A DNA stretch of 62,855 bases from Methanosarcina sp. MSH10X1 (GTDB lineage Archaea; Halobacteriota; Methanosarcinia; Methanosarcinales; Methanosarcinaceae): positions 1-62,855 of the forward strand of contig NZ_SCHL01000020.1 of the NCBI RefSeq assembly GCF_004099695.1. Reading direction: 5' to 3'. Positions 1 to 62,855 of the stretch are shown here, one piece after another (position 1 is the stretch's first letter; every line of letters begins with the position of its first letter). The position numbers were made by a program, and so were the translations under genes. The notes beneath the pieces were generated by a model, which saw nothing but the letters and a program-made list of their open reading frames with translations, did not search any database and had not been told where the DNA came from.

Positions 1-644
1 GCGTCAAGCACAACTATTCCGTCAGATAAAGGTCTTAAGACCGCAGCCTGGATTCGGGCATTGGTATCAAAGTCACTCCCATCAATAGTGACAGTTGGAG
101 TAGTTGCAGTGTTCGTAAGAGTTACAGTGATAGTCCCCCTGTCCCCGGGCATGAAAACCTCGGGTTCCGAAATAACTTCCTTAAGCTCAACCGTACCTTT
201 ACTGTCAAATGTTTCAGTGCCTATTCGTATGTCAAAGCTTTTCTCACTCCAGGGACTGTCTTTATCCGTCTTTGTCCGGATATCAATAGAGCGCACTCCT
301 TTCTGTGCGTTTTTATCTACAAACAGGTAAAATTCCTTTGTAGCAGTCCTGCCAGGATTGAGAACTCCGACGTTCTTCAGAGCATTTGCCTGGGAATCAA
401 GAGAGAAAGGATATTGAGGTACGATTTCGATGTCAACATTCTCAGCTTTGTCTCCTCCGATGTTTTCCAACTGAACGGTCAGATTCAGATATTCTCCTAT
501 TTTTGCAGGATAGGGATTTGTTTCAACTATTGTAACTTTCAGGTTGGCTCCCCCAACAGCTGCAGAAGCAGGAGCTGCAAAAATTGAGGAAACCAAAAGT
601 AAAGATAATATAAGAGAGAGAAGTGAATTTTTGGTTTTTATCAT
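1..644 (-). CDS. COG1361 S-layer-like surface protein, partial (C-terminus outside window)
   Basis: The gene starts at 644 and runs off the left edge, so about 214 residues are visible. A signal peptide of about 28 residues ends in an ASA-type cleavage site and is followed by beta-sandwich repeats of the COG1361 type. From the cleavage region onward the DNA matches the gene at 3319-4560 almost base for base: I counted about 19 mismatches in roughly 590 bp, many of them silent. The signal peptides themselves differ. It lies just downstream of an ABC ATPase gene, as its twin does. Probably an exported, membrane-anchored partner of a MacB-type transporter; the substrate is unknown. Confidence 0.85.
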   Translation of the reverse strand, partial: MIKTKNSLLSLILSLLLVSSIFAAPASAAVGGANLKVTIVETNPYPAKIGEYLNLTVQLENIGGDKAENVDIEIVPQYPFSLDSQANALKNVGVLNPGRTATKEFYLFVDKNAQKGVRSIDIRTKTDKDSPWSEKSFDIRIGTETFDSKGTVELKEVISEPEVFMPGDRGTITVTLTNTATTPTVTIDGSDFDTNARIQAAVLRPLSDGIVVLD

Positions 645-691
645 TCTAATTTCACCCCGATTAGCCTGAGTTTGAAATCTGAATACCAGGA

Positions 692-1561
692 TTATTCCTT
701 ATTATTCTGAATTATCCCATCCTTTACGAGTACTATCCTGTCAGCGTACCCTGCAATTTCCGGATCATGGGTAATCATTACAATGGTTCTGCCATCTTCA
801 TTGAGTTTTCTAAACATATTTAGAATCTCACAGCCTGTTTTCGAGTCCAGATTTCCGGTCGGCTCATCTGCAAGAAGGATTGCGGGATCGTTGACGAGAG
901 CTCTGGCGATAGCGACTCTCTGGGATTGTCCGCCTGAAAGCTCACCCGGCCTGTGACGCATTCTATCCCCCAGTCCCACGAGTCTAAGTAACTCCTTTGC
1001 TCTTTCGTGAGTATCGACCCCACTCCTGGAGTTAGCATAGGTAGGAAGTTCGACATTTTCAAGAGCTGTAAGCCTGGGGATCAGGTTAAATGTCTGGAAA
1101 ATAAAACCGATCTCTAATCCTCTGAGCCTGGCAACTTCCCTGTCAGATAATTTATTGATGTCAAGTCCTTTAATTATGATTTTTCCTTCTGTAGGTCTAT
1201 CAAGAAAACCTATAAGATTCATAAGTGTGCTTTTCCCTGAACCAGAAGGTCCCATAATGGCAAGGAATTCTCCCTCCCGGACTTTCAGGTTAATATCATG
1301 GAGAATCGGAACCTCCATATCTCCAAGTATATAACTCTTTTTAACATCAATCACTTCAATAACAGAAGCTGCTGTCAATTGTGTTTTACCGTTCTGCAGA
1401 TCTCCAGAACGGCGCAGCTCACATTTAAACTGCTCTTCACTTGAAGTAGCCAGATCTTTTTCCGAGGGCAGTTTTCCTTCAAGCCTGGAATTTTCGGTTC
1501 CCGTCTCCAATATTAAGTCTCCGGGAGCAGAAACGTCTTCAATGGATATCTTCGTTTCCAT
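692..1561 (-). CDS. ABC transporter ATP-binding protein, LolD/MacB type, with N-terminal extension
   Basis: A 289-residue ATPase with Walker A GPSGSGKST, the Q-loop segment FIFQTFNLIPRLTALENV, signature LSGGQSQRV, Walker B ILLADEPTGNLD and a switch His in MITHDPE. This is the LolD/MacB/FtsE subfamily, which powers FtsX-type permeases. The first 65 or so residues are a polar extension that its paralogue at 4573-5295 lacks, and I see no better internal ATG. By eye the two ATPases share about 70 percent identity. The neighbouring order (ATPase then COG1361 protein) repeats that of the second cassette; its partner permease is either the one at 2062-3276 or one beyond the left edge. Confidence 0.93.
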   Translation of the reverse strand: METKISIEDVSAPGDLILETGTENSRLEGKLPSEKDLATSSEEQFKCELRRSGDLQNGKTQLTAASVIEVIDVKKSYILGDMEVPILHDINLKVREGEFLAIMGPSGSGKSTLMNLIGFLDRPTEGKIIIKGLDINKLSDREVARLRGLEIGFIFQTFNLIPRLTALENVELPTYANSRSGVDTHERAKELLRLVGLGDRMRHRPGELSGGQSQRVAIARALVNDPAILLADEPTGNLDSKTGCEILNMFRKLNEDGRTIVMITHDPEIAGYADRIVLVKDGIIQNNKE

Positions 1562-2061
1562 GTCTACTCCTATGTTTTTTGGATGTTCTGATTAATTCAT
1601 ACGTATCTTAGTACCTATATAATATAGCCTATTCTGAGTTTCGAGCTTTGAATATCAGGCAATAGAACAATTTTTCAGCATCTAAAGAGCCAGAACCCTG
1701 GAGAAAGAATTATTTTTGATATCAGAGATATTACTTTTCCAGTGACGCACATAAAGTTATTCTCTTAATTCGGGCTCTTCATCCAAGTTCTGTATATCTT
1801 CTATACTTTGATAGCTTCGGACTCCCATGATATGAGACTGAATTGCCAGAAAAACAGGCAGTCTCTGGAAACCTATGTAATAATAACTTCCTGTAATTCG
1901 GTGAAATTTGAGTTCTTGCACCTGAATTACCTATGATGTAAAGAAGTTACCTGGAAGTTTTGTATAGCCAACCCGTGCCTTATTGGGTTTGTCAGGAAGA
2001 TAGGGTTGAAAAAGAAAAGGGCTATTCTCCAGACAGAGCAGCCCTACTCAAGGGATAGATA
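1562..2061. other. intergenic, 500 bp
   Basis: AT-rich spacer between the two transport cassettes. It presumably contains the promoter of the left-hand ATPase. I see no conserved ORF, RNA gene or strong hairpin here; the apparent plus-strand reading frame across its right end lies mostly antisense to the permease gene. Confidence 0.5.
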
Positions 2062-3276
2062 TTATTCATATCTCAGAGCGTCCACAGGATTCATGCGTGC
2101 AGCTTTTCTTGCAGGATATAGGCCAGCAGTTACTCCCACCAGGATAGAAATCGCAATTCCGATTTCGATCAACTTTAAGGGAAAGACAGGAGGAAGTTTA
2201 AGAGCACTCTCAAGAGCGTAAGCCCCCAGACCGCCTATTGCAGTGCCTACAATTCCCCCAAAGAAGCTGACCATTATGGATTCAAGCAAGAAAAGGGATA
2301 GAATATTGGAATTGCTGTAACCTACAGATTTCATTATCCCGATTTCCCTGGTTCTTTCAGTTACGGTCACAAGCATAATATTCATAATTCCTATTGAGCC
2401 CACAAAAAGAGAGATAAGGGCAAGAGCCAGCAGGAAAGAATTCAAAGCATCTCCTATTTTTCCTGTTTGCTCAAGAACTTCTTCCTGGTTAAAGACGTAA
2501 TAAGGTTTTACATCCTCATTATCAATGTCTCTTTCCGGAACTCCGAAATTCCGGGCAAATCTGCTATCTACGTCATCTGAAATATCACGAACTTTTTCAG
2601 GACTGTCCGCCATTGCAAGGAAAGCTCCATAGTCCTTTTCCCCGATCATTTCGTTCATAGTAGAAATGGGAATGAAAACTGTCAAATCGTAGTCACTGTC
2701 TTGACTTACAACCGTTGGCTCGGAATCTTTCAGTATGCCTTTTACCTTAAAACTTTTTGTCACAATTGTACCATTTTCCTGTCGGAAAGCGATCTCTACA
2801 GTACTCCTGTGGGAGATATTCTTACTGAACTTGTCGTTTGCAATATCATACCCAAGAACAGCAGATGCGCTATCTTTATCCGTCAGGAAAGTACCCCCTT
2901 CCATTTGCAGGCCCTGAATTTTCTGAAAATCCTTGTTAACTCCTGCAATATTCACATTTTTAGTCTCTGAGAGATATATGAGATCCCCGCTCATCGTTTT
3001 TCTGGGAGATACGCCTGTAATTCCCGGAGTATTCTTCATAAGATTGTACTCGTTTTCAAAGAAAATGTTTGGCTGCTCGCTGGCTGCAATAATAAAATTG
3101 GAGCCTACTGAAGAGATCTCATCAGTAAAAAACTGATTAAAGCTGGCACCAAGGGATGCATTTACAACAACGGCAGCTATGCCAATTACTATTCCCAGTG
3201 TGGTGAGTGCAGACCTTAGCTTAGCACTTCCTATACTCCCGGATGCTATACGGGCTGCCTGTCCAAATTTTATCAT
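2062..3276 (-). CDS. MacB/FtsX-family ABC transporter permease
   Basis: A 404-residue permease with the MacB layout: one membrane helix near residues 20-40 (TTLGIVIGIAAVVV), a large extracytoplasmic MacB_PCD-like domain to about residue 275, then three C-terminal helices of the FtsX domain. These contain typical segments such as GSIGIMNIMLV, TERTREIGIMKSVG and GLYPARKAARMNPVDALRYE. It follows the COG1361 gene by about 40 bp, in the order ATPase, surface protein, permease, so the three are probably co-transcribed. The family includes exporters of peptides and lipoproteins and mechanotransmission systems; the substrate here cannot be read from sequence. Confidence 0.93.
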   Translation of the reverse strand: MIKFGQAARIASGSIGSAKLRSALTTLGIVIGIAAVVVNASLGASFNQFFTDEISSVGSNFIIAASEQPNIFFENEYNLMKNTPGITGVSPRKTMSGDLIYLSETKNVNIAGVNKDFQKIQGLQMEGGTFLTDKDSASAVLGYDIANDKFSKNISHRSTVEIAFRQENGTIVTKSFKVKGILKDSEPTVVSQDSDYDLTVFIPISTMNEMIGEKDYGAFLAMADSPEKVRDISDDVDSRFARNFGVPERDIDNEDVKPYYVFNQEEVLEQTGKIGDALNSFLLALALISLFVGSIGIMNIMLVTVTERTREIGIMKSVGYSNSNILSLFLLESIMVSFFGGIVGTAIGGLGAYALESALKLPPVFPLKLIEIGIAISILVGVTAGLYPARKAARMNPVDALRYE

Positions 3277-3318
3277 ATTCTACCCCACAAATATGATGTC
3301 AGTTCACAAGTTTTAGGT

Positions 3319-4560
3319 TTATTGTTTTCTTTTCTTGTAGAACAAGAAAGCAGCAGGAACAGAGACTATAAGAAGTCCGCCTGCCAGTACGGCTGTTGGA
3401 TTAGATTCCGTAGATCCCGAAGCACTGGTGAAGTTCAGGTTGCCTACAGTATTTGCATGTCTGTTAATTCCATTATTATAGTTTGCAGTAAGGCTCATAT
3501 TTTTACCCTCCTCCCTGCCAGGACTCCACGAATCGTCTGCTACCGCATTGAATTCAATAGTAAAGAGTTCATCCGGATTCATTGGCCCTATGAAGTATTC
3601 TGCAGGGTAGAATCTCATACCTTCGGCTTCTGGTTTTATGCTTACCGAATTGAATTCGTTAGGGTGGGTATTTGCCACATCGAACTCAATTGTAGCTTTT
3701 CCATCGACCATTGTAAGTTCTTTTGAGGGGATCACTCTTATGTTCGAGGAATCGACCTTGAGAGGAATATTCTTTCTGCTGTTGTAATCAAAGGAGTTGC
3801 CCTCGATTGCAAGTTCAAGGTTATGAGTTCCTTCTGTAGCCTCCTCTGCAACCCTAACATTGAAGGTCAGCCTGATGCTGTCTCCAGGCCCCAGAAGACC
3901 CATATCCTCGTAGGGAGCGTCAAGCACAACTATTCCGTCAGATAAAGGTCTTAAGACCGCAGCCTGGATTCGGGCATTGGTATCAAAGTCACTCCCATCA
4001 ATGGTGACAGTTGGAGTAGTTGCTGTGTTCGTAAGAGTTACAGTAATGGTCCCCCTGTCCCCGGGCATGAAAACTCTGGGCTCCGAAATAACTTCCTTAA
4101 GCTCAACCGTGCCTTTACTGTTAAATGTTTCAGTGCCTATTCGTATGTCAAAGCTTTTCTCACTCCAGGGACTGTCTTTATCCGTCTTTGTCCGGATATC
4201 AATAGAGCGCACTCCTTTCTGTGCGTTTTTATCTACAAAAAGATGAAACTCTTTTGTAGCAGTCCTGCCAGGATTGAGAACTCCGACGTTCTTCAGAGCA
4301 TTTGCCTGGGAATCAAGAGAGAAAGGATATTGAGGTACGATTTCGATGTCAACATTCTCAGCTTTGTCTCCTCCGATGTTTTCCAACTGAACGGTTAGAG
4401 TCAGATATTCTCCTATTTTTGCAGGATAGGGATTTGTTTCGACTATTGTAACTTTCAGGTTGGCTCCCCCAACAGCTGCAGAGGCAGGAGCTGCAAAAAT
4501 TGAGGAGATTAAGAGCAACGAAAAAAAAGCTGCGATAGTGTTCTTTTTAATTATTTGCAT
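3319..4560 (-). CDS. COG1361 S-layer-like surface protein, C-terminally anchored
   Basis: 413 residues. A signal peptide (about residues 1-28, ending PASA) is followed by NEW1/CARDB-like beta-sandwich modules containing phrases such as LENIGGDKAENVDIEI and PGDRGTITVTLTNT. A C-terminal hydrophobic anchor (AVLAGGLLIVSVPAAFLF) ends in the basic tail YKKRKQ. This is the usual architecture of COG1361 proteins on methanogen cell surfaces. It sits between an ATPase and a MacB permease, which suggests an extracytoplasmic accessory subunit. Its N-terminal two thirds is almost identical to the partial gene at 1-644, while the adjoining ATPases have diverged much more. Confidence 0.9.
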   Translation of the reverse strand: MQIIKKNTIAAFFSLLLISSIFAAPASAAVGGANLKVTIVETNPYPAKIGEYLTLTVQLENIGGDKAENVDIEIVPQYPFSLDSQANALKNVGVLNPGRTATKEFHLFVDKNAQKGVRSIDIRTKTDKDSPWSEKSFDIRIGTETFNSKGTVELKEVISEPRVFMPGDRGTITVTLTNTATTPTVTIDGSDFDTNARIQAAVLRPLSDGIVVLDAPYEDMGLLGPGDSIRLTFNVRVAEEATEGTHNLELAIEGNSFDYNSRKNIPLKVDSSNIRVIPSKELTMVDGKATIEFDVANTHPNEFNSVSIKPEAEGMRFYPAEYFIGPMNPDELFTIEFNAVADDSWSPGREEGKNMSLTANYNNGINRHANTVGNLNFTSASGSTESNPTAVLAGGLLIVSVPAAFLFYKKRKQ

Positions 4561-4572
4561 GTATTTCCACCT

Positions 4573-5295
4573 TCAATTGTATTGAATTATTCCATCCTTT
4601 ACAAGGATAACTCTATCAGCGTATTTTGCAATTTCAGGGTCGTGTGTAACGATTACTACTGTTCTACCTTCCGTATTCAAATCCATAAATATTCGAAGGA
4701 TTTCGGCTCCTGTTCTGGAGTCAAGGTTTCCGGTCGGCTCATCTGCCAGAAGGATTGCAGGGTCGTTAATAAGTGCACGTGCAATTGAGACCCGCTGGGA
4801 TTGCCCTCCTGAAAGTTCCCCTGGTTTGTGATGCATGCGGTCATGCAGTCCCATAATTTTAAGAAGTTCCTTTGCACGTCTCTTTGGATCGATATTGGTT
4901 CTCGAATTAGCAAAGGTAGGAAGCAAGATATTTTCAAGTGCAGTCAGGCGCGGAACAAGATTGAAAGTTTGAAAAATAAAACCTATTTCGAGCCCCCGAA
5001 GATGGGCGAGCTCTTGATCTGACATCCTATTTAGATCCTTTCCCCTTACAAGAACCTGTCCTTGAGTAGGCCTGTCAAGGCAGCCTATAAGGTTCACAAG
5101 AGTACTTTTTCCAGAGCCTGATGGGCCCATGATAGCCAGAAATTCTCCTTGTTCAATTTTAAGATTTACATCTGAGAGAACGGGAATCTCCATACTCCCA
5201 AGTATATAGGTTTTCCTGACATTGGAGACTTCGACAATAGGAAGTCTGTCCTCAGGCAAATTATTTTTGTTAATATACACGTCCCCCTGTCCCAA
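4573..5295 (-). CDS. ABC transporter ATP-binding protein, LolD/MacB type
   Basis: 240 residues with Walker A at about 57-65 (GPSGSGKST), Q loop FIFQTFNLVPRLTALEN, signature LSGGQSQRV, Walker B ILLADEPTGNLD and IVTHDPEIA. The length is standard for this subfamily. It is the first gene of the right-hand cassette; its stop lies 12 bp before the COG1361 gene, which supports one operon of ATPase, surface protein and permease (5295 down to 2062). Inferred to energise the MacB-like permease. Confidence 0.95.
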   Translation of the reverse strand: MGQGDVYINKNNLPEDRLPIVEVSNVRKTYILGSMEIPVLSDVNLKIEQGEFLAIMGPSGSGKSTLVNLIGCLDRPTQGQVLVRGKDLNRMSDQELAHLRGLEIGFIFQTFNLVPRLTALENILLPTFANSRTNIDPKRRAKELLKIMGLHDRMHHKPGELSGGQSQRVSIARALINDPAILLADEPTGNLDSRTGAEILRIFMDLNTEGRTVVIVTHDPEIAKYADRVILVKDGIIQYN

Positions 5296-6092
5296 AGTTA
5301 CTAAAATGTGATAGAAGAATTACATTGAATAATCTCAATGTTTTTACTCATTATGTAAGACAGTCCATTTTAACTTATGCTTTATTAATTTTCGCCCAAA
5401 GACCCAGTTTGAAGGCATATAGATATTGTTTTGTAAATTAAAAATCATGGATATTAATTGGTTATCAGAAGATGTTTCTCGAATTACCCTCTGGACTTTT
5501 TTAAATAACTTATCATTATAAATAATGAATCTTTACCAAAAAATACGAAAACTAGAGTCAGCTAAAATATAGGCTGTGAAAACAGATAGCTGTAATTCTT
5601 TCATGAGGTGAAAGACCTTTTACAGAAAATTTACGAACATTCTCCAGAAGTAACCTTCATAAATTAATAATGTATCTATATGCACATATATTAGAAAACC
5701 ACTGACGGGTTCAAAACGACTAAACCAATCATTTTTAAAAATTTTTTCATTTAATCTTGAGACACAGTAAAATATTTAGATCAAGGTGGAGAATAAATTA
5801 GGGACTTTTAAACATTAAATAGGTTAAAAAATATATATCTGTATAAGGGAACCTTACTCTAAACATTTAGAAACTATTTTTCATAAGGAGATGAAATTCT
5901 ACCGAGCTTATATAATTTGGTATATATAGCTATATACAGTCACTGTTGGTTAAAGTTTTGAACGGTAGATCTCGAATTAATAGAAAATGCATCATAGAAT
6001 ATTAATAAGTGCTGACAGGGGCTGTGAAAAAGGTACCATTTAGCAGTACGCAAACATTGATATAAAAATGTAAAACAAAGGGGGGAATAGAT
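5296..6092. other. AT-rich intergenic region with hairpin and leader of the mini-ORF array
   Basis: No ORF of ordinary size on either strand. A stem-loop at 5590-5625 pairs CTGTAA with TTACAG and has an inner CTTTCA/TGAAAG stem; it could be a small RNA or a terminator. Near 6010-6053 GTGCTG can pair with CAGTAC. TATA-like runs lie at about 5908-5935. The right end carries the G-rich ribosome-binding site of the first mini-ORF. Confidence 0.5.
5908..5935 (+). promoter_or_regulatory. candidate TATA promoter of the mini-ORF array
   Basis: Two overlapping TATA-like stretches (TTATATAAT and GTATATATAGC) lie about 160-185 bp before the first mini-ORF. If used, transcription would start near 5940-5960 and give a leader of about 130-150 nt. 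Inferred from position and composition only. Confidence 0.35.
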
Positions 6093-6182
6093 ATGGTCTT
6101 TGCATTTAACTTTAGTCAGATGTTCGCATTCATGACTAACTTCAACTTCGTATTCGATTTAGGCAATTTCTGCTTTTTCTAA
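6093..6182 (+). CDS. 29-residue aromatic-rich mini-protein, head of tandem array
   Basis: ATG at 6093 follows a GGGGGG ribosome-binding site by about nine bases. The peptide begins MVFAFNFSQMFAF and ends NFCFF; eleven of its 29 residues are Phe. It shares the M(I/V)FxFxxS start and a Cys-Phe end with the 25-residue peptides encoded downstream, so I read it as a diverged founder of the same family. A perfect TTCTGCAG/CTGCAGAA stem (6202-6242) follows. No family is recognised and function is unknown. Confidence 0.6.
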   Translation: MVFAFNFSQMFAFMTNFNFVFDLGNFCFF

Positions 6183-6295
6183 GCGGAAGTGCAAGATGTG
6201 TTTCTGCAGGGAGAACCATAAGGTCTTATCCAGACTGCAGAAGACCAGGGTATAACGGGGGATAAACAAAACCAGGAAAAAGTGAGGGATTTAAA

Positions 6296-6373
6296 ATGAT
6301 CTTCAGTTTCGAATATTCAAATATTATAAAGTACTTCCAGGCGGAGTGCTTCAAATTCTTCTACTGCTTCTAA
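6296..6373 (+). CDS. 25-residue aromatic-rich mini-protein, array unit 1
   Basis: ATG at 6296 follows GTGAGGG by seven bases. The peptide starts MIFSFEYSNIIKYF and ends AECFKFFYCF: ten aromatic residues and two Cys in 25 positions. It has no long aliphatic helix typical of a classic membrane toxin, but is strongly amphipathic. The ORF is followed by a CAAGCTGTAAGAAAAAG segment and the stem-loop of the next unit. No known family; translation is inferred from the ribosome-binding site and from conservation of the frame among copies. Confidence 0.65.
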   Translation: MIFSFEYSNIIKYFQAECFKFFYCF

Positions 6374-6488
6374 GCAAGCTGTAAGAAAAAGACCTCTGCA
6401 CCGGTATGAACAATATTATTGTAACCTCGGTACAGAAGGCCGTGGTATAACGGGGACGAACAATCAGGAAAAGAGTGAGGGATTTAAA

Positions 6489-6566
6489 ATGATTTTCAGT
6501 TTCGAATATTCAAAGATTACACAGTACTTCCAGGCGGAATGCTTCAAATTCTTCTACTGCTTCTAA
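6489..6566 (+). CDS. 25-residue aromatic-rich mini-protein, array unit 2
   Basis: Same architecture as unit 1. The peptide begins MIFSFEYSKITQYF and ends AECFKFFYCF. Compared with unit 1 there are two silent changes (ATC/ATT and GAG/GAA) and three replacements (N9K, I11T, K12Q). All aromatic positions and both Cys are retained. Confidence 0.65.
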   Translation: MIFSFEYSKITQYFQAECFKFFYCF

Positions 6567-6681
6567 GCAAGCTGTAAGAAAAAGGCCTCTGCACCGGTAT
6601 GAACAATATTATTGTAACCTCGGTGCAGAAGGCCGTGGTATAACGGGGACGAACAATCAGGAAAAGAGTGAGGGATTTAAA

Positions 6682-6759
6682 ATGATTTTCAGTTTCGAAT
6701 ATTCAAAGATTACACAGTACTTCCAGACAGAATGCTTCAAATTCTTCTACTGCTTCTAA
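6682..6759 (+). CDS. 25-residue aromatic-rich mini-protein, array unit 3
   Basis: Identical to unit 2 except that the Ala before Glu-Cys is Thr (QTECFKFFYCF). The upstream leader from the TATAACGGGG element to the ATG is base-identical to that of unit 2, so this is the most recent duplication in the array. Ribosome-binding site GTGAGGG. Confidence 0.65.
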   Translation: MIFSFEYSKITQYFQTECFKFFYCF

Positions 6760-6870
6760 GCAAGCTGTAGATAGAAGGGTTCTGCAAGGTGAGCGAGGTC
6801 CTTATAAACGCAATTGCAGAAACCTGCGTATAACGGGGACGAACAATCAGGAAAAGGGTGAGGGATTAAA

Positions 6871-6948
6871 ATGATTTTCAGTTTCGAATATTCAAATATT
6901 GTAAAGTACTTCCAGGCGGAGTGCTTCAAATTCTTCTACTGCTTATAA
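6871..6948 (+). CDS. 25-residue aromatic-rich mini-protein, array unit 4
   Basis: ATG at 6871 with GTGAGGG upstream. The peptide begins MIFSFEYSNIVKYF and ends FKFFYCL, with the last codon TTA instead of TTC. It is closest to unit 1 (one conservative change, I11V, plus the end). The stem-loop after it (6967-7012) has diverged in sequence but still folds with a GGGAAG/CTTCCC core. Confidence 0.65.
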   Translation: MIFSFEYSNIVKYFQAECFKFFYCL

Positions 6949-7066
6949 ATACGCATAGTTAAAATGTTCCTGCAGGGAAGGACTGCAAAGCTTATACTTC
7001 CCAATTGTAGAAGACTAGAGTATAACGGAGGATAAACAAAACGCAGAATTGAGTGGAGGGATTAAA

Positions 7067-7144
7067 ATGATCTTCGAAATTTTCTACTCGCAGGTCAACA
7101 GTTACTTCCAAGCTGAAACGTTGAAATTCTATTATAAGCTTTGA
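7067..7144 (+). CDS. 25-residue mini-protein, divergent last array unit
   Basis: The most diverged copy. Its ribosome-binding site is a fuller GGAGGG. The peptide begins MIFEIFYSQVNSYF and ends QAETLKFYYKL. Despite many substitutions it keeps the exact length, the MIF start, the YFQAE core and the KF(F/Y)Y tail, but loses both Cys. A frame kept through this much drift argues that the peptide itself is under selection. It is followed 26 bp later by a strong terminator hairpin. Confidence 0.6.
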   Translation: MIFEIFYSQVNSYFQAETLKFYYKL

Positions 7145-7170
7145 TTAAGCAACGGTACTAACGAAAAGAT

Positions 7171-7206
7171 ACGAAGTTGCCAGCCCTTCAGGCAACTTCG
7201 TCCTTA
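7171..7206 (+). terminator. strong stem-loop terminator of the mini-ORF array
   Basis: ACGAAGTTGCC (7171-7181) pairs perfectly with GGCAACTTCGT (7191-7201) around a nine-base loop. Such an 11-bp perfect stem after the last ORF marks the end of the array transcript, or a stable RNA 3' end. There is only a short pyrimidine stretch afterwards. Confidence 0.7.
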
Positions 7207-7805
7207 TAAAAGAAATATAATACTGCCACTTTTTTACCTCCTTTTTATTTTGCTGATATTTACTCTTTTTAATGTCTCTATGAGATCTCTACCATGTCGG
7301 ACATACTTTTGGAAATATAAGAAAAACAAACCTCGTAAAATTTAAAATTGATACTGAAAACTTTAGAATCGGGAAAATATAATATTTTTTAAAGGTTATA
7401 GTTTTCTACGAGGATATTCACTCCAGAGTAATCAAAATAGAATGTAGAGAATCGAGAGGTCTGTCCATCCAAATATAAGATTGCAGCAAAAGCTTCTGTT
7501 AGCTTATGTTAGATTCTGTTTCCAAATACTAAAAGACTATTATTTGTAAGGAGTTGTTATTCTCCACATTATATGTAAATTAAGAGTATACCTTAATATT
7601 GATGATCCTGTGTGAGTCTAGTTCTGAATCTTGTTTCTTTAATAAACTGAGATTTTGTAAATTAGACTAACTTGGATTTCAATAACCTAAGTATATGATT
7701 TAAGGTGCTTTAAGATCCTTTGGTCTTTTAGCCAGGAGTCTCCAAGATTGTTTATACTTACCTTCAATCCCAAAAATAGGTTCTGGGAGTATAACTTGGG
7801 AGTAT
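7207..7805. other. intergenic, about 600 bp
   Basis: AT-rich spacer between the mini-ORF array and the 37-codon mini-gene. No ORF, repeat or convincing hairpin recognised. Confidence 0.5.
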
Positions 7806-7816
7806 AGTATAAAAAA
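7806..7816 (+). promoter_or_regulatory. candidate TATA box of the 37-codon mini-gene
   Basis: AGTATAAAAAAGG-type element. A start about 25 bp downstream would give a leader of about 105 nt that includes GGATA (7817-7821) able to pair with TATCC (7850-7854). The sequence GTATAACTTGGG just before it resembles the TATAACGGGG element of the array, which may be coincidence. Confidence 0.4.
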
Positions 7817-7938
7817 GGATATCTAAGGGGGTTTGGCGAAAGCGAATTCTATCCGAGGGATTAGAGAACTGAATTTGGTTAGCAGAAGCTATAAATCTAA
7901 ACGAGAAAAAATAAAATTTCACTATGGAGGGAATTACA

Positions 7939-8052
7939 ATGTTTTACTATATAAGTTATACAAAAGTCACCATACTCATACAAGTAATAAGGTTTAAGAT
8001 GATATATTTTGGCGGCCAGGGTTTTGGCGGCTTTGGAAGATTCCTCAGATGA
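7939..8052 (+). CDS. 37-residue aromatic, glycine-rich mini-protein
   Basis: ATG at 7939 follows a clear GGAGGG by seven bases. The peptide starts MFYYISYTKVTILIQVI and ends with a Gly-rich stretch, GGQGFGGFGRFLR. It sits between its own TATA-like box (about 7806) and a stem-loop with a T run (8103-8154), so it looks like a complete monocistronic unit. Like the array peptides it is rich in Phe and Tyr, but I cannot align it with them. No known family. Confidence 0.5.
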   Translation: MFYYISYTKVTILIQVIRFKMIYFGGQGFGGFGRFLR

Positions 8053-8102
8053 TATAAGTGTCAGATGTTTACCAGTCGACTACCACTTTAAATGATATAC
8101 AT

Positions 8103-8154
8103 TACAGGCTCAGACTGCATGCTCAGGCAACAGTGTGGCCTGTATGAATTTTTT
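8103..8154 (+). terminator. stem-loop with T run after the 37-codon mini-gene
   Basis: TACAGGC (8103-8109) pairs with GCCTGTA (8138-8144), followed by TGAA and six Ts (8149-8154). Placed 50 bp after the mini-ORF stop. Confidence 0.6.
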
Positions 8155-9223
8155 ACAGTGGAAATAATAGGTTTTCTTAAGCATAAATAGCTGAATTCAA
8201 ATCTTTTCTAGAAATACTACTGCAAGTATAATCGAACAAACATTACAGTTAAATCATAACAGTCCAGTCGAATAGATTTTTATCAGTTTTCCTCTTGTTC
8301 GTTATGATCAGGTAGAGGACAATGCCGACTAAGAACTGAAATACGGGAAGTTCTTGAAAATAGATCAATAAATGATAAGGAATAAAGAAGAATAAAAAAG
8401 AAGAATAACTTTTGAAGAGAGAAAAGCCTAATTTTATAAAATGATCTTTATTTGAATTTTTAGAGCTAAAGAGGATTTATATTTAGAGGTTGGTGTCAGG
8501 TAAAAGCATTCTGGCTTTTCTTCAGAATGGGACCTTTATACTTCAAGGTTAAATTTAGCTCGAGAATTAACCCGAGAGTTGAGTTTAGAGGGACCTATAT
8601 AAAGCCACTAATTTATACTTATGAACAATACACAGATAAGGCAATGTGAACATGTAAAATTCTAACAGGCTTCCTCTTTTAAGTATCCTGATACTTCCTT
8701 TCTAGCAGGAACGCGTTTAGTACAATACGTAGAGCATGAAAAGGCTTGTTTTCTTTATGTTTAAAGAACTCTTAGAACTTTACTGGAAATTTTTAATGCG
8801 GTCCAGTTCTAAAGGAAGTGAAAATAATTGTGGTGAAAATGAGTGCCTGGCTTAAATTACACAGGGATAAATATCTTCCGCATATAGCCTTTTACAAGGA
8901 TCATGCTTATTCACGCTTCAGAGGAATAAAATAGTAAAGCTTGAAGTTCCTAACCTGGAAAGAGTTGCCAGGCCTACCTGATCCTTCTAATATCCGGTTT
9001 GGAAGAGAGTAAAGCTTAAGCCCCTATAGAGAAAAATAATTCACAAAATCTAATTGTTACTCTTAGAATTCAGTTGTGTATTAACTGGAATAAACAAATG
9101 AGAAATCCTGGACTATTAGGAAAAAAAATAGAAGACCTGTACATATTTTTAATTAGGCGCCTTAAACTTTTTCTTGAATTATGAAATCAGGATTGTGAAC
9201 TCGCACTTAAAATAGGGAATAAA
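8155..9223. other. gene-poor AT-rich region, about 1.1 kb
   Basis: No ordinary gene. The only ORF with any merit is a 31-codon frame at 8839-8934 (separate entry). Short AT-rich stretches resemble promoters but face no gene. Confidence 0.5.
8839..8934 (+). CDS. possible 31-residue mini-ORF
   Basis: ATG at 8839 opens a 31-codon frame beginning MSAWLKLHRDKYLPHIAF. The nearest ribosome-binding sequence is a weak GGTG four bases upstream; an in-frame GTG farther upstream lies near GGAAG. The composition is protein-like, but nothing recognisable. It may be chance or a gene remnant. Confidence 0.2.
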   Translation: MSAWLKLHRDKYLPHIAFYKDHAYSRFRGIK

Positions 9224-9244
9224 ATTGCCTGTTTGGCAGGCAAT
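9224..9244 (-). terminator. terminator of the DrrAB-type operon
   Basis: ATTGCCTG (9224-9231) pairs perfectly with CAGGCAAT (9237-9244). Read on the minus strand the hairpin is followed by TTTTATT, 40 bp past the permease stop. Confidence 0.65.
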
Positions 9245-9283
9245 CTCATATATTAAAGGATGAAAAATGGAAAGCGAGTATGC

Positions 9284-10117
9284 TTATATGTCCACCTTAT
9301 TAAACCTCCACATAGCAGCAGATAGCATTGTAAGGGCAAAGAAAATGAGGCCCATGAAAGAAAAAGCGATATCAGCTGTAGTATAAACGTAGTGATTCCC
9401 CATTACAGAGAAATTAGTTCCTAGAGCAAAATAACGGATTCCATCTGCCAGTAGGGTTAGCGGGTTAAACATCGAGAGAAGCTTGAGGATATCAGGAAAC
9501 GACTCGATAGGATAAAGGGCGTTACTTATGAAGAAAAGGGGCATGCTAAGCAGGGTGAGGATTGATTGCATCCCTTCAGGATTTTCAATGGTAATTGCAA
9601 TAGACCCTGACAGGAAAAGGAATCCAAGAGTAAAGACTGCCACCAGTAGCATAATACCCAGGATTGCAGTAATAGTTTGGGCGAGAGTAAATCCCTCAAA
9701 GAAATCCATTCCTATAAGTTTCCCGAATCCTATTATTATGAAAGTCTGGATAAAGGCCTTAGTTACACCCGAAAGTCCAATCCCGAGAATAATATGAAAT
9801 CTGGGAACCGGACTTGCAAGAGTTTCCCTCAAGAGACTAAATTTTTTATCAAACATAAGGGTGGTGCCTCCAAACAGACTGCTGAATAACACATCCATTG
9901 CAATTATCCCTGCCCCCATATACGAAAGATAATCAACTACGGGAACACCGGCTTCGTTTGGAACAAGTGAAGTTAATTTGTCAAAACTGTCAGACATAGC
10001 AAGCCCGAAAAATGCTAGCCACATCACAGGCTGGATCAGTGAACTGAAAAGCACCGATTTAAATCTAAAGAATTTCAGCATCTCTCTCCAGTATATGGCA
10101 CGAAATTCAAAATTCAT
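9284..10117 (-). CDS. ABC-2 type transporter permease (DrrB/NodJ-like)
   Basis: 277 residues with about six hydrophobic helices and the ABC-2 membrane fold. A first helix near residues 22-42 (SSLIQPVMWLAFFGLAM) is followed by loops and helices typical of DrrB/NodJ, including the SMPLFFISNALYPIESFP segment conserved in the family. Its start codon overlaps the stop of the ATPase gene by four bases (ATGA), so the two are translationally coupled. Likely exports a hydrophobic compound, drug, lipid or glycan; the substrate is not evident. Confidence 0.93.
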   Translation of the reverse strand: MNFEFRAIYWREMLKFFRFKSVLFSSLIQPVMWLAFFGLAMSDSFDKLTSLVPNEAGVPVVDYLSYMGAGIIAMDVLFSSLFGGTTLMFDKKFSLLRETLASPVPRFHIILGIGLSGVTKAFIQTFIIIGFGKLIGMDFFEGFTLAQTITAILGIMLLVAVFTLGFLFLSGSIAITIENPEGMQSILTLLSMPLFFISNALYPIESFPDILKLLSMFNPLTLLADGIRYFALGTNFSVMGNHYVYTTADIAFSFMGLIFFALTMLSAAMWRFNKVDI

Positions 10118-11103
10118 TCCGAAACCCCCGCAGTTTCCTTTCCTTGCGGCTTTTCTTTATCATCGCCTTCCCTTAACTCATGCCCTGTGTAATGGACAAA
10201 AACATCATCCATTGAGGGTTTTTTGATATTTACGGTTGTGATATCTATCCCTTCTCCCCGGATTTTCTCCATAATTTGAGGAAGCACATGAGTAACGTCC
10301 TCTCCTATAAGGATTCTCAGGGATTTCGTATCTTCTGTTACACTTTTAACCGACCTTAGTGACCTCAAAATTTCTGCAGCGGTTTTATTATTACTGGTTT
10401 CGAGATAAATGAGGTCTTTACCAAGTGTATTCTTTAATTCATCTGAGTTTCCAGTTACGATTATTTTTCCGTGATCAATTATGCTTATTCTATCGCTCAG
10501 TTGATCCGCTTCTTCCATATAATGGGTTGTCAGAAATATGGTAGTGCCTTCTCTTTTAATCTCTCTAAGGTACTCCCACATTCTCATCCTTGTCTGGATA
10601 TCGAAACCTACGGTTGGCTCATCAAGGAAAAGGACTGCAGGTCTTGTCATCAGACCTCGTGCAAGCTCAAGCCTTCGCTTCATACCGCCGCTCAAATCTT
10701 TTGCCAGGGTATTCCTTTTACTCTCCAGATCAGTCAGTTTTAAGAGTTCGTCGATGCGTTCTTTTCTTTCTTTTTTTGGCATGGAATAAATCCTGCCGTG
10801 ATACTCAAGATTCTCAGATACGGTCATCTCATGATCAAGGCAAAGCATTTGAAAAACAATGCCTATTGATCGTCTTACGGATTTCGAGTCTTTTGCAACA
10901 TCATACCCGTTGACTCTGGCTTCTCCTTTCTGGAGTTTCTTCAATGTAGTAAGAATATTAATTACAGTACTCTTGCCCGCCCCATTTGGACCAAGAAATG
11001 AGAAAATTTCCCCCTGCTTTACAGTGAAACTGATATTGTCAACAGCTTTTAAAGAGCCATATGAATGTTCAAGATTATTTACTTCTATGACATTTCCGGT
11101 CAT
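10114..11103 (-). CDS. ABC transporter ATP-binding protein, DrrA/daunorubicin-resistance type
   Basis: 329 residues: Walker A GPNGAGKS near 39-46, signature LSGGMKRRLE, Walker B VLFLDEPTVGFD and switch TTHYMEEAD. It carries the DrrA-type C-terminal domain (DUF4162-like), including MDDVFVHYTG near residue 300. GFD instead of GLD in the D loop is common in this subfamily. The last 30 residues are highly charged. A TATA-like TAATATAAG lies about 50 bp upstream of the start. Forms an exporter with the overlapping permease. Confidence 0.95.
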   Translation of the reverse strand: MTGNVIEVNNLEHSYGSLKAVDNISFTVKQGEIFSFLGPNGAGKSTVINILTTLKKLQKGEARVNGYDVAKDSKSVRRSIGIVFQMLCLDHEMTVSENLEYHGRIYSMPKKERKERIDELLKLTDLESKRNTLAKDLSGGMKRRLELARGLMTRPAVLFLDEPTVGFDIQTRMRMWEYLREIKREGTTIFLTTHYMEEADQLSDRISIIDHGKIIVTGNSDELKNTLGKDLIYLETSNNKTAAEILRSLRSVKSVTEDTKSLRILIGEDVTHVLPQIMEKIRGEGIDITTVNIKKPSMDDVFVHYTGHELREGDDKEKPQGKETAGVSE

Positions 11104-11999
11104 TCGTAGATCAACCCCTTCCCTCTACCGTATCGGATCACTCCTATCACTTATATTAGATCCATTAAACCCATTACTAGACCCCAATCTTTAATGGGTA
11201 TGGATGTAGCAAGTAGTTTGTTGAGACTATTGAGTTTGGATAAATATCTTAATAGTTTTACACAAGTAGTTATGTCTCAGATGGTTTATATAAATAGGAA
11301 ATAAAGATTCTAAACTAATCTCTAAGAAGCTTCTTGTTTTTCGTTTAGATACTTCTAAAAAGCTAGATAGATCGTTTAATACAATCATACTTACTAAAAT
11401 ATATCCCCAATAACTTCCCCCTTTTGTTTTTTTAAAATTCCTTTCCTATCCAAGTTATATTTAAGAAAATAGAAAACATAAGAAAGATATCTTTATATTG
11501 TGGTACCTGCCTCGAAACGAGCGTTAACTAAACTAGAACCAAATATCTTTAGAAAATAATTGAAGCTTTAACTTTAATATTACTCCCACCTAAAGAAAAA
11601 GACTTCTCACTATATAAATTAATTGTCTATTTTAAGAATTGACGTCCTCTTCTACGTATAAACATCTTCTATCCCAAATTACATTCTGCCAGGTTATTTG
11701 ATTTAAATACTCCGACAATAGGTATTCCAGATACAAAGAGAATATTCTGTGCAGATCAAATTAATAATTGTATGGTTTAAATAATAAATTATATTAAATT
11801 TATAATATAATGTGTAATTAAATAGACGATATAGAGAAATTTTAATAAGTATGTTATCTTAAAAGTTAATTTTTAAGTAAATTGAACACCCCGAGCCTAT
11901 GCATGCCGGATCTCAGCATATATAGTAAGACATAGGATTCAAACTTTGGGGAAGATACATATAAATACGTTAATCGGCGATGTTATTTTGGGGGAGAGA
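11104..11999. other. AT-rich intergenic region, about 0.9 kb
   Basis: Contains the minus-strand promoter of the ABC exporter near 11150 and, to the right, very AT-rich DNA (11760-11880). No conserved ORF or RNA gene seen. The right end holds the GGGGGAGAG ribosome-binding site of the decayed Hsp20 gene. Confidence 0.5.
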
Positions 12000-12299
12000 A
12001 TGGCAGAAAACTTGCGACTTTCACCGATTGTCCGTGCATATCCTGACAATCAATTTGAGAACCTGCAAATTGAAGTGATTCTTCGGGGTAGAGAAGAAAA
12101 ATATTACCTTTAAAATTACCGAAAATGGCTTCCACATAAAAGCTACCAAAGAAAGGGTTGAGTATGCAGACAGCTACCACCGTCTGCTGCCTGGAAGACC
12201 CGGAAAAAGCGGCTGCTAATTACTCAAATGGCGTACTTAAAGTAAAAAGTACCTTATCAACAGCCTTTTGAGAAAGCCGTGGATGTAAAAATCGATTAA
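12000..12299 (+). pseudogene. Hsp20/alpha-crystallin-like gene broken by frameshifts
   Basis: ATG at 12000 after GGGGGAGAG opens MAENLRLSPIVRAYPDN and continues into a typical Hsp20 strand (LQIEVILRG), then stops early. The rest of the domain continues in other frames: EEKNITFKITENGFHIKATK, then the conserved DPEKAAANYSNGVLKVK (the family's G-x-L motif), then VPYQQPFEKAVDVKID to a stop at 12297-12299. Restoring the protein needs at least three single-base shifts. Start signal and order are intact, so this is a recent decay (or sequence errors) of a tandem partner of the next gene. Confidence 0.85.
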
Positions 12300-12348
12300 G
12301 AAAAGCAATTAGTAATTTCATGGTAAATTCTTAGGGGGAGAGAGTGCT

Positions 12349-12657
12349 ATGGACAGTGCCGTACCCAGAATATTGAAAACTCCGATACTAGCAATGTATC
12401 ACGATGACAAACGCCAGCTTCTTACTCTGGAAGTCGAACTTCCCGATGTAGAAAGTGAAAATATAACACTTATGATGCATGAAAACAGCTTTTATCTTAA
12501 AGCATTCAGTACAACCGTGGAGTATCTGGGATCTTTCTTTCTAGATGGTCCCGTAGATCCCGAAAAAGCAACAGCAGTCAACAATAAGGGAATGCTTACT
12601 ATCAGAGTCCCCTACAAAGAGCGTTTTACTTGTGCAAGATATATTCCTATCCTGTAA
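12349..12657 (+). CDS. Hsp20/alpha-crystallin-like small protein
   Basis: 102 residues; ATG at 12349 follows GGGGGAGAG. The central part reads as an alpha-crystallin domain: LTLEVELPDVESENITLMMH, NSFYLKA, then DGPVDPEKATAVNNKGMLTIRVP with the G-x-L motif. It lacks the usual longer N-terminal arm and C-terminal I-x-I tail, ending CARYIPIL. In methanosarcinas such short proteins form a divergent Hsp20 group and probably bind unfolded proteins. Adjacent to a broken paralogue. Confidence 0.8.
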   Translation: MDSAVPRILKTPILAMYHDDKRQLLTLEVELPDVESENITLMMHENSFYLKAFSTTVEYLGSFFLDGPVDPEKATAVNNKGMLTIRVPYKERFTCARYIPIL

Positions 12658-12790
12658 CGCAGTATAAGAAATAACACTCATCGGAAGAGATCTAAAAAAC
12701 TTAAGTTTATATCTTATTAATCTTTATTATATTTTATCTGAATTAATAAAGATCATTTTTATTGAGTTTTGCTTGCGTAGAGGAGACACT

Positions 12791-13000
12791 ATGAAAATAA
12801 TAAAATGCAGTGATCTGGGGTTCAAGTGTAATTTTATGGCTGCTGGCAACGAACTGGAAGAAGTTGAAAATGCTATACTTGACCATATCGAAAAACAGCA
12901 TAAAAAAGAGCTTCAGAATATGTCCGAAGATGACATTCATCATCTGAAACATCGGATATCGACCCTTCTTGGAAGAAGTTGCGGCTGTGGAGCTCTGTAA
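12791..13000 (+). CDS. DUF1059 family small protein
   Basis: 69 residues from the ATG at 12791, chosen because GAGGAG lies eight bases upstream; a TTG-started version 18 bases longer would put that ribosome-binding site inside the gene. Typical DUF1059 pattern: KCSDLGFKCNFMA, then a helix with H-x(3)-QH, ending in a Cys-rich SCGCGAL tail. Function unknown; the conserved Cys and His suggest metal binding. Confidence 0.85.
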   Translation: MKIIKCSDLGFKCNFMAAGNELEEVENAILDHIEKQHKKELQNMSEDDIHHLKHRISTLLGRSCGCGAL

Positions 13001-13221
13001 CAAATAATAAACGAATATTTATACTAACAATACTGTGAAAAACGAAGGTTATCCTGGGCCTCTAGGCAGACTTTCTTTAAGCTTTTTTGTCAATTAATTT
13101 CATTCAAGAACCTTATCAAGGATCTAACTCTGAAAGGTGGGGGATTCGGTAAATAGAAAAGGCCGGACAAAAGACAGTTTTGAATAGCTCAGAAACCCAA
13201 TAAAGAGTTTCAAAACCCCGG

Positions 13222-13704
13222 TCACGAATTCAGAATCCAGAGATAATAGTTAAGCAGCATAGCGAAGCTAACCCACAGGAGATATGGGAACAGTAAATAA
13301 GAAGCGAGTTTTGAAATTTCCCTGAATTTCAGGATTGTCAGACAGATCGCAAGCCAGAGCAAAATAATCTCGACAAAAGCATAGAAAGGTGATTTTAGCC
13401 CAAAGAAAAGAAAAGACCAGAGGGTATTAAGGCCTAACTGAACGCCGAAAATAAGCAGTGCCATTTTGACCCCTTCCTTCTGAAACCCCTTCTCCCAGAC
13501 AAGGTAAAATGAGATTCCCATTAGTGTATAGAGCGTAACCCATACAGGAAAGAAGACCCAGGATGGAGGGTTGAAAGTCGGCTTTTCCAGTAAAAGATAC
13601 CAGTTCTCAAGAGATGAAGCTGTAAATACTGAGCCTATTGCACCTGCAAGCTGGCAGAGCAAAATAGAAACCAGAAGTTTGAAAAGATTGACTCCCCGAA
13701 CCAT
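13222..13704 (-). CDS. tspO: TspO/MBR family membrane protein
   Basis: 160 residues with five hydrophobic helices and family hallmarks: the KPTFNPPSWVFFPVWVTLY segment in the first loop and helix 2, LYTLMGISFYLVW, GLNTLWSFLFFGLKSP in helix 3 to 4, and WVSFAMLLNYYLW at the end. TspO proteins bind porphyrins and other tetrapyrroles in membranes and take part in stress responses. Isolated gene, transcribed divergently from glnA. Confidence 0.93.
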   Translation of the reverse strand: MVRGVNLFKLLVSILLCQLAGAIGSVFTASSLENWYLLLEKPTFNPPSWVFFPVWVTLYTLMGISFYLVWEKGFQKEGVKMALLIFGVQLGLNTLWSFLFFGLKSPFYAFVEIILLWLAICLTILKFREISKLASYLLFPYLLWVSFAMLLNYYLWILNS

Positions 13705-13995
13705 ACAATATCATACCGGAAATTATTCTGTACTCCAACCCTTATTAATACTAGGATTCAAAAAAGCTTTAAACTTTCGCCTTTTGTTACAGATTTTATA
13801 CAAACGCCCCGTCTAAGAGAAAAACTCAAACGGGTTTAGAATTATTTCCTTTTGAGATTAGCATTAATGAGTTTTATGTACATTAAATTAGAAAATATAC
13901 TCAACAAAGTGAAATAAGGCATATGTGCGTATCAAAAATAACTTAATCTTCTCGATAGAATAACAGTTTAAAATTTTACAGCGATATGAGAAAAA

Positions 13996-14027
13996 TATAA
14001 ATATCAGAACATAGGTAAAAGACTACC
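13996..14027 (+). promoter_or_regulatory. glnA promoter with NrpR-type operator
   Basis: TATAAATAT at 13996-14004 is followed by GGTA (14014-14017), six bases, and TACC (14024-14027). GGTA-N6-TACC is the operator pattern known for the nitrogen repressor NrpR in Methanosarcina. It covers the expected transcription start, so bound repressor would block initiation under nitrogen sufficiency. Confidence 0.8.
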
Positions 14028-14054
14028 TAATGCCTGGTAAAGGGTGGAAATCAA

Positions 14055-15398
14055 ATGGTGCAGATAAAAAAGTGTACAACCAAAGAAGATGTAATAGAGG
14101 CTGTAATTGAAAGAGACGTGAAGTTTATCCGGACCCAGTTTACGGATACACTCGGCATCATTAAAAGCTGGGCAATCCCTGTCGAACAGCTGGAAGAAGC
14201 TTTCGAAAACGGGGTAATGTTTGACGGGTCTTCGATCCAGGGCTTTACAAGGATTGAAGAATCAGACATGAAACTTCTGCTTGACCCGTCCACTTTCAGG
14301 ATCCTTCCATGGAGACCTGCAACCGGCGCAGTAGCCAGGATACTTGGTGATGTGTATCTTCCTGACGGACAGCCGTTTAAAGGAGACCCCAGATACGTTC
14401 TTAAAAGCGCAATTGCAGAGGCCGAGAAAATGGGGTACTCAATGAATGTAGGTCCTGAGCTGGAATTTTTCCTCTTTAAACTTGATGCAAATGGAAATCC
14501 GACCACAGAGCTTACGGACCAGGGAGGATACTTCGATTTCGCACCTCTTGACCGTGCACAGGATGTACGCAGAGATATTGACTATGCTCTCGAACATATG
14601 GGCTTCCAGATTGAAACCTCCCATCACGAAGTCGCACCTTCCCAGCATGAGATTGATTTCAGGTTCGGGGACGTGCTCAGTACTGCAGACAATGTTGTAA
14701 CCTTTAAATATGTCGTAAAATCAATTGCGTATCACAAAGGGTATTATGCCACTTTTATGCCAAAGCCTCTCTTCGGGGTAAACGGTTCAGGGATGCACAC
14801 CAACCAATCCCTCTTCAGGGATGGCAAGAATGTGTTCTATGATCCGGACACTCCAAGCCAGCTTTCTCAGGAAGCAATGTATTACATTGGAGGCCTATTG
14901 AAGCATATCAAAGAATTTGCAGCCGTTACAAATCCGGTTGTCAACTCCTATAAGAGAATTGTACCCGGATATGAAGCACCGGTTTACATCACCTGGTCTG
15001 CAAAGAACAGAAGTTCCCTGATTCGTATTCCTGCTACCCGTGGCAATGGGACGAGAGTGGAACTGAGATGTCCGGACCCGGCCTGTAATCCATATCTTGC
15101 CTTCTCCCTGATGCTCAGAGCTGGACTTGACGGTATAAAAAACAAGATCGATCCGGGAGAGCAAACTAACGTGAACATTTTCCATCTCACGGAAAAAGAG
15201 CGAGAGGAAAGGGGTATCCATTCCTTGCCTGCAGACCTCAAAGGAGCAATTGATGAAATGAGAGGTAGCAAATTCGTAAGGGAAGTTCTCGGAGAGCATG
15301 TTTTCAGCCACTACCTCTGTGCAAAAGAGATTGAATGGGACGAATACAAAAAAATGGTACACCCCTGGGAACTTGAGAAATATCTGCATATGTTGTAA
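14055..15398 (+). CDS. glnA: glutamine synthetase, type I-alpha
   Basis: 447 residues; ATG at 14055 with GGGTGG upstream. Catalyses ATP-dependent glutamine synthesis from glutamate and ammonia. Signatures: FDGSSIQGF near residues 56-64, the GPELEFFLF metal site, the ATP site with NGSGMHTNQSLF, and NSYKRIVPGYEAPVYITWS with NRSSLIRIP. The length and the absence of the type I-beta insertion fit the GSI-alpha group, regulated by feedback and partner proteins rather than adenylylation. It is monocistronic, with an NrpR-type operator in front and a terminator behind. Confidence 0.98.
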   Translation: MVQIKKCTTKEDVIEAVIERDVKFIRTQFTDTLGIIKSWAIPVEQLEEAFENGVMFDGSSIQGFTRIEESDMKLLLDPSTFRILPWRPATGAVARILGDVYLPDGQPFKGDPRYVLKSAIAEAEKMGYSMNVGPELEFFLFKLDANGNPTTELTDQGGYFDFAPLDRAQDVRRDIDYALEHMGFQIETSHHEVAPSQHEIDFRFGDVLSTADNVVTFKYVVKSIAYHKGYYATFMPKPLFGVNGSGMHTNQSLFRDGKNVFYDPDTPSQLSQEAMYYIGGLLKHIKEFAAVTNPVVNSYKRIVPGYEAPVYITWSAKNRSSLIRIPATRGNGTRVELRCPDPACNPYLAFSLMLRAGLDGIKNKIDPGEQTNVNIFHLTEKEREERGIHSLPADLKGAIDEMRGSKFVREVLGEHVFSHYLCAKEIEWDEYKKMVHPWELEKYLHML

Positions 15399-15478
15399 GC
15401 ATATCAGATCTCATGAAACCCACATAGATTCCAGTAGATCCAGTGAGACAGAATTGAAAAAGATTCATTCACAAGATT

Positions 15479-15500
15479 CACCTCTTCCGGAGGTGTATCC
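15479..15500 (+). terminator. glnA terminator stem-loop
   Basis: CACCTC pairs with GAGGTG (15479-15495) around a five-base loop, 80 bp after the glnA stop and followed by a pyrimidine/AT stretch. Confidence 0.55.
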
Positions 15501-15884
15501 CAATTTTAATAAAACGGTCCAGTAGATTATGGAGGAATTTTCTCGTTCAACCGGCTAATTCCCCCATTCAACCGGTAAGATCCATTCACAAGAAGCTTCT
15601 CATACTTTCTTTATCGCTAAGGTCCGAAAAGAACATTAATATAAAAATGGTTTCATTATGTAAATCCACTTTTCAATAGCATTACTTTTTCTCAAAGAGA
15701 TTTACCAGCATATTATGCTGCCGGGAAATAAAACTAACATCCTTAAGATGAGAGGACTAAGAGAATTAATCTGTTAAAAAGCCAGTGACAGGAATGTAAA
15801 TGCAGAAAAAAGGAAGAAATTTGAAAATTAAAAGGTCATGCTTCTCAGTGCCTCTCAAAAACGTTTAACCAGAGAAAAGAAACA
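15501..15884. other. intergenic between glnA and the glutamate synthase operon
   Basis: Contains two similar short phrases, TTCAACCGGCTAA and TTCAACCGGTAAG, near 15545 and 15568. No ORF or RNA gene seen. Confidence 0.45.
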
Positions 15885-15916
15885 TATATATATTGTCAAA
15901 TAGGTACTAAATTACT
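15885..15916 (+). promoter_or_regulatory. glutamate synthase promoter with NrpR-like half-matched operator
   Basis: TATATATATT (15885-15894) is followed by GGTA (15903-15906), six bases, and TACT (15913-15916). This has the same geometry as the glnA site with one mismatch in the right half. If used, the leader to the first gene would be about 310 nt. Confidence 0.5.
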
Positions 15917-16222
15917 TACTTCCCTTAGTGATGACCCTCTCAATGTGTGTAAGAAATAAAACCACATCTGGGAGCGTTACTATTCACTCACAGTAATTAG
16001 ATAATTTAGATGAGACAAATTAGTCAAAATTAGAACTCATTAAATTGCGGAAACCGATAAAAATTACCTCTGAAACCCAGTTTTTCAGCTGGCAAGTTTT
16101 TTGAACTATTTCTCAAAAATGAGCCGCGGAACAATCCAGAAAGTTATTGATGAATAATCCAGGAAATTATTGATGAATACACGACGTTACGTTCATTCCT
16201 ATCCATTTCCAGAGTGATCAAA

Positions 16223-17275
16223 ATGTGTGGAATAATAGGCTTTATAGACCGAACAAAGTCCAGAATGGACGGGTCGAGCATAAAAGCCGCCCTAAGCCTT
16301 ATGAATGAAAGAGGTAGTGGAGACGGGGCGGGCTATGCTGCATATGGAATTTATCCAGAGTACGCAGATTACTATGCTCTTCATGTTTTCTTTGACAATC
16401 TAGGTGAACCAAAAAGGAAGGTAGATGAACTCCTCGAACAATGGGGGGAAATCGTTCACCAGGAGGAAATCCCAACTACCCCGCAGCCGGGCATAAAAAA
16501 AGTGCACATCCCATGGAGATATTTCTTCAAGCCCTCAGAAGACCTGATGGCAGGAAGGATGGATTCTGAGAATGATGTTGTCACTTATGTAGTCATGGAA
16601 GTAAATGCCAATGTGAAAGGTGCTACAATCTTTTCCTCAGGGAAAAATATGGGGGTTTTCAAAGCTTCCGGCTGGCCCGAGGATGTGGCAAACTTCTACA
16701 GAATTGAGAGCTACAAAGGATACATCTGGCTTGCCCATAACCGCTATCCTACAAATTCCCCGGGCTGGTGGGGAGGAGCTCATCCTTTCAACCTGCTTAA
16801 CTGGTCAGTAGTACATAATGGAGAAATTACCTCTTATGGTACAAACCAGCGCTATGTTGAAGGATACGGATACAAGTGCACCCTGTTTACTGATACCGAG
16901 GTTGTAGCCTATCTGTTTGACCTGCTTGGAAGACAGCATGAACTCTCACATGAGATGATTGTCAAGGCTCTAGCTCCGCCTTTCTGGGACGATATCGACA
17001 GGATGCCAGCAAAAGAGGCAGAATTGAACAAGGCAGTTCGCCTTACCTATGGATCTGCCCTTATGAACGGACCCTTTGCGATCGTAGTCGGAACAGAGAA
17101 CGGTATTGTCGGCTTTACTGACAGGATTAAACTGCGCCCTCTTGTAGTTGGTGAGAATGGAAACAGGCTCTATATTTCCAGCGAAGAAGCCGCAATAAGG
17201 GTTCTCGACCCCGAAGTTAAAAACATATACACTCCCAGGGCAGGAGAACCAATTGTAGGGAGGTTTATTGAATGA
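16223..17275 (+). CDS. glutamate synthase, glutamine amidotransferase subunit (GltS domain 1)
   Basis: 350 residues, class II (Ntn) amidotransferase. The start is set at ATG 16223 so that Cys follows Met (MCGIIGF) and can become the N-terminal nucleophile. The GTG at 16214 is part of the ribosome-binding sequence GTGATC. Family motifs include LAHNRYPTNSPGWWGGAHPF with the Arg-Tyr pair, VVHNGEI and FTDTEV. It hydrolyses glutamine and passes ammonia to the FMN subunit encoded next, whose start overlaps the stop by four bases. Corresponds to the N-terminal part of bacterial GltB, here a separate gene. Confidence 0.93.
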   Translation: MCGIIGFIDRTKSRMDGSSIKAALSLMNERGSGDGAGYAAYGIYPEYADYYALHVFFDNLGEPKRKVDELLEQWGEIVHQEEIPTTPQPGIKKVHIPWRYFFKPSEDLMAGRMDSENDVVTYVVMEVNANVKGATIFSSGKNMGVFKASGWPEDVANFYRIESYKGYIWLAHNRYPTNSPGWWGGAHPFNLLNWSVVHNGEITSYGTNQRYVEGYGYKCTLFTDTEVVAYLFDLLGRQHELSHEMIVKALAPPFWDDIDRMPAKEAELNKAVRLTYGSALMNGPFAIVVGTENGIVGFTDRIKLRPLVVGENGNRLYISSEEAAIRVLDPEVKNIYTPRAGEPIVGRFIE

Positions 17276-18783
17276 CACTCGGAAGTGTACCCCCAAAATT
17301 TAAAGTAAGTATTGATCGCGACGAGTGTATGGACTGTGGGCGCTGTATTGAAAACTGTTCTTACGGTGTGTACAGGAGAGAAGGCGACAGAATCCTGGTA
17401 GAATCCAGGAAATGTACAGCCTGCCTTCGCTGTGTTGCCATGTGTCCGAGGGACGCAATTACACTTACAGAGAAACCTATTGATTACCGCAGCCACCCCC
17501 TCTGGACCAGAGAGGTCAGAGAGGATATCATTAATCAGGCTCGCAGCGGAAAAATTATACTTTCAGGAATGGGAAACGCCAGGGATTTGCCTGTTATTTA
17601 TGACCGTCTTCTCCTTGATGCCTGCCAGGTAACGAACCCGAGCATTGACCCCCTGAGAGAACCTATGGAACTCAGGACTTACATAGGAAAGAAACCATCC
17701 AAACTAAAATTCAAGAAGACCGAAAGCGGAGACGTAGAACTGGAGACAAAACTGGCGCCGAATCTCAAGCTCGACACTCCGATCATGATAGGGCATATGA
17801 GCTTCGGAGCTATCAGCCTGAACTCTCATCTTAGCATGGCAAGAGCAGTGAAAGAGACCGGAACCTTCATGGGAACAGGAGAAGGAGGACTGCACAAAGC
17901 ACTCTACCCTTACCAGGACCGTATGATTGTTCAGGTCGCTTCAGGCCGTTTTGGAGTTAATATCGACTACCTTGAGAGGGGTGCAGCCATCGAAATAAAA
18001 ATCGGACAGGGCGCAAAACCAGGTATTGGAGGGCACCTGCCTGGAGAGAAGGTAAACGAGGAAGTTTCAAGAACCCGTATGATTCCGCTTGGCAGTGATG
18101 CAATCAGCCCGGCTCCTCACCACGACATTTATAGTATTGAAGACCTCGTCCAGCTCATTCGCAGTCTCAAAGAAGCAACCGAATGGAAAAAGCCAGTCTT
18201 TGTAAAGATAGCAGCCGTGCATAATGTAGCTCCAATTGCTGCAGGCATTGCCCGCTCTTCTGCAGACGCAGTGGTAATTGATGGGTTCCGCGGCGGGACC
18301 GGGGCAGCCCCTAAAGTTTTCAGAGACCATGTGGGAATACCAATTGAAGTCGCAATCGCAAGTGTTGATCAGAAACTCAGGGAACAGGGCGTAAGAAACG
18401 AGATTTCAATCATTGCAAGCGGTGGAATAAGAAGCAGTGCAGACCTTGCCAAATCAATTGCACTCGGTGCAGACGCCGTGTATATTGGTACTGCTGCGCT
18501 TGTTGCTATGGGCTGCAGGGTCTGTGGCAATTGTTACAGAAACCTCTGCCCATGGGGCATTGCTACCCAGGAACCGCATCTCATGGACAGGCTCGACCCT
18601 GAAAGAGGTGCATTCCAGGTTGCAAATCTGATCAAGGGCTGGACGCTCGAACTCAGCGAACTTATGGGCGCCGCAGGCATTAACAGCATAGAAAGCCTGC
18701 GTGGTAATAGGGATCGCCTGCGCGGATATATGCTGGACGAAGGAATGCTTAAAATTCTCGACGTACTGCAAGCGGGGGCCTGA
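17272..18783 (+). CDS. gltB: archaeal glutamate synthase, ferredoxin plus FMN-binding synthase domain
   Basis: 503 residues. An N-terminal two-[4Fe-4S] ferredoxin domain (CMDCGRCIENC and CTACLRCVAMCP, about residues 17-60) precedes the Glu_synthase FMN barrel. The barrel contains GHMSFGAISLNSH, GTGEGG, GQGAKPGIGGHLPG, DGFRGGTGAAPKVF and the Fe-S ligand region GCRVCGNCYRNLCPWGIATQ. It converts 2-oxoglutarate and ammonia to glutamate. Electrons probably arrive through the ferredoxin domain from the FrhB-like subunit at the end of the operon. Confidence 0.95.
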   Translation: MTLGSVPPKFKVSIDRDECMDCGRCIENCSYGVYRREGDRILVESRKCTACLRCVAMCPRDAITLTEKPIDYRSHPLWTREVREDIINQARSGKIILSGMGNARDLPVIYDRLLLDACQVTNPSIDPLREPMELRTYIGKKPSKLKFKKTESGDVELETKLAPNLKLDTPIMIGHMSFGAISLNSHLSMARAVKETGTFMGTGEGGLHKALYPYQDRMIVQVASGRFGVNIDYLERGAAIEIKIGQGAKPGIGGHLPGEKVNEEVSRTRMIPLGSDAISPAPHHDIYSIEDLVQLIRSLKEATEWKKPVFVKIAAVHNVAPIAAGIARSSADAVVIDGFRGGTGAAPKVFRDHVGIPIEVAIASVDQKLREQGVRNEISIIASGGIRSSADLAKSIALGADAVYIGTAALVAMGCRVCGNCYRNLCPWGIATQEPHLMDRLDPERGAFQVANLIKGWTLELSELMGAAGINSIESLRGNRDRLRGYMLDEGMLKILDVLQAGA

Positions 18784-18788
18784 TTGAG

Positions 18789-19532
18789 ATGAAGACGGTA
18801 AGAATTGATGCAAAAGGCATGCATTACACTCCCCTGAACCAGAAAATCCGGGCTGCAGTTGCGGACGGGGCAGAGGAAATCATACTCGATAATGTGCTCG
18901 GACAGCGATTTATAGGCGACGGGTTAAGAGGAAACGTCCGAATCGTAATTAACGGAGTTCCGGGCGGAGACCTTGGAATGTTTATGAGCGGGCCGACCTG
19001 TATTATAAACGGGAATGCCGAGCATGCTCCCGGAAACACGATGGACAGCGGAATGCTTGTGATTCATGGAAGTGCGGGAGATGCAGCTGCTCACAGTATG
19101 AGGGGAGGAAAAGTTTTCATAAAATGTAACATTGGCTACCGGGGCGGCATCCACATGAAACAGTACGATGTGGAAGCAAGACCTGTACTTGTTGTAGGAG
19201 GCACAGCCCATTCCTTCCTCGGAGAATATATGGCAGGCGGCCTTGTACTCGTACTGGGCATCGGTAAAGACAAAGCGATGACAGACAGGGGCATCGGAAG
19301 CGGAATTCATGGTGGGGAAATTATCATCCGTGGAGAGGTGGACGATTACCTGCTTGGAATAGGAGCCAAGAAGTTCAAGTTTACTGAAAGTGATCTTGAA
19401 CGCATTGCCCCGATTATAAAGAGCTTCTGCGAGCATTTTGGATATGACCCCGCAAAGTTTCTTGATACCAGCTACACGAAGATCGGACCTGCAAGCAGCC
19501 GGCCTTTTGCAAGCAAATACGTCTGGGAGTGA
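18789..19532 (+). CDS. glutamate synthase GXGXG-domain subunit
   Basis: 247 residues forming the right-handed beta-helix that is the C-terminal domain of bacterial GltB, here a separate polypeptide. The repeating G-x-x-G-x-x-x-G pattern is visible in GVPGGDLGMFMSGPT, GSAGDAAAHSMRGGKVFIK and GGTAHSFLGEYMAGG. The start lies five bases after the previous stop. Its structural role is to link the amidotransferase and FMN domains. Confidence 0.93.
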   Translation: MKTVRIDAKGMHYTPLNQKIRAAVADGAEEIILDNVLGQRFIGDGLRGNVRIVINGVPGGDLGMFMSGPTCIINGNAEHAPGNTMDSGMLVIHGSAGDAAAHSMRGGKVFIKCNIGYRGGIHMKQYDVEARPVLVVGGTAHSFLGEYMAGGLVLVLGIGKDKAMTDRGIGSGIHGGEIIIRGEVDDYLLGIGAKKFKFTESDLERIAPIIKSFCEHFGYDPAKFLDTSYTKIGPASSRPFASKYVWE

Positions 19533-19538
19533 TGAGAG

Positions 19539-20573
19539 ATGGCAGAACAGAAACCAATAAGCAAAAATTACCTTGATCTCAAATCAGAAGTCTGGGACGA
19601 AGGCTTTTGCTCAGGCTGCGGGGCCTGCATTGCAGTCTGCCCTGCTGATTCCCTGTACTTCGAGACAGGCGGCGATTCTACACACCCGAAGAGCAATAAT
19701 TACTGTAAAGCCGCTGTTGACGGTGTTCCCTGTGGAGCCTGTTACGAAGTTTGCCCTAGGCTTGATGAACAGCCCTCAAGCCTGCTCGGAGACTACCTGG
19801 AAATCACTGCCGGAAAAGCCGAATTTGAGATCCCGAGAAAGCAGAGCGGGGGAGCGGTCACAGCAATCCTTGCAAACGCCCTTGATACAGGTCTTGTAGA
19901 TGCTGTGGTTACGGTTACGGAAGATCCCTGGACCCTCAAGCCGCATTCCATGGTAATAACCAGAAGTGAAGCCCTTATCGGTCAGGCAGGAAGCCGTTAT
20001 AACTGGTGGGTCCCTCTTGTTTCTTCCCTCAAGGAAGCGGTTGTAAACAGGAAGTACAGGAACATTGCAGTTGTCGGAGTTCCCTGTGTCGTTCAGGCAG
20101 TCCGCAAAATGCTTGAAACCGACCACCAGCTTGTGCAACCATACAAAAAATCCATCCGTTTCGTCTTCGGGCTTTTCTGCACGGAAAGTTTCGACTATGA
20201 AAAACTTATCGCAGGCAAGCTTAAAAGCGAGTACGCACTCGAACCCATGAAAGTCTGCCGTATTGACGTAAAGGGCAAGCTCGAAGTTACCTTAAATGAC
20301 GGGACACAGTATGTAATCCCACTTACAGAACTTGAGGACACTATCCGCCCGGGCTGCGGCATCTGTACGGACTTTACCGCTCTTAAAGCCGATATTTCTG
20401 CCGGATCTGTGGGAAGCCCTGACGGCTACACCACCCTTGTCGTCCGCACACTTGTAGGACAGCACCTTCTTGACAGTGCAGTTGCTAATAAGAAATTGAG
20501 CGTTGGTGGCGAAGTCAGCACCGGCATAATTGAAAAGCTTGCAAAGAAGAAGATGGCAAGAAAACCGGAATAA
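19539..20573 (+). CDS. FrhB/FpoF-family F420-binding iron-sulfur protein of the glutamate synthase operon
   Basis: 344 residues. N-terminal [4Fe-4S] motifs (CSGCGACIAVCP and CGACYEVCP) are followed by the FrhB N and C domains, with QSGGAVTAIL, GVPCVVQAVRKM, FGLFCTESF and the Cys pair GCGICTDF. FrhB-type proteins hold FAD and oxidise or reduce coenzyme F420. Six bases from the GXGXG gene, it replaces the NADPH-oxidising GltD of bacteria, so the complex is inferred to be an F420H2-dependent glutamate synthase. It ends at a terminator hairpin. Confidence 0.92.
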   Translation: MAEQKPISKNYLDLKSEVWDEGFCSGCGACIAVCPADSLYFETGGDSTHPKSNNYCKAAVDGVPCGACYEVCPRLDEQPSSLLGDYLEITAGKAEFEIPRKQSGGAVTAILANALDTGLVDAVVTVTEDPWTLKPHSMVITRSEALIGQAGSRYNWWVPLVSSLKEAVVNRKYRNIAVVGVPCVVQAVRKMLETDHQLVQPYKKSIRFVFGLFCTESFDYEKLIAGKLKSEYALEPMKVCRIDVKGKLEVTLNDGTQYVIPLTELEDTIRPGCGICTDFTALKADISAGSVGSPDGYTTLVVRTLVGQHLLDSAVANKKLSVGGEVSTGIIEKLAKKKMARKPE

Positions 20574-20587
20574 ACTACAGAAACTTA

Positions 20588-20614
20588 AAAGATGAAGCTT
20601 TAAACTTCATCTTC
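20588..20614 (+). terminator. glutamate synthase operon terminator
   Basis: GATGAAG (20591-20597) pairs with CTTCATC (20605-20611) with AT-rich flanks, 18 bp after the FrhB-like gene. Confidence 0.6.
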
Positions 20615-20769
20615 ATTCATTCTATTTTTACTATTTTGACTTTTGCACTTGGGTAATTTTGCCTGAATATTCCATGCATTTTTTTGGCAGGGCTAAAGAC
20701 GCGCTCACGGGTATAGTAACTACCAGCGTAGAACCAATAAATGGAATCTCCTTTATGGGTAGTTTGAGA

Positions 20770-21273
20770 TCAGTCGATCCCTCTTAAGAAAACTGAAATC
20801 CACAATACTCCAAAAAAAATGGAAATAATAAGATACTTAAATTCTCTCTTTGATGCAAAATATCCGGCTAAACTGCCAAGAGTTGCCAAACTTACAGCAT
20901 AGATGAGAATAGTCAAAAACCGGCTGAGATTGAAACTATCCATATAAATAAGATTCCCAAAAAATAAGTTTCCGAAAAACAAAAGAAGGAAAATTGGAAC
21001 TGCTCCAACTATAGCTGCCCCGATCTTATCTTTTACAACCCACCCATAAATAATTGGAGTTACAGGAAAAATAAGTAGACTAACAACGGTCTCAAACCTC
21101 TCCCCATAGGTTCCAAACGCCCCATACATATCTATAATCTCAAGACTAGCTACGATAAAAATAACTATAAAAGAGATTATCAAAGGCTTAACTAACTTTC
21201 TTTGAGAATTGATGTTTAAGCCTCCTAAAAGTAAGAAAGGTGATAAAAAAATCACCTTCCTTTGAATACACAT
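20770..21273 (-). CDS. integral membrane protein, unknown function
   Basis: Up to 167 residues with about five hydrophobic helices; no family recognised. The only in-frame ATG (21271-21273) has a hairpin (AAGGTGAT/ATCACCTT) inside its first codons and no good ribosome-binding site. A strong AGGAGG (about 21223-21229) lies seven bases before an in-frame ATC, with the protein reading NSQRKLVKPLIISFIV from there. The true start is therefore uncertain and may be a non-canonical ATC. Confidence 0.7.
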   Translation of the reverse strand: MCIQRKVIFLSPFLLLGGLNINSQRKLVKPLIISFIVIFIVASLEIIDMYGAFGTYGERFETVVSLLIFPVTPIIYGWVVKDKIGAAIVGAVPIFLLLFFGNLFFGNLIYMDSFNLSRFLTILIYAVSLATLGSLAGYFASKREFKYLIISIFFGVLWISVFLRGID

Positions 21274-21385
21274 TTATAGTATTTTGATTACTTAACTTCC
21301 TACTTTATATATACAGGTGGCTTCTCCATCATTCGTTAGTAAGGAACCTTCTAGATGCTTGATTCCCTAGATGCTTGATTCGCAA

Positions 21386-22579
21386 TTAAAATACAGGGAT
21401 CAAGCCAGGATTATACCCTGTAATGCATTCTCCACCTTTAGCAGTTACTATAAATGTATTCTCAATTCCCACCATTCCGATATTTTCAATCCCTTTTTTA
21501 GGTTCGAGGGCAAATACCATTCCTTCCTGAAGAGGTTCGTCAAAACCTTCTGCAATTACAGGCAGTTCATCAATTAGCAGTCCGACCCCATGCCCGAGGA
21601 ATTTTACTTTACGGTTGCCAAAACCCATAAAATTTTGCAGGAATTCCGAATCAAGATTATTAATGATTGTAGTGTAGATTTCCGAGGGAATTGCGCCGGG
21701 TTTTAACATTGAGGCAGCTTCGGTCTGTATGGTTACACATTTATTATGAGCATCTATGGCAGTTTGTGGAAGGGAAGAGCCAAACATGTAGGTTGTCGTT
21801 TTATCCGTGTTATAGCCTTCAACCCCGCATCCGACATCGATGAATACCAGATCTCCTTTTCTAAGCTTCCTATCACGGCTTCCAATGAGGGGAACTGCAG
21901 GGCTCATTCCGTAGTTTCCGCCGGGGCCGTTAAAGTAAGAAGGATAAATTGAGCTTTCACCGAAACAGACATTTCCCAGGAACATCTCGGTATCAAACAT
22001 TCCAAACCGACACAATCCGTCATGGCCTTCCTCGACCATAACTGAAAATAATTCGGTTGCCAGGTCCGTTTCACTCATTCCTTCGCGCAGCATATCAGGT
22101 ACGAGATCTTCCAGCACATGCTGGTGAATCCTGCCGGCTTCTCTTGTCAGGGAGAGCTCGTATTCGCTTTTTATTGCTCTGACAGCGCAAATCTGGGGAT
22201 CTGCGGGCTTAAAATTCGTAAAAGGGAAATACTTCTGGAATCTCTGGTACAGAGCCAGAGGAATTATCTCGGTTTCCAGGTACACCGTATTGGGAAGTAC
22301 ACTTATACTCTTTACAGCATCACGGAAGCTGTTCATAGGTTCTATATTGGGAAATAAGGATTCGTCCAGGGCTTTTTCATAGCTGCGGCGTGCCCATAAG
22401 GTTGCTTCCCCGCGCCTGGGGATAATTAACATTCCATCCTGCATCGTACCCGTAAAATAATAAAGGTTTATCTTACTGAAGACAACAGCTATCTCCCATT
22501 CGGGATTTGAGATATCCATGCGTTTTCTAAAATTTTCCATACGGTTTTTCAGTTCGGTTAAAGGTACTTTCTTAATCAT
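21386..22579 (-). CDS. M24 family metallopeptidase (Xaa-Pro aminopeptidase-like)
   Basis: 397 residues: a creatinase-type N-terminal domain (about 1-150) and a C-terminal pita-bread fold. Metal-ligand segments are visible: [19 protein letters not shown] with two Asp, FLGHGVGL with His, and [23 protein letters not shown] with two Glu. Such enzymes remove N-terminal residues before proline or hydrolyse X-Pro dipeptides in the cytosol. Single gene, convergent with nothing obvious. Confidence 0.9.
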
Positions 22580-22951
22580 GCGAATCCCTTTACTAGCTTA
22601 TCTTTGCTAATTATAGAAGTGTAACTCATTGTAGTGAATATAACAGAACCTACCAGCAAGAACCTGAGTAAATATACATAATTGATATATGCATAATAAC
22701 TGTTATTTATCATAAAAATAAATCTTATTTCATACTGTTCTCACACAGATTTATTATTTCCTATAAAGAGAACTGTTGTTTCTGACAACGATAGTTTTTA
22801 TTTTCAGATCCATTTCTTTAAAAGAAAAAAATAACTCTTTTAGTCGTGAAATCTCAGTTCTTTCTAAGAATGGAAAAAAATAATTAGAAAGGAAACAAAT
22901 TAAAAGTAAAACAGAAGTAAAACAAAAAGGGTTTTTTGAAAAGGGGTTATC
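22580..22951. other. intergenic, 372 bp, between divergent genes
   Basis: AT-rich, holding the promoters of the M24 peptidase and the DUF2284 gene. A purine-rich run precedes the DUF2284 start (AAAAGGGG at about 22938). Nothing else seen. Confidence 0.5.
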
Positions 22952-23491
22952 ATGCTAGGAAAATTCGAGGATCTCGTTGAAAAGGCTTCAGGAATGGGAC
23001 TCAAGGCTTATTTTGTGGATGCAGGGGATGTTCCGGTTGAGAACAGGATTGCTCTGAAGTGTGCGTATGGCTGCAAGGGTTATGGAAAGAGGTTGAGCTG
23101 CCCTCCTCATGTCATGTCGGTGGAGGATTTCAGAAAAATTATAGGGGAATACAGCAGTGCGCTTCTACTTGTCGATGAACGCGATACCTCACAGATCCCA
23201 GATATTCTGGAAGCCTGGGGAGAAATTCGCAAGGATTCTTTCCATAAGATGCTGGAACTTGAGTATGAAGCTTTCAGAGAAGGTTTCACTTTTGCTCATC
23301 TCCTGAGACCCGGCTCCTGTAACGAATGTGATGTCTGTAACCTTGAAAAGTGCATAAAGCCGGAATTGAGGCGTTTTGCGCCTGAAGCGGTAGGAATAAA
23401 CCTCCATAAAGCAATGGAAAAGGCAGGGCTTGTACTTGAGTTCTGCAAACCTGAAAAAACTGCATGTATTGGGGTTTTGCTGCTTGAGTAA
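22952..23491 (+). CDS. DUF2284 (COG5423) predicted metal-binding protein
   Basis: 179 residues; AAGGGG precedes the ATG. The Cys pattern of the family is present: CAYGCKGYGKRLSCPPH near residues 29-45, then CNECDVCNLEKC near 123-134 and two later Cys. The second block resembles half of a ferredoxin-type cluster site. Function unknown; these proteins occur mostly in anaerobes. The npdG gene follows 120 bp downstream. Confidence 0.88.
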   Translation: MLGKFEDLVEKASGMGLKAYFVDAGDVPVENRIALKCAYGCKGYGKRLSCPPHVMSVEDFRKIIGEYSSALLLVDERDTSQIPDILEAWGEIRKDSFHKMLELEYEAFREGFTFAHLLRPGSCNECDVCNLEKCIKPELRRFAPEAVGINLHKAMEKAGLVLEFCKPEKTACIGVLLLE

Positions 23492-23618
23492 ACTTAGTAG
23501 CGGATAAGCAGGTACAATTCCTACCGGATACGTAATGAAACCACATTGAAGACAGAAGGTATATTTACTCTCCGACATATTTTATGGAATACATAGCAAA
23601 CTGGAGGTTTTGTTCAAA

Positions 23619-24326
23619 TTGAATTCTGAAAAATTAAAAATAGCTGTCCTGGGAGGAACGGGAAATATAGGAGAGGGTATGGTGCTCAGGCTGGCCCTTC
23701 AAAACCTTATGGCTGAAGGTCTAAAAAACGATGTAATCATAGGGTCCAGATCCAGGGAAGCTGCCGATGAAGCTGCAAAAAAAGCCTTATCCGAACTTGA
23801 GAACTGCGGGTTTGACACATCGGGAATTAACATTACAGGAAGCAGTAACCTTGAAGCTGCACAGGCAGCCGAGATAATAATTCTTACTATCCGTTTTGAC
23901 CATGTCTTGCCTCTACTGAATGAAATTCAGGAAGCTCTTGAAAACAAGGTTCTTATCACTCCTGTAGTTCCGATGGTTAAGGAAGGGAACATGTTTGTAT
24001 ATAAGCCTCCAGAAGAAGGTTCAGCCGCTCTTACAATTCAGAAAAAAGTCCCGGCTTCTACAAAGGTTGTTGCAGCCTTCCACAACATCCCGGCAGGAAA
24101 ATTGAAGGATATTGTCAAATGCAAGGCTGTACATCATGCGCTGGTATGCAGTGACGATGCAGAAGCAAAGAAGCTGGTTATGGAGCTTACAGAGCATATG
24201 GGATGCCTGAAACCTCTGGACGGAGGCCCCCTTAAACAGGCAAGTACCATGGAGTCACTTACACCCCTGCTGATAAATCTCGCAAGGCTCAACCGGCTTA
24301 AAGACCTGGGAATAAACTTTTCCTGA
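23619..24326 (+). CDS. npdG: F420H2:NADP oxidoreductase
   Basis: 235 residues from TTG 23619, chosen because GGAGG lies 11 bases upstream; the TTG at 23610 would be only two bases away. The Rossmann motif VLGGTGNIGEGM near the N-terminus, IIGSRS for the NADP phosphate, and the C-terminal DGGPLKQASTMESLTPLL region are typical of NpdG/Fno. It transfers hydride between reduced F420 and NADP(+), supplying NADPH for biosynthesis. Directly upstream of hdrC-hdrB but separated by 634 bp. Confidence 0.95.
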   Translation: MNSEKLKIAVLGGTGNIGEGMVLRLALQNLMAEGLKNDVIIGSRSREAADEAAKKALSELENCGFDTSGINITGSSNLEAAQAAEIIILTIRFDHVLPLLNEIQEALENKVLITPVVPMVKEGNMFVYKPPEEGSAALTIQKKVPASTKVVAAFHNIPAGKLKDIVKCKAVHHALVCSDDAEAKKLVMELTEHMGCLKPLDGGPLKQASTMESLTPLLINLARLNRLKDLGINFS

Positions 24327-24960
24327 TAAACCTCTGTAAACATTGATAGGTATAAAGAAAGGTATAGAGCAAAGGTTGTCTAAACAAAGAGCCTGGATCC
24401 GGAAAATGAATATTCATTCGAAAACTTATTTTTATATAATAGTAAATATAATATATCTAAAAGCGCAGAGATTTTACAGTTTTTATAAATAAGAGCCTCT
24501 GCGTGAAGGTATAAAAAGAATTCACTAAGGATTTATCAGCAAAAACAGTTCACTAAGGATTTATCAGCAAAAACGGTTCACTAAGGATTATCAGCAAAAA
24601 CAATTTATTGATAGATTACTGGTAAAATCAAGTTCATTAATTGATATTAGTAAAAACTGACACTGGCAACTCATAATTGTCGGGCTTGACATAAATTCGT
24701 TGTTCCTGATATTGATTCGAATGGATTTAGTCTATATTAAATATTATGAGAGTAATAATCAGCATAAGAAACTCTGTAAGAGAGAGCTGATCAATGGAGA
24801 ATTTGACAGAGGGCTTACAAAAAAAATATCAGAGAAAAGCCTGCCTCGCATGAAGCTCAGGAAATGGCTTCCAGATTCAGAGATTTCTCTTATCCAATTA
24901 TCTTTGCTTACTTTTCTTTTCTAAAAAGGACGAATTAAATAAATCAGACAGTGAACCTGT
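24327..24960. other. AT-rich intergenic region, 634 bp
   Basis: Holds a 28-bp tandem repeat (separate entry). A 74-codon frame at 24700-24924 has no ribosome-binding site or recognisable domain and is probably not a gene. Confidence 0.5.
24521..24603. repeat. 28-bp direct repeat, three copies
   Basis: The unit TTCACTAAGGATTTATCAGC plus AAAAACAG occurs at 24521-24548, 24549-24576 (one change) and 24577-24603 (one base shorter). Head-to-tail without spacers, hence not a CRISPR. It lies about 360 bp upstream of hdrC. Confidence 0.9.
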
Positions 24961-25446
24961 ATGAGTGAAGAATTGCCAAAAGTATTGAAGGCTGCAGGGC
25001 TTGACTTACTTTCCTGCATGCAGTGTGGCACATGCACAGGGAGTTGTCCTTCTGGACGGCACACCGGACTTAATACGCGAAGGATTCTTCGAGATGCACG
25101 CAAGAACAGGACAGCAATCCTCTCCGATGATGCCCTCTGGCTCTGCACCACCTGCTATACCTGCCAGGAGCGCTGCCCACGCAATATACCAATTACCGAT
25201 GCTCTTCTTGAGCTCAGGAGACTTGCCGTAAAAGAAGGTTTTATGCTTCCCGAACACAGGCGGATATCGGAAATGGTCATGGAGTGCGGACATGCAGTTC
25301 CTCTGGATGAAGAGACAAAGCAAAAGAGGGAAGAACTAGGACTCGATTCCATACCTGAGACGGTCCAGAAATATCCTGAAGCCCTTCAGGAGGTAAAGAA
25401 TCTTCTCAAAGCCTGCAAATTTGACGAGTTGACGGCTGAAAAATAA
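24961..25446 (+). CDS. hdrC: heterodisulfide reductase subunit C
   Basis: 161 residues with two [4Fe-4S] motifs, CMQCGTCTGSCP (about 19-30) and CTTCYTCQERCP (about 63-74), followed by a helical tail. HdrC passes electrons between HdrA-type flavin subunits and HdrB. Followed 11 bp later by hdrB, with no hdrA or mvh genes nearby. This resembles the Methanosarcina arrangement in which a soluble HdrB2C2 pair is unlinked from HdrA2; that assignment is an inference. Confidence 0.94.
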   Translation: MSEELPKVLKAAGLDLLSCMQCGTCTGSCPSGRHTGLNTRRILRDARKNRTAILSDDALWLCTTCYTCQERCPRNIPITDALLELRRLAVKEGFMLPEHRRISEMVMECGHAVPLDEETKQKREELGLDSIPETVQKYPEALQEVKNLLKACKFDELTAEK

Positions 25447-25457
25447 GGAGACAGAAC

Positions 25458-26360
25458 ATGGAAAAACTATCGCTGTTTCTTGGATGCATCGTACCCAATC
25501 GTTACCCGGGAATTGAGAAAGCAACTAAGCTCTGCTTGCAAAAGCTTGAGATAGATGCAGCCGACCTGCCAGGAGCCTCATGCTGTCCCGCTCCCGGAGT
25601 CTTCAAGTCCTTTAATAAAGCAACCTGGCTTGCCCTTGCCAGCCGGAATATCGTTCTTTCGGAAAAGATGGAAAGGGATATCCTTACAGTTTGCAATGGC
25701 TGCTATGGTTCCCTGGCAGATGCCAATTTAGAGCTGAAAAAGAGCCCTGAACTGAGGGAGTGCACGAACAGGTGCCTTAAAGAGATCGGTATGGAATTTC
25801 AGGGTACTGCCGAAGTAAGGCACATAGTCGAGTTTTTATATAAGGAACTTGGACCTGAGAGACTCAAGGAGTATGTCACAATCCCGCTTGACCTTAAAGT
25901 AGCACTGCACTACGGATGCCATCTTATCAAACCTTCTAGAGACCGGAAACTCGGAGAGACGGATGCTCCTGTTTTCTTTGATGAGCTTGTTGAAGCTACA
26001 GGTGCAAAAAGCGTAGATTATACCGACAAAATGATGTGCTGCGGAGCAGGAGGGGGAGTACGTTCAGGGCATGCTGCCGAATCCCTCGAGATGCTTGAGC
26101 ACAAACTCGCGTGTATTCGGAAAGCAGGAGTGGATTGTATTGTCAATGCATGCCCCTTCTGCCACCTGCAATTTGACAGGGGGCAGCTTGCAGTCAATGA
26201 GAGATACGGAACGGACTATTCAATTCCGGTTCTTCACTATTCTCAGTTACTGGGCCTAGCACTAGGCTTTTCTCCATATGAGTTGGGGATAGAACAAAAC
26301 GCAGTCCAGAATATAGAATTTCTTGCAAAAATCTACGAAATAAGTGCAGGTTTAAGGTAA
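25458..26360 (+). CDS. hdrB: heterodisulfide reductase subunit B
   Basis: 300 residues with the paired CCG domains that bind the non-cubane [4Fe-4S] clusters: FLGCIVPNRYPG, SCCPAPGVF and CNGCYGS in the first half, and YGCH, MMCCGAGGGVR and CPFCHLQFD in the second. It reduces the CoM-S-S-CoB heterodisulfide to the free thiols. Ribosome-binding site GGAGA, operon with hdrC. A cytosolic type, unlike the membrane HdrDE. Confidence 0.95.
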   Translation: MEKLSLFLGCIVPNRYPGIEKATKLCLQKLEIDAADLPGASCCPAPGVFKSFNKATWLALASRNIVLSEKMERDILTVCNGCYGSLADANLELKKSPELRECTNRCLKEIGMEFQGTAEVRHIVEFLYKELGPERLKEYVTIPLDLKVALHYGCHLIKPSRDRKLGETDAPVFFDELVEATGAKSVDYTDKMMCCGAGGGVRSGHAAESLEMLEHKLACIRKAGVDCIVNACPFCHLQFDRGQLAVNERYGTDYSIPVLHYSQLLGLALGFSPYELGIEQNAVQNIEFLAKIYEISAGLR

Positions 26361-26489
26361 AAGAGTCAGGTAAAAAAATGCCCCGAAGGTGAAGTAAAAA
26401 TAGTAAAAGAGGATTTTTTCGTTTTTTATGAATCTTAGAATAAAATTTTCTTCTTCATAATTTATTTTTTGGATTTTATTTTTCATAAC

Positions 26490-26939
26490 TTATCTTTCAT
26501 CCTGCATATACCAGAGGCATTTCTGTCTCCATTTGCAGGATCCACAAACTTCTTCAACATCGGATGCATTAGCCAGTTGTGAGTTGATTAGCCTGAAGGC
26601 TTTATCTGCCTCCATAACAGTTCCCTCTGCTATCTTTAATTTCTCCATAACAACAAGATCCATCTCCCGGATCCTCTGAGAGGCTATTGATTTCTGTGCA
26701 ATGCATTCCCTTTCGCTTGGGCAGGAAGTGCAGATTACATCACATTCGGATACAAGTTCCAGAGGTCTTGAAGGGGAAGCCTTTATATCCGAAATTACAG
26801 CCCGCAGATTGGCTACAAAAACCGGGCTGTACCCATAGCCCTGAAAACCCTGGATGCAGCAAAGGTGATGAGCTCGGATTTTCAGGCATTCAGATCCGGC
26901 CTCACAATCGGATCCAGATGTGTTCGACTTTTCAAGCAT
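26490..26939 (-). CDS. DUF1284 family protein
   Basis: 149 residues; the family signature is IRAHHLCCIQGFQGYGYS near residues 22-39, with later Cys pairs CTSCPSERECIA and CGSCKWRQKC. The Cys-rich composition suggests a metal or iron-sulfur site. Function unknown. It lies 52 bp downstream of the DUF1847 gene on the same strand, probably co-transcribed. Confidence 0.85.
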   Translation of the reverse strand: MLEKSNTSGSDCEAGSECLKIRAHHLCCIQGFQGYGYSPVFVANLRAVISDIKASPSRPLELVSECDVICTSCPSERECIAQKSIASQRIREMDLVVMEKLKIAEGTVMEADKAFRLINSQLANASDVEEVCGSCKWRQKCLWYMQDER

Positions 26940-26991
26940 GTGTTTCTCCAGGATTTGAATTTATAGAACCAGAGAATTCATTATAGAAATC

Positions 26992-27525
26992 TCATTCTAT
27001 AATATCGATTTCTGAATCGGTTAACTGAGGCAGTTCCTCAACAGGCAATGTTATCGAAGGAGCTTCCGAGTGTTTTGCAAAGAGAATATCATAACCTGTC
27101 TTAAGTCCCATCATGAGATTGAGATCGGTGAGATCGTCATTCAGGAGTTGAGCCTGGCCAATAGGATTGCATATGGCTTCAAACTCCAGGTCTTCGGATT
27201 TTTTAATTCCGAGGCTGGCTTTTTCGAAGCTGGATACTTTACAGCAAACCGAGAAAACCTCAAAATACCTTGAGAGAATATCATAAGCCAGCCTGGCTTC
27301 TCGCTCATATTCAATACAGAAAGCAATTCCTATTTTTTTGTACCCAAGTCTTTTTGCATAGATTGTAATTTCTTCCAGTTTTGTCCTTTTTACATACTCG
27401 GATTCGAGCCTGGCAGAAATCTGGATTGATTTCAGATCGTCGCCTGTATACTCAAGCCCAGATTTAATGACAGAACAGTTCTTACCTCTCATGCATTCTT
27501 TAATCCTGCATAACGCGCACTGCAC
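26992..27525 (-). CDS. DUF1847 family metal-binding protein
   Basis: 177 residues. An N-terminal Cys cluster (MQCALCRIKECMRGKNC) is followed by a Rossmann-like domain with YKKIGIAFCIEYEREAR, further Cys at VCCKVSS, and ICNPIGQAQLLND. This matches the DUF1847 pattern of anaerobes. Function unknown; paired here with DUF1284. Confidence 0.85.
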   Translation of the reverse strand: MQCALCRIKECMRGKNCSVIKSGLEYTGDDLKSIQISARLESEYVKRTKLEEITIYAKRLGYKKIGIAFCIEYEREARLAYDILSRYFEVFSVCCKVSSFEKASLGIKKSEDLEFEAICNPIGQAQLLNDDLTDLNLMMGLKTGYDILFAKHSEAPSITLPVEELPQLTDSEIDIIE

Positions 27526-27901
27526 ACTTTTTTCTCCCGGATTTTTGACACGATTAGGGTATTATAATCACAAAGAAGCTTTGAGGGTATAAATATTTCC
27601 ATGAAGGACATAAAAATATATTGTTAGAGTGTAAGATAAAAAATAACAAGAGACCTGCCCCGCTGGCAGGATTTCCCCGGCCATGGTGTCTTGCTCCTGC
27701 ACCAGATCCACCGCACTCAAACATTCGGAGGCGCTTTACGACCCTATTCTCCTGCAGGTATGCACGCTTTCATGAGAATTATCTAGAACTGTATGAAAGG
27801 CAACTACGTTAATTTCGCCCATTCGCACAAAAATATTTATATTTTTCTGCTTAAAAATAGAAATTGTTATATATTTATTCCGCAATGTGCATAAGTGACT
27901 T
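27526..27901. other. intergenic, 376 bp, with a GC-rich island
   Basis: AT-rich except for 27650-27760, which is much richer in GC. On the minus strand it ends in a CCTGCC/GGCAGG hairpin and a T run (about 27655-27672 to 27630). One minus-strand frame reads GGSGAGARHHGRGNPASGAG, reminiscent of small Gly-rich proteins found beside Mrp genes. It may be a degraded gene or a small RNA. Confidence 0.35.
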
Positions 27902-28240
27902 ATGAAAAAATGCAGAGGAAGACCAAAGTGCCCTAGACGCGTCGAGCAAACGCCCGATGTCACATATTTCAAACCCAGAGGTGTCCCGCTGTCGGACCTT
28001 GAGGTTGTATCCATTACAGTCGAAGAGCTTGAGGCCCTGAGACTTGTAGATGTTGAAGGACTAAGGCAGGAAGACGCAGCCATAAGGGTAGGAATCTCAA
28101 GGAGAGCTTTCTGGGAAGACCTGAAAGCTGCCAGAATGAAAATAGCTCTTGCCCTTAGCACAGGGAAAGCAATAGAAATAAAGGGCGGCAACTATATCAG
28201 TGCCGAAGACACAGAAATTAGTGAAGGCGCTGACACATAA
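27902..28240 (+). CDS. DUF134 family protein, helix-turn-helix
   Basis: 112 residues. DUF134 hallmarks: the N-terminal [21 protein letters not shown] variant (only part shown), [20 protein letters not shown] and the HTH-like [21 protein letters not shown]. Probably DNA-binding. It precedes the Mrp ATPase gene by 56 bp, a frequent pairing in anaerobes, and may regulate it or iron-sulfur metabolism. Confidence 0.88.
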
Positions 28241-28296
28241 ACAAGAAATCTGAAAAAATCGGGAAAAAATACGGAAGTTTTACACAGGCGGTAAAA

Positions 28297-29139
28297 ATGA
28301 CAGATAAGGTTCAACCACTTGAGAGTTTATCGAAAAAGCCGGAGGAGCCAAAAATAGTAGTCAACCTCAGGCGCATCAAACGCAAGATTATGATTATGAG
28401 CGGGAAGGGAGGAGTAGGTAAAAGCACAGTTGCAGCAAACCTTGCTGCAGGGCTGGCCCTGCGTGGATATAGAGTTGGACTCCTTGACAGTGATATCCAC
28501 GGCCCGACAATTCCCACAATTTTCGGGCTAGAATCTCAAAGGCCCGAGATTAACGGAGAGGGAATTCTTCCAGTTCAGGTACTTCCCAACCTTTCTGTAA
28601 TGTCTGTCGGTTTTCTGCTTGGAGACAAAGATTCCCCTATAATCTGGAGAGGGCCTGCCAAAATGGGAGCAATCAAACAATTCCTGGAGGAGGTTAATTG
28701 GGGAGCACTCGATTTTCTGATAATAGATTTACCTCCAGGCACAGGGGATGAACCCCTGAGTGTAGCCCAGCTGATTCCGAATTGCGACGGTTCGGTGCTT
28801 GTTACAACCCCTCAGGATGTAGCCCTCATCAGCGTCCGGAAATCAATCAGGTTCTCTGAAAAACTCAACGTGCCTATTATAGGGCTTGTTGATAATATGC
28901 ATGGGCTTATCTGCCCCCACTGCGGCAAGCCAATCGAAGTATTTGGAAGCGGAGGCGTGGAAAAAGCCTCAAAGGACTTTGATATTCCTGTTCTTGCCAG
29001 ACTTCCTATTGAACCCAGAGTAGCAGAAATGGAAGATAAAGGTACTATAATCCAGGGTCTGCTTGAACATAGTACTGAATGGCAGGAAAAGTTCGAAGCC
29101 GTTGTAAACGCAGTAGAAAAAATCCTGGATGAGAAGTAA
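28297..29139 (+). CDS. Mrp/NBP35-type iron-sulfur carrier ATPase
   Basis: 280 residues with deviant Walker A GKGGVGKSTVAANLA near residues 36-50, LLDSDIHGPTIP, IIDLPPGTGDEPL, and a CPHCG motif (about 207-211) for the bridging Fe-S cluster. Mrp/NBP35 proteins assemble or carry [4Fe-4S] clusters to apo-proteins in the cytosol, which fits the many Fe-S proteins in the window. Likely an operon with the DUF134 gene. Confidence 0.93.
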   Translation: MTDKVQPLESLSKKPEEPKIVVNLRRIKRKIMIMSGKGGVGKSTVAANLAAGLALRGYRVGLLDSDIHGPTIPTIFGLESQRPEINGEGILPVQVLPNLSVMSVGFLLGDKDSPIIWRGPAKMGAIKQFLEEVNWGALDFLIIDLPPGTGDEPLSVAQLIPNCDGSVLVTTPQDVALISVRKSIRFSEKLNVPIIGLVDNMHGLICPHCGKPIEVFGSGGVEKASKDFDIPVLARLPIEPRVAEMEDKGTIIQGLLEHSTEWQEKFEAVVNAVEKILDEK

Positions 29140-29615
29140 GGCGGAATAAGAAAGGAAAATTCACTGGGAGAGGTCTACACGTTTTCCTGAGTATTTAATT
29201 TTTCTCAATAGGCTAGTCTCCCCATTGGCCAGTCTCGGGAAGAGGCGAACTCAGGCTATATAACTCAAGGCTATATATTAGTGCTTTAAGGATCTCTTTC
29301 CCCTTTCCTATTTTTCCCCTACCTGTATTTCTCCCATTATCTCTTGCGTTACTTTTATAGTTCTGTCATTTAAGGCTCTTTTAATATATTTTTTATAATC
29401 GCGAATCTCTTAAACTGAGCGTATATTTCCTTTCCTTACGGTTAATTATTTGAGGTTTATTGATAATTCTACTTCAGAATCAGGATTTCACAATTACCGT
29501 AAATAAAGGTTATTTGTGAAAAGAGAGAATTATTACCACATTACAGGTAATTCTTACGTGATGTACTTACCGCATATATCAGAATATTACAAAATAAAAA
29601 ATTAATGTTGAGAAC
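29140..29615. other. intergenic, 476 bp
   Basis: AT-rich region with promoter-like sequences for the thioredoxin-like gene. The phrase GGCTATATA occurs twice near 29255-29280. No ORF or RNA gene recognised. Confidence 0.45.
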
Positions 29616-30182
29616 ATGAAGAAATTGGTTATACTATTGATCCTCCTTGCAACCGTAATCTTCACCGCAGGCTGTACTGAAGAGAGCCAGGAAGATTCCG
29701 CGAACACCCAGGCTATCCAGGAGAGAACTGAAGCTGTCGAGGCAACGGAGCCTGAACAGAATACAACTTCTCAAGAAATCCAGGAAGAAGGCAATGTTGT
29801 TGAAGTGGCAGGCCTTGAAGAAATAAACACAACCCTCCAGCAGGGACCGGTTCTTATGAAAATCGGGTCTGAGAGGTGTGGACCGTGCAAGGCTATGAAG
29901 CCTATGCTTCAAGAACTGGCAACTGAATACGAAGGAAGGGCTAAAGTTGTCTCCATAGACATAGACAGGAGCCCCGATCTTGCAGTCTATTTCGGAATAG
30001 GCTATATCCCTGATTCAACTGTAATCATCGGTATTACGGATGGGGAATATGTCTACATGAAGCCGGATGGAAGCGTTACCACAGACAGGTTCCAGGCAAG
30101 AATACTCGGCACCACGGAAAAAAGCACACTTGAAGATGTTATGAATCTAGCCCTTATTCAGGCTGAGAAAGATAAATCTTAA
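29616..30182 (+). CDS. exported thioredoxin-like lipoprotein
   Basis: 188 residues. A lipoprotein-type signal ends in TAGC at about residue 20, followed by an acidic Gln/Glu/Thr-rich linker (about 22-65) and a thioredoxin domain with active site CGPCK (about 89-93) and the cis-Pro region GYIPDSTVI. Probably anchored outside the membrane and used for disulfide reduction or exchange. The ccdA-like gene 128 bp downstream would supply reducing equivalents across the membrane. Confidence 0.88.
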   Translation: MKKLVILLILLATVIFTAGCTEESQEDSANTQAIQERTEAVEATEPEQNTTSQEIQEEGNVVEVAGLEEINTTLQQGPVLMKIGSERCGPCKAMKPMLQELATEYEGRAKVVSIDIDRSPDLAVYFGIGYIPDSTVIIGITDGEYVYMKPDGSVTTDRFQARILGTTEKSTLEDVMNLALIQAEKDKS

Positions 30183-30310
30183 TTAAAAAATCGAGGACAG
30201 ACCTATCTTCAGAATCCGATACACACTTAAAGTCCAGGTTTCCGGCAACCTTAAGATCCGGTAAAAACCACGCTGTATAAAAGAACTTAAAACTACAAAC
30301 CTGAAGAACC

Positions 30311-30961
30311 ATGTTTTATGATGCAATTTCCCCTCTGGCTGCATTTGGTGCAGGAATTCTCAGTGTCCTTTCTCCCTGTATCCTCCCGCTTCTGCCTGCA
30401 GTACTGGCAACGTCCGCAGGAAAAGGAAAGTTAAGACCCCTTGCGATAGTAATTGGAGTCTCTGTATCCTTTACTATAATGGGTGTAATAACCTCAGCTT
30501 TTGGAGCAGCCTTCCAGACATATATAAATCAATTGAAAATCCTGGCAGAAATATTTATTCTCCTAATGGGTTTTGCAATACTCTCTGAGATAAGCCTGTT
30601 CAATATCTTTTCAAGATTCCCCCTGCTGTCAGGAATGAATGGAGGCGGACCTGTTTCCGGATTTTTGCTCGGGCTCTCTCTCGGAGTACTCTGGATCCCA
30701 TGTGTCGGCCCTATTCTGGCTTCGATCCTGACCATGGTAGCTCTGGAAGGGAACGCTGCTAGCGGTGCAATTACCCTTGCAATTTATTCACTGGGGTTCG
30801 CAGTTCCAATGCTCCTGCTCGCGTATTCAGCCCACTTTTCCTCCTCCAAAATCCGACTTATATCAAGGTGGGACGTGGTCTTCAAAAAAGGAGCGGGAAT
30901 AGTGCTTATCCTGGTTGGACTCTGGATGATCCGCCAGAACCATGTCCAGTGGTTTATTTGA
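30311..30961 (+). CDS. ccdA: CcdA/DsbD-family membrane electron carrier
   Basis: 216 residues, six membrane helices. The conserved LSPCILPLLPAVLA (Cys in helix 1) and WIPCVGPILASIL (Cys in helix 4) are the redox pair that moves reducing equivalents from cytosolic thioredoxin to the outside. Its neighbour is an exported thioredoxin, so the two form a minimal extracellular thiol-reducing system. The length is typical for CcdA. Confidence 0.92.
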   Translation: MFYDAISPLAAFGAGILSVLSPCILPLLPAVLATSAGKGKLRPLAIVIGVSVSFTIMGVITSAFGAAFQTYINQLKILAEIFILLMGFAILSEISLFNIFSRFPLLSGMNGGGPVSGFLLGLSLGVLWIPCVGPILASILTMVALEGNAASGAITLAIYSLGFAVPMLLLAYSAHFSSSKIRLISRWDVVFKKGAGIVLILVGLWMIRQNHVQWFI

Positions 30962-31051
30962 GAAGGACAGAAAAGGAGAATTAAAAACTCAGGGTTAGAG
31001 GCCGGATACACTGGCCTGTATCCCTGATGTATCATAATTTTTGATCCACTA

Positions 31052-31669
31052 TCAGATAATATACGGAATGAACATCTTAGTTTTCTTCTTGTATTCGAGA
31101 TACTCGTTACCAAATTCCTTTTCTATATCCATTTCTTCCTTTTTTGCAAGCCTGAAATAAAGAACAAGAAGCAACGAATAAAGGATTATAAGAGGCAGAG
31201 TTGCCCACTCCATCATCATCCCGAGAGTTATCATGAAAAAGCCAGTATACTGGGGATGGCGAATATACCTGTAAATACCGGTTGTAACAAGCTTTCCCTG
31301 CCCTTCGCCCTTACTCCAGTAGTTCTTGTGAATCTGATTCCAGCCTGAAACTACAAGCGCAGCTCCGGTCAGTGATACCAGGATTCCGAGATACATTCCC
31401 CAGAAGCCTATATACTGCACCAGGGTATGACCCCACAAAATGCCTTCGGGGAGAGTAAAGCCAAAGAGCCATCCTATAGCGAACATGCTGAAAGGCACAC
31501 CGAACATCTCAAGTGCAAATGCGACAATAAATGCCGTATATACACCCGCAGGCTTTACCTGGCTCTTTTTATAGAACGGCACAAATAACAAGAATACTCC
31601 GTAGATGATTATCCACAGCCCAACTGCCCACCACATTCCAAAGTGGGACCAGATATCTTCTGCCACCAT
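31052..31669 (-). CDS. ICMT/PEMT-like membrane methyltransferase family protein
   Basis: 205 residues from ATG 31669, preferred because AGGTGA lies four bases upstream; an upstream start would add 11 residues. Five or so helices. The SAM-binding C-terminal block is seen in LVTTGIYRYIRHPQYTGFF and EFGNEYLEYKKKTKMFIP, typical of isoprenylcysteine carboxyl methyltransferase-like proteins. The substrate is unknown (a lipid, thiol or prenylated molecule). Convergent with ccdA. Confidence 0.85.
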   Translation of the reverse strand: MVAEDIWSHFGMWWAVGLWIIIYGVFLLFVPFYKKSQVKPAGVYTAFIVAFALEMFGVPFSMFAIGWLFGFTLPEGILWGHTLVQYIGFWGMYLGILVSLTGAALVVSGWNQIHKNYWSKGEGQGKLVTTGIYRYIRHPQYTGFFMITLGMMMEWATLPLIILYSLLLVLYFRLAKKEEMDIEKEFGNEYLEYKKKTKMFIPYII

Positions 31670-32040
31670 TTTTTCACCTGACTCGCTTTCAAAAGACCGC
31701 AATATACGCTCAAAGTGAAATTAAGTTTATGTTGTTTTAAATCAGAGCTCTTTGTATATATCTTAATAGTAAAATTTGTATTGGAGACACCTGGATGGTA
31801 GAGCCCAGAAGATAATCTTCGTAAATAATTAAAATGCGGATAAACCGAACTAAAAAAAGTAATAAAACTAAGCAGAGTAATTAAGTCAGTTTACAGTTTC
31901 TCTGAGGGGAAATAAAAAGAATTTGTTAGACCCTTTATAGTCAACCTGTTGATTATTGACATCCTATAGTAGCAGACTGGTTTTTCATTCCCGGGTCTTT
32001 CGAAATCCTTTAAAATCAATTACAAAAAACTAACTTTTAT
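31670..32040. other. intergenic, about 370 bp
   Basis: AT-rich. Contains the minus-strand promoter of the ICMT-like gene near 31750 and leads into the 17-bp tandem repeat. No gene seen. Confidence 0.45.
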
Positions 32041-32193
32041 AATGAACTTATTTTTATAATAAATTTATTTTTATAATAAATTTATTTTTATAATAAATTT
32101 ATTTTTATAATAAATTTATTTTTATATTAAACTTATTTTTATAATGAACTTATTTTTATATTAAACTTATTTTTATAATGAACTTATTTTTGC
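32041..32193. repeat. 17-bp tandem repeat, nine copies
   Basis: Perfectly phased 17-mers of the form AATAAATTTATTTTTAT, with variants AATGAACTTATTTTTAT and ATTAAACTTATTTTTAT, from 32041 to 32193. The four central units are identical. The last unit overlaps the 3' end and stop codon of the exported protein gene at 32184, so the array begins inside the gene and forms its 3' UTR. Confidence 0.95.
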
Positions 32194-32756
32194 ATGCTCA
32201 TATAGGCTGACTTGAAGTTAGAAAGACTTGCGTCGGAACTTTCTCCAAGATCGTAGCCATTCATGCTGCCTGTTGCCGAAGCCAATCTGTAACTGGAACT
32301 GTCACTGCTCTTGAATTTATAGTTACCGTCTCTTGAACCGGATGTAGAGGACCCGGTTGAAACATCGCCCTCACCAGTCCAGTCAGCCTGAATGGTTAAA
32401 GTCTCTGCTTCACCTGTGTAGTAGTCACAGACATCAACCTTAACCCCAGAAAGGCTTGCAGAATTAAGTTTTTTAGATGCCTTGAAGACATCATCCTCTG
32501 TAAATAAGTATCCGTACTTTTCTGAATAGAAATCTGGTCCGTATGTAGTGGTTGATACAGAGATGTCTGTTCCATAATCGGATTCACCTACAGATAAGTA
32601 CGTATAGGTAGTCATATCACCGTTTGTCTCATACCAGTTTGCGTACGCAGAAGCACCATTGTGCCTTTCTATTGTTTTAGATTGCAGCGCCTGTACACTC
32701 ACAGTCGTAGAGATCAAGACTACAAGAGCAAATAATATCGCGTATGATTTTTTCAT
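32184..32756 (-). CDS. exported protein, unknown function
   Basis: 190 residues with a signal peptide (MKKSYAILFALVVLISTTVSVQA) and a Ser/Thr/Tyr-rich mature part of alternating strands, with one short DVCDYY. No family recognised. Ribosome-binding site AAGGAGG upstream. A decayed partial copy lies at 33154-33366, so it belonged to a tandem pair. Probably a lineage-specific surface or secreted protein. The stop codon lies in the first unit of a 17-bp tandem array. Confidence 0.8.
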   Translation of the reverse strand: MKKSYAILFALVVLISTTVSVQALQSKTIERHNGASAYANWYETNGDMTTYTYLSVGESDYGTDISVSTTTYGPDFYSEKYGYLFTEDDVFKASKKLNSASLSGVKVDVCDYYTGEAETLTIQADWTGEGDVSTGSSTSGSRDGNYKFKSSDSSSYRLASATGSMNGYDLGESSDASLSNFKSAYMSMQK

Positions 32757-33153
<397 letters not shown>

Positions 33154-33366
33154 TTATTCCGTGTTCATACAGGCAGACTTGAAGTTGGACAGATTTGCAT
33201 AGGAACTTATTCCAGCTCACATCCGTTTATATTGCATGTAGCTGAAGCGTCTCTATATTTTGAACTGTCACTGCTCTTCCAGACATAGTTTCCACTTTGC
33301 GACCTGGACATATAAAAATATCTTGAAACATCGCCCTCACCGATCCAGTCAGCATTGACAACCATA
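33154..33366 (-). pseudogene. decayed C-terminal copy of the exported protein gene
   Basis: Read on the minus strand the region gives NADWIGEGDVSRYF, then GNYVWKSSDSSKYRDASAT and, after a frameshift, SYANLSNFKSACMNTE and a stop. It aligns with the corresponding part of the gene at 32184-32756 (ADWTGEGDVS, GNYKFKSSDSSSYRLASAT, SNFKSAYMSMQK). The 5' half is missing and there is an internal stop, so this is a gene remnant. Confidence 0.8.
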
Positions 33367-33432
33367 TTAATGGGAAAAAAGTTTAAGATTGGAAACTGAG
33401 GTTAAAATGTAAAGGAAAAGTTTGAGAAAGTA

Positions 33433-34164
33433 TTACTCTTCACTTTCTCTTGCAATTGCAACAAGCTCGTTAACACATGCAACCGCCATCGGGGTTCCAC
33501 CTCTTGTCCCTACACAGCTGATTGAGGGTACAGGAATGCTCAGGTTCCTTAGCATTTCCCTGGATTCGGCTGCATTTACAAAACCTACCGGAAGCCCAAT
33601 GATAAGAGCTGGTCTTACGCCCTTCTCTATAAGTTTACAAACCATAATAAGGGCAGAAGGCGCATTTCCTATTGCAATAATACTTCCATCGAGCCTGTCA
33701 CGGGCAGCCAGGAAACCTGCTGACGTGCGAGTAATTCCGTACTTGTTAGCAATTTCTGCATCAGGATCTTCATCGAGTACACAGATAATTTCGGATTTGT
33801 GCCCAGCCTTTGTAATTCCGGCTTTTACCATGTTAATGTCCACGAAAATCGGGGCGCCCTTTTTAATTGCTTCCACGCCTGAGGGGATGGGATCATGCAT
33901 AAAACGCATAATATCTGCTACGGAAAGATCTCCTGTAGCAATAACGCAGCGCTGGCGGAAACGATCTTCGGGTGTTTTGTTCCCGACAATTTTCTGAATC
34001 ATTGTCCGGCTTTTCATATAGATTGCTTTGGCTTCTTCAGTTCTTGCCCCGGAATCATTACAAATATTTACAAGTTCGGGATTAACATCAACTGTAAGCT
34101 CGGTAAATTCCTCAAGATTTTCGAGGTTTCCGGCCTTCTCATTAGCGTTCTGTTCAGTAGTCAT
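33433..34164 (-). CDS. cbiC: cobalt-precorrin-8 methylmutase
   Basis: 243 residues. Moves the C11 methyl group to C12 to give cobyrinate in the anaerobic cobalamin pathway. Recognised by ARTEEAKAIYMKSRTMI, RQRCVIATGDLSVAD, IFVDINMVKAGI and IGLPVGFVNAAESREML, with the catalytic His region. About 25 extra N-terminal residues are rich in Glu and Asn. It overlaps cbiH by 11 bp and is the last gene of the cbi cluster. Confidence 0.93.
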   Translation of the reverse strand: MTTEQNANEKAGNLENLEEFTELTVDVNPELVNICNDSGARTEEAKAIYMKSRTMIQKIVGNKTPEDRFRQRCVIATGDLSVADIMRFMHDPIPSGVEAIKKGAPIFVDINMVKAGITKAGHKSEIICVLDEDPDAEIANKYGITRTSAGFLAARDRLDGSIIAIGNAPSALIMVCKLIEKGVRPALIIGLPVGFVNAAESREMLRNLSIPVPSISCVGTRGGTPMAVACVNELVAIARESEE

Positions 34165-34954
34165 ATTTCTTGTGATACCCCCTGGGAGTGATTATGAAAT
34201 CCTTCTTTTGGGAGCTCCAGATTCTGGAATCTCCATTTCCGACAAGGATTGTGGTGCTCATATCGACCCAATCCTCATATTCCATAACTTTTCCAAGAGT
34301 GGTCACGATCCTGTCCTCGCTTTCACCCCTCAGAGCGTTCTTCACAAGCCCCACAGGCACGGAGTCGGCTTTATACTGGCGGATAATTTCGATAGCTCTG
34401 GAAAAGTTAGACTGCCTCTTGCGGCTCTTCGGGTTATAAAGAGCCATCACGAAATCGGCTTCTGCAGCAAGGTTAAGCCTTTTCTCAATAACATCCCACG
34501 GAGTCAGAAGGTCGCTCAGGCTGACTACTGCAAAATCCGTCACAACAGGCGCGCCAAGCATACTTGCTCCGGCTAAAATTGCCGTTACTCCCGGAAGGAT
34601 TTCTATATCAACTTCAAGCCCTTCGTGTTCAGCGACTTCAAGCACGATACCTGCCATGCCGTAAACGTTGGTATCACCGCCGCTGACCATAACGACGTTT
34701 GCAGCTTTTGCTAGCTCCACAGCTTTTCTTGCCCTGTCCACTTCTTTACCCATATAGCTGCGGATTACTTCCTGAGTTCCAAGGAGGCTTGCTATCTGGT
34801 CCAGATAAGTGCTGTTCCCGAGCACATAATCGGCATTAAGGATTACATCCCTGGCTTTGACCGTCATCTGTTCTACAGATCCAGGCCCGATTCCTACGAT
34901 GTAAAGTTTTGCTCCGGTTGCTTTATCTTGCGATTGCGATTGTGACTCTGCCAT
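34154..34954 (-). CDS. cbiH: cobalt-precorrin-3 C17-methyltransferase
   Basis: 266 residues of the tetrapyrrole methylase fold: VGIGPGSVEQMTVKA near the N-terminus, VSGGDTNVYGMAGIVLE (SAM site), GASMLGAPVVTDFAVVSLSD (part) and MALYNPKSRKR, the segment characteristic of CobJ/CbiH. It catalyses C17 methylation with ring contraction. The start overlaps cbiG-C by about 32 bp. The N-terminal 14 residues are a Gln/Ser-rich extension. Confidence 0.93.
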   Translation of the reverse strand: MAESQSQSQDKATGAKLYIVGIGPGSVEQMTVKARDVILNADYVLGNSTYLDQIASLLGTQEVIRSYMGKEVDRARKAVELAKAANVVMVSGGDTNVYGMAGIVLEVAEHEGLEVDIEILPGVTAILAGASMLGAPVVTDFAVVSLSDLLTPWDVIEKRLNLAAEADFVMALYNPKSRKRQSNFSRAIEIIRQYKADSVPVGLVKNALRGESEDRIVTTLGKVMEYEDWVDMSTTILVGNGDSRIWSSQKKDFIITPRGYHKKYDY

Positions 34955-35276
34955 AAATTTTCTTCCTGCAAATCAATTGTTTTTCTTCAGAAAGGGCCAG
35001 AGCTGCAGGCTCTGCAACTCCTTTTAATCCGAAGCGGGAAGCCTGAGAAGATGAAGGGGGATTATAGCTGTTTAACATCTCATCCGGTAAAAAATTCACC
35101 GGAATGCCAAGCATCTTTCCCGCTTCCAGAAGCCCCTGTTCATTTTCCTTAAGTTTCGCAGAAGCTAAAGCTGTAACTTCTATAAGGCTCAGGTTGTACT
35201 CACTGAGAGCCTGCTTTACAGCTTCAATAACCTCTTCTTTCGTAATGCCCCTGCGGGTCCCGATTCCTATAATCAT
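34923..35276 (-). CDS. cbiG: CbiG C-terminal domain as a separate protein (CobE-like)
   Basis: 117 residues. Starts IIGIGTRRGITKEEVIEAV and contains SLIEVTALASAKLKENEQGLL and PVNFLPDEMLNSY, the fold of the CbiG C-terminal domain and of CobE. In most organisms it is fused to the CbiG hydrolase part; here that part is encoded by a separate frame 78 bp upstream. Together they probably open the lactone ring of cobalt-precorrin-5A and release acetaldehyde. Confidence 0.88.
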   Translation of the reverse strand: MIIGIGTRRGITKEEVIEAVKQALSEYNLSLIEVTALASAKLKENEQGLLEAGKMLGIPVNFLPDEMLNSYNPPSSSQASRFGLKGVAEPAALALSEEKQLICRKKIYGRVTIAIAR

Positions 35277-35354
35277 CCGTTATCGTCTCTGATTCTTAAT
35301 ACAGTCCCGGCCAGGTTAGTTTACGTAAGTGTAGAGAAGTAATTGACAGCTCAG

Positions 35355-35894
35355 TTAGCTATTACTGCTGTCGTCTTTTACTTCTGCATTTTCCTGCCGT
35401 CTTCTTACCAGCACTGATACATCTTCATCCACAACAACAATTCTGGGCCCCTTAATCTCAAGAACTTCTATTTCCTGATCAAGGAGTGCACAGTTTACAG
35501 CTACAGTGGACTCTTTATTGAAGATCTCGCAGCCTAACCTGTCAGCAATACCTTCTACTGAGGGTTTACCATGAACCTCGGTAGCCGTCGTAAGCACAGG
35601 GACTGCTCCGAGTTCGGAAATTTTTCGGGCAATCTCATTTGCTCCGTGATGCCCCCCAAGCAGAGGGATTGCAAAGTTCAGGTTTGAATCGACCACGATC
35701 ACAGCAGGATCAGACCACTTATTATCGAGAAGGGGAGCAATATCCCTGACCACGATGCCTGTGGCAAAGACCGCAATTATTACCCCATAATTTTTAAAAG
35801 CCTTTTCGAATATGCCCTTTTCGTAAAGGAGCAGGTCGGCTTTCAGGTGTTCTGCTATCCTTGCCGCAATATCCCGGTTCCTTTCAAAGGTGAT
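35355..35894 (-). CDS. cbiG: CbiG N-terminal domain (cobalt-precorrin-5A hydrolase) with non-canonical start
   Basis: The frame is open from 35942 to the stop at 35355. CbiG-like sequence runs from [17 protein letters not shown] through FATGIVVRDIAPLL and LLGGHHGANEIARKI to RIVVVDEDVSVLV. No ATG, GTG or TTG precedes the conserved part; the first GTG (35753) would delete about 47 conserved residues. The cbiF stop and an ATC overlap as TAATC (35896-35892), with CAGGAG eight bases ahead. This is exactly where a TAATG stop-start overlap would be expected, so an ATC start (or an ATG-to-ATC mutation) is inferred. 179 residues. Confidence 0.82.
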   Translation of the reverse strand: MTFERNRDIAARIAEHLKADLLLYEKGIFEKAFKNYGVIIAVFATGIVVRDIAPLLDNKWSDPAVIVVDSNLNFAIPLLGGHHGANEIARKISELGAVPVLTTATEVHGKPSVEGIADRLGCEIFNKESTVAVNCALLDQEIEVLEIKGPRIVVVDEDVSVLVRRRQENAEVKDDSSNS

Positions 35895-36622
35895 TACAAC
35901 GGCTCCTGGGCTACTCCGTATAGGTAAGACCTCCTGTAGTTTTTAGGGTCGACAACCCCACCGATAATTATCATTGCCGAGCGTGTAATTCCTGCATCCT
36001 TGACCTTGTCTGCGATATCTTCCACGGTTCCTGTAATGACCTCTTCGTCCTCCCAGGAGGCGTGAAATACCACTGCAACAGGTGTGTCCTTCGGGCAGCG
36101 GACCTTTTCCATAATTTCCCTGATCTTCTGCGTGCCAAGGAAAATTGCCATAGTAGTATTGTATGCAGAAAGCTCGGGGATAAGGTCTTTTTCCAGGGTT
36201 TTTCCGGCAGGGCGCGTAATGATTAGCGTGTCTGAAACGCCATTAAGAGTCAACTGTGTACCAAGAGCTGCAGCACTTGCAAAAACCGAGGAAACCCCGG
36301 CAACTCTTTCGACCTCGATATCATACTTTCTAAGTTCTTCCATCTGCTCTATGACGGAACCGTAAAGAGACGGGTCTCCACTGTGGAGACGAACAACGAA
36401 CTTTCCGGCATCCACCGCATCCGCGATTATTTTAGTGGTCTCATCGAGAGTCAGCCCATAGCTGTCCACTGTTTCTCCCTGCGTATAATTAAGCACCTCG
36501 GGATTTACCAGAGAGCCTGCATACATCACAAGGTCGGCTTTTTCAAGCATCTCACGACCGAGTATGGTAATAAGTTTCGGGTTCCCTGGGCCTGCTCCCA
36601 CAAAATACACTTTTCTTTCCAT
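35894..36622 (-). CDS. cbiF: cobalt-precorrin-4 C11-methyltransferase
   Basis: 242 residues, tetrapyrrole methylase fold: [18 protein letters not shown] at the N-terminus, [19 protein letters not shown], and [18 protein letters not shown], typical of CobM/CbiF. Uses SAM to methylate C11. Its stop overlaps the start region of the cbiG N-terminal frame by one base. Start at ATG 36622. Confidence 0.94.
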
Positions 36623-36693
36623 CTGACCATTCCCTTTGCTTTCGTGTTTTATTTAAGTTATATATGATTCCGCGAATGTTACGTAGGGCAATT

Positions 36694-37302
36694 TTACTTC
36701 TTTCCGTAAATGATACTGAAATAGTTCCCTTTTTCCGGGATTTCTTCTTTTTTGCGGATTATAAGCTCATTGTCCGAAAAAAGTCTTTCTGCAAAGATAA
36801 ACTCCCTGTATCCTTCAGCTTCAAGCTGTCTAACTATAGTTTTCGGTTGAGTAGCTTTCAGGTGAATCTTGTATCCCACCTCAGAACCGTCACTGACTTC
36901 AAAAGAACTTTCGACCGCAACATCAGTTCTCGCAGCAAAGGAGGTAATTGAACTTATGCCAGGCACAGTTGCAAGCTCAACGTCCGGATAGTGCTTACGC
37001 ATTACCTTTTTAAGATGGGAAAAAGTAGAGAAAAAGTTAGGATCGCCTATAAGCCCGAAAGCCACATTGCCTTTTCTCGCCTCTTCTGCCACCCTGTCAG
37101 CGTTTTCCTTCCAGAGAGCATTGAGAACTTCAATGTCTCTTATCATGGGAAACTCAAGGATTTCGGCATCTGCATAAGGAGCCACCAGGTCTTTTGCCAT
37201 GCGGCCTGGAACATATACCTTATCGCTGTTTTTCAAAACGTCCACTGCTCTGAGGGTCAGAAGTTCAGGGTCTCCGGGACCAAGTCCTACTCCTATTAAC
37301 AT
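36694..37302 (-). CDS. cbiL: cobalt-precorrin-2 C20-methyltransferase
   Basis: 202 residues: GVGLGPGDPELLTLRAV, then GLIGDPNFFSTFSHL (SAM site) and VPGISSITSFAART, typical of CbiL/CobI. Slightly shorter than many CbiL proteins but complete at both ends. It lies 60 bp downstream of cbiT and 71 bp upstream of cbiF. Confidence 0.92.
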   Translation of the reverse strand: MLIGVGLGPGDPELLTLRAVDVLKNSDKVYVPGRMAKDLVAPYADAEILEFPMIRDIEVLNALWKENADRVAEEARKGNVAFGLIGDPNFFSTFSHLKKVMRKHYPDVELATVPGISSITSFAARTDVAVESSFEVSDGSEVGYKIHLKATQPKTIVRQLEAEGYREFIFAERLFSDNELIIRKKEEIPEKGNYFSIIYGKK

Positions 37303-37362
37303 GCTATCGCTCCGTAGATTATAAAAATTAATTTAACGCAGAATTCAATACAGGAAAATTTT

Positions 37363-37917
37363 TCATTTTTGCTTTTTTCCGACAACGATATACACCGGAT
37401 TTTCGGGTTTGAACATCGTTTCTCCGGCAATTGGTGCACTTCTCGAAACCGAAACATGAACTACTTCATCAAAAATCCCGAGTCTTTTCATTGCCTCAAT
37501 TGTCCTGACAACTGTTTCGATACGGACGGCATTTACCACAATACTTCGGGCTTTTTTCTTAACGAGTATCTCCAGCACTGAGCCAATATTCTTTGTCCCG
37601 CCGACAAAAGCACAATCGACAAAATCAGTAAAATCTTCCGAGTTAAGGAGATCTGAGGCTTCACCAGCTAAGATTCTGGCGTTTTCTATATTGAAATTCT
37701 TGAAATTCGTTTCAGTGGCTCTCAAAGCTTCATCTCGAGCATCTATCGCATAGATAGTCAGATTTCGAGCGATTTTTGCTGCTTCAATCGAAACCGAACC
37801 GGTCCCACAGCCTATATCTGCAAACCGATCTCCGTCTCGCAGCCCCAGTTTGAAAAGGGATACAGCAATAATCTCAGGTTTTGTCGGACCTCCGCTAACA
37901 CTTACTATTTCGGACAT
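37363..37917 (-). CDS. cbiT: cobalt-precorrin-6B C15-methyltransferase (decarboxylating)
   Basis: 184 residues, Rossmann methyltransferase. GGPTKPEIIAVSLFKLGL is the CbiT/CobL C-terminal signature, followed by the SAM motif FADIGCGTGSVSIEA and the acidic YAIDARDEAL. It methylates C15 and decarboxylates the C12 acetate. First gene of the minus-strand cbi cluster. CbiE, usually fused or adjacent, is not in this window. Confidence 0.93.
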   Translation of the reverse strand: MSEIVSVSGGPTKPEIIAVSLFKLGLRDGDRFADIGCGTGSVSIEAAKIARNLTIYAIDARDEALRATETNFKNFNIENARILAGEASDLLNSEDFTDFVDCAFVGGTKNIGSVLEILVKKKARSIVVNAVRIETVVRTIEAMKRLGIFDEVVHVSVSRSAPIAGETMFKPENPVYIVVGKKQK

Positions 37918-38637
37918 ATTCTACCTCGGGATAAAGTAAAGCAAATATATGAAATGTAAATTAAATATATGTCGATATAATAACTAATTTTATTAAATAG
38001 ATCATATTTTAATCAGCGCCGGAAGATACGTTTTATTGAAAGATATTCATGCAGGCACATACAAACGTAATTAAGATCGGGATTTTAATAATTAAAATCA
38101 AATTTTTCAGATTAGCTTGATTATAAATATAACTTGTTGTAGATATACCTTATTATCGTGAAGAAGGGCATGATAGGAAAGTAAACTTTCGTGAAACTGC
38201 AAAGAACGAAGATTAACTCTCCACAAGAAAAATTTATACCAATTTTCCAAAACAATATCATGCCGCCTTTTTTTCAGATAGTATCCGGAAAGTATTCTAA
38301 CACGAAGAATAATCGTTCTCTTCTATTAATCTTAATATGTTAGAGATAATAAATATATAAATATAAAAATACATTTTGTATTTTGGAAGAAAGAGATTTT
38401 AACTATAAGAACATATCATAAATTAATTACAGGCACATAAGAATAATATGCTGCTTAATAAAATTAGAAGTGACCTCCGAGTAGTGTTTTTTAAATAGGA
38501 AGCTAAGGCTCTTCGGTTAAATACAACTGATTTTCTGATCTGTATACCTGAAAACATGTTTTAAGAGGAAAACCCCGCAGTAAAAGCCCGCTCTCTCGAT
38601 GCAGGGCCCTGCCGCCTGAAAGAAAGGAGGAAAAGCG
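37918..38637. other. 720-bp intergenic region between divergent operons
   Basis: Holds the promoters of the cbi cluster and of the synthase gene. A TATA-rich stretch (AATAAATATATAAATATAAA) lies at 38346-38366. The last 60 bp are GC-richer and include the perfect palindrome GCAGGGCCCTGC (38601-38612) just before an AAAGGAGG ribosome-binding site, which could control translation. No cobalamin-riboswitch consensus recognised. Confidence 0.45.
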
Positions 38638-39966
38638 ATGAAAATTTACGAATCATATGACGATCTGCCCAAATTAAAGCTGCCTTATGGAAACGACGTG
38701 TACATAAGTGACAGCACTATTCGCGACGGCTCCCAGATGCCGGGAATAGTTCTGAGCAGAGAACACAAGCTTCAAATTTACGAGTACCTGCACGAGATAG
38801 GAATTGAGAAACTCGAGGCTTTCGTATTTAATAAAAGGGATAGAGATGCCGTAGATCTTATGTTCGACATAGGGTACGAGTTTCCTGAAATTACAGGCTG
38901 GGCAAGAGCTTCAAGAGCTGATATAGACAAAATCCTCGAAGTCGACGGGATTAAAGAAGCCGGAATCCTTATGTCCGTATCGGACACCCATATTTTTTCC
39001 AAGATGAGACTCGCAGGCAGGGAAGAAGCCGTAGAAAAATATCTGGACGCCCTGCAGTATGCAGTGGACCATGGGTTACGCACGCGAGCACACCTTGAGG
39101 ATATGACAAGGGCAGATAACTACGGTTTTGTCTTCCCGCTCGTTGAGAAAATTATGGAAATCGACCCTGGTTGTATTATCCGGGTCTGTGATACCGTAGG
39201 GTACGGAATGCCCTTCATGAATATTGACGAACCTTACGGAATTCCGAAAATCGTCCAGCACCTCAAAAAGGAAATCGGAGTTAAAAATATAGAAACCCAT
39301 ATCCATGACGATTACGGATTCGGGTCAGCAAGCTCAATTGCAGGCTTCTGGCACGGGGCAAACTGGACAAGCGTAACATTCCTGGGCATAGGAGAACGTG
39401 CGGGAAATAGTGAAATGGAAAAGATCCTGCTTTTCCTGGCAGACAGAGTAGAAGGTTTTGAGCGATATAATCTTGAGCCTGTTACTCGGTTTGCAAGGTT
39501 CATGGAAAAAGAACTGGGGCTGCGGGTTCCAAGAAACAAAGCCGTAGTCGGGAAAAATATTTTTGCCCATGAGTCTGGAATACATGCCGCAGGCGTCCTT
39601 AAAAATCCCTTCAATTACGAACCTTACCCTCCGGAACTGGTAGGGGGAAAGCGGCTCCTGCTTATAGGGGACTCCTCAGGTCTGGAGGTTATCCGGTATA
39701 AGGTTCAGGAAACTTTAAATGACCTTCTTGATGTTGAAACCATAGTGGAAAAAGACGACAACCGACTCTTGAAAATCCAGACCGAAATCCAGAAGCTCTA
39801 TGATAAAGAGGAAAGGGTTTCCTGTATCTCGGATGAAGAGTTGCTTGCTTATGTGGAAAAATATTTCCTTTACCAGCCTATCTGCAACCCGGCACTTTCA
39901 GGCAGGGGGAAATTGAAGAATAAAGGAAAAATAGCTGAATCTGAGGAAGGAAAATTGAAGGAATAA
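38638..39966 (+). CDS. HMGL-like synthase (candidate Re-citrate synthase or homocitrate synthase)
   Basis: 442 residues of the isopropylmalate/homocitrate synthase superfamily. The catalytic barrel has STIRDGSQMPGIVLS near residue 25, THIHDDYGFGSASS with the metal-binding HxH, and HESGIHAAGVLKNPFNYEP. An AAAGGAGG site precedes the ATG. Condenses acetyl-CoA with a 2-oxo acid. Convergent with an isocitrate-dehydrogenase family gene 24 bp away, which favours Re-citrate synthase for 2-oxoglutarate supply. The alternatives are homocitrate synthase (coenzyme B or nitrogenase cofactor) and citramalate synthase. Lacks a clear LeuA regulatory dimer domain. Confidence 0.8.
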   Translation: MKIYESYDDLPKLKLPYGNDVYISDSTIRDGSQMPGIVLSREHKLQIYEYLHEIGIEKLEAFVFNKRDRDAVDLMFDIGYEFPEITGWARASRADIDKILEVDGIKEAGILMSVSDTHIFSKMRLAGREEAVEKYLDALQYAVDHGLRTRAHLEDMTRADNYGFVFPLVEKIMEIDPGCIIRVCDTVGYGMPFMNIDEPYGIPKIVQHLKKEIGVKNIETHIHDDYGFGSASSIAGFWHGANWTSVTFLGIGERAGNSEMEKILLFLADRVEGFERYNLEPVTRFARFMEKELGLRVPRNKAVVGKNIFAHESGIHAAGVLKNPFNYEPYPPELVGGKRLLLIGDSSGLEVIRYKVQETLNDLLDVETIVEKDDNRLLKIQTEIQKLYDKEERVSCISDEELLAYVEKYFLYQPICNPALSGRGKLKNKGKIAESEEGKLKE

Positions 39967-39990
39967 GAGAATTCTTCCTTCAGTACCTTC

Positions 39991-41019
39991 TTATTTGAGA
40001 ATTTCTGCCGTATACTTTGCGATCTCGCCAGCCATCTGACTGAGTTTCGCATTTCCTCCGAGATCGTAAGTCACATACTTGCCTTCGGAAATTACACGCT
40101 CTGCGGCCTTAAATATCGCTTCGGACTTCTCCTTTTCTCCAAGGTAGTCAAGCATCCATGCTCCTGCAAGTACGGTTGCGACAGGGTTTACCTTATCCTG
40201 GCCTGCATACTTTGGAGCCGAACCGTGAGCCGGTTCAAACATTGCGAAAGAATCTCCGATATTGGCAGAATAGATCAGACCGATGCTGCCTACCAGAGCC
40301 GAGCATTCCTCACTGATTACATCCATAAAGAGGTTTGTAGAAAGGAGGACCTTTTTATTGAAAATCTGAGGGTTCTTGATCAGCTGCTGGGCAATATTGT
40401 CAATATGATAGGGCCAGATCTCGATATCCGGGTAATTCTGCCCGACCTTTTCGACCTCTTCTAAGAAAGAGCCGCAGGTCAGTTTCAGAATATTGCTCTT
40501 ATGGATTGGCACAACGGCATCATAGCCTCTTCTCTTGGCTTCCTCGAAAGCATAGTTTGCAATCTTGCGTGAAGCTGTACGTGTGATCTTACGGATTGCA
40601 ATCGATACATCGTCTGTAAGCTGGATTTCTTCTCCAATGTAGAGACCTTCTGTGCCTTCACGTACACAGACCATTTCCACATCTCCAAGAGGTGCACTTG
40701 AGTTAGGGAAAGTTTTGATTGGCCTGACGTTTGCATAGAGATCATACTTTCTCCTTATAGAGACGGCTACACTTCTTGGAGATCCTATTCCTCCAGGCGT
40801 AGTTGTCGGGCCTTTAAAGCTGGCATCAGAGCTGTCAAGAATTTCCCAGGTTTCATCCGGGATAAGGGAGTCGCCTCCGTGCTTTTCCCACCATCCAGCC
40901 CCTGCTTCACACATAACGAATTCAATGTCTGTGCCAGCGGCTTCTACAACTTTAAGCATTGCGTCCACAAGTTCGGGGCCTACCCCGTCACCTTTGATTA
41001 CTGCTGCGGTTTTACTCAT
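39991..41019 (-). CDS. isocitrate/isopropylmalate dehydrogenase family protein, probable isocitrate dehydrogenase
   Basis: 342 residues. Start at ATG 41019 after GGTGAT. Beta-decarboxylating dehydrogenase motifs: GDGVGPELVDAML, the substrate Arg segments SIRRKYDLYANVRP and VCVREGTEGLY, HKSNILKLTCGSF, and the metal and nucleotide region ANIGDSFAMFEPAHGSAPKYAGQ (part shown). It could be isocitrate, isopropylmalate or homoisocitrate dehydrogenase. The convergent citrate-synthase-like gene favours the first, giving 2-oxoglutarate for glutamate. Confidence 0.85.
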   Translation of the reverse strand: MSKTAAVIKGDGVGPELVDAMLKVVEAAGTDIEFVMCEAGAGWWEKHGGDSLIPDETWEILDSSDASFKGPTTTPGGIGSPRSVAVSIRRKYDLYANVRPIKTFPNSSAPLGDVEMVCVREGTEGLYIGEEIQLTDDVSIAIRKITRTASRKIANYAFEEAKRRGYDAVVPIHKSNILKLTCGSFLEEVEKVGQNYPDIEIWPYHIDNIAQQLIKNPQIFNKKVLLSTNLFMDVISEECSALVGSIGLIYSANIGDSFAMFEPAHGSAPKYAGQDKVNPVATVLAGAWMLDYLGEKEKSEAIFKAAERVISEGKYVTYDLGGNAKLSQMAGEIAKYTAEILK

Positions 41020-41344
41020 ATTATCACCAGATCTTAAGGTTCGTATTTAAAGAACCGTAGCGACTGAAAAGCTAAAAAAGGGGAACTTTTCGAAAATTTG
41101 GTAAGAATAATTGGATCTTCCTGCGTACTGAACGTAAGGCTATATATTTCAAGTTTTGGGTAATTAATACTATGCCGATCAATATCTCACAGGAAGTCAG
41201 ATTCGAGAAATATATGCCTGTGACATTTCTAAAAAATCTAGCCCTATATTTTCAAAAAATATCTCTCCGGATTTATCCTGTGCTTCCATAAACAAATATG
41301 GACTTAAGTCAAACTCAGAAAGAATAGATTTTCGAGGAATAAAG
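41020..41344. other. intergenic, 325 bp
   Basis: Divergent promoter region of the dehydrogenase and the TatD-like gene. AT-rich; no RNA gene or repeat seen. Confidence 0.45.
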
Positions 41345-42187
41345 ATGCCTGTAAAAGTTCCGATTACCGACAATCACATGCATATCGACCCCAGAGCCAG
41401 GGGACTTGAAGCAATAAAGGAATTCAAGAACTCTGGAGGAACTCATATAATTCTGGTCACCAAACCCAGCTGGTCGATCGGGATAAAAGTCAAAAAACCT
41501 GATGATTATCTAAGGGTTTTCGACGAAACCGTAGAAACCGCGTCAAAGATCCGGGAACTTGGAGTTGGAGCTTTTCCTGTGCTTGGAATCCATCCGGCAG
41601 AAATCTCAAAGCTTACCGAGTATATGGAGCTGCGGGAAGCTACAGAGCTTATGCAAAAAGGTCTCGAGCTTGCTTCAAGGTACGTTGAGAAGGGTCTTGC
41701 CGTAGGGATAAAATCAGGACGCCCTCATTATCCTGTGCCTGAGGAGGTCTGGGCAGCTTCGAATGAAATTATGGAGCATGCATTTTCCCTGGGAAAGGAT
41801 CAGGATTGTGCGGTTCAGCTTCATACTGAAAGCGTGGGAGAGCCCGAACTTCAGGACATAGCAGAGAGGGCAAGAAAAACAGGAATAAAAATGTACAGGG
41901 TTGTCAAACACTACTCGCCGCCTCTGGTAAAAACCTGTGAAGAGCTTGGGATTTTCCCGGGGGTGATCTCGGTAAAAGGAGCAATCGAGCATGCACTTGA
42001 AGAAGGTACACGGTTTATGATGGAAACGGATTACATTGACGACCCTGACAGGCCAGGTGCTGTACTCGGCCCGAAGACAATTCCCAGGAGAACTATAAAA
42101 CTCATGGAAACCTATGGTGAAGAGCCTTTCTGGATCATTCATAAGGAAAACCCTGAAAAGGTATATGATATCGAAATCGAGATTTAA
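41345..42187 (+). CDS. TatD-related metal-dependent hydrolase
   Basis: 280 residues; metal-ligand motifs DNHMHIDP (HxH) at the N-terminus, GIHPAEI, QLHTESVG and MMETDYIDDP. Domain order and length fit archaeal TatD-like amidohydrolases. Ligands to two metals appear complete. Substrate unknown; relatives include nucleases and peptidases. Single gene. Confidence 0.88.
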   Translation: MPVKVPITDNHMHIDPRARGLEAIKEFKNSGGTHIILVTKPSWSIGIKVKKPDDYLRVFDETVETASKIRELGVGAFPVLGIHPAEISKLTEYMELREATELMQKGLELASRYVEKGLAVGIKSGRPHYPVPEEVWAASNEIMEHAFSLGKDQDCAVQLHTESVGEPELQDIAERARKTGIKMYRVVKHYSPPLVKTCEELGIFPGVISVKGAIEHALEEGTRFMMETDYIDDPDRPGAVLGPKTIPRRTIKLMETYGEEPFWIIHKENPEKVYDIEIEI

Positions 42188-42529
42188 GAAATTTCCAGGG
42201 AAAAGCCGGATAGAAGAGTTGCGGACCGCTATTTAAGAGAATTAACGATTATAAAGAAGATTTAAATCAAAGGAGAGATCCGGAAAAGAAGAGGCTCAAA
42301 GCAGGAAGGAATTAAAACAAAAAAGTGACTTGGAGCCGTTAAAGATAAAAAGGCACGTAAAAGCAGAGGGAGAAGGATGTTAGAAAATGCCTTCGAATTG
42401 AACCCTCTGTTGCTCCCTTGAGGGAAAAACTGCCGTAAATCAGATATTGCTGCCGGAACAAAGCCTGCAGTCAAGATTTACTTTTTTATTCTCTACCTTG
42501 AATTCACGATTTATTTTTTATTTTGAGAT
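42188..42529. other. intergenic, 342 bp
   Basis: Relatively GC-rich for a spacer, with several stems possible, but no convincing ORF on either strand. It may contain 3' UTRs of the convergent TatD-like and MBF1 genes. Confidence 0.4.
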
Positions 42530-43015
42530 TTATTTTCTTTTTATTTTCACTATATCTCCGAGGGTAGTATCTTTCTTCATGTGAGAGACTTCCTGTCCTG
42601 AGCCTTCAACACGTTCCGTAAGTTTGATGTTAAGAGCGTGTTCGAGTTTCTTTCGAACGGAATCTTCTGGCACGATTTCGTTGCGTTCTATCTTTTTGAT
42701 CAGAGATGCTTTTTCTTTGATATTTTCAGCCAGATCCTCCTGAGACCAGCCTTTAGCTTCTCTGGCTTCCCGGATGATCTGATCATAATTATCCAGGAGT
42801 TCATCTTTCAAAATATCGAAAAAATCCTTTTTTGGCCTATTTTCGGTTCGTGTAACCGTCCGAACCACCGGAGAGACTTTTCTTGACACGGGAGTTCGCT
42901 TATCAACGGGTTTACCATATGGAGCACATTTCTGGCAGACCTGGAGCTCGCTGTTGTCAATTGTAATGCATATAGACTTTCCGCGGATCTCTGCACCACA
43001 TATTTCGCACTGCAT
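42530..43015 (-). CDS. archaeal multiprotein bridging factor 1
   Basis: 161 residues. An N-terminal zinc ribbon (CEICG and CQKC, residues 3-38) is followed by a basic linker and a Cro/C1-type HTH ([22 protein letters not shown]) with the MBF1 signature. Start set at ATG 43015: the GTG nine bases upstream is part of a GTGATC ribosome-binding sequence. Probably a transcription or translation cofactor. Divergent from the PAN gene with only 57 bp between starts. Confidence 0.92.
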
Positions 43016-43072
43016 ATTGATCACTTCGAAAACGCTATATACGGTATGAACTTAAATATTATTCGGAGCTCC

Positions 43073-44368
43073 ATGACGGAAAGTACCAGAAGTAAGGATG
43101 AAAGCATGCGCAGTCACCTTGGTAAGTCCGGACCTTTATATGACGGAATCGAGCCTGGAGAGCTGGGGGAAGTAACTGAAAGCGTCCAGGACCGAATGAG
43201 GCAACTTGAAAGCCGAAACAGTTTTCTGGAAGAGCAGTGCAGCCAGATTGAGTCCGAAAAACGTTATCTTGAAAACCAGAAGATAAAGTATGAACGGGAA
43301 ATACGGAAGCTGCAGTCTGAACTCGATCGGATGAAAACCTCTCCGCTTATCATTGGTACGGTCATTGACGTGATAAAGAATGACAGGATAATTGTCCGGA
43401 GCAGCAACGGACCACAGTTCCTGGTTAATGTCTCACAATATATCGATGAGAAGAAACTGCTGCCAGGGGCAAAAGTTGCCCTGAACCAGCATACGCTTGC
43501 CATTGCCGAGGTTATTCCTTCAACGGAAGAGCCTTTTGTCGCTGCAATGGAAGTCCTCGAAAGCGTGGAAGTGGACTATGACCAGATAGGCGGTCTCGAG
43601 GAGCAAATCCAGGAACTTCAGGAAGCAGTTGAGCTTCCTCTTATTGAACCGGAACGCTTTGCCCGGATAGGTATCGAGCCTCCTAAGGGAGTTCTTCTTT
43701 ATGGACTTCCGGGAACAGGCAAAACCCTGCTTGCTAAAGCTGTGGCTCACAGAACCAATGCGACCTTTATCAGGGTTGTCGGCTCTGAGCTCGTGCAGAA
43801 GTACATAGGGGACGGTTCTAAACTCGTAAGGGAAATCTTCGAGATGGCACGGAAAAAGGCCCCGAGTATTATCTTCATTGATGAGCTGGACTCAATTGCC
43901 GCAAGGCGTCTGAATGAGACGACTGGCGCAGACCGTGAGGTTCAGAGAACACTCATGCAGCTACTGGCAGAGATGGATGGCTTTGACAAAAGGAAAAATA
44001 TCAGGATTATTGCAGCAACAAACCGCCCTGATGTCCTTGACCCGGCAATTTTAAGGCCAGGGCGCTTTGACAGGCTTGTTCACGTCCCGATGCCCGGAAT
44101 AGAAGCCAGAGGAAAGATTCTCGAAATTCACTGTGAGAAAATGACTCTTGCAGGAGATATTGATTTTAAGAGGCTTGCAAAAGCTACCGAAGGAATGAGC
44201 GGAGCAGACCTGAAGGCAATAGCCACAGAGGCAGGTATGTTTGCGGTCAGGAAAGACAAAGAACTGGTTGAGATGGAAGATTTCCTCGAAGCAGTGGATA
44301 AGGTATCTATGGCTGCAGATACGCAAAAGATGATGCCTTCCAGTCTCCCTGAAAGCATGTTCGTGTAA
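43073..44368 (+). CDS. pan: proteasome-activating nucleotidase (PAN)
   Basis: 431 residues from ATG 43073, which has CGGAG at the right distance; the ATG at 43046 has no good site. An N-terminal coiled coil (about 30-85), an OB domain, then the AAA ATPase: [15 protein letters not shown] (Walker A), [14 protein letters not shown] (Walker B), and [20 protein letters not shown]. Unfolds proteins and feeds them to the 20S proteasome. The C-terminus ends Met-Phe-Val, a Phe variant of the HbYX gate-opening motif. Confidence 0.95.
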
Positions 44369-44400
44369 AAACTTCCCCGGTAAACCGAATGGAAACGAAA

Positions 44401-44422
44401 AGCCCCTCAGGGGCTCTTTTTA
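44401..44422 (+). terminator. PAN terminator
   Basis: AGCCCCTCAGGGGCT (44401-44415) is a seven-pair stem followed by CTTTTTAT. Confidence 0.75.
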
Positions 44423-44549
44423 TATTCAGCCGGGAGAAATCATCATTTTTACCGGAAAAACTGAGGATTTCCCCGGATATTAGTTTTGTTAGAGGTTATG
44501 TACAGGAAACCGACAAACTATTTTTATAATCCAGACATAAAAAGTACCT

Positions 44550-45134
44550 GTGAATTCCGATTTTCATATAAAACCCGAAATTCGAATTCTGGGTATAGAT
44601 GATTCTGCGCTCCTCAGTGAAAAAGTAATGATAGTCGGGGCTGTTTTTCGGGGTGGAGACTGGATTGACGGAGTTCTTCGCTCGGAGATCACAAAGGATG
44701 GGCTTGATGCTACTGATGTAATCGGCAGCCTGATAAAGAAGAGCAAACATTACGGCCAGATAAGAGCGGTTATTCTTGACGGGGTCACCTATGGAGGCTT
44801 TAATGTTGTGGATATACAGATGCTTTACAGGGAAACCGGAATTCCTGTAATTGTGATTATGCGGTCCTATCCAGATTTTGAGAAAATCAAATCCGCCCTC
44901 AAGTATTTTCCGGACGGGGGAGAGCGCTGGACAATAATAAAGCGAGCCGGAAAAATTGAAGAAATCGCCGGTCAAAAAAATCCCATTTATATCCAGAGAG
45001 CAGGCATAGGACTGGAAACTGTGAAGAAAATTATTCAGCTTACCTCAATAAGAAGTAATATTCCTGAACCTCTGAGGGTTGCCCACCTGATTGCGACAGG
45101 CATCATCCTCGGGGAATCCAGAGGAAAAGCGTAA
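44550..45134 (+). CDS. DUF99 family protein, probably from a leaderless mRNA
   Basis: 194 residues: RILGIDDSALLSEKVMIVGAVFRGGDWIDG, of which the first half is diagnostic of DUF99, and AVILDGVTYGGFNVVDI. DUF99 has an endonuclease V-like fold; its role in archaea is unknown. The start is GTG 44550 with no ribosome-binding site, but a TATA box (TTTTTATAAT, 44520-44529) lies 22-30 bp upstream, so the transcript probably begins at the start codon. Confidence 0.85.
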   Translation: MNSDFHIKPEIRILGIDDSALLSEKVMIVGAVFRGGDWIDGVLRSEITKDGLDATDVIGSLIKKSKHYGQIRAVILDGVTYGGFNVVDIQMLYRETGIPVIVIMRSYPDFEKIKSALKYFPDGGERWTIIKRAGKIEEIAGQKNPIYIQRAGIGLETVKKIIQLTSIRSNIPEPLRVAHLIATGIILGESRGKA

Positions 45135-45560
45135 TTAAGGTTAATTCTCCAGGAAATATGCGGATACGAAACCGAATATCAAATCAGGCGAATGAAGGCA
45201 CATAGGCCCGGAGAAAAGGGAAAAGTAAAAATACATGGACAGCTTGAAAAAATAAAATAATAAAGAAATCGCAAATGAGCTAAAAAAATAAGTAGGGTCG
45301 GGAAGAAAGGAATAAAATATAGGGAATAAAAGGAACCATAATAAGACTTGAAAGAAAAACCTGGGGCTAAGCAGGAAAGTAGAAGAATTTAATAAAATTA
45401 TTAAACATATACAGTATAAGTTTAAAGACTGTAAAAGGAAAACTATTAAATTGGAAACTGTATATGTGATGGTTAAAATACATGTGTTCCCTCTAAAAAT
45501 ACATTTATTCTTTAATACCAGCCATTAAAATTACCCCATCGGATGGAGGAAAACAGTAGC
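45135..45560. other. intergenic, 426 bp, upstream of ftsZ
   Basis: Purine- and AT-rich. TATA-like elements lie at about 45410-45420 and 45460-45470. No gene seen. Confidence 0.45.
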
Positions 45561-46685
45561 ATGAGATCCATTGTGGAAGAAGCCCTCGCTCGATCTGCCC
45601 TGGAAGGACGTGGCGGGCAGAGAGAGTACTCAAATTCAGATTACTCTAATGCAGACTCAGAAGTTGATGCTGAACTTGAAGAGATACTCAGGAGCCTCAA
45701 AACAACCATCAAAGTGGTAGGTTGCGGAGGCGGCGGTTCAAATAGCATCCAGCGCATGTTGGGCGAAGGAATCAAGGGAGCGGACCTTGTAGCCGTTAAC
45801 ACCGATGCCCAGCACCTTCTTCATATACGCTCCGGCAAAAAGATTCTTATTGGGAAAAAGAAAACTCGTGGACTTGGCGCCGGCAGCCTCCCCCAGATCG
45901 GAGAAGATGCTGCAATCGAGAGTATCGACGAAATAAATAAAGTTGTCGAAGGCTCTGATATGGTCTTTATCACTGCAGGTCTTGGAGGAGGAACCGGTAC
46001 AGGATCGGCCCCTATAGTAGCTGAAGCGGCAAGAGATGCAGGAGCACTTACAATCGCAGTCGTTACACTGCCCTTCAGTGTGGAGGGCCATGTACGTAGA
46101 ACCAATGCAGAGGCAGGTCTTGAGCGCCTGAGAGATGTAGCAGACACGGTAATAGTTGTCCCTAATGATAAGCTGATTGAAGTCGTCCCGAGGCTCCCAC
46201 TCCAGGCTGCCTTTAAAGTATCAGATGAAGTCCTTATGAGAGCCGTAAAAGGCATAACCGAACTGATCACAAAGCCCGGTCTTGTAAATCTCGACTTTGC
46301 AGACATAAGAACTGTTATGCAGAACGGAGGCGTTGCGATGATCGGGCTTGGAGAGTCTGACGGGGAGAACAAAGCTGTAGAATCCGTACAGAAAGCCCTG
46401 CGCAGCCCGCTTCTTGATGTGGACATTTCAGGTGCGACCTCTGCCCTTGTTAATGTGGTTGGAGGCCCTGACATGACGATTTCAGAAGCTGAGTGCGTAG
46501 TTCAGGAGGTTTACAGCCGGATAGACGCAAACGCCCGCCTTATCTGGGGTGCCCAGATTGATCCTGACCTCGAACAGACCGTACGTACCATGATCGTGGT
46601 TACAGGAGTGACATCCGCCCAGATTTACGGCCACGGGAACGACAAGAATATTACCTTCAAATACGGGATTGATTTTGTAGAGTGA
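45561..46685 (+). CDS. ftsZ: cell division GTPase FtsZ
   Basis: 374 residues from ATG 45561, with GGAGG 11 bases upstream; an in-frame ATG at 45543 would overlap that site and add six residues. Tubulin/FtsZ signature [16 protein letters not shown] (about 145-160), N-terminal [13 protein letters not shown], and the T7-loop region [15 protein letters not shown]. Polymerises with GTP at the division site. The N-terminal 45 residues are an acidic flexible arm. Confidence 0.96.
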
Positions 46686-47105
46686 TCAAACCAGACACAG
46701 AAGGAACTAAAATCATCGGTTGGAAAAAATACTGTTTTCCTCTCTTTAAAGTAAAAATAAGAGATAGGAATAAAAACCAATCGAAAACTATTTTTATGGT
46801 AAATACCGTATGATGCCGATACAATTCGGCATCAAAAAAGAAATATTTCTACTGACACGATTAAAGATTTGGAATAAAATTGAGATCCGATATCGGAATC
46901 TTTTCACGTTTTAAATACCGTGTCAGTGATATCTTCATATAATAGGAATTAATAATATAAACCGCCCGTTCCTTCCTTAACCTGAATCCGGAAATTTGTG
47001 TATAGTAAGAAAAGCGAATTTCGAGAACGGTCAACATATAGGAAGAATTACAGGCAAAAAATTCAAGATATATTGATAAAATAAAGAAAACCTGGATGTG
47101 AATTG
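46686..47105. other. 420-bp spacer before the secE-ribosomal protein operon
   Basis: Holds a hairpin GATGCCGA/TCGGCATC at 46812-46833, probably the ftsZ terminator, and a longer structured element at 46852-46926 (separate entry). Confidence 0.5.
46852..46926 (+). ncRNA. candidate structured RNA element upstream of secE
   Basis: CTGACACG (46852-46859) pairs perfectly with CGTGTCAG (46919-46926). Within it AAAGATT (46863-46869) pairs with AATCTTT (46897-46903), and the interior holds CCGATATCGG. Three nested pairings in 75 nt are unusual for this AT-rich DNA. It could be a leader structure of the secE-spt5-ribosomal operon or a processed RNA. No family recognised. Confidence 0.4.
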
Positions 47106-47321
47106 ATGGTAGAATCCACGTTTGAACCGAAAATAACTGTAGAAAGCGTTGGTCAGGCAATTCGGGCACACCTGAGAGTCCTGAAACTTACTAAGAAACC
47201 GTCCAGGGAAGAGTTCTTGACCATTGCCAAAGTTGCAGGTATTGGCATTCTGGCTGTGGGAGCAATAGGATTTATGGTATATGTACTGTTGACAATGTTG
47301 CCCCAGTGGGTGGCCCAATGA
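47106..47321 (+). CDS. secE: preprotein translocase subunit SecE (Sec61 gamma)
   Basis: 71 residues from ATG 47106. An amphipathic N-terminal helix (RAHLRVLKLTKKPSREEFL) is followed by a single membrane segment (VAGIGILAVGAIGFMVYVLL). Part of the SecYEG channel. The stop overlaps the spt5 start (ATGA), the classical archaeal and bacterial secE-nusG/spt5 pairing that leads into the L11-L1-P0-L12 genes. Confidence 0.93.
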   Translation: MVESTFEPKITVESVGQAIRAHLRVLKLTKKPSREEFLTIAKVAGIGILAVGAIGFMVYVLLTMLPQWVAQ

Positions 47322-47776
47322 GTGAGGATTCTCAGATATTTGTAATCAAAACCACGGCAAACCAGGAAAGATCGGTTGCAACAGCTCTTGCCAGAGTTTC
47401 GAAAAAGGAGAAGCTGGATATAAGGGCAATTCTGGCTCCTGATGAGCTGAAAGGATATGTCCTGGTCGAGGCTCCTAAATCCGGAATTGTAGAACTGGCA
47501 ATTCAGACTATTCCCCATGCGCGGGCTCTTGTGAAAGGGAGCTCTTCGATTGCTGAAATTGAGCATTTCCTTAAACCCAAACCAACAGTAACAGGAATCA
47601 AGGAAGGGGCTATAATTGAAGTCACTTCAGGACCCTTTAAAGGGGAGAAAGCCCGGGTTAAAAGGGTCGATGAAGGACATGAGGAAATTACTGTGGAACT
47701 GTTCGATGCTGTGGTTCCGATTCCCATAACGATTCGTGGCGACACTGTCAGAATACTTAAGAAAGATAACGAGTGA
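47318..47776 (+). CDS. spt5: transcription elongation factor Spt5 (NusG homologue)
   Basis: 152 residues. The NGN domain (IFVIKTTANQERSVA to IPHARALVKG) is followed by a KOW domain (EGAIIEVTSGPFKGEKARVKRV). With Spt4 it clamps RNA polymerase to increase processivity. Start at ATG 47318 inside the secE stop, with GGTGG upstream; a GTG start 12 bases earlier is less likely. Confidence 0.94.
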   Translation: MSEDSQIFVIKTTANQERSVATALARVSKKEKLDIRAILAPDELKGYVLVEAPKSGIVELAIQTIPHARALVKGSSSIAEIEHFLKPKPTVTGIKEGAIIEVTSGPFKGEKARVKRVDEGHEEITVELFDAVVPIPITIRGDTVRILKKDNE

Positions 47777-47897
47777 AGCCGCAGCGGGATGGAAAATACC
47801 GAAAAATTCCAGCTTATTAATAAATAAAATCACCAGTACTCAGAGTGGATCGAAAAGATCTGCAAAGTATATAGTTATTAAAACCGGTGAGACTCAG

Positions 47898-48383
47898 ATG
47901 ACAAGTATTGTTGAAGCACTTGTCCCCGGAGGAAAAGCGAATCCTGGACCACCTTTAGGTCCGGCGCTTGGTCCGCTCGGGGTCAACATAAAAGAAGTGG
48001 TCGAAAAGATCAATGAAAAAACCAGGGACTATAATGGAATGCAGGTTCCTGTTAAAGTAATTGTTGACGATAAGAAGAATGTCGAGATCGAAGTAGGTAC
48101 CCCGCCAACGGCATCCCTGATCATGAAAGAGATAGGAATCCAGAAAGGGTCAGGAAATGCAGGAAGTGAAGTTGTTGGCAACCTTAGCATGTCGCAGGTC
48201 GCAAAGATCGCCCGCATGAAAAGGGAAGATGTACTTTCCTACGATCTCAAGTCAACAATGAAAGAGGTAATCGGTACCTGTGTCCCCATGGGTGTGACCG
48301 TAGAGGGAGTTAAGGCAAAAGAAAGCCAGAAGGCACTCGACCAGGGCAAGTTCGATGATGTGCTTGCCGGCGAGGAGTGGTAA
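47898..48383 (+). CDS. rpl11: ribosomal protein L11
   Basis: 161 residues from ATG 47898 after GGTGA. Diagnostic ALVPGGKANPGPPLGPALGP near the N-terminus and the RNA-binding C-terminal domain. The frame is open upstream for another 54 codons, but L11 alignments begin here. Part of the factor-binding stalk base. Confidence 0.97.
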   Translation: MTSIVEALVPGGKANPGPPLGPALGPLGVNIKEVVEKINEKTRDYNGMQVPVKVIVDDKKNVEIEVGTPPTASLIMKEIGIQKGSGNAGSEVVGNLSMSQVAKIARMKREDVLSYDLKSTMKEVIGTCVPMGVTVEGVKAKESQKALDQGKFDDVLAGEEW

Positions 48384-48540
48384 GCCTTCCCATCCCTTTA
48401 CTATTTAATCCGGAAATTCATTACCACCAATAGTTTTAAATCGGATAGCACTAATAGCTCAAGAATCTTGCACATTGTTGCAATAAATTAAAATAATAGC
48501 TATTAGCGGCTTACTGTTAAGAGTAACAGAACCCGGATTA

Positions 48541-48622
48541 ATGGGGAAGCCCTAAGACCAACCGTAGTAAGCCGAAGAGGCTGCTTGAACAAGCAAGTTC
48601 AAACACTACGGGGAGGAACAAG
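48541..48622 (+). promoter_or_regulatory. candidate L1 autoregulatory leader
   Basis: The leader between rpl11 and rpl1 folds: CCGTAGT (48562-48568) pairs with ACTACGG (48605-48611), enclosing AGCC-gaag-AGGCT and GCTTG/CAAGC stems. The closing stem abuts the GGAGG ribosome-binding site (48612-48616). Archaeal and bacterial L1 repress their own operon by binding mRNA that mimics the 23S site; this is the obvious candidate, though I cannot confirm the L1 recognition loop. Confidence 0.5.
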
Positions 48623-49264
48623 ATGGCAGAAAAAACTATACTGGAAGCTGTCAAGAAAGTACTTGAAGAATCGCCAAAGCGCAATTTCTCGGAAAGCGTA
48701 GACCTGGCGATTAACTTAAAGAATCTTGACATGAACCAACCGAAGAATAGAGTCGATGAAGAAGTAATTCTTCCTCACGGGCTCGGAAAAGAACTGAAGA
48801 TCGGCGTTTTTGCAAAAGGTGATGTGGGCCTGAAAGCAAAGGCTGCCGGTGCTGCGTATGTTATTTCTGATGTTGAGCTCGATGAACTGGCGGCTGACAA
48901 AAACAGAGCCAGGACTCTTGCAAACGAATGTGACCTTTTTATCGCAGAAACCCAGTTCATGCCAACAATTGGTAAGAACCTTGGTATTGTTCTCGGACCC
49001 AGAGGGAAAATGCCTATTCCACTCCTACCTAACAAGGATATAGGCGAGCTTATCCAGAGCAAGCAAAATGCGGTCAGGTTAAGGTCAAAAGACAAGCTTA
49101 CTTTCCATGTGCCTGTCGGTCGAAGGAATATGAATCCCGACGACCTTGCCGAAAACATTGAGACTATAGTTTCCAGGCTGGAGCGTGTTCTGGATAAGGG
49201 CAAGCATAACCTGAGAACAGTCTATGTCACGACAACTATGGGAAAATCCGAAAGGGTGGTGTAA
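48623..49264 (+). CDS. rpl1: ribosomal protein L1
   Basis: 213 residues; GGGGAGG six bases before the ATG. The L1 signature region is LGPRGKMPIPLLPNKDIG. Forms the mobile L1 stalk at the E site and probably represses its own operon. Its stop codon abuts the ATG of the P0 gene. Confidence 0.97.
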   Translation: MAEKTILEAVKKVLEESPKRNFSESVDLAINLKNLDMNQPKNRVDEEVILPHGLGKELKIGVFAKGDVGLKAKAAGAAYVISDVELDELAADKNRARTLANECDLFIAETQFMPTIGKNLGIVLGPRGKMPIPLLPNKDIGELIQSKQNAVRLRSKDKLTFHVPVGRRNMNPDDLAENIETIVSRLERVLDKGKHNLRTVYVTTTMGKSERVV

Positions 49265-50308
49265 ATGGCAGAGGAGAAGCATCACACGGAGCACGTCCCA
49301 CAGTGGAAAAAGGATGAGATCGATAATATAAAGGAACTCATCCAGTCCCATAAGGTATTCGGAATGGTAGGGATCGAGGGCATTCTTGCAACCAAGATCC
49401 AGAAAATTCGCCGGGACCTTAAGGACGTTGCAGTGCTCAAAGTCTCAAGGAACACCCTTACAGAGCGGGCTTTAAACCAGCTCGGAGAAACCATTCCCGA
49501 GATGAATAAATATCTTGACAAGCAGACGGCTCTGATATTTACCAACGAAAGCCCCTTCAAGCTTTACAAAGCGCTTGAACAGACAAAAACCCCTTCTCCG
49601 ATTAAAGGAGGCGCTATAGCTCCTGTAGACATTACTGTCCAGAAGGGACCTACCAGTTTCCCACCTGGCCCGATTCTCGGAGAATTCCAGAGTGCAGGAA
49701 TTCCAGCTTCAATAGAAGCAGGAAAAGTTGCAATAAAGGAAACGAAGGTTGTCTGTAAAGCAGGTGAGGCAGTCCCGCAGAAGCTCGCAACCATGCTTTC
49801 AAAGCTGGAGATATATCCCCTCATTGTAGGTCTGGACTTAAGAGCCGCCTATGACGAAGGGACAATTTACGAGCCGGAACTCCTTGCAATTGACGAAAGC
49901 CAGTACTTCTCTGATGTTATCAGAGCAGCCCAGAACGCTTTCAATCTCTCTGTCAACACTGCATACCCAACAAGCGCAACAATCGGCACCCTACTGGCAA
50001 AAGCCTTTGCAGAGTCAAAGAACCTTGGTGTCAATGCTGTCGTATTTGATTCAGGAGTCATGGACGCTTTGCTGGCAAAAGCTCATGTCCAGATGACATC
50101 CGTAGCATCCGAAGCCGCAGACAAAGATGCAAATGCCGTGGATGACGAACTGAGGGAAGTTCTCGGAGCAGCCGCAAGCGCAGCAGCAGCCGCAGCAACC
50201 GCAGCACCCGAGAAAAAAGAAGAAGAAAAGGAAGAAGAGAAAGAAGAGGAAGAAGAAGACCACTCCGAAGAAGATGGAATGGCCGGCCTCGGTGCCCTTT
50301 TCGGATAA
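49265..50308 (+). CDS. rplP0: ribosomal protein P0 (L10e)
   Basis: 347 residues. The L10 domain (WKKDEIDNIKELIQSHKVFG onward) is followed by the archaeal insertion with PVDITVQKGPTSFPPGP, an Ala-rich hinge and an acidic tail ending [13 protein letters not shown]. Anchors L12 dimers on the stalk. The tail is nearly the same as that of L12 and recruits translation factors. Confidence 0.97.
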   Translation: MAEEKHHTEHVPQWKKDEIDNIKELIQSHKVFGMVGIEGILATKIQKIRRDLKDVAVLKVSRNTLTERALNQLGETIPEMNKYLDKQTALIFTNESPFKLYKALEQTKTPSPIKGGAIAPVDITVQKGPTSFPPGPILGEFQSAGIPASIEAGKVAIKETKVVCKAGEAVPQKLATMLSKLEIYPLIVGLDLRAAYDEGTIYEPELLAIDESQYFSDVIRAAQNAFNLSVNTAYPTSATIGTLLAKAFAESKNLGVNAVVFDSGVMDALLAKAHVQMTSVASEAADKDANAVDDELREVLGAAASAAAAAATAAPEKKEEEKEEEKEEEEEDHSEEDGMAGLGALFG

Positions 50309-50344
50309 ATAAATTTACGATAATTGAAATTTAGGTGATCAACA

Positions 50345-50656
50345 ATGGAATACATATATGCAGCTCTCTTATTACACAACGCTGGTAAAACAATTACCGA
50401 AGACGCAATCACTGCCGTTCTCCAGGCAGCAGGTATCGAAGTTAACGAAGCCAGAGTAAAAGCCCTTGTCGCAGCCCTTGAAGGCGTAGACATTGAAGAA
50501 GCAATTGCAAAGGCAGCATTCGCAGCACCCGCAGCCGCAGCAGCCCCTGCAGCAGCAGCCCCTGCAGCAGAAGAAGCTCCTGCTGAAGAAGAGGAAGAAG
50601 AGGAAGACACCTCTGAAGAAGACGGAATGGCCGGTCTCGGCGCCCTTTTCGGATAA
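50345..50656 (+). CDS. rpl12: ribosomal protein L12 (archaeal P1 type)
   Basis: 103 residues; GGTGATC precedes the ATG. Starts [20 protein letters not shown], contains the helix [15 protein letters not shown], an Ala/Pro-rich hinge and the acidic factor-binding tail [13 protein letters not shown]. Last gene of the operon; a terminator follows at once. Confidence 0.97.
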
Positions 50657-50681
50657 ACACAATAAAATTTCAATACCTACA

Positions 50682-50709
50682 GCTCGCCTTAAGGCGGGCA
50701 CTTTTTTTT
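50682..50709 (+). terminator. terminator of the secE-rpl12 operon
   Basis: GCTCGCCTTAAGGCGGGC (50682-50699) forms a short GC stem followed by CACTTTTTTTT. Confidence 0.8.
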
Positions 50710-51250
50710 CAATAGAATTTAGCAGTAGTTTAATAACGTAGAATTATCTGATTTTCTGTAGAATTCTTTATCTTTTCTTAAAATTCTTCATTTTCTAAAA
50801 ATATTTATCTTTTCTACTTGATTCTCTGCACTACGATATAATATCCCTTTTATTTGACTTATAAAAACAGAATATGACGAGACTAAAAGCAATAATAGGG
50901 TTATTGGAGAGACGACACTAAAACTCATTTTTAGTCTGAGTAATTGAAAATTTTTAGATTATTTTCTGTGATTTAAAAACTGATTCTCTAAAATCTAGTA
51001 TCCAAAGAAGAAAATAAAAAATCACTGAAGTATACTCGTCAAAAGATATAAGCTGAGATTTTGAAACTGATTCATTATTTTTAATTGCTTGCTGAATTTA
51101 ATCTATCGATAGAAAATAATTTATAATCTCGATGCCAACTGTTTAAAGTATATGTAAATCTTGCATATACTTAAGAAAATTTTGAAATTAAGGATTTAAA
51201 AAAATTGTGAATCTTGATCAAATAGAGTTAACCCTTGTCTTATCTTACAT
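50710..51250. other. AT-rich intergenic region, about 540 bp
   Basis: Very AT-rich, no ORF. A possible promoter (GGATTTAAAAAAATTG, about 51191-51206) faces the candidate RNA downstream. Confidence 0.45.
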
Positions 51251-51372
51251 GCGGAAGGCTTCCGGAATGCGCACAACTGACGGCTGAGGGTTGTAGATAG
51301 TGCAGCAGGGAACGAAGGATCAATAACCGAATTCTATGACCTGATAGGGTGAATAATTTTCACCCGATTTTT
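51251..51372 (+). ncRNA. candidate small RNA
   Basis: An abrupt GC-richer block in very AT-rich DNA. It starts with the hairpin CGGAA-GGC-TTCCG, continues with CAAC/GTTG pairing across TGACGGCTGAGG, and ends in GGGTGAATAATTTTCACCC plus GATTTTTAT, which has the form of a terminator. No start codon with a ribosome-binding site lies inside. I do not recognise a known family; alternatively it is the 5' leader of the membrane protein gene. Confidence 0.45.
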
Positions 51373-51393
51373 ATATTTTATGGCGATGATTTA

Positions 51394-52035
51394 ATGAGGA
51401 TAAAAATAGCACTGGCATTGATGTCTGCTATCTTTATGTTTTACTGGGCCGCAGCCTTAATAATAAGTTGTATACTTCGGTCAATATCTGTCACAATACT
51501 TTCTTTCGGAGACTTGACAGAGTTAATGAGCATTATTTCGTTTTTTGGTTCCATACTTTTCTTATTGGAAACAAGAAAAGTATTACCCAGATGGCGTCTG
51601 GCAATCCCATTATGTATTTCTCTATTTGTACTGGTTATCGTAAATTTTTGGATTATTTTTAGTGGTAGAGAACTTCTTAGTGACCACATCGGCATCGCAG
51701 AAACACTCGTGATGCTATTTATGGCATTACTGTCCCCATTCTCGGCACTGGTCTTCTTATCTATGGATAGACATCCTGACTCGATGAATGCATATCTTGC
51801 AGTTTCATCTGTAGCGAATATGCTTTCGATGTTACTCCTTTTCTTCACGCTCAGTGGACTTTCACATGCACTTTCAAGAGGAGGGCCTACTTTTGATGCT
51901 GTTGTCGCTTTTCAGGCATTTTATTGGCTCTTTGTGATGCCGGTTATAGGAATATGTTTTTTAGTTAGAGCAATAACATACAGGAATCCCAGAAATATTC
52001 AGAGTCCGGTAACTGTTAAGCCCACTCAAAATTAG
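51394..52035 (+). CDS. six-helix membrane protein, unknown function
   Basis: 213 residues from ATG 51394; a TATA-like stretch (TTTTTATATTTTA) lies about 20-25 bp upstream, so a very short leader is possible. Six hydrophobic helices, for example LALMSAIFMFYWAAALIIS and LAIPLCISLFVLVIVNFWIIF. No family recognised. A frame start 45 bp upstream would overlap the terminator-like hairpin and is unlikely. Confidence 0.75.
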   Translation: MRIKIALALMSAIFMFYWAAALIISCILRSISVTILSFGDLTELMSIISFFGSILFLLETRKVLPRWRLAIPLCISLFVLVIVNFWIIFSGRELLSDHIGIAETLVMLFMALLSPFSALVFLSMDRHPDSMNAYLAVSSVANMLSMLLLFFTLSGLSHALSRGGPTFDAVVAFQAFYWLFVMPVIGICFLVRAITYRNPRNIQSPVTVKPTQN

Positions 52036-52326
52036 TTATTAGTAAATTAGTAGTTAACTCAATTTTTATTTATTTACAAAGAATTTTCACACGATTCTTG
52101 GTAGATAACTTTGACTTAGCTTACTTTAAGCTTACTTTAATATTATATCTGATCACTTTAGGTATTAAATGGTTTAACAAATTATCCACGAACTTCGACT
52201 CATAAGTCAGTAAGCTATATGGAGCCGAAAAAGTATGTTATAAACTAGTTCTCCAAAAAAAAGTTATAATAGAAAAGATAATGAATAATAAGCAATCTTC
52301 TGAAAAAAAATAAGTAATAGATATCT

Positions 52327-53319
52327 ATGTCCCGATTTAACCCTATCCTGGCTTCGAGAGCACTCTGGCAGATCCGGGTGAGAAAGCGTCCTTTTGTCCT
52401 TTCCCACGGCGTAAATACCCGCTGCAATATGCGTTGTAAGTTCTGTGAATACTGGAAGAAAACCGGAGAAGAACCGACAAAAGAGGAAATTTTCAAACTA
52501 CTAGATGACGCGAAAGATTTCGGGATCGGAGTCTATAATGCCTGGACTGTGGAACCCCTCCTCAGAAAGGATCTTCCCCAGATCATGGCACATGCCAAAG
52601 GAATAGGGATGATCACTTCCATGGTCACAAACGGAAAGCTGCTTTACGAGAGAGCGGAAGAGCTTGTGGATGTGGATTACCTTTCGGTTTCTGTGGATGG
52701 GGTAGAGAGTTATAAAGAAATCCGTCGAATGGACTTTGAAACCCTGCTAAAGGGCTTAAAGAAAGCTATCGAGGTTAGAAAACTCCAGAAACAGAAGAAT
52801 CCCATTCTGATGAACTGCGTACTCACAGGAAAAAACCTGGACGATATCGAGACTCTTATTTTGCTTGCAGAAAAACTGGGAGTAAAGGTTTCCTTCGAAC
52901 CTGTCCACGAGTTTCCTGGAATCAGTGATGAGGTCTGGAATGAAATTGGAATCCGTGATATGGAAAAATTTCACAGTACAGTCGACCTTATAATCGAGCT
53001 TAAGAAGCAGGGCTATCCGATAATCAACTCCAAAACCTACCTCAGAATGGTCCGGGACGGGGAAACGGACTACAGGTGCAGAGCCAGCGGGATTATTATG
53101 AATGTGACGCATGACGGTGCTCTGGAAACCTGCCGTGTGCAAAACGAGCCTTTAGGAAACGTCATCTGGGATGGTTTTGAGAGTGTCTGGAAGAATTCGG
53201 AAGAACGCCGGAAGGAGATTGTCAAAAACTGCACAGGCTGCCTCTTTTTTGGATATACGGAAAACAGTTTGATGCAGAGTTTTAATCCCGAAGTTCTGAT
53301 GCATTATGAGTGGATGTAA
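52327..53319 (+). CDS. radical SAM protein, substrate unknown
   Basis: 330 residues. The radical SAM [4Fe-4S] motif is CNMRCKFC near residues 33-40, after HGVNTRCN; SVDGVESYKEIRR follows at strand 4. The C-terminal part has a shortened SPASM-like Cys set (RCRASG, LETCRV, NCTGCLFFG), suggesting one auxiliary cluster. Relatives modify peptides, lipids or cofactors. The YHS-like mini-ORF overlaps its last codons. No peptide substrate gene is evident. Confidence 0.88.
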   Translation: MSRFNPILASRALWQIRVRKRPFVLSHGVNTRCNMRCKFCEYWKKTGEEPTKEEIFKLLDDAKDFGIGVYNAWTVEPLLRKDLPQIMAHAKGIGMITSMVTNGKLLYERAEELVDVDYLSVSVDGVESYKEIRRMDFETLLKGLKKAIEVRKLQKQKNPILMNCVLTGKNLDDIETLILLAEKLGVKVSFEPVHEFPGISDEVWNEIGIRDMEKFHSTVDLIIELKKQGYPIINSKTYLRMVRDGETDYRCRASGIIMNVTHDGALETCRVQNEPLGNVIWDGFESVWKNSEERRKEIVKNCTGCLFFGYTENSLMQSFNPEVLMHYEWM

Positions 53320-53476
53320 CAGCAGAATTCCGCTTCGTGAGCCCGGTTTCCTTCCCGAATTGCGCCTCGGGAGGACGCTGCTCTTTTCGTTTCGCTCAAC
53401 AGGGGAGTGCATGAAGAAATTCCAGGACAATCCAGAAAAGTATCTCAGCTTCCATGCTAAGGAAGCCAGGGTATAA
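53306..53476 (+). CDS. YHS/TRASH-like mini-ORF overlapping the radical SAM gene
   Basis: 56 codons starting at ATG 53306 inside the end of the radical SAM gene, in another frame. The second half, RSTGECMKKFQDNPEKYLSF, closely resembles the C-terminal half of YHS domains (the Cys followed by a KKF-x-x-NPEKYL tail), which bind metals. The first half lacks the usual CPVCGM motif and keeps only Cys 4, so the gene may be degenerate or frameshifted. Translation could be coupled to the upstream gene. Confidence 0.5.
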   Translation: MSGCNSRIPLREPGFLPELRLGRTLLFSFRSTGECMKKFQDNPEKYLSFHAKEARV

Positions 53477-53735
53477 AGCGAAGCAAAAGGTTCTCTTTTA
53501 TCCCGAGTTCCCTTTATAGTTTTTTTATCCAGCATTTTTAGAGCTTCGGCTATAGCCCACCAGACTTCGGATTCAGATCGTTTAAGTTTTAATAAAAGGG
53601 GCTATTGCTTTTTATCACCGATTTTTCGAAGGGCACCTGCCGCATACAGTGCAACTACGGACTGTATTACTGCCGAGGAAAGCCAGAAAGCCCCCTCAGG
53701 GCATTCTGGACGGTCTTTATCTTATACAATCTTAC

Positions 53736-54524
53736 TTACACAGTCTTTATTACAACCTGTTCTCCACTTTTCAGTCCGAACTGACGCGCAGCACTTCCTT
53801 TATTTACTGCAATCTCCAGGAAGCCGTGACTGCCTATAAGAGCGAGGGGCTCTTCCTGACCGACAAAACCGTAGGTATGAACAAAGGATATTCTTCTGCC
53901 ATTTACTTCCACCTGTGAGCCGAAGGTAGAAAATTTTAAAATTATATCTTCCGGGATATTGGTGATTACATTCCCGAAGCTATCTGCAAAAATAACCTCC
54001 CCGACAAGAAAGGGGCCGTCAATTCCGAAATTTTTGAAATCAAGATTCACAAAGTCCGAGATTCTGGGTCCGACAGCCTCGATAAGTGTACCTTTTGAGA
54101 GGTGCGCTCCTGCAGGTGCAAAAATATCCCTTCCGTGAAAAGTTGCAGAAATTCCTGATTTGAGCATGAGTTTGGGATTTGTAATTTCGTGGACTTCCAT
54201 TTCCCCAAGGCGGCATGCTGCAGGTATTAATAGCCCGTTGTCAGGGCCTACAAAGAATTGTTCCTTTCCTTCATCACCTGCTTTAATAGCAAGAGCGCGC
54301 CGGGAAGTCCCGACTCCGGGGTCAACGACACCAATATGCACGGTGCCCGGAGGGAAATATTGAACAAGTGAATAAAGAGCGAAAGCCCCTTCCCGGATTC
54401 CGGCCTGCCGGATGGAATGGGTTATGTCGATAATCTGAGTATCCGGGCTAATTCCCAGGATCACGGCTTTCATGGCTGCAGGATAAAGGTCTCCGAAGTC
54501 GGTAGTCAGGGAAATTAAGGGCAT
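53736..54524 (-). CDS. S-adenosyl-L-methionine hydroxide adenosyltransferase (DUF62)
   Basis: 262 residues from ATG 54524 (GTGAT upstream); the longer frame adds 27 unsupported residues. Family motifs: ISLTTDFGDLYPAAMKAVI at the N-terminus, GVVDPGVGTSRRALAI, FVGPDNGLLIPAA and FADSFGNVITNIP. These enzymes hydrolyse SAM to adenosine and methionine, related to the fluorinase fold. Probable housekeeping role in SAM turnover. Confidence 0.92.
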   Translation of the reverse strand: MPLISLTTDFGDLYPAAMKAVILGISPDTQIIDITHSIRQAGIREGAFALYSLVQYFPPGTVHIGVVDPGVGTSRRALAIKAGDEGKEQFFVGPDNGLLIPAACRLGEMEVHEITNPKLMLKSGISATFHGRDIFAPAGAHLSKGTLIEAVGPRISDFVNLDFKNFGIDGPFLVGEVIFADSFGNVITNIPEDIILKFSTFGSQVEVNGRRISFVHTYGFVGQEEPLALIGSHGFLEIAVNKGSAARQFGLKSGEQVVIKTV

Positions 54525-54635
54525 AAATATCACTTGGTTTTTTTCTATTTTATCGTATGCAGAAGGAGAAAATATATTAAGATGTGAAAAAGTACAGGCT
54601 AACACCGGGATATAAAAAATGAAGAAGAATAGAAG

Positions 54636-55136
54636 ATGAAGCAGACAAAAATATTATTTATACTAATTTTGATGAGCCTGGCTCTTCTTACATCGGGATG
54701 CGAAGAAAAAATGAGTACAGAAGAAATACAGGAACCCTTTACCGAATTTTACATTCTCGGACCCGAAGGGACAGCTAAGAACTACCCGACCGACTATGTA
54801 CTCGGGGACAACGGGACCATAATAGCTGGAATTACAAATCATGAGCAAAAGTCCGTAAATTATACAATGGAAGTCAGGCTCGAAGACACGCCTCTACCTT
54901 TACCGGCGGAATGGAAAAACGTATGCATCGAAAACAATGAAACCCTGGAAAAAGCCGTTATAATCACTCCTCCTTTTAAGGGCACAAATATGAACCTGCA
55001 ATTTTTGCTTTACAATAACGATAAAAAAGGCACATTTGAAGGAGATGTCATCGCAGCTTACAGGAATCTTAATCTGTGGATAAATGTAACCCAAAATCTC
55101 ACGGAGAACGTTTCAACGCCACTAACTGCAATATGA
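54636..55136 (+). CDS. lipoprotein with DUF1616-like domain
   Basis: 166 residues. A lipoprotein signal (LILMSLALLTSGC, Cys about residue 22) is followed by FTEFYILGPEGTAKNYPTDY, the start of DUF1616-type extracellular domains, and strands such as GTIIAGITNHEQKSVNYTM. Surface-anchored; function unknown. DUF1616 proteins in methanogens are often tied to cell envelope or glycosylation genes. Confidence 0.8.
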   Translation: MKQTKILFILILMSLALLTSGCEEKMSTEEIQEPFTEFYILGPEGTAKNYPTDYVLGDNGTIIAGITNHEQKSVNYTMEVRLEDTPLPLPAEWKNVCIENNETLEKAVIITPPFKGTNMNLQFLLYNNDKKGTFEGDVIAAYRNLNLWINVTQNLTENVSTPLTAI

Positions 55137-55235
55137 GCAAACACTGAAATTCAGTACCGGCCTTGCTACTCTGAAAAAACGGAAGTAATCAAAATCGTAA
55201 GTTTCGTATAAAATAGGAAAAAGGAGTTTCCTGCT

Positions 55236-55979
55236 TCAGCGGGACCTGAGAGCGCAGGGTCCGGTTGCACATTTCCCGCAGGCAAGCTGATTGAATTCGG
55301 GAAAAGCTTTTGCATTTTCCTGAAGCAAGCGGAAACATTTTTCCTTATCAAGACCTTTTACACTAAGAGCCCCGACCGGGCACCTGTCAATACAGACAAG
55401 GCACTTTTCTCCTTTCTTATATCGGCAAAACTCCTCAACAGGACGGGGGGTAGGAGGGATTTCTGCGGAAATAAATATTGTTCCGAAGCGACCTGCACAC
55501 CCGGCTTTCGTTATCAGCATGTGGTGGACTCCAAAAGTGCCAAGCCCGGCTGCATAAGCTGCACTTTTGTGAGACCAGACAACATCAAAACCTCGATTCT
55601 TATAATCAAAAGTAATCTCAGGCACAACCGCTTTTATGCCCTCCTTTGCCAGTTCAGACTTCAATTTCTCATTAATTTCTCGGATCAGGCAGTCGGTCTC
55701 ACCTCTAGCCTGAATCCACTCCTTTACAGGTTCCGGTGACCTCCAGTTTAGCTTCACAAGGTCTTTTTCAAAAGGCAGAAAGAAGGAAACAACAGTTTTT
55801 GCCTCAAGGAAGATCTCTTTCGGGTTCAGGTGGTAAGGGCCAATAATTTTCTCCATCTCATCAAAAATAGGGTCATCGGCTGAAGCATATCCGACAATAG
55901 GTTCACGGTATCGAGTTTCAGTACCCGGATTTGCAGCGGCTGATTTGATAATACTCTCTATCCTATTTTTAAGTTCCAT
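55236..55979 (-). CDS. epoxyqueuosine reductase-like iron-sulfur protein
   Basis: 247 residues. The N-terminal part resembles QueG-like or corrinoid-protein-type domains (VSFFLPFEK, AYAAGLGTFGVHHMLIT). The C-terminal part has a 4Fe-4S double-cluster arrangement: CLVCIDRCPVGAL plus CGKCATGPC. Lacks the HEAT repeat of QueG. Possibly a corrinoid-linked reductase or activator; exact function unknown. Confidence 0.82.
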   Translation of the reverse strand: MELKNRIESIIKSAAANPGTETRYREPIVGYASADDPIFDEMEKIIGPYHLNPKEIFLEAKTVVSFFLPFEKDLVKLNWRSPEPVKEWIQARGETDCLIREINEKLKSELAKEGIKAVVPEITFDYKNRGFDVVWSHKSAAYAAGLGTFGVHHMLITKAGCAGRFGTIFISAEIPPTPRPVEEFCRYKKGEKCLVCIDRCPVGALSVKGLDKEKCFRLLQENAKAFPEFNQLACGKCATGPCALRSR

Positions 55980-56196
55980 ATTAGTTTCTCCGGAAATCCA
56001 TTTTCATAGAATACTGTAATTAATTATGGGATGTATGCATTTCATTGAACTGTCTAAAACGAAGAATTAGTTGCAGGTCGCCTTACTTAAAATTACTTAT
56101 AAGTTGGAGAAATTAATAATAACAGGTGAGAAATATAACCGATAAGGAAAATGACATTGATATGTCAGACCAGATCAAATCGTTTCCCACTACAGT

Positions 56197-56664
56197 TTAT
56201 CTTTTCTCAAGCTTTAATAAATATTCCTTAATATCCAGACCAGATGCATAACCCGTGAGCTTTCCGTTTGATCCTATAACTCTGTGGCAGGGAATAATTA
56301 TCGCCATCGGATTCCGGTTGTTTGCAAGCCCCACAGCTCTATATGCCCTGGATTTTCCAAGAGATACGGCTATCTCTTTATATGTGCGGGTTTCGCCATA
56401 AGGGATTTTGCATAAAGCTCCCCAGACGGACTTCTGGAAAGCTGTTCCCTCAGGAGCCAGTTCAAGGTCAAAAGATTTTAATTCCCCGGAAAAATAAGCT
56501 TCAAGTTGCCTGGCAGCTTCTTTGAAGAAATCTTTGTTTTTTATCCAGTCCTCAGGAACATCTGCTTTCTTCTTGCCTTTCAGAAAAATAAGATGTTTCA
56601 GTCCCTCTTCATTCCCTGCCAGAAGAATAGGACCAATTGGGGATTCGATGATATCGTAATACAT
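56197..56664 (-). CDS. ogt: methylated-DNA--protein-cysteine methyltransferase
   Basis: 155 residues with the active-site motif IIPCHRVIGSNGKLTGYASG (Cys acceptor) and the DNA-binding helix AVGLANNRNPMA. Removes O6-methyl groups from guanine by suicidal transfer to Cys. Length typical of Ogt. Confidence 0.96.
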   Translation of the reverse strand: MYYDIIESPIGPILLAGNEEGLKHLIFLKGKKKADVPEDWIKNKDFFKEAARQLEAYFSGELKSFDLELAPEGTAFQKSVWGALCKIPYGETRTYKEIAVSLGKSRAYRAVGLANNRNPMAIIIPCHRVIGSNGKLTGYASGLDIKEYLLKLEKR

Positions 56665-56868
56665 TTTGTTTGTCTCCTGTTAGCGCTGTTGGAAATAGTT
56701 GTATCGTTCTGGTAGAAATGTTTATTCAATAACCAGGTAAAGGAAGCTTTTTAAACGAAGCCAGATCCGAAAAAGAAAAAAATTGAAGGTTAAGAGCACT
56801 TAAACCCGTAAGTCCCTTAGCGTGTTTTACCGAAGCTCTTTGTCTGAGGCATTCAAATTCATTCGCTT

Positions 56869-58929
56869 TTATTCACTTTTAGATTCATTTTTCCAGAAAG
56901 ATCCCGAATAAATGTTCAGGGTTTCTACGGCAGACTCAAACTCAGGTTCATTCGCTTTTTGTTCCAGTTCATTAAGTTCCTGAATCCTCAACTCCACAAC
57001 GTCCATCGCATCCTCAAAAAGCTGCCTGTTGATTTCGATTCCGAAATACTTTTTGAGTTTTTCTTCAGGCGGTATTGTCGAACCTGCGGAGAGGTACGCG
57101 ACATAATTTTTGTTGAAGGTTTCGGGATCTTCTTTGTACTGTTTAAAAAGGGAGAGAGTTATTGCCTTTGAGACAGCGTAGTTAAAGGTATAGTAGTTGT
57201 TTGTAAAGTAAATATGGTTAATATAAGTCCATTCCGCAGAATCTTTATCATAATAATCGACTGAGTTGCTCCTGTATTCTTTAGAGAGGTCTGTCCAGAG
57301 CGCATTCAGTTCGGCTCCACTTACTGTCCCATTCTCAGCACACATCTGATGTGCTTTATACTCGAATTCCGTAATCAATGGCTGCCTGGTAAACAAGTTC
57401 TGATAATCTGCAATCTGGTCAGACAGTATCATAATTGCGGTATCTCTATCATTGCTCTTGACCATATGATCAACAAAGAGTTCCTCATTGAAAGTTGAAG
57501 GAATTTCCATTTCATAGATTGTACCTGAACAGTAAAGATAGTCCACAGAATTGCCCATAAGGTAGAAATTAATCCCATGTCCGAGTTCATGCGTTAAAGT
57601 CTGCCGGTCCCCGATAAATCCGTTATAGTTTATAAAGATCAGGCCCGGAGCCTTCAGGGCAGACAGGTCGAAAGTGTAACCGCCTGGCTGCTTCCCATGC
57701 TCAGGGTCGGGATATACGTCTACGAAACTACCGGTTACCGTCTTTATAAAGATCTCATTGAAAACAGGATCCATTCGGGAATAGGATTTTTGAATTTCCT
57801 GCAAAGATTCTACATAGGTATAGTTTCTGGCAGGCTGGTCCGCCAGTTGCAGCATAAGGTCGTATGGTTTGAGCGCCTCAAGCCCCAGCTTCGTTTTCCT
57901 GAACTCATTATAGTCCTCAAAAGTATCTTTTCTTTCTTTGAAAACTGTGTTCATGTCCTCTACCTGAGCGGGTGTAAGATACAGATTATATAGACTATAG
58001 TTATAATAGTCCGTGAAATTCAGCTCCCTGGCAACGAGATCGTCAACCCTGGCTTTTTCCGAATAAATGGAAGCCATTGAGTCGGATTCATTTATCAGGT
58101 GGTAGAACCTCTTATCATAGCATCTTTTCCTGTTTTCCTGGCTCGGGTCTGTTGAAAGTAGAACATTGTAGGACTGGGAGTTGACCTGGAACTCTTCTCC
58201 GTTATCAAGAGTAATATTTCCTGCCACAGTGACATTATTGGTGATCTGGGAAATAGCCTCAGTTTCCAGTTTCATGCGCTGGTTTTCGAGCTCTGCGAGG
58301 TATGCAGCCTGGGACTCATTAACTGGCCTGTGTTCAGCAAACCTGATATAGTTAGCCTCAAAGTAAGGTTGATAAATCTCAAGCTCTGGCTCTTCGGAAA
58401 AGAGCCTGTTCCATTCTTCCTGATTGATCGATGCCATTTTTACAGTTGCAAATGCACTGGCTTTCTCATATTCTGTAATAAGATTCTGAGAGTTTGCAAG
58501 AAGAGAGGCAAAAAACGGATCATTTACATTTTTACTATTTTGAGTATATGCATAAATGTATAGAATCGTAGCCGACTTTGAGAACTCCTTGTCAGCTTCC
58601 AGATAATCAAGTAAAACAGGCCCAGACAAATTTTCAAACTTCGGACGGAAAGTTTCGTTTATCTCAGTTGTCTTCTTTTTTAAGATCTCAAGTTCTTCTA
58701 AGGCATCTTCCCTGCTACTGAGAAGATAGGAATCGTTCCATTCCGTTGTAACCTTGTCGGGATCAAGCTCTTCAAATGTGCAGTTCTCACTTATGATTTC
58801 AGAAGAGCCGCCCAGCTCCGCAGCAGCCCCGCACTCTGAAAAAACTGAAAAGAATAGAAATACCCCGAGAGTGATGAGTCCTTTAACTATTCCGAGAGCT
58901 ATGAGCCCTTTAACTGATCTTAGTCTCAT
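56869..58929 (-). CDS. exported M3-family oligoendopeptidase (PepF-like)
   Basis: 686 residues. The zinc site THELGHGINF (HExxH) lies near residue 440, with the third ligand Glu in FNEELFVDHM. Unlike most PepF enzymes it carries an N-terminal signal or anchor. That segment contains an eight-residue tandem duplication (VKGLIALGI then VKGLITLGV), reflecting a repeat of about 27 bp in the DNA. Probably degrades peptides outside the membrane. Confidence 0.9.
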   Translation of the reverse strand: MRLRSVKGLIALGIVKGLITLGVFLFFSVFSECGAAAELGGSSEIISENCTFEELDPDKVTTEWNDSYLLSSREDALEELEILKKKTTEINETFRPKFENLSGPVLLDYLEADKEFSKSATILYIYAYTQNSKNVNDPFFASLLANSQNLITEYEKASAFATVKMASINQEEWNRLFSEEPELEIYQPYFEANYIRFAEHRPVNESQAAYLAELENQRMKLETEAISQITNNVTVAGNITLDNGEEFQVNSQSYNVLLSTDPSQENRKRCYDKRFYHLINESDSMASIYSEKARVDDLVARELNFTDYYNYSLYNLYLTPAQVEDMNTVFKERKDTFEDYNEFRKTKLGLEALKPYDLMLQLADQPARNYTYVESLQEIQKSYSRMDPVFNEIFIKTVTGSFVDVYPDPEHGKQPGGYTFDLSALKAPGLIFINYNGFIGDRQTLTHELGHGINFYLMGNSVDYLYCSGTIYEMEIPSTFNEELFVDHMVKSNDRDTAIMILSDQIADYQNLFTRQPLITEFEYKAHQMCAENGTVSGAELNALWTDLSKEYRSNSVDYYDKDSAEWTYINHIYFTNNYYTFNYAVSKAITLSLFKQYKEDPETFNKNYVAYLSAGSTIPPEEKLKKYFGIEINRQLFEDAMDVVELRIQELNELEQKANEPEFESAVETLNIYSGSFWKNESKSE

Positions 58930-59222
58930 AAACCGCTACCCCTGACAGGCTATCAAAAACATCATCCAGGTTATGTAAGAGGACTTCCAGGCGTTTTAAT
59001 AAATCGACAACAATAAATTTGGATATTTTTAAAGTAATGATGTAAAAAGCTATCGATTTTAAACTGCTCTATGGGCAAAAAGGCGGACATGCAAATTATA
59101 TAGAAGTCCGGGTAAGGAGGAAAGAGAAAATTGCCGAAAAGAGAGGCTATGTGCGTGAAAATTAATTAGAAAATAAAATAGTCTCAGGAAATAGAATGAC
59201 CCTAAAAAGAAATAAATAAGTA
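58930..59222. other. intergenic between M3 peptidase and thiC
   Basis: AT-rich spacer of just under 300 bp that carries the minus-strand promoter of the peptidase. Nothing else recognised. Confidence 0.45.
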
Positions 59223-59236
59223 AAGCCCGAAGGCTT
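59223..59236 (-). terminator. thiC terminator
   Basis: AAGCCCGAAGGCTT forms a five-pair stem with a tetraloop; read on the minus strand it is followed by a T-rich stretch. Confidence 0.65.
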
Positions 59237-59262
59237 CACTTTGAGGGTTTACCAGTAACTGA

Positions 59263-60549
59263 TTATTTTGCGAGGTTGTAGTTCTGGTTGACAATCTTGA
59301 GGGCGCAGAAGTTGCCGCACATGGTACAGGCATCTGTGTCTTCAGGGGCCCTGCTGTTTCTGACTTCTCTTGCGTGTTCAGGGTCGATTGCAAGGGAGTA
59401 CATCTTTTCCCAGTCAAGTTCCCTTCTGGCTCTGCCCATGTCGAGGTCCCACTGTCTTGCTCTCTCGGGGTATTTTATCATATCGCCGACGTGAGCTGCA
59501 ATTCTGGAGGTCTTGACACCGGTGATCACGTCTTCAAGGTTTGGAAGGGCGAGATGCTCTGCCGGGGTAACATAGCAAAGGAAGTCACAGCCGTAAGATG
59601 CGGATACAGATGCGCCGATTGCAGTTACGATGTGGTCATAGCCTGGGGCAACATCGGTAACTAGAGGACCGAGCATGTAGAAGGGTTTGTGACCGCTCAT
59701 TTCCTTCATCAGTTTTACGTTGGTTGCGATCTGGTCCAGCGGAACGTGACCAGGGCCTTCGACAATAACCTGTAATCCCTGCTTGTGTCCCCGGTCAGCC
59801 ATTTCGGAGTTGATAATAAGCTCCTGGATCTGGGCGCGGTCGGTTGCGTCATGGATTGCACCTGCACGCATTCCGTTGCCTGTGGAAAGGACGACCTCGT
59901 GTTCCTTAAGGATCTCAACGAGGTAATCGAAGTTTGCATAAAGCGGGTTTTCCTTTTCGTTGTGAAGCATCCAGGCGCTCATGAAAGCGCCACCGCGGGA
60001 ACAAAGTCCGCCGTACCTGCCGTGGGCTTTAAGCCTGTCAAGGGTGATGTTGTTGATCCCTGTGTGGATTGCCATGAAATTGGTTCCGAGTTTTGCCTGG
60101 GCTTCGGTTGCATTGAAGAGTTCGTCCTCAGTCATGTGCACGATTGAGCCGTATTTTCTTGCAGCTTCAATGAAAGCCTGATAGAGAGGCACTGAACCGA
60201 CTGAAAGGGAAATGCTGTCAATAACTCTTTTCCTGATTCCAAGGAAGTCTCCACCTGTGCCGAGCTCCATCAGAGTGTCTGCGCCTGCGGCTTCGGCAGC
60301 CTGGGCTTTCTTAACTTCCATCTCCGGGTCAACAATGTCTGAGGATACACCTATGGATGCATTGACCTTGGTCCTGAGCCCTTCGCCTATACCGCAGATC
60401 TTTACCTGCCTGTAAGGTGAAGTTGGAATAACGATTCTTCCGGCTGCAACACCGCGGCGGACGAATTCGGGGTCAAGCCCTTCATCCTTTGCGACGATCT
60501 TCATTTCCTCAGTAATAATCCCTTTTTGTGCATCTTCCACAATTGTCAT
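59263..60549 (-). CDS. thiC: phosphomethylpyrimidine synthase ThiC
   Basis: 428 residues. The radical SAM-type cluster motif CTMCGNFCALK lies at the C-terminus, with the core motifs SRGGAFMSAWML, EGPGHVPLDQI and MLGPLVTDVAPGYDHI. Converts aminoimidazole ribotide to hydroxymethylpyrimidine phosphate for thiamine. The length matches archaeal ThiC, without the bacterial N-terminal extension. I see no TPP riboswitch consensus upstream. Confidence 0.97.
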   Translation of the reverse strand: MTIVEDAQKGIITEEMKIVAKDEGLDPEFVRRGVAAGRIVIPTSPYRQVKICGIGEGLRTKVNASIGVSSDIVDPEMEVKKAQAAEAAGADTLMELGTGGDFLGIRKRVIDSISLSVGSVPLYQAFIEAARKYGSIVHMTEDELFNATEAQAKLGTNFMAIHTGINNITLDRLKAHGRYGGLCSRGGAFMSAWMLHNEKENPLYANFDYLVEILKEHEVVLSTGNGMRAGAIHDATDRAQIQELIINSEMADRGHKQGLQVIVEGPGHVPLDQIATNVKLMKEMSGHKPFYMLGPLVTDVAPGYDHIVTAIGASVSASYGCDFLCYVTPAEHLALPNLEDVITGVKTSRIAAHVGDMIKYPERARQWDLDMGRARRELDWEKMYSLAIDPEHAREVRNSRAPEDTDACTMCGNFCALKIVNQNYNLAK

Positions 60550-60837
60550 ATTATTAACCTCAAGCTTTCTATAATCTGTAAGATTTAGTTGTAAGATTAA
60601 GCTGTAATTAAGGCAAGGTTGAATTAGAACATAAAAGGCGCGTAATTATATATAACACTTTTTAAAAAATTAACTTTAACCTTAATCAAGTTTACTTTAC
60701 TTCGATGGCTACAGGTATTGAAAAATATAAGAAATATGATTAAAATAAAAATTTTATAAATAATACTAAAGTTCCTTTGAGTAGAAAACAAGTAAATTTG
60801 TTCAGAATAAAATCCTTAAATCTACATGTACATATCT

Positions 60838-61428
60838 TTACCCTTCAAGGTACTCATAGCTTACAGTCAAAACACTCTCACTCAGCTCAAGTTCATTTTT
60901 CATTCCAGATGCATCATTTTCCGAAGTCTGGTTTTCGATTCCATTTTCGAAACGAATATAGCAAAAAGTAGATTTTCTCAGCTCAAGATCCTGTTTATTC
61001 AGAATTGTAAGGAAACTTTCATTATGGATAAGTTGTTCGGATACCGTAATTATGCAATAATTTCCTTTTTTGATATCAGGTACAAATTCAGCCCAATTCT
61101 TCCCTCTTCTGAATTCGTTTCTCACATCCAGCTCTTTAAATTTATCGCTTACACTTTCTCTTTCGTCCGTATTTACTTTTATATAGAACCTATCAGCCGT
61201 ATAGTTAACATCATATTCCAGAGGATACATGCCAAGGTTGCAGTTTTCAAGGATAGCTTTAACTTCCTTTTCGGATGTTCCCTCTTCGAATTCAATAAGT
61301 AAACCGCCCACCTGCTGTCCGCGAACTGGCCGTTTCACATCTGCTGGCGTTTTAAGGAACAGCCCTCCAATTAACAATAAAATTAGAAAAGTAACAAGGA
61401 CAGCATTTTTCTTATTATTTTTAATCAT
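60838..61428 (-). CDS. UPF0228 family protein
   Basis: 196 residues from ATG 61428 (starts MIKNNKKNAVLVTFLI); a longer frame adds 13 residues without support. N-terminal membrane anchor, then GGLLIEFEEGTSEKEVKAIL and YPLEYDVNYTADRFYI. This family is, to my knowledge, mostly confined to Methanosarcina, where it is multicopy. Exported or anchored; function unknown. Confidence 0.88.
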   Translation of the reverse strand: MIKNNKKNAVLVTFLILLLIGGLFLKTPADVKRPVRGQQVGGLLIEFEEGTSEKEVKAILENCNLGMYPLEYDVNYTADRFYIKVNTDERESVSDKFKELDVRNEFRRGKNWAEFVPDIKKGNYCIITVSEQLIHNESFLTILNKQDLELRKSTFCYIRFENGIENQTSENDASGMKNELELSESVLTVSYEYLEG

Positions 61429-61635
61429 AACTACCACACAAAAGATAAGGAATCTATTCTCCAGCAAGCATAAGGGAATCCCAAAACCACAATCTTTTAT
61501 GTTTAAATTATTTTAGGTTGAAGGATCATAAAGCTTTGGGCAAGAGTTTCTAAAAAAGTAAAAGTTAAAATATTGCTTTCCCGTGCTTATAAAGTACAGA
61601 CCTGAAAAACAATGAGCTTAAAGGACAGGATATTC

Positions 61636-62553
61636 TTATTTTCTCGGTTTGTTCATTTCCATGATTAACTGGATGGTTTGCCTGTGAAGGGTTAAAATGA
61701 AATCACTCAAAGTCCCGAAGATAAACATCTGAAGACCGAATATGATTAGCAGGGCTGTAAGAATAGAAAGCGGGATACGGGTAATTCCCTCATACCACTG
61801 GGCCACAACAAAAGTTCCTGTAAATAGACCTGCCAGAATAAAGATAGAGCCTATAATCCCAAAATAAAACATGGGATTGTGCATTTTTGCAAGCCCGTAA
61901 ATAGTAGATCCGATTCTGAATCCATCTTTTACCGGGTTTAGCTTGGTTGCGCCTTTCTTGCTTCTCGGAAGATAAGTAATAGGGACTTCTTCAACCCTTT
62001 GCTTTTTAAGAATGCATTCAACAGAGATTTCAGTCTCGATTTCGAAACCTGTTTTGTTAAGTTCGAGTTCCCTCATACTCTCGAGCGTAAACGCCCTGTA
62101 GCCTGACAGGATATCTTTTAATTCCACCCCATATGCTACGTCAAAAAACATATTTATTAGACGGTTGCCAACGAGATTGAGCCTCGTAAAGGCGCCAGGG
62201 GAGTAATTCCCCAGCCGGTTGCCTATAACATGGTCAGCCCGGCCTTCCAGGACAGGCTTGAGGAGAGAATGGGCTTCGCGGGCAAGATACGTTCCGTCAC
62301 CGTCAACCATTATTACATAAGGGCTCTCAATAAACCTGAAAGCCTGAATCATTGCCTGCCCTTTGCCTTTTCCGGTCTGCATGATAACTCTTGCGCCTTC
62401 AGCCTCTGCAATTTGCCCTGTGCCGTCCTTGCTATTCCCATCGATTACCAGAATATTGAAAAAACCTTCATGCCTGAAATCCTTGATAAGCTGCCCTATT
62501 GTTGAAGCTTCATTCAGGGTGGGAATAAGAATACAAACATCTGCGCTGTTCAC
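61636..62553 (-). CDS. family 2 glycosyltransferase, dolichol-phosphate sugar synthase-like
   Basis: 305 residues. GT-A motifs: ILIPTLNEASTIGQLIKDF at the N-terminus, MVDGDGTY (DxD type), and IGNRLGNYSPGAFTRLN with LSGYRAF, followed by two C-terminal membrane helices (about 225-290). Similar to DPM1/AglJ-type enzymes that load a hexose on a dolichol phosphate at the cytoplasmic face, for N-glycosylation of S-layer proteins. Donor unknown. Confidence 0.9.
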   Translation of the reverse strand: MNSADVCILIPTLNEASTIGQLIKDFRHEGFFNILVIDGNSKDGTGQIAEAEGARVIMQTGKGKGQAMIQAFRFIESPYVIMVDGDGTYLAREAHSLLKPVLEGRADHVIGNRLGNYSPGAFTRLNLVGNRLINMFFDVAYGVELKDILSGYRAFTLESMRELELNKTGFEIETEISVECILKKQRVEEVPITYLPRSKKGATKLNPVKDGFRIGSTIYGLAKMHNPMFYFGIIGSIFILAGLFTGTFVVAQWYEGITRIPLSILTALLIIFGLQMFIFGTLSDFILTLHRQTIQLIMEMNKPRK

Positions 62554-62672
62554 GTTTCACACATATCCTTTGCCGGAATCTCTACGCACGACGCAGAATC
62601 CGTTTTATTGTAATATTATATCAAATACATTATTTTCCAGAAAAAGGTATATAATTAATAGACAGAGGGTTC

Positions 62673-62855
62673 TTATAAAAGCCCCATACTGTCGAGCTGC
62701 TGGCGAACTACTTCCACGCTCCTCTCGCAATCTTCAGGGCTCTTGCCGCCTGCAACTACCAGTTTTCCGGAGCTGAAAATAAGCACAACTACTTTGGGCT
62801 CATCAATTCTGTACACAAGACCAGGAAACTGCTCAGGCTCGTATTCGATATTTTC
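62673..62855 (-). CDS. tbp: TATA-box binding protein, partial (N-terminus outside window)
   Basis: The last 60 residues and stop are visible. [18 protein letters not shown] followed by [21 protein letters not shown] is the second direct repeat of archaeal TBP, including the conserved FPGLVYR. It lies 120 bp upstream of, and on the same strand as, the glycosyltransferase gene. Confidence 0.95.

Follow-up and report, generated by a model that had tools for sequence, protein, structure and literature searches.

Genes for leaderless micro-peptides that stand in tandem beside ABC transporter genes are known from bacteria. In the phenol-soluble modulin alpha system, several leaderless peptides of about 20-25 residues are encoded by tandem ORFs and need an ABC exporter, Pmt, and in the multi-peptide leaderless bacteriocins of the aureocin A70 type, tandem short leaderless ORFs have ABC transporter genes adjoining them. 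Micro-ORFs with structured leaders also recur in the tandem type I toxin repeats Ibs/Sib and Ldr/Rdl, and small proteins that regulate transporters are known as well. We describe here a Methanosarcina locus that resembles aureocin A70 in having tandem short leaderless ORFs next to ABC transporter genes, resembles the phenol-soluble modulins in its leaderless tandem ORFs and in the handling by an ABC system that we propose below, and resembles Ibs/Sib and Ldr/Rdl in its tandem repeats, micro-ORFs and structured leaders. It is placed in none of the known bacterial leaderless-peptide families.

Very short ORFs have been reported from the same genus. According to PMC11456600, Ribo-seq in M. mazei identified 314 unannotated small ORFs, half of them at most 30 aa long and 21% inside earlier sRNA candidates, and one small protein encoded within a permease operon fractionated chiefly with the membranes. 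A review (PMC3432209) counts 40 trans-encoded sRNA candidates that could encode peptides of less than 30 aa, and genetic tools exist for Methanosarcina (PMC3177094). Given these published M. mazei sORFs and sRNA-encoded peptides, single ORFs of the locus may already sit in the small-ORF or sRNA tables. The unannotated small ORFs share their very short length with those described here, and the sections of PMC11456600 consulted mention no tandem or paralogous array of them like the present one. Tandem small-RNA arrays in M. mazei, which a preliminary description of this DNA had mentioned, were not found described in the accessible text of the literature searched.

The locus lies near one end of a 62,855-nucleotide stretch of Methanosarcina sp. 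MSH10X1 (hereafter the window, meaning the whole stretch analysed), and comprises the following features.

692-1561, minus strand: set-2 ABC ATPase of a paralogous operon, a possible power source (profile matches).
2062-3276, minus strand: set-1 MacB_PCD/FtsX permease (profile matches).
3319-4560, minus strand: set-1 CARDB protein with signal-like N-terminal helix, beta-strand groups and C-terminal hydrophobic anchor (profile and predicted structure).
4573-5295, minus strand: set-1 ABC ATPase of the LolD/MacB type, divergent from the array (profile matches).
About 5907-5945, plus strand: promoter-like block with a TTATATAA box, a TATATAGCTATATA palindrome and then CAGTCACTG (alignment of upstream regions).
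6093-6182, plus strand: peptide A, 29 aa, MVFAFNFSQMFAFMTNFNFVFDLGNFCFF (profile E 1.5e-8).
6183-6248, plus strand: spacer with inverted repeat, unit 1 (fold and pairing analysis of the spacer, as for units 2, 4 and 5).
6249-6269, plus strand: box GGTATAACGGGGGATAAACAA, unit 1 (pattern and consensus score).
6296-6373, plus strand: peptide B1, 25 aa, MIFSFEYSNIIKYFQAECFKFFYCF (ORF and B profile).
6374-6443, plus strand: spacer with inverted repeat, unit 2.
6444-6464, plus strand: box, unit 2 (consensus score).
6489-6566, plus strand: peptide B2, 25 aa, MIFSFEYSKITQYFQAECFKFFYCF (ORF and B profile).
6567-6636, plus strand: spacer with the strongest stem-loop, unit 3 (arms within 6584-6634; -30.7 kcal/mol, z -2.48, 0/200 shuffles as good).
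6637-6657, plus strand: box, unit 3 (consensus score).
6682-6759, plus strand: peptide B3, 25 aa, MIFSFEYSKITQYFQTECFKFFYCF (ORF and B profile).
6760-6826, plus strand: spacer with inverted repeat, unit 4.
6827-6847, plus strand: box, unit 4 (consensus score).
6871-6948, plus strand: peptide B4, 25 aa, MIFSFEYSNIVKYFQAECFKFFYCL (ORF and B profile).
6949-7018, plus strand: spacer with inverted repeat, unit 5.
7019-7039, plus strand: box AGTATAACGGAGGATAAACAA, unit 5 (pattern and consensus score).
7067-7144, plus strand: peptide B5, 25 aa, diverged, MIFEIFYSQVNSYFQAETLKFYYKL (B profile).
7171-7201, plus strand: 3' stem-loop GAAGTTGCC..GGCAACTTC, a terminator or 3'-end element (arms 7171-7181 and 7191-7201; perfect 11 bp, z -2.80).
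7939-8052, plus strand: peptide C, 37 aa, MFYYISYTKVTILIQVIRFKMIYFGGQGFGGFGRFLR, with a B-like N-terminus (profile E 1e-19).

The preliminary description had recognised five units of about 193 bp, each comprising a ribosome-binding site and an ORF of 25 codons, and our measurements agree: the start-to-start distances of the B units are 193, 193, 189 and 196 bp, Tandem Repeats Finder returned a period of 193 (score 1050), and every direct repeat between 6183 and 7144 consists of a spacer and a 25-codon ATG ORF preceded by GTGAGGG or GTGGAGGG. The box that it placed 42-46 bp before the ATG was recovered as TATAAC at 45, 43, 43, 42 and 46 nt in units 1-5, in the version TATAACGGAGG in unit 5, and the perfect 11-bp stem that it saw behind the array is present. 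Some of its points needed revision. The units are indeed five 25-codon relatives, but unit 5, for which a longer TTG start is also possible in the same frame, is clearly related and yet diverged; and the 29-codon ORF in front of the array, real in itself, belongs with a separate family, A, rather than with B.

The feature as a whole is larger than first noted, in that peptide C and the promoter-like block are parts of it; families A and C and the adjoining MacB-type operon had been overlooked.

To survey other genomes, which we denote by G numbers, we built A, B and C profiles from typed peptides of homologous loci and ran them against whole genomes. At E < 1e-4, the B profile matched in 21 of the 30 Methanosarcina genomes and in 0 of 81 other Methanosarcinaceae (best value outside the genus 0.008). 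The C profile, at E < 1e-12, matched in 22/30, namely the same 21 and G011, and the A profile, at E < 1e-4, in 20/30 (genus only); a 27-codon A-like ORF of G006 was recognised by eye. At the DNA level, the query 6200-7210 found matches in 17 of the 59 genomes searched, each of which belongs to the 30 of the genus, and a 281-base unit-1 query found homologous DNA in the window's own genome only inside the array. The usual order is A, of 24-31 aa, then B, of 25 aa and in 2-7 tandem copies, the 3' stem and, about 0.8 kb further downstream, C, of 32-44 aa. The collected loci hold 27 A, 80 B and 22 C ORFs, the B comprising 79 in arrays and one lone unit in G018; these counts leave out the diverged ORFs of G005, G011, G063 and G066, except the C of G011. 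Exactly 25 residues are found in 71/80 B, a ribosome-binding-like site (by a lenient pattern) precedes 125/127 A, B and C ORFs, and in G024 an A-B-B module is present three times. The start of B resembles the start of C, and homology of the two families, judged from these similar beginnings, is possible but unproven. In a tree of the B copies (75 columns, many weak forks), most cluster by genome or with close relatives, a pattern that would fit arrays that expand and homogenise; together with the copy number of 2-7 it also fits selection for dose.

Diverged or differently composed arrays occur in four genomes. The array of G005 contains three listed 32-residue peptides, a B-like ORF and a C-like ORF, with a further similar 32-codon copy near 10013. 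In G011, A-B-B-B lies on a contig separate from the operon, and C lies about 3.5 kb off on the opposite strand. Two of four genomes of a sister genus (G063 and G066) have an array of 21-aa peptides at the corresponding site, with 4 and 3 listed 21-residue ORFs, respectively, and one additional 19-residue copy in G063. The differing mini-ORFs at the corresponding place in G005, G063 and G066 suggest that the product changes and the partner stays.

Loss of the reading frame in homologous arrays had been named in advance as a reason to abandon the preliminary description. The B frame is open in 79/79 array copies from 21 genomes (the five other frames are open in 0 to 22 of the 79), so the description was not refuted. 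In a simple count over similar pairs between genomes, dN/dS was 0.35 for B, 0.31 for C and 0.69 for A. In a stricter test on seven genome pairs, each B was paired with the most similar copy of the partner genome, and the same base changes were distributed randomly in 2000 simulations. Replacement changes in B numbered 109.6 against 125.1 simulated (ratio 0.62; 19 pairs; 0/2000 as low) and in C 29 against 40.8 (ratio 0.40; 6 pairs; 0/2000 as low); in A, purifying selection between close species was not seen (70 against 64.5, ratio 1.36; 7 pairs; 1919/2000 as low or lower). We also counted changes between the class FILMVWYC and all other residues over nine genome pairs, some sharing one genome. 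Such class changes were half as frequent as expected in B (35 vs 70.4; 0/2000) and scarce in C (3 vs 10.2; 2/2000), with no deficit in A (17 vs 16.3; 1322/2000). On this comparative sequence evidence, B and C are selected as proteins. Family A keeps its profile over deep distances, and residue constraint between close species is absent from these tests. Chance repeats or a random ORF were ruled out by the repeat period, the open frame and the selection tests.

Each unit had also been credited with an RNA element of its own, and a conserved upstream box is indeed found in 69/80 B units when a score of 16 or more out of 21 against the consensus is required, and in 63/80 at 17 or above (of shuffled stretches, 2.9% attain 16 and 0.5% attain 17). 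Nine of the 11 units under the threshold stand first after an A (in G003, G007, G010, G013, G024, G026 and G029). With one mismatch allowed, the box pattern matched 40 times in the 30 genomes, 39 times in arrays and once outside (G018); the reversed pattern, run over the 30 genomes as a control, gave no match, and by eye the box was not seen in the arrays of G005, G011 and G063. The stem-loop claimed for every unit stands only in part. Inverted repeats are present, and their arms covary: pairing with the own partner gives -16.8 kcal/mol versus -14.3 with swapped partners, better in 42/55 spacers and equalled in 0/2000 permutations (the 55 include a few with a false box). However, against 200 shuffles the five window spacers scored z = -0.23, 0.35, -2.48, -0.11 and -0.59, such that only unit 3 clearly beats chance alone. 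RNAalifold, run on 29 spacers, predicted no consensus pair, and in 17 short-spaced units the box is kept and the stem is absent. After the last B, a stem of similar sequence occurs in 21/21 genomes, as a variant in G017; one exact pattern of this 3' stem is found in 8/30 genomes, at array ends but for one place, and the window's copy does not fit it.

These elements could mean that RNA is the main product, with the units serving as tandem small RNAs and the ORF as a second function. The box in 69/80 units, the confinement of 39 of its 40 pattern matches to arrays, the covarying arms and the 3' stem in 21/21 genomes would all suit such dual-function RNAs. We nevertheless think this unlikely, in view of the protein constraint on B and C, the 17 short-spaced units that have a box without a stem, the missing RNAalifold consensus and the three arrays in which the box was not seen by eye.

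The spacers also carry promoter-like signals. A TATA-like hexamer, from a list selected after inspection of the sequences, starts 23-32 nt upstream of the box in 22/50 long-spaced units (mean 2.2 and maximum 8 after shuffling) and in 0/17 short-spaced units. TATAACGGGG as the TATA box itself was set aside, since many long-spaced units have an AT-rich element about 25 nt ahead of it. The upstream element is real and may in part be a per-unit promoter of long-spaced units, with the box at the start site. Taken further, box and inverted repeat might be mainly DNA or 5'-leader signals, each long-spaced unit being transcribed from a promoter of its own whose TATA-like element stands about 25 nt upstream of the box and whose start lies at the box. 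The excess of the hexamer over shuffled sequence favours this, but we judge it unlikely, because the hexamer is lacking from short-spaced units that keep the box, and because covariation of the arms persists although their spacing varies, which an ordinary operator would not show. A promoter for each unit concerns expression and is compatible with any role of the product. Upstream of A, the promoter-like block aligned in 20/21 regions (G006 is anchored elsewhere), with a perfect palindrome in 10 of those 20 and the TATA box TTATATAT in G017; a version of it also precedes the G011 array.

Divergent from the array runs an operon for an ABC ATPase, a CARDB protein and a MacB_PCD/FtsX permease (set-1), followed by a second similar set (set-2). 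In a tree of 55 CARDB proteins, set-1 forms one clade (24 rows, support 95/99) nested inside the set-2 copies; the partial set-1 CARDB beside the array of G022 was too short for the tree and was counted separately. An array is present in 25/25 genomes with set-1, 21 of them with A or A-like, B and C, the others being G005, G011, G063 and G066, and in 0 of the 11 genomes without set-1 that were examined. The latter were assigned by locus (G002, G023, G025, G030, G064, G065 and the more distant G111 and G119) or by the lack of a CARDB match at 1e-10 (G004, G009 and G016, the last 73% complete). G023, with a set-1-like ATPase (83% identity), a set-2-type CARDB and no array, is a partial exception to this sorting, and G008, whose contig stops in a partial set-1-like CARDB gene, was left out of the score. 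Array and set-1 adjoin in all set-1 genomes but G011, where both are present on different contigs, and most of the co-occurrence could therefore come from linkage alone.

CARDB homologues are general in the family (102/111 genomes at E 1e-10), which means that an operon of this type is not specific to peptides. Both the ATPase and the permease of set-1 have matches among LolD/MacB models and among MacB chains of solved structure, with scores under the curated LolD and MacB cut-offs; bacterial Lol, MacB, Bce and Ykn systems have other adaptors where set-1 has its CARDB protein. Structure prediction for the latter (mean pLDDT 70.6) gave a signal-like helix, beta-strand groups and a low-confidence tail, and its sequence ends in a hydrophobic stretch with basic residues. 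We read the strand groups as three predicted beta-sandwich domains, and the whole as a putative secreted, membrane-anchored, beta-rich protein. In 10/25 genomes, the set-1 ATPase does not fit all three catalytic motif patterns, GxxxxGK[ST], LSGGQ and the DEP Walker B (G001, G010, G012, G015, G017, G018, G019, G021, G027 and G028; G021, G027 and G028 are also truncated, and G010 and G019 are off by one motif residue), so it cannot serve as a dedicated motor in every genome. In 8 of these 10 genomes the set-2 ATPase has all three motifs intact (it is split into two ORFs in G018 and contig-cut in G010), and permease and CARDB of set-1 are near full length at these loci; the exceptions are G010, where the CARDB match is split, and G018, where the permease match is. 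A downstream ABC-2 pair (9284-11103) adjoins the array in only part of the loci. A RiPP reading was rejected: among eight neighbours scanned in Pfam (ABC, CARDB and TspO proteins and one unmatched ORF), there was no modification enzyme.

The peptides themselves come from tandem ORFs of 20-45 aa that are leaderless as judged by eye. Across the families, mean hydropathy is 0.4 to 1.4 and aromatic residues make up 16-41%. Mean net charge is +0.4 in B, ranges from +0.5 to -1.3 in A, which is slightly acidic in two of its three length classes, and reaches +2.1 over the first 24 residues of C, the only clearly positive family; charged positions fall within the hydrophobic segments, in B at K20 and E/T17 and in C at K9 and K/R. 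The helical moment at 100 degrees was not above shuffles in B (p 0.51), A (0.27-0.62) or C (0.88), and the hydrophobic pattern of B had neither a helix nor a strand period. The 21-aa peptides of the sister genus are near the threshold for an amphipathic helix (p 0.053), and a weak 160-degree signal was seen only in C (p 0.016) and the G005 peptides (p 0.023), values uncorrected for several angles and families. With moderate confidence, C is predicted as a single helix of residues 2-27 (mean pLDDT 72, pTM 0.39).

These properties separate the array from its nearest bacterial counterparts. Unlike the phenol-soluble modulins, it is archaeal, has no family match and no amphipathic-helix signal in A, B or C, and adjoins MacB/CARDB rather than Pmt; unlike the leaderless bacteriocins, it has a near-neutral B and a slightly acidic A in two length classes, again with no family match. 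That no described family fits had been the impression of the preliminary description, and searches of Pfam (E 10, six peptides), NCBIfam and PADLOC (0.01, three peptides) and Rfam 15 (covariance models over the window, 0 matches at gathering score) bore it out, and a PDB search with the C profile at E 1 was likewise negative; peptides of such length give the protein searches little power.

Short hydrophobic peptides, tandem repeats and partly structured leaders are also what tandem type I toxin-like peptides of the Ibs/Sib or Ldr kind would show. The array differs from these bacterial repeats in its fixed locus through much of the genus and its linked operon, and this one conserved locus, three peptide families kept together and the negative outcome of the phage and plasmid searches below make this origin improbable to us. 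A phage search with one B peptide and a plasmid search with array DNA gave no match. In IMG/VR, DNA patterns retrieved 3 stretches for the box and 16 for the ECFKFFY codons, and a profile scan of the small ORFs in those 19 stretches returned nothing convincing (best E 0.039), so that a type I toxin on a mobile element was set aside.

Among the roles first suggested, which included dual-function RNAs and type I toxins, peptides at or outside the membrane fit best, and the array probably encodes real, selected peptides that act there. B and C are under protein-level selection, the array holds a fixed position with a promoter-like block and a 3' stem, and its presence or absence is tied to the duplicated MacB-type operon. 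From these observations, we chart a model in which the locus would make three families of short, leaderless, hydrophobic, aromatic-rich peptides (A, B and C), with B drawn from a tandem array for output. The peptides would insert in the cytoplasmic membrane without a signal sequence; the MacB1 permease and the surface-anchored CARDB, powered by their own or the set-2 ATPase, would extract them or present them at the cell surface, where they may be a surface, signalling or antagonistic product. In this they would resemble the leaderless peptides that ABC systems handle, phenol-soluble modulins and multi-peptide leaderless bacteriocins among them, but would belong to none of these groups. We put forward the step in which leaderless A, B and C peptides enter the membrane and MacB1/CARDB1 extracts or presents them only tentatively, giving it somewhat less than an even chance.

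The predicted C helix would suit a plain membrane peptide too, which counts against export. A, B and C might instead be resident membrane micro-proteins that bind and tune the MacB1/CARDB1 complex. Their co-occurrence with set-1 serves this equally, as do their hydropathy and aromatic content, the 26-residue helix predicted for C and the M. mazei small protein from a permease operon that fractionates chiefly with the membranes (PMC11456600). Nevertheless, 2-7 copies and three families exceed the need of a subunit, unlike peptides at one place suit a product better than a subunit, and charges lie inside the hydrophobic stretches at the B and C positions given above; we hold such a regulatory role to be rather unlikely. 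For the product model, a broader form can be drawn, in which the locus would be an archaeal peptide island: a transporter-linked site where unlike micro-peptides (21, 25, 29 and 32 residues) are tandem-amplified and swapped between lineages while MacB1/CARDB1 is kept, the peptides being leaderless surface or signal peptides and most units having a box leader. As read from sequence this is conceivable, albeit doubtful. In the accessible text of the literature searched, we found no description of the array, the peptide families, the island or the set-1 link, and no report of tandem-encoded leaderless surface or signal peptides in methanogens.

Genes so short are easily missed in annotation, and the 21 genomes provide comparative evidence for real, repeated and selected 25-codon micro-genes. 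The locus offers a handle on what leaderless archaeal micro-peptides do, on how they cross or reside in the membrane, and on the cargo of the MacB/CARDB operons that are general in Methanosarcinaceae.

The ATPase of the set-1 operon (the MacB-type ABC ATPase, CARDB protein and MacB_PCD/FtsX permease genes divergent from the array) is off-pattern at Walker A, LSGGQ or Walker B in nine genomes (loci L111, L117, L120, L121, L122, L124, L126, L130 and L131). In these genomes the ATPase gene mostly retains an open frame of ~200-250 codons, and the set-1 permease and CARDB genes are largely intact; the deviating ATPases may reflect either decay or an altered role.

Further features of the window include another transporter and other tandem repeats:

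9284-11103: DrrAB-like ABC-2 transporter pair, downstream of micro-peptide family C
24513-24657: tandem repeats, 28-bp unit, 3.2 and 2.2 copies
32027-32191: AT-rich tandem repeat, 17-bp unit (AAACTTATTTTTATAAT), 9.7 copies

The ABC-2 pair adjoins the array in just part of the loci, and its homologue in genome G005 (L138) lies on the opposite strand. This G005 locus also encodes 32-residue peptides (MFDTLIGIGNFAIQTATGN...; L138:9862-10382) with Q and N residues at intervals, which by eye resemble curlin repeats. A single unit of the 25-residue family B, with a box-like leader, was found in genome G018 on a contig other than that of its array (second locus, L123:5422-5499; profile E 1.5e-5).

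The set-1 CARDB proteins of two genomes from the sister genus of Methanosarcina (G063 and G066; L144 and L145) form a long branch nested within the Methanosarcina set-1 clade, and both operon and array are absent from two further genomes of that genus. This nesting suggests that the set-1 operon and array site moved between the genera.

What the first reader, a model, noticed from the sequence alone, without database searches (positions are those of the whole stretch)
7067..7144. The divergent last unit keeps the reading frame: evidence for selection on the peptide
Compared with the other units, the unit at 7067 has changed many bases, yet it keeps 25 codons, MIF at the start, YFQAE in the middle and KF(F/Y)Y near the end, and has an improved GGAGGG site. 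Units 1-4 differ from each other partly by silent changes. A purely structural RNA would not need this.
Basis: seen in the sequence. Interest (0 to 1): 0.7.

Follow-up and report, generated by a model that had tools for sequence, protein, structure and literature searches.

The report
Tandem tiny-peptide genes in Methanosarcina
The repeat unit is a real 25-amino-acid gene, one of five copies in this genome and one of about 80 across 21 Methanosarcina genomes, all kept as the same kind of peptide by natural selection; what the peptide does is unknown, but it looks made in bulk and suited to sit at the cell membrane surface.

Summary
The unit at 7067-7144 differs from units 1-4 at 33-35 of 75 bases, yet keeps ATG, 25 codons, stop and 12-14 residues, with 17-19 of the differences at third positions. 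I found 80 homologous units (22 loci, 21 Methanosarcina genomes). All are open, in one register, with Y/W7, Y/F14 and Y/F23 kept. Codon-model omega is 0.52 against 1 (2dlnL 32). Changes by codon position are 153/114/198. The ORF carries no conserved RNA fold. The spacer does: a covarying hairpin, lost in some arrays while the ORFs remain.

The array belongs to a larger undescribed locus, found only in this genus among 112 family genomes: TATA box, peptide A (24-31 aa), tandem peptide B (25 aa, 2-7 copies), a terminator-like hairpin plus T tracts, then peptide C (32-44 aa) about 0.8-1 kb further on. It usually lies beside a CARDB/MacB ABC operon. Two divergent relatives keep the A/B/C-type architecture. 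Pfam, NCBIfam and PHROGs gave no match.

Best reading: genuine, dosage-amplified, leaderless peptide genes on one transcript. A membrane-surface or secreted function is inference. Type I toxin and phenol-soluble-modulin readings lack defining features here.

The parts
5907..5939 (+). Candidate promoter: TATA-type stretch CTTATATAA..GGTATATATAGCTATATACAG
   Evidence: TATATA element roughly 370-540 nt before the first B unit in nearly all arrays (G004 and G027 differ); TTGAGCTTATATAA..CAGTCACTG aligned in several genomes. No transcript data.
6093..6182 (+). Peptide A gene (29 aa, MVFAFNFSQMFAFMTNFNFVFDLGNFCFF), SD GGGGGG 6080-6085
   Evidence: SD-preceded A-type ORF of 24-31 aa upstream of the B units in all 21 main-locus arrays, 1-3 copies
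6296..6373 (+). Peptide B unit 1 (25 aa + stop)
6489..6566 (+). Peptide B unit 2
6682..6759 (+). Peptide B unit 3
6871..6948 (+). Peptide B unit 4
7067..7144 (+). Peptide B unit 5, the divergent unit of the finding; SD GGAGGG 7055-7060
6199..6269 (+). Spacer RNA before unit 1: hairpin (UUCUGCAG/CUGCAGAA) followed by leader element GUAUAACGGGGGAUAAACAA; a similar element stands before every B unit of the window
   Evidence: Hairpin: 5 of 10 pairs with compensatory change, 92% of cells paired against 25-49% when slid. Leader element found 36-54 nt upstream of ATG in 70 of 80 units.
7172..7200 (+). Terminal hairpin CGAAGTTGCC-AGCCCTTCA-GGCAACTTCG
   Evidence: A similar hairpin follows the last B unit in all 21 main-locus arrays; the same hairpin also lies just after some ordinary genes in these genomes, so it is probably a general transcript-end element
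7230..7246 (+). T tracts (T6, T5): probable archaeal transcription termination
   Evidence: T6-T7 tracts cluster about 85-150 nt after the last unit in most genomes; few lie between units
7939..8052 (+). Peptide C gene (37 aa, MFYYISYTKVTILIQVIRFKMIYFGGQGFGGFGRFLR), SD GGAGGG 7926-7931
   Evidence: Single copy in 23 genomes, the same 23 that carry an A/B-type array
3319..5295 (-). Left neighbour: CARDB/NEW3 surface-like protein (3319-4560) and MacB/LolD-type ABC ATPase (4573-5295)
   Evidence: Pfam and NCBIfam hits; adjacent to the array in the main-locus genomes and UBA10923, but not in strain Ant1

Best explanation
The unit at 7067-7144 is a real, translated 25-aa gene, the last of five tandem copies of a Methanosarcina peptide family (B) kept by purifying selection. 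Shown by comparison: coding constraint, tandem copies, fixed order A - B(n) - end hairpin/T tract - C, and a separate RNA constraint in the spacers. Inferred from sequence: one transcript from the TATA at about 5907 to the T tracts at about 7230-7246, each ORF with its own SD and leader element, hairpins spacing or processing the cistrons, and tandem copies raising peptide dose. Inferred with less certainty (about 0.35): the aromatic-rich, leaderless peptides act at the membrane surface, possibly exported by the neighbouring ABC systems. The end copy is probably divergent because end copies of arrays escape homogenisation (inference).
For: 80/80 units open with identical register; Y/W7, Y/F14 and Y/F23 kept in all. 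Omega 0.52, 2dlnL 32 against omega 1. Tree changes 153/114/198 by codon position; transitions 62% at position 3 against 39% elsewhere. Length change inside the ORF is in-frame while spacers vary widely (unit-to-unit distances 129-365). No RNAalifold structure in the ORF (0.0 kcal/mol) against -8.1 in the spacer. Fixed architecture in 21 genomes, with divergent versions in UBA10923 and Ant1. F+Y is 32% of residues; mean interface transfer energy -3.9 kcal/mol, octanol -1.2.
Against: No expression, ribosome-profiling or peptide data were available here. Omega near 0.5 on 24 codons is moderate, and within-array gene conversion makes sequences non-independent. Helical amphipathicity is not significant at 100 degrees, nor is conservation periodicity, so the membrane claim rests on composition. 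In Ant1 the array is not beside the ABC operon.
Confidence: 0.65

Rival explanations
1. The peptides are toxins of type I toxin-antitoxin modules, as in the tandem Ldr and Ibs repeats of E. coli, each silenced by an antisense RNA.
For: Small hydrophobic peptides, tandem long direct repeats in an intergenic region, structured leader RNA.
Against: No conserved antisense TATA element within the arrays. Peptides are not clearly transmembrane-like (octanol energy only -1.2). A and C peptides are not explained.
Confidence: 0.12
2. The B peptides are leaderless secreted peptides (like phenol-soluble modulins or multi-peptide leaderless bacteriocins) exported by the adjacent MacB-type or Drr-type ABC transporters, acting on competitors or on cell aggregation.
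For: No leader or signal sequence; multi-copy short ORFs each with an SD; neighbours are ABC exporters in nearly all loci; copy number of A or B expands freely (4 tandem 32-aa copies in UBA10923).
Against: Ant1 keeps the array and C away from the MacB operon. Drr genes lie elsewhere in several genomes. Peptides are mostly net neutral (0 in 34, +1 in 23 of 80), not cationic, and not significantly amphipathic. Transporters are on the opposite strand.
Confidence: 0.25
3. The peptides are small regulatory subunits that bind the neighbouring ABC/CARDB envelope complex and modulate it.
For: Adjacency to the CARDB/MacB operon in the 21 main-locus genomes and UBA10923; conserved aromatic positions could form a binding face.
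Against: A regulator would not obviously need 2-7 copies; adjacency lost in Ant1.
Confidence: 0.15
4. The unit is a structured regulatory RNA and the ORF is incidental.
For: Covarying spacer hairpin and conserved leader element.
Against: Coding signature; no consensus structure over the ORF; arrays in G004, G027 and part of G019 and G021 lack the hairpin yet keep the ORFs.
Confidence: 0.03

Closest known systems
Staphylococcal psm-alpha operon (phenol-soluble modulins) - from general knowledge
   Same: Tandem ORFs of 20-25 codons, each with its own SD, no leader peptide, one transcript, ABC exporters involved
   Different: PSM-alpha peptides are clearly amphipathic helices; B peptides show no significant helical moment. 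No sequence relation was found; different domain of life; export not shown here.
Leaderless multi-peptide bacteriocins such as aureocin A70 - from general knowledge
   Same: Several related short leaderless peptides encoded in tandem near ABC transporters
   Different: Those are cationic and have known activity and immunity; B peptides are near neutral, and activity is untested
E. coli Ldr/Ibs type I toxin arrays - from general knowledge
   Same: Long direct repeats, each with a small hydrophobic ORF
   Different: No antisense promoter conserved in these arrays; B peptides are weakly transmembrane-like
Small-protein mRNAs (spRNAs) of Methanosarcina mazei (PMC11456600)
   Same: Unannotated small ORFs in intergenic regions of the same genus, several conserved in Methanosarcina
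   Different: The main text has no mention of a tandem or paralogous array, and no paper in the library prints six peptide fragments tried; its supplementary lists could not be read

Membership tests
Protein-coding small ORF under purifying selection | Open frame conserved across species | tested here: met
   80 of 80 units open in the same register
Protein-coding small ORF under purifying selection | Synonymous excess / omega below 1 | tested here: met
   omega 0.52; 2dlnL 32; third-position excess
Protein-coding small ORF under purifying selection | Translation detected | not testable with these tools
   no expression data for these loci
Type I toxin-antitoxin module | Antisense RNA gene overlapping each toxin | tested here: not met
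   no conserved minus-strand TATA within arrays; motif scan only
Type I toxin-antitoxin module | Single transmembrane segment | tested here: inconclusive
   hydrophobic but interfacial: octanol -1.2, interface -3.9 kcal/mol
Type I toxin-antitoxin module | Toxicity on expression | not testable with these tools
   needs experiment
Phenol-soluble modulin-like peptide | Amphipathic alpha helix | tested here: not met
   mean helical-moment z 0.01 at 100 degrees; conservation periodicity p 0.82 at 100 degrees
Phenol-soluble modulin-like peptide | Leaderless tandem short ORFs with own SD | tested here: met
Leaderless bacteriocin | Cationic peptide | tested here: not met
   net charge 0 in 34, +1 in 23, -1 in 14, +2 in 7, -2 in 2 of 80
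Leaderless bacteriocin | Linked ABC exporter | tested here: inconclusive
   MacB/CARDB adjacent in nearly all loci but not in Ant1
Known RNA family | Rfam match | tested here: not met
   no family at gathering threshold in the window

The most novel reading that the evidence does not exclude
A genus-specific archaeal system that makes three classes of leaderless micro-peptides (A, tandem B, C) in bulk and exports or inserts them at the cell surface: an archaeal counterpart of bacterial phenol-soluble modulin or multi-peptide leaderless bacteriocin systems.
Probability: 0.25. Interest if true: 0.8.

Novelty: new variant of a known kind. Interest (0 to 1): 0.55.

Why it matters
Tandem arrays of near-identical peptide genes this small are easily missed by annotation. 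Here one is conserved across most sequenced Methanosarcina species, a genetically tractable genus, with a fixed three-peptide architecture, copy-number expansion of either peptide class, and separate selection on peptide and spacer RNA. If the peptides are surface-active or secreted, this would be a rare case of a dosage-amplified leaderless peptide system in methanogens, testable with existing knock-out, Ribo-seq and peptidomics methods.

Tried and rejected
Antisense ORF on the minus strand: rejected, that frame is open in only 11 of 80 units. Conserved RNA structure in the ORF: none. Amphipathic helix: no significant moment. Conservation periodicity: strongest at about 160 degrees (strand-like), not significant, p 0.15. 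End hairpin as a locus-specific element: rejected, it also follows ordinary genes. Relation of B and C: hhalign probability only 9%, although E is 0.004 and both share a Y-S/T-K-I/V stretch, left open. Solved-structure hits at E 0.02 and 0.17 judged chance. PADLOC: one member at E 0.047 to BrxA, judged chance. Obligatory link to the MacB operon: rejected by Ant1. Relatives outside Methanosarcina: only one marginal hit, with a stop inside.

Full report
Observation. The last unit (7067-7144) encodes MIFEIFYSQVNSYFQAETLKFYYKL with its own GGAGGG Shine-Dalgarno site. It differs from the other four units at 33-35 of 75 bases, 17-19 of them third positions, and 12 residues are invariant across all five. 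Simulating the same number of random changes on unit 4 leaves the frame open in 30% of cases but never keeps as many residues (0 of 200,000). The open frame alone is therefore weak evidence, the conserved residues strong.

Relatives. A DNA search found similar arrays in 15 relatives of the same genus, and a profile of the peptides found more. After extraction there are 80 units at 22 loci in 21 genomes. In a search of 112 genomes of the family nothing convincing appears outside the genus. Most arrays lie at one syntenic place, between a CARDB/MacB-type ABC operon and, in most genomes, a Drr-type ABC operon.

Coding evidence. All 80 units start with ATG, are open, have 25-28 codons, and keep Y/W7, Y/F14 and Y/F23 in register. 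Other frames are open in 0-22 of 80. On a tree, changes at codon positions 1/2/3 are 153/114/198 (p 2e-5 for position 3), and transitions are enriched at position 3 (62% against 39%, p 3e-6). A codon model gives omega 0.52, kappa 1.67, log-likelihood -2109.4, against about -2125.5 with omega fixed at 1. Caveats: 24 codons, many parameters, gene conversion inside arrays. The coding conclusion does not rest on any single test.

RNA evidence. The ORF has no consensus structure. The spacer has a hairpin with compensatory changes in 5 of 10 pairs, well above shuffled and slid controls (the structure was derived from the same alignment, which favours it). A leader element like GUAUAACGGGGGAUAAACAA lies 36-54 nt upstream of the start in 70 of 80 units. 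Several arrays (G004, G027, parts of G019 and G021) lack the hairpin but keep the ORFs. So peptide and spacer RNA are under separate constraints, and the peptide is the more constant part.

Locus. Upstream of the B units is a second family, peptide A (24-31 aa, 1-3 copies), with the same kind of SD; a TATA-type element lies further upstream. After the last B unit comes a hairpin AGTTGCCTG/CAGGCAACT and T tracts. The hairpin also follows ordinary genes elsewhere, so it marks a transcript end rather than something special. About 760-980 nt further on is peptide C (32-44 aa), single copy. C occurs in 23 of 31 genus genomes, the same 23 that have an A/B-type array once two divergent loci are counted: UBA10923 with four tandem 32-aa peptides (MFDTLIGIGNFAIQTATGNAFIAQIIGQWTWV and relatives), one B-like peptide and C, and Ant1 with A, three 29-aa B peptides and the hairpin, with C about 3.5 kb away on the other strand. 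In Ant1 this is not beside the MacB operon. Several of the eight genomes lacking the locus are fragmentary, so true absence is likely only for the better assemblies.

Mechanism. Shown by comparison: coding, purifying selection, copy-number expansion, fixed order, separate spacer structure. Inferred: a single transcript, hairpins as cistron spacers or processing sites, dosage as the reason for tandem copies, and relaxed homogenisation as the reason the end copy diverges. Weakest: action at the membrane surface. The peptides are aromatic-rich (F+Y 32%), near neutral, strongly interfacial by scale but not clearly transmembrane or amphipathic, and have no leader. Export by the neighbouring ABC systems is plausible but not required, given Ant1.

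Known or new. No Pfam or NCBIfam family matches B; PHROGs has none at E 0.1, and PADLOC only one chance-level hit. The window has no Rfam match. The library holds no paper printing six of its peptide fragments. The M. mazei Ribo-seq paper (PMC11456600) reports 314 unannotated small ORFs, but its main text does not mention a tandem array, and its supplements could not be read, so individual members may already be listed there. Tandem leaderless peptide genes are a known kind of thing in bacteria; this family, in an archaeon and with this three-peptide layout, appears undescribed.

Noticed in passing
L088 (G014:C1:3011500-3017500), minus strand 3228-3311 and 3406-3489; 1989-2102 and 2180-2293: Second locus in the M. 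acetivorans-size genome: two tandem 27-aa B-like ORFs (MGFFSLYYNKI(I/V)AYYESTQLYIWAGWD) followed by two identical 37-aa Gly/Trp/Cys-rich ORFs (MCCGFGFNNWGWGFRHRFWGRGCGCGWGGGCGGWGGC), all with GGAGG sites.
   Followed up: partly
L092 9862-10382 (+): UBA10923 carries, at the same syntenic place, a tandem array of a different 32-aa peptide (MFDTLIGIGNFAIQTATGNAFIAQIIGQWTWV family, four copies).
   Followed up: partly
L086 3422-3499 (+): A lone extra B-type peptide (MILRIFYSKVCVSYESTRFFIFYSD) at another locus of ERenArc_MAG2, with a possible second partial copy just upstream.
   Followed up: no
window 3319-4560 and its paralogue at 3-632: The CARDB/NEW3 surface-like protein gene next to the MacB-type ABC genes is present as two nearby copies in most genomes of the genus.
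   Followed up: no
L128 3197; L121 3311; L125 3463 and others: Hairpin AGTTGCCTG-N5-CAGGCAACT recurs about once or twice per Methanosarcina genome, often just after ordinary genes, as if a shared transcript-end element.
   Followed up: partly
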